A DNA stretch of 33,919 nt from Isohypsibius dastychi (taxonomy: Eukaryota > Tardigrada > Eutardigrada > Parachela > Isohypsibiidae), in contig JAQIWT010000116.1 in NCBI GenBank assembly GCA_034696485.1, positions 1 to 33,919 of the forward strand, given 5' to 3'. The notes under the pieces were generated by a model. It did not search any database. It was not told the origin of the DNA and worked only from the letters and a program-made list of their open reading frames with translations. Each line of letters starts with the position of its first letter. The first letter of the stretch is position 1. This document shows positions 1 to 33,919 of this stretch, piece by piece. Position numbers and translations under genes: made by a program.

Positions 1-2
1 CA

Positions 3-67
3 GTCCGAAATAGAAGCCCAAATCCGGGAGCTTCGAAAGAATTGTAGCCCGGGCTTCTAATTCGGAC
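3..67. repeat. Imperfect inverted repeat, 17-bp arms
   Basis: The arm at 3-19 (GTCCGAAATAGAAGCCC) pairs with 51-67 (GGGCTTCTAATTCGGAC) with one mismatch, around a 31-base loop. It lies at the window edge, so the stem could extend further left. It may be a foldback or MITE-type fragment or a structured RNA, but nothing identifies it. Confidence 0.6.
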
Positions 68-664
68 ATTACGGTATACTGGTAGCTTTTATACCTATGT
101 CCAATGTAGCCCCATACTTGCTTCTCCCTCGAGTCCTTACCACACCCTGTTGGAAAACTGGCAACATAATCTCGACAGAGAAAATTACGAAAAATATTAC
201 AAGATCACAAGAACGGATGGGTATTGAGTATTGACTCACTACAAAAATATAAAATTACAAAAAAGTTCACTTTTTTTTGAACTCGTGACGTAGCAGTTGG
301 ACTACGGTGCTAAATTAAACTGCACTCGGGAACAGGACAAAAAATGTCCACCTTTCCAAAATTCATACCTGGGAATTCACGACATGCCTCATATATTTCT
401 CTGTCGAGTGGTGCATCAATATTTCAGTGGCTCGATAGGAGGAATATTTCCGCGGATTTGTTTGTGGGCTTTGAGGCATAATAACTATGCGGACTGGGCT
501 AATCCATGTACCCTGTGATATTGTGAAATAGTCAGACAGTCGTATGTTAGTCAGGCTCAGGCTTCGCAAGCAAACCTGAGGAATATCGTACATACCAATT
601 TCTATCTTCGGCGTTCGTTGATCATTGCAATTTCAAGCTATAATTTTTTTTCCGAAAATCGGGA
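68..664. other. Intergenic, upstream of RPF1
   Basis: Short open frames of under 80 codons occur on both strands and overlap each other, with no recognisable protein. It probably contains the RPF1 promoter and 5' UTR. I see no other feature. Confidence 0.5.
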
Positions 665-1801
665 ATGTCGCTGGTGAGTGGTTAAAGGTTGCGTTCTGGT
701 CGCTGATGTCATGTCAAACGCATATTTGTAGACAATCAAAATAAAAGGTTCCTCGTCGAAGAAAAGATCCGCAGATGAGGAGGAGGCTAATCCTGAAGAT
801 GTTCCAAAGACGAAAAAAGCTCCTCACACGCTAGAAACTCTGCGAGAACGCGATGCCACGATCCCTGACGCGGATGATGAAGAAGCTTTGCAGGACGAAG
901 CGGAGGATGAATTGGCTTCTTATTTCTCTCGCGAGTCAGTTCCACGCATCTTGATCACTACTTCCGATAAAGCGAGAAAGGTTGGTCGTCCTTGGTATAC
1001 ACAACGAATGTTTTTGAATAGGAATATTTAGAGGACAATAACTCTGGCACGAGAGATTGCGTCGGTGATACCCCACGCTGAGTATCATTCCCGACGAAGA
1101 TTTGCACTGAAGAAGATCGTTCCGGAATGCGTGTCACATGGATATACAGATCTTGTCGTTATCAATGAAAATAGAGATCTTCCTGATGCGTTGACGCTTT
1201 GTCATCTACCCAATGGACCAACAGCGGTGTTCAAGTTGCGGAGTGTGAAATTGATGAAGGAGATAAAGGTACACATCCTAATTGCGCGCAACTGCTCTGA
1301 ATTCTGTACGGAAAAGTGACCGTTTCCGGATACTGCTTGCATGTTTTCAGGACACTCGTTCGTATGTTATGTCACTTATGTGTCATGTTTCCAGAACGTT
1401 GGTGAAATGACCGATCACCATCCCGAACTCGTCCTAACAAATTTCACAACCAGATTGGGGCATACGGTTGGCCGGATGTTCGCTGCGCTTCTTCCGCATG
1501 ACCCGAATTTTCACGGAAGACGTGCCATCACATTTCATAACCAGCGCGATTTCATATTTTTCCGTAACCACAGGTGCGAAAAAATAAACGTGAAATTTAT
1601 TCACATGTAATAATGTTGTTCGAATTTTGCAGATACGTTTTCCGAAACGCAGAACGCGTTGGTCTGCAGGAACTCGGGCCGAAGTTTACCATGAAGCTGA
1701 GATCCGTTCAAAAAGGAACATTTGATTCCAAGCAGGGAGAATATCTTTGGATACACAAGCAGCTGGAGATGAACAAGAGTCGCCGGAAGTTCTATCTGTG
1801 A
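665..1801 (+). CDS. RPF1: Ribosome production factor 1 (Brix domain)
   Basis: Nucleolar Brix-domain protein needed for large-subunit (60S) rRNA maturation. Five coding exons: 665-673, 732-980, 1032-1268, 1395-1573, 1633-1801; these join in frame to 280 residues. Exon 1 holds only three codons (ATG TCG CTG), followed by a good gtgagt donor. The N-terminus is short, lysine- and acid-rich, without the longer N-tail of human RPF1. The Brix core is very close to the animal protein: [78 protein letters not shown], and the family's C-terminal end SRRKFYL. It converges with the next gene, stops 255 bases apart. The only weak point is the start exon; all others are fixed by homology. Confidence 0.95.
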
Positions 1802-2055
1802 ATACCCCGAGTTGCCTGTCAGTTCTTGGATTGAAGTCAACTCAGCTAGCAATTATGGCTCTACATAGTTCGACTTTTTCGGCGACGTTGCCACAGAGAA
1901 AACTGTGAAAACCTTTATCGAGTTTGATTAGCGCATATCCCGCGCTTCCGGCTTGGTTCGTACAAGCGAAACTAAAAACTATGCTAACAAAAAAATGTGC
2001 ATCAAAATCTCGAAAGAGCAGGCTCTCAATCCAAGCACAGATATCACTTTGGTAT

Positions 2056-2725
2056 TCAATCTAACCAGATCTCGTTCGATTTGTCCAAATCTTCGTCCAC
2101 GGCTTCCGCCTTCTCGATTTCTGCAGCGCGCGCTTGTTTGGCACTGATCTCCTCATCACCTTCGTGTTTACGCTTCACACCAGCTGGCTCCTGAGTCTCT
2201 GGAACAGGTGATGCTGGAGGACTGTCCGAAGTCTTTTCCGAACTATCAGTTTCGTCGACAACTGTTTCTTCTACAGTCCAATGCTCCTCATGAGATGCTG
2301 GAGTACTGGCATCGGAATCCGTAATATCCAAGTTATCTTCGACGTCAGAGCAACCACTCGGTGATCCCTTTTCGCTAGTATCACACTCCACACTTTCTTC
2401 CTCTGATTCTGCTTCCGCCAGAGCTTCTTGCAGAGCGTTTCTTTTCGGCACGCAAGCTAGAACAGATAGTCAATCTTAACTCCAGAGAAATAAACAACGA
2501 TATAGCCCAGCCCACGAGCGAACGTACCTCCAAGCATCCAGTCCTCCAAATTATTGTCTTTCATCATCTGATCCCAGAATCCTCCGAACATCAGGGCCAT
2601 GTTGTCAGCTTCGTTGATGGAATCTGAGAGAGGTAACTCTGCGTCTGAAATCAGAATTCCAACAATGTGAAAATGACAACTCTTGAGAGAGTACCTTTTT
2701 CACCAAGATCCGACGCTTCTGCCAT
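2056..2725 (-). CDS. Unrecognised acidic protein
   Basis: Three exons are supported by splice sites and continuous phase: 2695-2725 (partial), 2528-2644 and 2056-2456, giving about 182 residues from the first in-frame ATG at 2725. The first part has a conserved-looking short segment with FGGFWDQMM and LEDWML. The rest is strongly acidic and Ser/Pro-rich, with E/D runs and a KRKHEGDEE patch, ending SNEIWLD. The frame stays open upstream of the ATG to about 2780 (ENWYLHPETVHLQF), and an acceptor-like ttccag lies near 2768, so the true N-terminus may lie in an earlier exon. I do not recognise the family. Composition suggests a disordered, probably nuclear or cytosolic protein, but that is inference. 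Confidence 0.65.
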
Positions 2726-3160
2726 GAACTGAAGATGAACAGTTTCTGGGTGCAGATACCAATTCTCTGGAACAAAGTACAACACGGATGAATGAGGTTA
2801 AAAAACAAGATCGTACAGAATAGAAAGCGCGGATTGCGTCAAGCCGGGTTGATTGTTCGATTTCAGGAGGGCGTGGTTATCCACAGGGAAGCTGTGATCA
2901 AAGCTCCATTTAACTGAGGACTTGTGAAGCAGTCTGCTGTAACGGTTCTGTTCCTGTTGCACGCATTTTCTGGTCCACGTCATATCTATTCTCATCCGCA
3001 AAGTTTGTCTCTGTTTTGGATTTGTGGAACGATTCGGAATCGGAATACAACACATCATCAAATCGAATTATGTTGGAAAGTTATTTCTAAGTGGAAGACG
3101 CTAGTGGATATCGATTTCCACGTTGATTTGATTGCGTACGGAGTTTATTCATTCTGAAAG
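2726..3160. other. Intergenic between divergent genes
   Basis: This lies between the 5' end of the acidic-protein gene (minus) and the SEC22 start (plus). It is probably a shared bidirectional promoter region. A minus-strand open frame of 87 codons (2798-3061) has no recognisable content and could be 5' exon sequence of the minus gene or chance. Confidence 0.4.
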
Positions 3161-3869
3161 ATGGTGCTTCTCACGATGATTGCCCGAGTTGCCGATGGTT
3201 TACCACTTGCTGCCTCTGTTCAGGATGATGAAGAGCTCGGGAAAAATTTGATTCAATATCAAACGCAGGCGAAGCAGATTTTTAAGCGATTGAATAACAG
3301 TTCACCCAGCAGATGCACGATTGACTCCGCGGCTTATTATTTCCACTATATTATCGTGAATGATGTCTGCTACCTTGTGCTGACCGAAAAATCATTTCCA
3401 AAACGTGTGGCATTTACCTACCTTGAGGATCTTCAAAATGAGTTCGACTTGCAATACGGGAATCGGGTCAGCACGGTATCGCGTCCTTATGCCTTCATCG
3501 AATTTGGTTAGTAAACTTTTGCCTGTTTTACGAAGTTTTTGGCTTTATGTTTTGTTTGCAATTATAGACAACTACATACAAAAAGCAAAGAAAACATTCA
3601 ACGACAGCCGTTCAAGACGGCAACTAGGTCAGCTCAATACGGAACTGCAAGATGTCCAGAAGATTATGGTACAGAACATTGACGATGTTTTACAACGAGG
3701 ACAAGCTCTTTCGGATCTACAGGATAAAGCCGGAATGCTGTCTGCTGCTTCGGAAAAATACAGAAAAGATGCGAAATCTTTGAACAAAAAGGCGACGACC
3801 GTTAAAATTGTTGGTGTTGTTGCATTGATAGTTATCCTGTTGTTGTATCTTAAGTTTTCCTGGTTCTAA
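3161..3869 (+). CDS. SEC22: SEC22-type vesicle SNARE
   Basis: R-SNARE that works in ER-Golgi vesicle fusion (human SEC22B orthologue by resemblance). Exons 3161-3506 and 3568-3869 with a 61-base intron (gttagt...attatag) give 215 residues, the same length as human SEC22B. The N-terminal longin domain (about 1-120) begins [19 protein letters not shown], nearly identical to the family. The SNARE motif (about 130-190) holds [11 protein letters not shown] and the central-layer arginine in [10 protein letters not shown]-terminal hydrophobic anchor ([12 protein letters not shown]) ends just before the stop. The start is fixed by homology. There is nothing unusual in it. Confidence 0.97.
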
Positions 3870-4336
3870 ATTTTTCTCTTTCATGTGTTCGCACCTCGTG
3901 CATGTATGCATCAAAAGAGAATTTACGATGATAATTTGGATTTTTTATTAAATAACTCTTAAAGGCGTATCGGTGTTGGAATCGATAAAAAAACAAGACA
4001 ACAAGCAATTCTCACAAGTATTCCAACGGAAGCGCAAAACATTTTCCGAATCGCCATGTGGTAGCCAGGAGGCAAGTAGAGCTCGTAAGGTAATTAATTC
4101 CATAGATCTGGCTTCTTCCGATTTCTTCTTTTCCGCATCCAAATACTTGTGGACAAATACGAATGCGAAGATCCACCATCCAAATATGTTCCCAAGTTTT
4201 GCATGGAAATGTCATCAGGGATAAGTATCAGTTGTGCCAGCTCTAGGTAGTGAACTTGTTGGTTTTTGTTCTATTCTTCTTTTTTAGCACACTAACGAGG
4301 ATTTCGCCTTCGTATTATTTCTTGACCGCGAATAAT
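3870..4336. other. 3' region of SEC22 and upstream region of NATD1
   Basis: An ATTAAA hexamer at 3947-3952, about 80 bases past the SEC22 stop, is a plausible polyadenylation signal. Before the acetyltransferase start a tract ending ttttttag (about 4287) looks like a 3' splice site, either of a 5'-UTR intron or for trans-splicing. No gene is seen. Confidence 0.4.
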
Positions 4337-4785
4337 ATGGCGTCCAGCAACGCGAACAGTTCCATTACGGTTGTTCATGATGAAAAATCGAGGAGATTTT
4401 TTGCTTCAGTTGGCGATGGAAAGAAGGCTGAATTAACGTATGATTTATCCCCGAATGGTGTGATTGATCTGGAGCACACTTTTGTACCCACTGAACTTCG
4501 AGGAAAGGGAATCGCCGGGGAGCTTATGAAAAAGGTCACTTAAAATAGTACCTCTACATTGGTTTATTGTGAACCAGTTTGTTTTCTTGATAGGCTCTGG
4601 AATACTCGGCTAATAAGAATCTCGCCGTGAAGCTGGTACGTGCTATAAATCATTTACTGTGCGGGTAGACGATGTTTCATGGGTGCTTTTAGAGCTGCAC
4701 ATACGCTGCGGATTACGTCCAGAAAAACAAAGAACAAATCCAAAAGTACAACCAACTGAAAAATATCAAGTTCGTTGAAATTTAA
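4337..4785 (+). CDS. NATD1: NATD1-like GNAT N-acetyltransferase
   Basis: Small single-domain acetyltransferase of the NATD1/yjdJ type (GNAT fold); the substrate is unknown for this family. Exons 4337-4534, 4594-4635 and 4693-4785 join in frame to 110 residues, close to human NATD1 (113). The family signatures are all present: VVHDEKSRRFFA near the N-terminus, then IDLEHTFVPTELRGKGIAGE, which carries the acetyl-CoA-binding R/G-x-G-x-G/A turn, and the C-terminal LSCTYAADYVQKN. An upstream in-frame ATG at 4250 would add a phenylalanine-rich stretch that is really the pyrimidine tract before an acceptor, so 4337 is chosen. It converges with TMA7, with only 203 bases between stops. Confidence 0.9.
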
Positions 4786-4988
4786 TCATTTCTTCGAAAT
4801 ATCAGCTTCAGCAGAGCATGGAAGATATCTGAACATGAACCAAGAATGCTCCACATTGCTGAATGCCAAAATAGCGCTGAAATATATTCATGTATTACAA
4901 AATCGCTGAGGAATACGACGTAGTTTTTATCTCAGGTCGAACTGACAAAATATACGTCGGCAAATATGATTTGTTCCAGTATTCCTCT

Positions 4989-5409
4989 TCATTTCTTTCC
5001 ACTTTTCTTTATTCCGCCACCAGCTGCAAAACAATTTTGAAATTCGGCGAATTTGAGAGAAAATGAAACCGTGAACTCGACCGTGAATTTGGTATGATGT
5101 ACCCTAAATCAGGCCACATGAGGACTTACATAGAGGTCCCTTTTCGGCAGCTTTCACAGCAGCGTCCTTCAAGGCCTTCTGTTCCTCTTTCTGCTTCTGC
5201 TTGAATGCTAACTCATCCTGCGGCGAAAAAAGGATTACGTTTGGTGCTCAAAACTTAGAACTGTCGTGAAAAACCTCGTCCAGATCTTTGCCTTCTTTTT
5301 TCGGTTGTTTTAACGGTTTCTTTTTTCCACCTGGAGAAAGAGATCAGGGGGTCAGAGGAAGGTGGTCCGCAAGTATTAAACCATATGACATACCGTCTCT
5401 TCCAGACAT
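4989..5409 (-). CDS. TMA7: Translation machinery-associated protein 7
   Basis: TMA7 (CCDC72) is a tiny, highly basic eukaryotic protein that associates with ribosomes. Four exons on the minus strand: 5394-5409, 5275-5330, 5130-5217, 4989-5023, in perfect phase, giving 64 residues, exactly the human length. It reads MSGRDGGKKKPLKQPKK at the start, LAFKQKQKEEQKALK in the middle and GGGIKKSGKK at the C-terminus, all diagnostic. Because coding exons are only 16-88 bases long, automatic gene finders could easily miss it. Confidence 0.95.
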
Positions 5410-6289
5410 TTCACTTGATTATATATGTCGCAGAGCCGTCAAACCTAAAGGTAACACAGAATGAGCACCACCAACGCTGCCAGTCAGCCCGAAAATCACA
5501 ACAAAGAAGTAAAAAGACGATACTGGGCTTACCTGTCTTTCACCGTCAAAAGTAATTGCTCATAAATACCCAAAATAATTTGGCTTTTCTCTTCTCAATG
5601 AAATTCCTCGCCTAAATTATCACAAGGAGAAACAGAAATCTAACCGAAGATCTGATGTTGAAGTTTTCCTGAAATTCCGTCGGGCAGCGACTCCAGTCAG
5701 ATGGTAACGTAACAATATCCGTGGTAGTATCCAGCCACCCGTTACAGTAGCGGGCAGGAACACAAAGAAGTATAGCACCGTTTTCGTTTCTTCCACCGCC
5801 GCTCGTGAGTGTGCTATGTTTCAATTAATCACAACCACAACTATTCTTACTGGAAGAAATATTTTTACGTGTGAATACTATCAAACAGTTTTCAAAAATC
5901 ACGCGAACAACAAAGTGTACTGTAAAACTCTGCGAACTGCAGAGACAGATTGACAGATTACAGATTTGCGACAGATCAGGCGACACACTCGAGGAACTAC
6001 ACAGCAAATGATTTACACACGAAAATGCGCTCGAAGTCGAAAGTGAGTCTTTTAGGAAAATACAAGCTCGTGGGAAGGATTCATAACGATCCGCTCACGA
6101 ATCCCGTGACCTTTTCGGACGGCTCAAACCTGCAACCAGGGACTCTATTTCTCATCCGGGATTCGGGTGGATGAAATTTAGGTGATATTCTTTCTTACCA
6201 ACACGAATACCGCCAGGTGGGAAAACAGTTCTGGAAACGCTGTAGGACAACACGATCAGACTACAGGGTAATCTCGCTGATGATGGGTC
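5410..6289. other. Intergenic, about 0.9 kb
   Basis: This lies between the TMA7 start and the 3' end of the lysine-rich gene, both minus. Open frames (up to 74 codons, both strands) are low in recognisable content. A TGACCTTT octamer is at 6107-6114. It is probably the TMA7 promoter and the 3' UTR of the next gene. Confidence 0.45.
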
Positions 6290-6959
6290 TTACTTTGTGA
6301 TGCTTGCCGACTTTTTCGAAATGCTTACTGGTGATTTCGACCTGTGTATGTATGCAAAAGAAGTGTTCTCATCAGTCCAAGTCACAATGAAGAGCAAAAG
6401 TTCAGACAGTTTCTGACAAATTACCTGTAATCTTCATCGTCCGAACTCCCATCTTTCTTTCCGCGTTTAGACCCTTTCGCAGGGCCTATCAAGTCAAACT
6501 TATACGAACAGAATACACGAAAAGAGCTGTTCTGACGAAACAAAATTACTGACCTGTCTTTCCCTTTTTCTTTGCGGCTGGCGCTCTGAGAAAAGAAGAA
6601 AGTGTTACAGACTAGAGGTTGTCAAAGTTAAACTTGGTACTTTTTGGTGGCGGGTTTGGAGCCAGTGGATTTCTTTGATTCTTTTGTGTTGGACTTGGAC
6701 GATGCTTCCTTCCATTCGATGGTGATTTCCTGTAAGCAAAAAGGCCCATTACTGTACTAGTCACTATTGTTCGTATGTCATTCCAGTTTGGTTGGTTCAG
6801 GAAACTTAGACAGAAAGTCCAACGAGAAAAAGAAAAGGAAAATAACCAATAAACACGTACTTTGACATCGGCTTCCCCTTTACGCAATTGGTCTTCCAAA
6901 ACAGAAATATGGTTGTCTGATCCAGTTTTTCGACTTTCCTTTGCGCTGGAGTCAGGCAT
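6290..6959 (-). CDS. Small lysine/serine-rich protein, unknown
   Basis: Five short exons on the minus strand, 6861-6959, 6641-6729, 6554-6585, 6425-6485 and 6290-6341, join in continuous phase to 110 residues. All junctions are GT-AG. The first third (MPDSSAKESRKTGSDNHISV, then EDQLRKGEADVKEITIEWKE) looks weakly structured. The rest is rich in K, S, G and A (KKAPAAKKKGKTG), with an acidic SSDDEDY patch (a possible CK2 site) and a basic end. Composition resembles chromatin- or RNA-binding tails (histone H1- or HMGN-like in style), but I do not recognise a family. Exon phases make the model credible; function is unknown. Confidence 0.6.
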
Positions 6960-7335
6960 GATGAATTGTAATCAGGTGAGTGACACGTACCCGTAGAGAT
7001 TGATAGAATTCCCGTCAACCAAATTCCCGAAATCATGCGATAGAACTATGATAAATCTGAGATCGAAATCAGTCTCACAACCGTTCCAAGGTTCACCTGG
7101 ACGAATGCGTAGGTAGGAATCACACAACGGAGAAAGTTCAAAAGGAATGATCAAAACTGCAGGAAACAGAAACTACCAGGCACAGATTTCGCACAAAACA
7201 AAAGCGATCGGTATCCGTAACCAGACAGTTTGTTGCTGTTTTTGGGTACCACCTACTGGCTAAAGTGATACAGCTGATGATTTTCAAAAAAAGATGTTCA
7301 ATTTTGCGATTTGATAATTCTGTTTCTGGGCCTGG
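6960..7335. other. Intergenic between divergent genes
   Basis: This is probably a shared promoter for the lysine-rich gene (minus) and ALKBH8 (plus). Minus-strand frames of 60-76 codons here show no recognisable protein. No distinct motif was seen. Confidence 0.4.
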
Positions 7336-9788
7336 ATGATCTCATCGGACATGGATACACGGGAAACCAAGATGGAAGTACGTGAATTCTCCAGATCCAC
7401 TGCTCGAAGAAACGCCAAAGGAGTGGAACGCTTGCGTCGGCACTTGGAAAGCTGGCGACAAGAAGTTAAACTCACACAAATGGAAAATCCAACAAATGCA
7501 CTTCAGGTGAGTCTGACTCTGATAGTATGAAGAAAATAGGTTCATATTTAGTATTCTCTGACGTTTTAGTGTGTGGCTGTGGGAAATGCAGGATTGTCTT
7601 GTGGATTTTCGGAGACGGATATTGTCGCAGTCTTGTCGAGATTTACGGTCGACGAACTTGCCCTTAAATTGACGATGGTCCCTGACAAACCGTTTGCTCT
7701 CGTTTTCTTTCCAAACAAACAGGAGGCTGAAAAAATATCTGGAATGCTTCATGGACACAGTTTCACATCGAGCAGCGGGCAAACTTTACCGTGGTACTGC
7801 TTGCAAACCGAAGATTGTAAGTGCCTTTTTGAGCGGTTTGATATTATTTTTTGCAGAATATCTAAATTACAGTTTTGCCCGAAGCCACGTGTAATAATCA
7901 GCGAGAATGGCCAGTCGGCCTGAAGTATATCTCGGAGTACATAACATCCCTTGAAGAGCAACAGCTAATAGACCTAGTTGACCGGAAGTTCAGCTTGGAG
8001 GTGGAATCAAGTAAGAAGAATGAATGGTGTATTTACTTTGCTTGTCCCAGTCTTTCAGAGAAAATATTGACTACCCACTGTTTGCAGGCGCTGATATCCT
8101 GAAGAACCGCACCGCATTTCACTATGGACGGCGGTTTCGTTACGGAACGAACGATGTTGACCTTTCAGCGTCAGAAGAGGCGATACCTGAAATACTCGCG
8201 CCGATTCTTCAGCGCTTGCTTGATAACATGTTTGTCCCAAGAAAGCCTGACCAGATCACGGTGAATGTGTACGAACCAGGCCAAGGTAACCACAATATTA
8301 GCGGAATGTATCTCTCAAACAAGTCAGATGTAGTTTCTGGTAGGAATTCCGCCTCATGTCGATACGCATTCCGTTTTCGAAAATGGAATCATCTCTCTCA
8401 GTCTAGGAGGACCCGTAATCATGGACTTTACCCGCGGCGACTCACACGTCCCACTTGTACTTGAGTCGAGAAGTCTAGTTGTAATGTGCGATGAAGCTCG
8501 CTATGCGTGGTTGCATGGGTAAGTTATTGATGTTTTGTCTAGCATTTCCTTTTTTATATTATCAGTATTACAGGATAGTCCCTCGAGCATCCGATTCCCT
8601 TCCCGGAAGCGCGCAGGCGTGGCGTCGTACCAGACGTATCTCATTCACCTTCCGGTGCATCCGGAATTCTCTATGTGTTTGTCGGTTCCCAGAGCAGTGT
8701 GACAGCCAAAAACTAAACAAAACTGAAAACGTCGACGAAGAAGATAGCGGCGCCGTAAATCTCTCCGACCAAAATTTGGAAGAGAAATTTGTTCATGCGG
8801 TAATGTTGATCAAACATTGCCATCTTCTGTCTTTCAACAGGGCATTTGTACTTTCTAGGTTTACGAACAGATCGCTCCGCATTTCAGTGAAACGCGGCAC
8901 AAACCCTGGCCCAGAGTTGTGGCTTTTCTGGAATCATTGCCAGCCGGCTCCGTACTTTTGGATATCGGATGTGGAAACGGAAAGTACTTGGGCGTACAGA
9001 AACACATTTTCTCAGTACGACTAATTAGCTGCGGATTCCTTGGAGGAAACTAAGATGCGAGTGCTGTAATGACGGTTGTATTTTTTGTTTCAGATAGGTT
9101 GTGATCGAAGTAGTGGGTTGATTGAAATCTGTCGGACCCGAGGTTTCGAGTGCCTGACTAGCGATGTTCTCTCCCTTCCATTTCGGTCAGCATGTTCCGA
9201 TGGTGTAATCTGCATCGGTATGCCTTTGTTGTTTTTTATTTTTGCCGTGTGCCCAAGATCATTTTTTTCAGCCGTGATTCATCATCTCAGCTCACGGGTC
9301 AGTTATGATTATCACCACTTTGATTTTGTGAAGTAGTTGTAACTTGACCTTTGAAGGAGCGGCGCATTGAAGCATTGCGAGAGTTGGTCAGAGTTCTTGT
9401 TGTTGGAGGTCGTGCTCTTGTGTATGTCTGGGCATTGGAGCAGAAGAAGGACCAAAAACCGTCAACGTACCTCAAAGCCGGCAAGCAAAGTGGCACTTGT
9501 GTTGTCGAACCTGGCGTATCGGAGAGCCAGTCAACAACCATGCCCATTCATAGAAATCGAACGGAATTTCTGCAGCAAGACGTTTTTGTTCCGTGGCATT
9601 TGAAGAAGAAGAACCCAGCTGCCGAATCGAAAGAAGAAGTTTACCATCGGTATTATCATGTTTTTCGAGAAGGAGAATTGAGGGAATATTGTAATGGTAT
9701 AGAAACTGTTGTTGTAGAAGAGTCGTATTACGACGAAGGCAATCATTGCGTTGTTTTAAGGAAAGTTAAGGCTGAAAAGCCGGATTAA
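7336..9788 (+). CDS. ALKBH8: ALKBH8: tRNA wobble-uridine hydroxylase/methyltransferase
   Basis: Bifunctional enzyme that methylates cm5U to mcm5U at tRNA wobble positions and, in animals, hydroxylates it. Ten exons: 7336-7506, 7570-7816, 7873-8010, 8088-8285, 8344-8518, 8574-8799, 8859-9014, 9094-9217, 9272-9297, 9357-9788; 630 residues, all in phase. An RRM-like domain spans about 57-140. The AlkB domain contains [15 protein letters not shown], with iron ligands H and D, the distal H in YAWLHG, and arginines in [11 protein letters not shown] for 2-oxoglutarate. A C-x-C...C cluster ([13 protein letters not shown]) matches the zinc site. The methyltransferase has the SAM loop [11 protein letters not shown], then GCDRS and AVIHH, and ends with [18 protein letters not shown] and [11 protein letters not shown]. 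Length and order match human ALKBH8 (664). The start codon is the least certain point. Confidence 0.96.
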
Positions 9789-10520
9789 CGCCGATTTTAA
9801 TCCATTTTTCGAATCCGCATAAATGTAAACATGGATCAACCCGTGCGAACTCTCAATCCTTATGCTCAGCCATTGGGTCACATTGAATAGATTCAATGTG
9901 ATTGGGTGACTTGTTTGTGATGAGAATATTGATTATACCGGAAAAGAGGCCGACTGCTTTGTAAATGGATAGCTTAACTGATTTAACTATTATGAATGTT
10001 CAGCAGTGTGAAATTGTTCGCTTCAAATTGACAAAAAGATGGCATTGCGGAATGGAATTGCGAATAAAAATCTGCGCTCCAAAACTTGTTTCGCAAAGGT
10101 CGTTTTTTTTCGTTTTGGCTGGCCGTAAAACAGCGACTGCAAATGACCGCACCCCATAATCTCAACACAGTAGGCCGCTGAGTCAGACTGTATTTGTTTT
10201 GGTTGGAGGCATTCACCCCGCCTGTTGGCCCTTCTGATGCGAGCCAGAGCCAGATAGAGAGAGAGAGAAAAGATATGATTCACTTACAAGGTATTCATGT
10301 TTTGGCAATTGGATTATAGGGAATATTTGTCTGATTGTTGATGGCGTCAACTAGTTCATGATTATCAGACTTGATTGTTATTTGCATGAAAGTTTCAAGG
10401 GATTGGTTGCAGGGTGAGAATACGCGCTGGAAACACCATGCTGCAGCCCAAGATTACGAATACGCTTACCTTGGAAATCGCAACTTGACTACGACTTCCA
10501 TCAAGCAACCTCGTTCTAGT
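9789..10520. other. 3' region of ALKBH8 and upstream of tetraspanin A
   Basis: It holds a perfect palindrome (listed separately), an AATAAA at 10063-10068, a short GA run near 10256-10268 and an acceptor-like ttggttgcag ending near 10411. The tetraspanin frame stays open upstream to an ATG at 10371, so part of this may be 5' UTR or an extended N-terminus. Confidence 0.4.
9878..9901. repeat. Perfect 11-bp inverted repeat, 2-base spacer
   Basis: TCACATTGAAT at 9878-9888 and its exact complement ATTCAATGTGA at 9891-9901 flank AG. It is about 90 bases past the ALKBH8 stop, so it could form a hairpin in the 3' UTR or act as a palindromic protein site. The function is unknown. Confidence 0.75.
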
Positions 10521-11678
10521 ATGGGTTGCAGGAGTGGAGTACGAATCTGCAGGATATCTTTTATTTGTCTGAATGTCGTTGTGACTCTGTTGAGTTTTGC
10601 TGCGCTTGGAATAGGGATATGGCTCCAGATATTCAACGTCGGTTATACTCGTCTTTTAGCGCAATATGTGCTCTTCAGTGCTGCTGGATTTTGTATCGGG
10701 ATGGGTTGTGTTGGGATTATTTTGTGCATTCTTGGATGCTGCGGGGCTTGGTCCGTAAATCGTTGTATGTTGATTATGGTAAGTGAACCTCAAAAACGAT
10801 AAAACTGAACAAGAGATTTGACAGGATTTGTTTTGCAGTATTTCGTTTTTGTTCTCATTTTGGTTCTTGCGGAAACTGGTCTGGGAATATACTGCCTAAT
10901 ATTTCGTGATACGGTAAGAATCCAGACATAATTCGTCTTGTACATTACATCGATCGATTAGGTTCTTGAGAAGTGGACTAATTTGACGCATGGAGGAATT
11001 GTTGTGATTTCTTCTTGACCTATTTTTAAATTCATGCTTGAATTTTTGTTACAGCTCATGGATAATGCGAGGTACGCATTGAAAGGTGGATTAAGAACGA
11101 ACTATTTGCCGCACTCAAGTCTAGCCACAACCTGGGATTCTGTCCAAGAAGGATTTGGGTGTTGCGGAGTTGATGGCATTTTTGATTGGCATTTTATTGC
11201 GGCCTGGCCGGAATTGAATATTGTCCCTGACTCATGTTGTGTTCCCGAAGCAAGGCGGATGCCGAATTGCGGGAAAAGTTTAAACATGGCGTTGCTGTAC
11301 CCAAGAGGATGTTTCCTCGTCGTTCGAGATTATGTTATGAGGAACATGTACATCTTTGTACTTATAGCAGTCCTCGTTGCATTTATTCAGGTACGAAAAA
11401 GAAATAACGAAAAAACTTCTTTCTTTGAGTATCTGATTCGGTATTGTCATCAAGGGATGTTACTCAAGAAAGCTACTTGATATCGCCTGAATTTGTTACG
11501 CGATTGAAGATGTCTTTGTTTTTAGCTTTATGGCCTCGTTTCTGCGATGGTGCTGGCTTGCTCCGACAAACACAAAGAGAAAAGTACGTCTCAGCTGGTG
11601 ATTGTGCAAGACGAGCCTGAGTTTGTTGATGTTGTGCGACTCGAACCGGTGAAACCTTATGTCGAGACCAATCTCTGA
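10521..11678 (+). CDS. Tetraspanin A
   Basis: Four-pass membrane organiser protein of the tetraspanin family. Exons 10521-10778, 10839-10913, 10962-11000, 11055-11390 and 11526-11678, all joined in phase 0, give 286 residues. TM1 follows MGCRSGVRICR, TM2 has the GCVGIILCILGCCGAW motif, TM3 is YFVFVLILVLAETGLGIYC. The large extracellular loop has the diagnostic CCG (GFGCCGVDG), PDSCC and a later GC, six cysteines in all. TM4 (YIFVLIAVLVAFIQ) leads into a cytosolic tail that ends ...VKPYVETNL. The 39-base third exon uses a weak donor (att|gttgtg), so the loop start is less sure. The ATG at 10521 (MGC, a typical tetraspanin start) is preferred over the in-frame ATG at 10371. Confidence 0.92.
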
Positions 11679-12078
11679 AAAATGATCTGCTCAGTGGATT
11701 TACACTGATTGCTTCCCGTGTCTTGAAGCAGTATTTTTAGTTTTATCTGTATCGGAATCTCTTGCGTTTTTGATTGTTTTATCACTGGAGTTTTTGAGGA
11801 TGAATCGAAATGAAACGAGAATACTGTATCGAAGTTAAAGTGGATAAGTTTTCGTTTGAACAAATGAAAAGTTCAGCACCTTTTCAGTTGTTACATGATC
11901 GTAGATCGAAAATCTCATCTGCCATAAATATGAAATGCCAATGTTGGTATGGGAAAATTGCATTTAACAATTAGGAAAAAATGAAAACAAACAGAAGCAG
12001 ATTACAAAATGTGGGATATCCTTTTTGGCCAATGTGTGAAGTGTGTTTTCGATATCTGGTTAATACTTGTCATGGCGC
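11679..12078. other. Intergenic between convergent tetraspanin genes
   Basis: 3' regions of both genes. No open frame of note and no recognisable element. Confidence 0.5.
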
Positions 12079-13419
12079 CTATCGGCGCATTTTCTCGTTG
12101 TCCTGATATCGTGCACGTATATTCCACGCAGCGCCAGCTCCGAATAACTGCGTAAAGATTTCGAAATTATAACCGCATTTTACTTAACACTTAGCAGAAT
12201 GAAGAACTCACCAAAATAATACAGACGAAAAGTCCGATTCCGGCAACAGCATCCATGTTATAATCCAACCAACGCTTCGCCACTTCCTTGCATCCCCATA
12301 CCTGGGAAACTCCTGACTGCCATGGTCGCATGCAGGACGCCGGAATTCCTCTTATACGATAATCGTTTGCCGATTCTCCACCGCAACAGAAGAGCTATCA
12401 AATACATGAAAGAGTCCAAAGAGTGCACTTTTGGAAGATGTGGAGGCACCTACGTGAGATTGAATCAAATCCATGAACTGTTCGGCTTCACCCTGCTGTT
12501 GACCTCGATTGTCGTACTCCTTGACCATCCTGTCAATATGGTAGTCGATCGAATTTTGTATGGATCCGGTTCGAGCGAAGATGAAAATGGATCCGGCCAG
12601 TGCGATGCAAAAGGTCACCAATATACAGGCAAAGTACTGCAATCAAAAAAATGTACCAGATAGCATCACACCTGAAGGAGCGTTTACGTAGTACTCTTAT
12701 ATGTGGTGAGAGAATAATTGTTTTGGAATACGAGTCATAATTTTGTGTGTCATTTTTTCATTGTTTCAGCGATCGAAAATGGGAAATCACACTCTATCTT
12801 TGAAAGAAAACATCAAAACCGTCTACAGTCCAGGATTCCGAAGTTGATGGCCAAGTGGGAAAAATAGTTTTAGAGATTTCTACCGAGTGAATTTTCGGTA
12901 CATCGCAAACAGACCTGGTCTGTGAACTGTCCAGATTTGGTCGTAACAGTAGAATTTCACATGAATAAATACCGATCATGCCAAAGATTTCTTGTTAGCC
13001 GCCCTTATTATCAGTCAACGAAAAGCCATGTTACAAAGTAAGGAAGAAATTGTCCAAGTTTGTTGTTACTACCATTAATTCGAATGAGTTACTACCTACG
13101 GTACTCACCACAGTCATTAATTTGGCTTGTTTTCGCGCGAACGCAACGCATCCGATAATGGAAATACAGATCAGAAATATTCCTGTCGTTAATAACAAAG
13201 AAGCTCCAACATGTATATCCGTCAGCCTGAGCCATGAAACGTAAGTCCCTTGTTTAGAATCCGCAATTACCCACGTTGCCAAACCAAAAAGAACAATTCC
13301 AAACATCTAAAAACAGGAAAATATATTCCACAGTCTCTGTCTGGTATTAGAGTTTCACTCACCCCATACAGAACTGTCAGGAAAAACAGGAGAAACTGAG
13401 CAATCACAAACAACCCCAT
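12079..13419 (-). CDS. Tetraspanin B
   Basis: Second, clearly different tetraspanin. Minus-strand exons 13363-13419, 13109-13306, 12454-12636, 12212-12394 and 12079-12147 join in phase 0 to 229 residues. TM1 is split by the first intron (FLLFFLTVLYG | MFGIVLFGLATW). TM2 is ASLLLTTGIFLICISIIGCV, TM3 is YFACILVTFCIALAGSIFIF. The large loop has the CCG motif (LFCCGGES), then ASC and VWGCKE, the minimal four-cysteine loop. TM4 is followed by a short tail NIRARYQDNEKMRR. An internal gtatgg near 12301 looks like a donor but the frame runs through it into the conserved WGCKE, so it is not used. The two tetraspanins differ in loop cysteine number and tail, so they are not a recent tandem copy. Confidence 0.9.
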
Positions 13420-14056
13420 GATAAATTGGTAAAGGTCACAACTTGGAAAAGTGTGTGTTTCAAAATTCCTTCACTCTGGCCTGCCGGAAAGTACGCGATA
13501 CTGGCAGTTTCAGTGCATTTGGCTTCGTCAAACAATCATCCTTATCCGTTTCACTCGTTATCAAATTCTTGTGTTTGGTTTACGGTATGACTGCATTTTT
13601 CCTAGGTTCACACATTTGGTCCGACCCAGTTGGATGGTAATGCGTCACCTTTATTGCACCTGCATTACTCGCGATAAGAACTCGGCAAACACGCACGTCG
13701 TTCGCTCTTACAACAGGAAATTACCGAGGGAGCTGGTAGTCCTTAGTTCTTCACAGTTCAAAGTTTGTGTGTTCACAAATTTGCTTGCGAATCCGACATT
13801 CGCTCATCTATTTTATTCAACAAAAGAGATCCGCGCACTGATAGATTCATCTTCCATAACAAATAAAGGTCACTGGCAGAGTAGTCACCGGTAACAATGA
13901 ACGCCGTCAATTTAAACTAAAATCTGCCGGTAACAAATAAAAACGTAAACTCAGATAAAACTCAACGTGCGAATAAACAAGAACATCTGCACAACTCGGA
14001 ATTAGCTGAACACTAGGAACTGAACACTAGGAGTGTCGCAACATTATCGTGGGAAT
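13420..14056. other. Intergenic with a short tandem duplication
   Basis: Upstream region of tetraspanin B and 3' region of the ETS gene. CTGAACACTAGGA occurs twice in tandem (14006-14018 and 14020-14032). AAAGGTCA octamers are at 13431 and 13865. A plus-strand open frame of 147 codons (13451-13894) shows no recognisable protein and is judged chance. Confidence 0.45.
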
Positions 14057-14171
14057 CTAGTCTCGCAAGACACCATCCAAAGTGGCCCTCCATCCGGTTG
14101 CTTTGGATCCAAATTTATAGACCAAACGTCTTCCTGGTACGGCTTCCAGGATTTCACTTTTGTAATAGTAC
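14057..14171 (-). CDS. ETS gene, distal alternative terminal exon
   Basis: Acceptor tttgtttag in the same phase, completing the same arginine, then YYYKSEILEAVPGRRLVYKF, GSKATGW and a longer tail RATLDGVLRD-stop. This copy is close to the canonical ELF3/EHF sequence (YYYKREILERVDGRRLVYKF), so it is probably the ancestral version. Confidence 0.88.
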
Positions 14172-17100
14172 CTAAACAAAACAAAACCTCAACAATTGAG
14201 CTTTTTCAGAAAAAGCCACCACCAAATCACCAAAAACAACATGCCAATTTAACCACATTTCTTATCATTTCTGTTTAACCCAAAACATGCATTACCCTCA
14301 GATCAATCTTCCTGCCAACCAGTTGCTTTCGGTCCAAAACGATAAACCAGCTTTTTTGGATACCGGCCATTTTTGTCGACATGAAGCAGGATTTGGTTAC
14401 CGTAATAAGTCCTGAATGGGGAAAGGTCATGCAAAACTGGACCGATAACATGCGTTGATTAAACAGTCACCCAATCACCAATATTCAGAGATAGGTATGA
14501 GTTGACTTGCTTCCTCACCTCATAGCCCGACTGAGCTTCTCATAGGTCATCCGTGAATTACTCTTCTTTTCTCCCCACATTCGCGCTACTTTGTCAGAAT
14601 CAACCAGCCGAAAAACTCCCTCAGTCCGATCTTCCCATCTTATGAGTGCCGCATGTTCTTTGTTTTTCAAAAGGTCACGAATGAACTCCCACAGGTGGTT
14701 TCCTCTTGTGCCTTCATGAAACAAGATTTGGATTATATATCAACGAGATTTCCTGTAGAGTTTTCTCTCACCTTGTTTGTTTCTGTTCGCTTTTGATTTG
14801 TCACCACGTGGTGGCTTACTGCGCTTGGTAGCTTCCAAGTACAACTGTTGCGGCCAGTCTGAAAACAGAATTAAAATCTGAATGCTGACCGTTTATTGTC
14901 AAGCAATATTTACCAGAGGATGGTGAAAGGGACGTCATCGTTACACTGCTGCTTCGGTTTGAATCTCCGTCCGATTCAAGTTCTAAATAAGTTGAATTAA
15001 ATTAAGGTATTTACACATAGCAGTAACAAAGAAGTCGAAATGAAATAGTAACGCACCGCATTTGGTTTTTGTGCCGGGATGATTTCGGTTTACCTCCGGG
15101 AAGCAATGAGAAAAATTATCCAGGTAGACGTGATTGGGATGATATGAAATTTGGTTAGACTGATGTTGAATAACTGAAGCGGAGAAATTGGTGCCGTCTG
15201 GAATATCGTCAAATTCATCGGTTGTAAATGGATCTTGAATATATGCCGACATATCCGTGAAATTTTCTACTGAAGCAAACATGCGATTACTTTCAAATTC
15301 CAAATATATTTATGGCTGTTCATTACTTACCACCGGAGTTCATTGTAAGTGGCGGAATATGGTGGTCCATTCCACTTGGAAGATCAATGGGTTCCAGTTT
15401 GATCGTCATTGGTTCTCCGCTGGCTTCTGCCGAACAAATGAAATATAGCTAATTTGATCAATAAATGTTTCATGAGTCAATTAAGAAAACCGTTCCGAAA
15501 TTTCTTACGTCTAAGGAGCTTTTCGAGTGCGAAGAAAAACATATTTCCATTTCCTGGGTCGCGGCAAACAAAATCGGCCCACTCCATTTTGGCCAACGTG
15601 GGCCCGTTCATATTTCTGTACGGCTCGAAGGTCTGGTGATTGATATCCAGTTTATAATTCACGGCGACATTCTGAAGCCAGTTCTGCACGTCGAGGATAT
15701 TCCAAGCAACTGGGTGTTTTATTGACCACCCCAAGTCGTTGCTGTTAAACATGGCCAGATCGAATGACTTTGAAGAAGAACCGTCCCATCCACATCTTCC
15801 CTCAAAATCTGATGGGATATTCTGCGAGCTGTTGGAACATGGTGAGAGCGCATTCTGATTGTTGTCTAAATTACAGTTCCGGTTCTGCAAGAAAGCAATC
15901 TATAATTAAACTTACTTCAATGTCGTATTTTAATCTGATACCTTTTCGGAATATTCACTGAACGGTATATTTATTTCATTTCTTACCTGGTACTTCGAGT
16001 GAGCTGCTGCTAGATCGCCTCCGGAAGAATCCAGAATTTCGGGACCGTTAAGAAAGCTCGGTTTGGCAGAGTTATCTCGAGATTGAGTAGATATTTGAAT
16101 ATAACCAGGAGATGGCTGGCTCGCCCTGCGATGGTTGATGCCGTTTGGAAGATGCGTCGAGGTCAAGTTCGCGATTTCGAAAATCTGGAAATAAAAAAGG
16201 AAGTTGTTTTTCATGTTCAAATAAAATCACAGCTCGGAAAGACTCGTTTGCCCATTTTTTAGCCTTTTGATAATAATTTACTTTGTGGCATTATGACGAA
16301 AAACCCACGACCGGAACTGAGTTAATGCTATCACAAAACACCGGGTTTTGGCAAATTTGTCAGCTTTAGTTCTTCAGTCACAATTCACAAGGGCGGGATT
16401 GTTGTTTGAAAATGATGACCCACAGCGTACTGTCCCGTTTTACCTGTACTTTAGATTCAAAATTGTCCATCGAGGGAAAACATTTTATGGAACATATTTT
16501 TCATGAATGGACGTGGACATTCAAAACTGTCGTGCGTTTCCCACTTCTATGGAGGTCATCTACCTCACAACCAGATTTGGTACAACTACGCTGTAAAGCA
16601 CACTTGAACTCCATATTAAATTGTACTTGTCATCAAATTCAAATTCATACTCGCTGCAAACGCGTTGTTGGTTGGTTCACGTGTTTGTTGTCTTTAGCGA
16701 AGACGATCTCAAACACGAGGCGATCGGCAATGAACTCGGCCGGTGTTTTGGAAATTTTTCTAGAAGACTGCTTAACGACAACCTCGCTAGCCCGTGGATA
16801 CCAAGTAATGCTGTCACATCGAGCTATTGATGACCCATTTAAAGTTCTAACAAACAGGTACCAAGCAGAAAAATGACACCGGCGCATGGATCACTCGACT
16901 ATTATTCGCAGAAGAGGAAAAATACTATTTACGGAAATCATACCATTAATCCATGATGCACCTGCGAGTTAATTTTTGCAAGCCCAAATGAAAATAGATA
17001 TGTGAGTGATTTGATGATCACTTGCCAGAATCTGGGGAAATTAGTGAGAAAAGGTTTGAATTTGACGGCCAAATCCGGTTGACTGAACTCCGCATATGCT

Positions 17101-20100
17101 ACGCATCTGGAGCCAAGCAGAGAATTTTTTACCCTCCCTGATAAGGTTATGTAATCTAATGCACTGCTTTGTTTTTTATCTGCGCAAATTACTCGTGAAA
17201 AAGTAAGTTGTCGGCCAAGTTTGCCGGTCTGGCCGTGATAAATGACTCTTTGGGAAAATGCTTTTTCACAATAACTTCGAGCACATATCCCATGATGGCT
17301 TCTTCCATACGAAAAAAATATTCGATTAAACTCTTGTGATTTTGTGATACCGAAAATGCAAACCAACTATTACTACTATTGTTTAGAGTTGGCTATAGCT
17401 TTGATTGAACATTTTCGATTTTGGTCCATTACGTACTTTGGTCTTGATTTTGGTATTATTCGCAAAATTAGTTTTACTACAGTAAGTTACCTGATTGGAT
17501 TGATAATGTTGATTATCCAGATAATTCCATTGTGGAGCAGGACTGTTAGGAATGTAGCTGGACTGTATATCCGCATTGAGAGCGTCTGGTGATCCTGGGA
17601 CTCTTCTAGAGCCGTCCATATAATATCCAAAATTTGAATTCATTCCGGTTGACGTGATCACGGAATTGTGCGGAGAACTTCTTGCAAATTGGTCAATCTG
17701 CAAATGGATGAATATCTTGAACTGTCCAAACAATTTTGTGAAATATATCTTAAACAGCAAACATTAAGAACAGAATATCTTAAATAATTATTTAAGACAT
17801 GGACGAGATACAATTTTGAAACAAAGGCCGCATATCTTCCATACTGTGCTACAAGATTTTCCTGACCTTCTTGAATAAAATAAAGAAGTCACAGAAGTTG
17901 GGAAAAACTGCGGTACTCTGAGCAAGTGCCTTTTGGTAACTTGGAAATTACACTGAAAAATAAAGAATGTATCCAGTAGACCTCAAAAAACAAGTATTCT
18001 AGGCTGTATCAATTTTATAAATATCACAATGTTTTGGGAAGCATGACTATTACCTTCAATCGCATCCGGTCAGCTCAGACATAAAACGACCCAATACAAC
18101 AGAATAGTTATTTCTGGAGTCAATCAAGGCAGGTTATGATCAGCAATAAATATGATCAGAGAATTCATTTGGAGAATTTTTTCTCAGCTTAACAAAAAAC
18201 TTCTATCACTGCGAGCTTACCACAGAACATTTGAATGTCAATGTCGGAGCAAAGGTATGATTCACAACATTGCATGTTTCTTATTCGGCAATTCTAAGCA
18301 GATACTATGCACTGATATCCGGAAAAGCGGCATTAAGTATATCAATAGAGCAGATATCAGTGTGATTTGCAGCCGGCGAGAGAACCCGTCTCAAACGCTT
18401 TTTATTTTTCCGCCAATGCCAAGTTCGCGTACACCTTGGAACGCCACCTACTACATAATGACTCGAAGAATGAACTAATTAAATCATTCAATGATTCCAG
18501 TTATACCGCTGCATATAGATCACAAATCCTTAATATTCCGAAAAACACAGAAACCGACAGAAATTCTACTATTGAAGATATAACTAAACTGAACACAGCG
18601 CATTCCAGAAATCACAGTAAGAAAATGGTTAGTATTTAATTTGAACAATCTGATCAATGAATTTCAAAATATTTGTATCCAGGATATTTTCATTGTTCCA
18701 GTTAATATAAATCACTGATTGTTTTGACTCATTTATTCACACAGTCAACAAAAAAGCGACTTTGTAAATTTCACACCAAAGAATTACTCTTGACAGTAGC
18801 AAGAAAGGTATTATTATTTTGACCTAGACGACTTATTTACAACTTCAAAACTTCTCCACACACAGGGTGATTCAGTTCTTCATCGAATTGCGTAATGACC
18901 TTCTGAAAAATATTCGTGGTTTGCTTTGTTGCCAATATCTTTGCGCTCCTCCTCTTCTGAGTGGTATTCTGCCAAAAGCGAGTATGGTCATGACAATTAG
19001 CCAGAAAATTGCTCTGAATTTTATCACCTTCGAAGCTGATCGTTGCGCAAACATTTATCACGTAATCATATTCCAGCTGATAAGTTCGTATTTTTCACAG
19101 CTGCTTCGACATGAAGGTTATTTTGTTTCATTTATTTATCTTATTCGCATCTGGTAAAATGTACTGGGCATTGAAATTTAACACATAATTTGGAAGAGTT
19201 CCAGATACAGTGAGTTTAATTCCAAATAGAATCAACAGGTTGAAATGATCAATATTATTGAGACATTTTTGTACTCCTTCGTTCTATCGTATTACTCTAC
19301 CTATTTATGGATATAAATTATAAATTAAGATAATATAAATTAAATACCTAAATTTAATTTAAAACTGGACGCTGAGCAATTTTGGAACCAATAAGAGATT
19401 ACCACCACCGTAAAATGAAAATGTGTGACGCTGAATAGTTGCGCGATTTTTCAAGTTTCTTCAGTTCAGGGTCGCCAAAAGAAATCCTCGTCCGGCGAAG
19501 CCAACCAATTCTTAAATGATGAGTCAAGTGCAACACACAGGCCATCTCACGACCAAGACCAAATGGTCATATTTCACCAACCAAAAATGTATGATGACGC
19601 TCTCGAGCCGTACAGTTCATTGACACCGCTCATAATACAAAATGAGAACCACTTTTTTGTGCGTAAAATAACCATACTTCGTTCATTTTTCCAAAATCAT
19701 GATATACCACGAAGAGGTCACAATATTAAATGAGTCCTTCGAACTAGTTGCTGTATTGCCGATCATTAAATGAAGGGATTCTCCAAGCATTCAAAAACAA
19801 ATATTTCGCGAATCAAGGAATACGAAATAGTCATTTATTCTTTATCGTATTTTGTAAAAGTCAACCTGGTTTTTGAGAACAGGACTGTTCAATTAATATT
19901 TCAAAGAAGAGTCAGTGACTACAGATTTATTACAAGCAGTTTCAATGTTATCGTTAGTTAATCACTGTTGTCATACGGTGGCAGATGCTCGAAACAAGAG
20001 CACCAGTAGTCAAACTGAAATCAAAGTCGTTCCTGATTTATCACTTACCGGTGCGACCGACATGTTTCCTCCCACGGTAGACGAGTTATTCGGATGATTG

Positions 20101-20180
20101 TTTGACAACATCTGTGATAATATCCCGTTGGAGGATGACGGCTTGATAATAACTGTGTTCCCGTTGGCGGGATCGAACAT
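14057..20180 (-). CDS. ESE/ELF3-type ETS transcription factor with PNT domain
   Basis: Sequence-specific transcription factor. Minus-strand exons: 20049-20180, 17491-17697, 15987-16184, 15509-15884, 15331-15426, 15057-15269, 14914-14982, 14772-14858, 14519-14711, then one of two terminal exons (14303-14411 or 14057-14171). Both isoforms stay in frame (559 or 561 residues). A PNT/SAM domain lies at about 232-303 (HPVAWNILDVQNWL ... MEWADFVCRDPGNG). The ETS domain starts at about 465 with GNHLWEFIRDLLKN, continues IRWEDRTEGVFRLVDS, MWGEKKSNSRMTYEKLSRAM and ends in the alternative exon. Spacing PNT-linker-ETS and the distal exon sequence fit ELF3/EHF/ELF5. The linker is Asn/Ser/Pro-rich. The frame is open upstream of the ATG back to a good acceptor at about 20233, so a further 5' exon is likely. 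The two long introns (1.3 and 2.35 kb) are exceptional for this window. Confidence 0.9.
14303..14411 (-). CDS. ETS gene, proximal alternative terminal exon
   Basis: Acceptor ccattcag, then a G that completes the second recognition-helix arginine, followed by TYYGNQILLHVDKNGRYPKK, then LVYRFGPKATGW and QED-stop. It replaces the last part of helix 3 and the two C-terminal beta strands of the ETS domain. Compared with ESE family members it is unusual just after the arginine (T instead of Y, G-N instead of K-R/S-E) and has a longer loop between strands. Confidence 0.85.
16185..17490 (-). other. ETS intron 2 (1.3 kb), open frames without known function
   Basis: Minus-strand frames of 80 codons (16645-16887) and 142 codons (16938-17366) and a plus-strand frame of 156 codons (16406-16876) overlap here. 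The minus 16645-16887 frame ends at a possible donor (cga|gtatga) but its acceptor phase does not fit the neighbouring ETS exons. No family was recognised. Confidence 0.35.
17698..20048 (-). other. ETS intron 1 (2.35 kb), possible nested exons
   Basis: On the plus strand, a frame within 18377-18628 (preceded by acceptor atttgcag) and a short frame 18746-18808 (preceded by ttcacacag, followed by gtatta) can be joined in phase. A third possible exon lies at about 19470-19660. On the minus strand 18837-19061 is also open in two frames. None resembles a known family, so they are not called as a gene. Confidence 0.3.
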
Positions 20181-21066
20181 GATTTGGAGACAAAAGTCAA
20201 GTTGTGCAACCCAATTGCGATGAAGGGGGGACTGGAAAACAACAAGTTGACGGTCAGCAGCCGGCAAAAAATTAAGAATATCAACTGACAAAAAAGACAG
20301 TGATGGAAAGGTGGATCTTATTAAAAAAGCGCCGGTGGCATGCGTGATAGTTTACAGGGCGATCGCACTCTAGCGGAGAAAAAAAGCTTTACCGGAAGGT
20401 ACGGGTAATAAGAGATATACTTGTGCGGTCGTCTTGCTTTGAGATTTTCTCCTATAACTAAACGGATTCTGCACGCGAGCTATTACTATACCAGATTTTC
20501 CATCAACGTACTTATCATGGCTTGAGCTGGAAAAACTGCTGGGCTTGCAAGTTGAAGTTCATCAAGTTATTGCCCCTCAACTGCTCCTTCCTAGATCAGA
20601 GCTTCACCTGCCTTGTTTCCCAAATAAACAAATCTGTTAGGAAAACAAATTGGTTTGACGTTGAAAATAAACAATTGTTGCCCGCACTATGAACTTTTTC
20701 TGGTGTGAGCTCAACTGATGAAAACCGGCAGGACTAAACCTTTTTATATCCCGTGACCTTTCAATCACTTAAATCGAGACTGTTGTGGTTACTCGAGTAC
20801 GAAAGCTATTATTGGAATATATATTAAGCATTTCGGTTTTTTGGTTGAAATGAACTTCTTGACTCTTCCGGTTTTAGGATCACTTGTAACCGAAACCACC
20901 GGCATATTTCTTCGTTCACAACGACTGATTTGAACCAGTTTACACGAGGCATGTTTGCCGGCAAACGAGTGATTATTCATCTCCACTTGACCAAAAAAGC
21001 AGGCAAACTTCAGAAAGAGAGAAAAATAAGATGAAACATAATGCTAGCGTCTGTTTGTCTAGTACT
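20181..21066. other. Upstream region of the ETS gene
   Basis: Probably ETS promoter and 5' UTR. A minus-strand frame at 20789-20986 (65 codons, starts MEMNNHSFAGKHASCK) is unplaced. TGACCTTT is at 20754-20761. I see nothing else. Confidence 0.4.
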
Positions 21067-21594
21067 TTATAAAATGCAGCTGCGGAATATACCGGAGCTG
21101 ACATTTTCCACCGTCAAGGTGAACAACCTGTGCTGTAGTTTAAAGGTACGTTATAGGTATGGCTGTTTTCGATTTTGACCATATCACATCTGCTTGGCTT
21201 GCGGTATTTGTTGTATTGCTTTGCTTCAACCGGGAGGCACGTGATTAAACAGCAGTGATTTTAGAGCGATCTTTGACACTGAAAAACTTGACCCTCCGCG
21301 GCGTGCTGCTAGCATCGTCTGCCATTGCAAGATCAATGATCTTTGCTTGGTGTTTCAAGGCAATTTAAGCAGCATAAAAATGACGTAGAACCGAAGTACC
21401 AGTACGCATTTCTAAAGCATGGATGAGCAGCAACAAGTCCGAAGAGCGATCGCCAGATGTACAGTACGTACACGTATTTTCCTGAAGTCCTGGATGAAAT
21501 AGATGCTCTCCAACGAGCTCAAATCAGCGATGTTCCTACAGTTTTGAGTCATTTTCAAAAAATCCGCAATCTCGTTTTTATTGGCTTTTAGCAT
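21067..21594 (-). CDS. Candidate small gene(s) downstream of SH3RF, unrecognised
   Basis: Minus strand, 155 bases after the SH3RF-like stop. An ATG at 21594 directly follows acttt-type acceptor sequence (cgttttcag). Exon 21474-21594 (starts MLKANKNEIADFLKMTQNC) splices through gtgtac...gctttag to 21365-21411, giving 55 residues. A second frame starts at 21325 (MADDASSTPRRVKFF), runs to 21251 and can be joined to 21067-21132 through a weak gtttaa donor; it could instead be later exons of the same gene. No family was recognised. The plus strand is also open in places here, but its exon phases do not match. The close head-to-tail spacing would fit a nematode-style operon, which is inference. Confidence 0.3.
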
Positions 21595-21749
21595 CTGAAA
21601 ACGTGTAGACTAACTCTGTCAGATTTAAAGCGGGAACCAGTATAATTTTCGAAGAACTCGTTACTGCACAATGAAGAAATGATAAGTAAGTTGTTTTCCA
21701 TCTTTCAACCAAACTACTGCATTATAAAAACTTAATGAATAAAACGAAA

Positions 21750-24042
21750 TCAAGCAGTTGTCAAATTGCCATGAAGACGCTGAACGACAGTCGTCGGAAT
21801 CAAGCCATTTCTACCGGTTCGCTCATGAGTGGCACGCATCCAGCCTACAAACAACCCATCGGACACTTAGTTTCCATTCAAAGTTAATTTTAAACAATAA
21901 ATTTTCAGATTCTAAAGTAATATAGTAATAAACAGATTTACTTACCGTCGGAAGGCTTCTGATGAACATACAGAAGATCGTTGACATGCAGGTCCAGTTC
22001 GTAATGGTTGCGAGCCGGGTAAGGTGCCACACAACGGTAGCACTCAAATGTAGTTGGTTTTGAGGGCGCTTTCTGCAACCTGAACGCGTTCAATCCAACT
22101 GCCCTCTTGTATCTGTTTTCCTCACTGGAATTATCTCTGTAATACGTAATAATCTTAATAAGTAATAGCGTAATTAATCAGTCTGCTTACATCACAGTGC
22201 TCTCAGAAACTGATAACGTCTTTAGCCGGCCAGCCATCGAGTTGGGATGAAGATCATGGGATTTGCTATGCACTTTGAAAATCTTGTTGATGAAAGATTT
22301 GCTATCCTTTGGCGTCGCGACCTAGAAATACAATTTAAAACGTGTTAATCAACGTGAATCAGCACAAACTCCGTGCTTAATTAATATAAACTGTGGACTA
22401 TATTCCGAAAGAGTCATCAAAATGATCAGCTACAGCCATTTTGCATTTTAACACTAACAAAGGAGACCCATCTATTCGCAAAATGCAAAACATACACCTA
22501 CTGCTGCAAAACATCCCCGAATTACATCCCAAATACCTTTGATTATACAACAAGTATCCTATCTCTATCAAAAATGACGCAAAACAGCATTCATCTTCTA
22601 AAAGATAATCGACACTTCTTACCTCAGGTGCCCCGATAGTGTTATTGTAACCTGATGGCTTCACATGATTTGGAGATCGGCTCATATTCGGGACGACGAT
22701 TTCCAGGACTTGAGCTGAATCTCCCGAGCCAGGGGCATTTTGTTGCCGTTTGTTGAGCGCTCGCTCTACAGGTGTTGATGCTGTTCGAGCTGCATACGAT
22801 CGATATGAAAATCCAATGGGCTCCTTGCTCGCCGGCAAAGATCTATTCCTCGGTGCATTTCGCCAGCCTGTTTGGGAAAACGGTTGTCCAGCAAGTACTC
22901 TCCCATTGACGTTATCAGGTGGCGGGAGAAACACCGAATCGTCTGCCTGGACGGATTCACTTAGAGGCTCCTAAAAGTGGGAAAGGTCATACATAAGCGG
23001 ATAACCACTGAATAAACAATTCCGTTTTCGCTTACAACGATAATCGATCAACAAGATTATTTTTGACCAATAATTCAATAGATTTTCGATAGTGATAAAA
23101 GTTTGTGAATGAATCTGGATAGAATGTTCGGAATAATCGTTAATCCGAGTTTTGTTCAAATTTACCAGTTTCGCAGCTGTTGATGCCAGATCGATCGAAG
23201 TTCGGCTTAGACGCATTCCAGTAGTGAAGAGAGTGGATGTTCCTGCACCACCAGTCCGTCAGCGATTTTATTGATTCGTTTTCGAAAGGTGATCGAGGAG
23301 CTGTTAAAGTGTTCCCTTCGGCAACAACGTGACCAAAGTGCCCACCCGGATGTCCTAGATCCTCATGGGGAAGGCTTTGTTTCCGCTGTCGGGGAAATCT
23401 AAAAATAATAAATAAAATAATATTCCCTCAGGGCAAATATTTTTTTTCGGGATATTTCTTAATTCCAGTCACACCCGAAATTATTTCATCATCATCTACG
23501 TTATTCGTGTATAATAAAATTCGAAGTTTTGATAAACTAATTCTTTAAGCCAGCATTATAGTTATCTAATGGAACGTCTTTTTGTTATGATAGAAGAAAC
23601 CTTTTCATTTCTTAATAGCTTGGTGTGATAAGACTTACGCAGGTGGTAATTCAAAATGATTTGCAGTTAGATGAGCATATCCCGGTGAAGTAGGACAGGA
23701 CTTGGTGAATATCGATATTTCACACGAACTGTTCCTTTTCGATTTGATGACCTCTAGCAAGCGAACTAACAGGATGTTCCTCGGTAGATCTTTGATTGCG
23801 GTTGTGACAACCGTCTGCAGAAACAAAAAAAAATTATTCATTTGGATAACTCAAACTCATTACTTGCGCAAACGAAAACTCACCCGACATTCCGGACAAA
23901 GCAATTCCGACCGCTTCAAATAAATGTCTTCCAGACAGCTGGAGCAAAATGTATGCTGACAAGGTAAGACCCGGTTGTTTTCATTTAAAATATTCAAGCA
24001 AATTGGGCATTCGAGAAGCAAGTTCAGGGATTGTTCGTCCAT
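21750..24042 (-). CDS. SH3RF: SH3RF/POSH-like RING-SH3 protein, frame broken by one base
   Basis: E3 ubiquitin ligase/scaffold of the SH3RF (POSH) family by its ends. Exons: 23884-24042, 23639-23814, 23166-23398, 22623-22970, 22191-22321, 21946-22136, 21750-21844. The N-terminus matches POSH: a C3HC4 RING ([26 protein letters not shown]) followed by [14 protein letters not shown]. The C-terminus is one SH3 domain ([41 protein letters not shown]), resembling the fourth SH3 of POSH. The middle is low-complexity; SH3 domains 1-3 of fly and human POSH are not seen. The coding total is 1333 bases, one too many: within exon 3 the frame entering ([14 protein letters not shown]) and the frame leaving ([15 protein letters not shown]) differ by one base around 23240-23262. 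An assembly error, a real frameshift or an unseen splice could explain this. A ttccag acceptor just before the start suggests a 5' UTR splice. Confidence 0.85.
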
Positions 24043-24816
24043 TTTCAAGGAAAGTCTGGAACGAAGAAAAAGAAAGACTGGATGAAGGAAAATAGGCAAT
24101 TTTTCCACAGACGTCTGCAGATCTCGAAATAGGATCACTCAATACAAGTGCAATATGTGACAAAATGCGGTTAGCTAGCAGCGACTGTTCCCTGAAGAGG
24201 GTCTCGTTTCATTTGGCGAAGAAAATCGATTCGCCGCTCTCGGTTAACTTATCTACGTCAATCTGGATTTACCAACTTTCGCACCTGCAAAACTAGTACG
24301 CATATGCATCATACCGCAAGACTGAGTTCCATATAAAGAAATCTTCATGTGTCGAAACAAGACCAATTTTTTTCGAATAAACTTATGAACCAAGAAGGGA
24401 GACTGCTCTATTCCTAAGAAGAGAAAAACTACGATTCAAATCAGCGCTCCACTGCGTGGTCATCCAGAGATGTCTAAGTTACTACATCATCTTCAGTGGT
24501 CATCCACAGTGACATCGTTGCGGTTAATATTTTCCCCAGATTTACCTGACGAGAATTGAGTTAAAAATCTGATTCTGGGAAGCTCGAAGCATTCTGTAGT
24601 ACCGGAAAGAGCTACTGCGCTATCTGTTGAATGTTCATGGTTTCACCTATGTGCTGGTACAGAAAGACCACACTAGCATGTTACCAACATGTGCGAATAA
24701 CTGAAGTTCTTGGTTTTATTCAAATATTTTGGGTTGATCAGCGAATATACGAAAAAGTTAAGAAATACTTTGAGCGTTTCAAAAACTTGCCACGTACCTG
24801 AAGAGAAAGATATTCG
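24043..24816. other. Intergenic between SH3RF-like and MED30 genes
   Basis: 5' region of the SH3RF-like gene and 3' region of MED30, both minus. No open frame or element I can support. Confidence 0.45.
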
Positions 24817-25765
24817 TCATGGAAACAATATACAGTTCATTTGCTGCAGCATCGCACGTTCAGCATCAATGATGGTCTTGAGATATGCATCCCTCTTTGA
24901 TAACGTCTCCTTCAGTTCCATATATTCCTTCCACACCTCCGGTCGTGCCACGTTCTTCAGCTCATCCTCAAAAGCCAACGGAACAGGATCTGAGCTACTA
25001 TCTCGCAATGGAATGAGTTTCTGGAAAGATCGTACAAATTCACATACATAAAATGGAATCAAAAAAGCAACTAGTAGCGCTTACATCTGCCTGAAGAGTT
25101 GCCACTTCATTGACTTGCTGATGGACCACATCCTGTATCATCCTCAGTTTTTTGAAAATTCCAGGTAATGTCTTTTCAATCATCTCCAACATGAAAATGG
25201 TTCTTTTCTGGAACATTTGGAGCTGCTCCTTTTCCAAAGGCAGCACTTGATTTCTTCCCGAATTCAGGGCATCCAGAATCCGACCCAAGACATCTGATAG
25301 AACATCCTCTCCTAATTTCAGCAGTGACAACACATCGACGTTCGAAAGATCTATTGAATAGCTGATCTCGTCCGGTATCACCTCGTCGTTAGGATGGTTC
25401 GACCTAATACTCTCAAAGCTCCCAACATTTCGTTCCACAAGCTGCGAAAGCAATGGATGAGAAGATGACGAAGGAAAAGGCAGTCGGTTTGGATCGGATA
25501 TCAAAGATGCAGCCGCTGGAGATCTTTGAGGAAAGTTGACCGAAGCTGACAGTGGTGTAGCCGGGGCAGCAGGAGAAGCTTGCGTCATGTCAACTTGAGG
25601 TGCACCTCCAGATCCTTGAACAATCAAAGGATATTCTGGAGCGTAAGGAGTCGCGGCATTGGCCGGTGTAAGAGGTCCAAGGTTTGGGGTACCTGGTTGC
25701 GAAAATGGAGTTGCAGGTGTTCTGGGGTTGCCGGGGTTGGCTGATCCAGGATTCATAGGATCCAT
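24817..25765 (-). CDS. MED30: Mediator complex subunit 30
   Basis: Metazoan-type subunit of the Mediator head, linking regulators to RNA polymerase II. Exons 25085-25765 and 24817-25020 (intron gtaagc...tttccag) give 294 residues. The first about 120 residues are Pro/Thr/Ala/Gly-rich and disordered (GNPRTPATPFSQPGTPNLGP), longer than in human MED30 (178 in total). The conserved part has a helical segment (LLKLGEDVLSDVLGRILDAL, then FKKLRMIQDVVHQQVNEV), followed after the intron by KLIPLRDSSSDPVPLAFEDE and a final coiled coil ending AMLQQMNCILFP; this matches the order and spacing of MED30 (QLIPYVEE..., INAML). ATG 25765 is used; the frame is open to 25846 but passes an acceptor-like cataccag. 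Assignment rests on pattern, so MED30 is likely, not certain. Confidence 0.75.
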
Positions 25766-26696
25766 AACGCTTGAAAGATCAGAATGTACCCTCTGTCCGG
25801 GAAGAAGATCCTGGTATGCGAATATTGAGAAAACAGCAACTTTCACAACTCAGCTCAACTCGAGTACGAAGAACGCCCGCGCTTCAGTCCGGTGATCCAA
25901 GAGCAATAAAACTGTGGTAGAGCAGTTTTGAGATCAGTGGTGTCGTCTTTCACCGAAAAGAATTCGAGAATATGAAATTCCAGTTTCAGTCAAGCTCGTG
26001 TCGTGTGTTGTGTTTACATTTGTGAAGTCTCTCTGTCTCTCCCCCCCCCCCCCCCTTCAAAAAATTTACCATCTGAGAACGCCGCTTCGCTGGACCAAGA
26101 TACTGCACTGTAAATATCCCGTTCTACGCTTCCCTAATCGAAGTGAAGCGGAAGCTGGCCCATATTGATGTCTTCCAGCTGCGAAACCTTCGAGCACCTC
26201 TGAAATGGCTTTCTTTGGATGCTAAGCAGGTCGCAAATGAACAACCATGAATGTCCATGTATTTGGGTACATACACATTAACAGATATTCAATCAGTTCG
26301 TGTTAAACTTCGCTGAACACGAGACTTTTCTGTGAAAGGTCACCCACCATCACGACTATTTAATTAGGGATACGGATATGAAGTTGGGCTTCGTCAAAAG
26401 ATGTTTATTCACACACCGGGCGATAAATACACCCTGGATTATAAAAAAGGAAGCCATGTGGAATCACAATAGTTTGCGAACAAATATCGGCATCATTAAC
26501 TTCTCACGAAGGTGTACTGCCGCACATGAGGTTCTCTCTTCAATCAATCTCTAAAAAGGAAAATCTGTTGACATCCTTGGCAGGAGAAAGCACTGGACAA
26601 CGAATCATATTCGAGGGCAATCTAGAACTGCCGACTCGAGCTGAGAGAGTGAAACAAAACAACAAAAAGACTTCGAACGAAAGTACAACTGATGCC
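25766..26696. other. Intergenic with poly-C tract
   Basis: Upstream region of MED30 and 3' region of the TRPC gene. It contains a CT-rich stretch ending in 15 C at 26041-26055 and an AAAGGTCA at 26335. A plus frame (26526-26822) overlaps the end of the TRPC exon antisense and is judged a shadow. Confidence 0.5.
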
Positions 26697-33005
<6,309 letters not shown>

Positions 33006-33919
33006 ATTGGCATCAGTCTGTTGTGGAATCCGTGGGTAGGTGAAAGGATTATAAACAACTGTCGTCGGAACACAGACGACAGTGTGCTGCTAAATAATAA
33101 TAATAATATCCAACCCAACTCCCAAAACGGAAGATTTGCGGCACAAAAATAAAATCCGTTCATCCACGGGATTCCATTTGGATACTCCAGAATATTCCGG
33201 GATTAATCCAAATCGTTCCAAATCATTCTCCGCTGATCCGTGTCCGGTGGTCGATTAAAGTTTCTGCAAAAATCCTTGGTCACTCGCTTTGTCAATTCGT
33301 CGCTGTTCGACGTCATTGCCAGAAAAGATTAGCGTTTTATTTATAGACATGAGATCCCTCGGCTCTAATTTGTGACAAGCAATGCAAACAGGAAACATTC
33401 CATATTTTAAGTGATCATTCGAGATGGCACGCAGTTCTCCAGCCAGCAAGACAAAGACGGTCCTCTGACGGTAATTTCTCAATGATAAACTTTCCTTTCT
33501 ACCCTGTTGTTCAAGAAAACTTGCAAGCACAATTCCCCGAGGAATTGAAGTCCGTCAGGGCAAAAAGAAAGATGTTGTTTGCTTCGAAAAGATGTTTAAG
33601 AAAAAAACTGTCGATACCGTTATTTCCGGTCATCATTTGCCACACCATTTAAAAGATGAACTCGATTCACCAAAAAGATATCAACTGTAAAAAACATGCC
33701 ATTTTCGAATTATGTCATATCAAGATATCTCTTATACATGTGGAGGGATAATGGGAATCGCATTCCTTTCAGATCGATGTTAACAATCCGCCACCTTGAA
33801 TATTCAGCTTTTTTCAGGCCGGTGGCTATCGCATGTGGAATGCGGCGTGCGCGGGGCTGGACCAGTGCTTCTGTCTTCGGCTGTGTTTGGAAGACCTCGA
33901 ATTAAATGTCTTTTAGTGA
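33006..33919. other. Upstream region of the TRPC gene
   Basis: Probably promoter, 5' UTR or further 5' exons. It holds a perfect hairpin (33058-33083) and an (AAT)5 microsatellite at 33093-33107. A minus frame of 91 codons (33255-33530) has no recognisable content. Confidence 0.4.
33058..33083. repeat. Perfect 9-bp hairpin, 8-base loop
   Basis: ACTGTCGTC at 33058-33066 and GACGACAGT at 33075-33083 are exact complements around GGAACACA. It lies about 55 bases upstream of the TRPC ATG, so it may be in the 5' UTR or a 5' intron. Confidence 0.7.

Follow-up and report, generated by a model that had tools for sequence, protein, structure and literature searches.

Two candidate alternative last exons for the ETS domain of an ESE/EHF-type gene in the tardigrade Isohypsibius dastychi, with counterparts in other protostomes

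The DNA sites recognised by different ETS factors are much alike, and it has long been asked how each factor selects its targets. The 33,919 nucleotides of Isohypsibius dastychi DNA analysed here (the window) contain an ETS gene with two last exons, each able to finish the DNA-binding domain. We consider it probable that this is one ESE/EHF-type ETS gene with two alternative terminal exons, and that splicing between them would set target choice.

The coding part of the gene, which encodes a PNT and an ETS domain of the ESE/EHF type, runs from 20180 to 14057 on the minus strand, with splice sites and start codon chosen by eye. Eight shared exons (20180-20049, 17697-17491, 16184-15987, 15884-15509, 15426-15331, 15269-15057, 14982-14914 and 14858-14772) are followed by the last shared exon, 14711-14519, which encodes the ETS domain over its first two thirds. 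All nine have a GT donor and all but the first are preceded by AG. The last shared exon ends ...CGGGCTATGAG, followed by the donor GTGAGG, and stops within a codon, that of the final arginine of the helix-3 signature KLSRAMR. The full reading frames have no internal stop and give 559 residues in the proximal form and 561 in the distal form. The Pfam PNT match (SAM_PNT, residues 232-304) is encoded in exon 15884-15509 and scores 31.7 and 31.5 bits in the two forms (cut-off 24). The Ets match scores 98.9 bits with the proximal end and 115.2 bits with the distal end (cut-off 26.9), which places both forms in the ETS family. The gene has the ESE/EHF arrangement, with the PNT domain ahead of an ETS domain at the C-terminus, and EHF, ELF3 and ELF5 (10sm, 3jtg, 1wwx), the nearest solved relatives, were the top three PDB matches with either end. 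Both ends also retain the FG..A.GW tail of this group. As the PDB queries contain the shared exon, only this tail speaks to the subfamily of the proximal end alone.

The proximal last exon (14411-14303, minus strand, coding part and stop) has CCCCATTCAG followed by GACTTATTACGG..., stops at TGA and is translated (R)TYYGNQILLHVDKNGRYPKKLVYRFGPKATGWQED. The distal last exon (14171-14057, minus strand, coding part and stop) has TTTTGTTTAG followed by GTACTATTACAAA..., stops at TAG and is translated (R)YYYKSEILEAVPGRRLVYKFGSKATGWRATLDGVLRD. Each has an AG acceptor and its own stop, and both complete the arginine codon (AG/G) in phase. The distal end, RYYY...RRLVYKFG, is canonical and aligned without gaps to the ends of EHF and ELF3 in the PDB search. 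The proximal end, RTYY... with five additional wing residues and then ...PKKLVYRFG, lacks both the Tyr-Tyr-Tyr that follows the last helix-3 arginine in the distal end and its short wing, and is a variant of the canonical ESE domain end. A sequence-only reading had proposed two last exons in the same phase, and the gene model confirmed their coordinates, acceptors, stops and split codon. Alignment likewise agreed with its placing of Tyr in the distal and Thr in the proximal end at the position of Ets-1 Tyr395, and the changed loop it had described proved to be the five extra residues between the last two strands. Adjacent, homologous, in one phase and served by one donor, the two exons are a tandem duplicate, identical at 16 of 28 residues. 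They share 9 of 14 codons among the common residues, compared with 5.2 expected (P 0.03). An old duplication does not predict this, so it counts against that reading; the excess may be due to chance or to partial gene conversion.

The sequence-only reading had named orthologues in related species as a check, and we found proximal-type ends far beyond tardigrades. A first search, for which the query was the ETS domain in its proximal form, gave 772 matches, and the 120 listed comprised 97 proximal-type and 23 distal-type ends. A second, with the mollusc-type protein P0101, gave 1040 matches; 84 of the 120 listed were new, 43 of them proximal, 36 distal and 5 neither. A third, with a starfish protein, gave 1150 matches, and the 107 new proteins among the 120 listed, mostly deuterostome and including one bryozoan, had distal ends without exception. 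Over the 311 fetched proteins from these listed matches the totals were 140 proximal, 166 distal and 5 neither. Among the matches listed, proximal-type ends were found in nematodes (RTYYEKQILVPVPKTGLYPKKLVYKFGP), chelicerates (in ticks, RTYYGKQILEPVPKTEGLPKKLVYKFGP), a locust (RNYYASGILEPVPKTGQYPKRLVYKFG), molluscs (P0101, of mollusc type, RFCRSAGYFAEVPKTGKFPKKLCFRFGP) and annelids, one of which has an end very similar to that of P0101. The deuterostome proteins among the matches listed had the distal type only.

The three residues after the arginine separate the two types. Distal ends of the fetched proteins read YYY (140) or HYY (26), and proximal ends TYY (76), FCR (55), WCR (3), WSR (2), YSR (2), NYY (1) or FSR (1). 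The Tyr395 position of proximal ends is occupied by Thr, by Asn in the locust and mostly by Phe in molluscs. The five-residue wing insert has the same spacing in 138 of 139 measured proximal ends and runs into Pro-Lys-Lys. The proximal exon of the window is 71% identical to one nematode end over 31 columns. Counting against an old pair, only distal ends appeared among the listed proteins of the tardigrade Paramacrobiotus, five mites and Trichinella, so loss or missing annotation must occur. For 24 of the 97 proximal-type matches of the first search the contig measures 1.5-4.6 kb, which is 1.1 to 3.4 times the coding length, and these contigs would seem to be assembled mRNAs. The C. elegans protein P0032 carries a proximal-type end and is presumably svh-5, judging from a Pristionchus record of that name (P0064). 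Six proteins (P0156, P0168, P0179, P0180, P0200 and P0203), two of them from the molluscs Pinctada and Haliotis, have YSR, WCR or WSR after the arginine together with a PKKL wing; they are perhaps paralogues that retained only the proximal-type end.

In some of these relatives both ends come from one gene. The aligned upstream residues are identical at 355 of 355 positions between Amblyomma americanum isoforms X8 and X4, at 406 of 407 between Ruditapes isoforms X2 and X3, and at 365 of 366 between Mercenaria isoforms X5 and X2, and all three pairs diverge exactly after the recognition-helix arginine. This near-identity, with the isoform names, indicates one gene per species in these three. Pairs from different or unnamed species (mussel-like, oysters) had lower upstream agreement and were excluded as proof. 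Six gene models carry both ends, the proximal first: five from nematodes (Enterobius, Plectus, Strongylus, Pristionchus pacificus and Steinernema hermaphroditum; P0001, P0002, P0054, P0064 and P0068), where a distal-type end follows a proximal-type end in one protein, and one from the annelid Owenia, where the start of a proximal end, broken, is followed by a distal end. The fusion is probably an error of gene prediction in each case, but the models place both exons in the order seen in the window. As the tick and clam isoforms and the fused models all show the pair, the claim of two ends is stronger than the window alone would allow. Isoform pairs of ETS ends are already present in public annotation, and these relatives lend good support to the ends being used as alternative isoforms. 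The arrangement looks old and in use, not a dead copy. The sequence-only reading thus stands in that one ETS domain has two alternative ends in the same phase. The duplication itself is old and not peculiar to this gene copy.

In Isohypsibius dastychi, by extension, both ends would be used. The donor at 14519 would be joined either to the proximal acceptor at 14411 or, with the proximal exon skipped, to the distal acceptor at 14171. The PNT domain and the start of the ETS domain, which includes the helix-3 arginines that read the core, would be present in both products. The difference would lie in the final portion of helix 3, the last strands and the wing that joins these. The helix, strand and wing assignments of the two ends come from alignment. 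Swapping the ends would then alter flanking-base preference or the grip on the backbone, and so splicing would set target choice. In a simulated Ets1 dimer-DNA complex, Ets-1 Arg391, Tyr395, Tyr396 and Lys399 meet bases (PMC4224484), and a change of the Tyr395 rotamer lets Ets1 accept GGAG beside Pax5 (PMC5322934). By alignment the helix-3 arginines are common to both forms, with Tyr395 kept in the distal and replaced by Thr in the proximal. A wing that is longer and basic, lying near the phosphate backbone, could affect how tightly DNA is bound or which flanks are preferred. The altered residues, at the Tyr395 position and in the wing, fit isoform-specific target choice, and we infer from them that target choice would change between isoforms. 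They also fit weaker DNA binding or changed partner contacts.

It is rather unlikely, though not negligibly so, that the proximal isoform is an antagonist or does not read DNA at all, its DNA binding weakened by the changed helix end and long wing and its role lying in competition through the PNT domain or in other partners. At the Tyr395 position, 138 of 140 proximal-type ends have a residue other than Tyr (the remaining two read YSR), the next two tyrosines are also lost in the 61 FCR, WCR, WSR and FSR ends and in the two YSR ends, and the Pfam Ets score falls from 115.2 to 98.9 bits when the proximal end is used. However, the helix-3 arginines are encoded by the shared exon and would be present in either product, the next two tyrosines are retained in the 77 TYY or NYY ends, and a wing insert of such constant length (138 of 139), with its PKK, would suit a part that faces DNA.

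To gauge the age of the pair, a tree was built from 71 chosen ends: 67 of the 311 fetched proteins (about one per genus) supplied 68 of them, and the genome of the window three. The ends were trimmed shortly after KFG, the tree had 31 columns, the model was simple and the bootstrap had not settled; the mollusc HYY and the WCR, WSR and YSR paralogues were left out, as were odd ends other than the distal part of Owenia's. In this tree the proximal type forms one side of a branch with support 97/87, or 97/90 when the five columns of the insert are removed. The unvarying length of the insert (138 of 139) also speaks for a single origin, and a single event in the ancestor of the protostomes is the probable source of the exon pair. 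The alternative is separate duplications, with the proximal exons of ecdysozoans (TYY) and lophotrochozoans (FCR) converging afterwards. The helix residues of the two groups are strongly different, and the AU test does not reject a separate lophotrochozoan origin, which is worse by 16.4 log units (p-AU 0.057), or by 13.1 units without the insert columns (p-AU 0.109). We nevertheless judge convergence improbable: the exon order is the same wherever it was seen, the five-residue insert sits at the same place and leads into the same PKKL, and the proximal type keeps to one side of its branch. Our broader proposal is tentative, and we hold it at a little under even: a splice switch of the protostome ancestor, giving one ESE-type ETS gene two DNA-reading surfaces, with the second retuned in the nematode, arthropod and mollusc lines, absent from deuterostomes, and with paralogues later fixing one end.

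Within the genome of I. dastychi (30.4 Mb, 1648 contigs) at least three ETS matches were found: the window gene, one on C815 whose ETS domain lies in a single exon, and one on C61. The C61 gene (G000:C61, about 31758-32122; L003 1501-1865) is an ESE-like paralogue with a PNT-like exon by eye and an ETS exon by search; its one last exon, of distal type (RHYYKSQIIMSVPKRQLVYQFG), follows an intron of about 63 bases. Searching the genome with the proximal end gave no match besides the proximal exon itself, and searching with the distal end also matched the C61 paralogue. Many mollusc paralogues among the matches listed likewise have a HYY distal end, and together with the C61 gene this suggests that one gene copy fixed one end. 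The closest relative at full length, within the fetched set of proteins, is P0086 of the tardigrade Paramacrobiotus (39.6% over 391 residues), which is also closest for the part before the ETS domain; for the PNT domain alone the best match is in molluscs. Elsewhere in the window Pfam found Brix (1032-1316), Longin (3158-3508), a small GNAT acetyltransferase (4247-4540) and a tetraspanin (10362-10799) on the plus strand, and a RING finger (23863-24138) on the minus strand, where there are also a below-cut-off tetraspanin (13034-13306) and a below-cut-off ion-channel domain (28561-28917). Three further frames of the window had no Pfam family.

The proximal exon lies behind an intron of 107 bases, and the distal exon behind one of 347. 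The 131 bases that separate the proximal stop from the distal exon (14302-14172, minus strand) contain no AATAAA; the first downstream of either end lies about 240 bases past the distal stop (13817-13812, minus strand). A transcript using the proximal exon thus probably carries, or reads through, the distal exon in its 3' UTR. A moderate donor-like site, AGG/GTAATG, lies within the same 131 bases, after 14296 on the minus strand. That the proximal exon here is a relic, or serves regulated unproductive splicing, seems to us very improbable. The lack of a poly(A) signal between the exons would suit it, but the frame, stop, acceptor and conserved residues of the proximal exon are intact. In mRNA decay a stop is usually recognised by its distance from a downstream junction under a 50-base rule, and a join through 14296 to the distal exon would put the stop 7 bases before the junction, too near for that rule.

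Just upstream of the proximal acceptor (14429-14422, minus strand) lies the word TGACCTTT, over-represented and resembling a branch site. The window has 17 copies where 1.75 are expected, about ten times too many, further examples being 22982-22989, 27462-27469 and 31435-31442 (minus strand). By eye, several copies directly precede an AG that resembles an acceptor; an AG lies within 10 bases after 10 of the 17 copies, which by itself is unremarkable. Genome-wide, TGACCTTTCAG occurs 176 times compared with 24 for its backward control, and TGACCTTTGAC 82 times compared with 60. The word may be an element of this lineage that combines branch site and acceptor, and its presence before 14411 mildly supports a real proximal acceptor. 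The sole window copy of TGACCTTTCAG, at 8158, seemingly in coding sequence, is at odds with the branch-site reading. No TGACCTTT word lies upstream of the distal acceptor, and this difference could bear on exon choice.

Three other origins were considered. A dead duplicate is very unlikely given the conservation of the proximal end in relatives. A short open frame alone says little. Against the C. elegans end, however, the proximal peptide scores 120 (best of 2000 shuffles, 44), and against the Ixodes end 114 (best, 42). These matches exceed chance, and conservation and shuffles together rule out a chance frame. Derivation from another ETS subfamily is disfavoured, chiefly by the shared FG..A.GW tail. 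The whole-domain queries match EHF, ELF5 and ELF3 first, which is weak on origin as they include the shared exon, and the mollusc proximal-type end alone had no PDB match.

Exon 18b of FOXP1 is internal and lies within the forkhead domain. Its splice choice alters the DNA-binding preference of the factor (review PMC5423462), a parallel to the ETS gene from the forkhead family. In Drosophila FoxP the choice of last exon makes part of the forkhead (winged-helix) domain different, and the two isoforms differ in their overexpression effects (PMC6372147); FoxP is unlike the ETS pair in its forkhead, and the portion of that paper available describes no pair across many phyla. Vertebrate EHF, ELF3 and ELF5 belong to the same subfamily as the window gene and their ends match its distal end, but deuterostomes among the matches listed have the distal type only. 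C. elegans SVH-5, renamed ETS-1, is a PNT-plus-ETS factor like the window gene, and the available part of PMC4618690 mentions no alternative end. Duplicated exons occur likewise in the transcription factor genes Drosophila serpent, where the alternative exon has no known motif (PMC8844375), and vertebrate COE/EBF, where the duplicated exon is included as an addition (PMC2394523). In the open-access literature, to which the search was largely confined, we found no description of alternative ETS-domain ends, and a term search of the main texts of PMC2940738, PMC4618690, PMC10664356, PMC3685541, PMC4434323 and PMC9013439 gave none. Winged-helix domains with an alternative last exon are thus known from FoxP, and the ETS version is apparently undescribed within that scope.

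If the pair works as proposed, the ETS fold would join those DNA-binding folds that splicing is known to reshape, and studies of an invertebrate ESE factor based on one cDNA may cover half the gene. The two ends would also be an old natural experiment, in which only the end of the helix and the wing change within one gene, isolating what those parts contribute.
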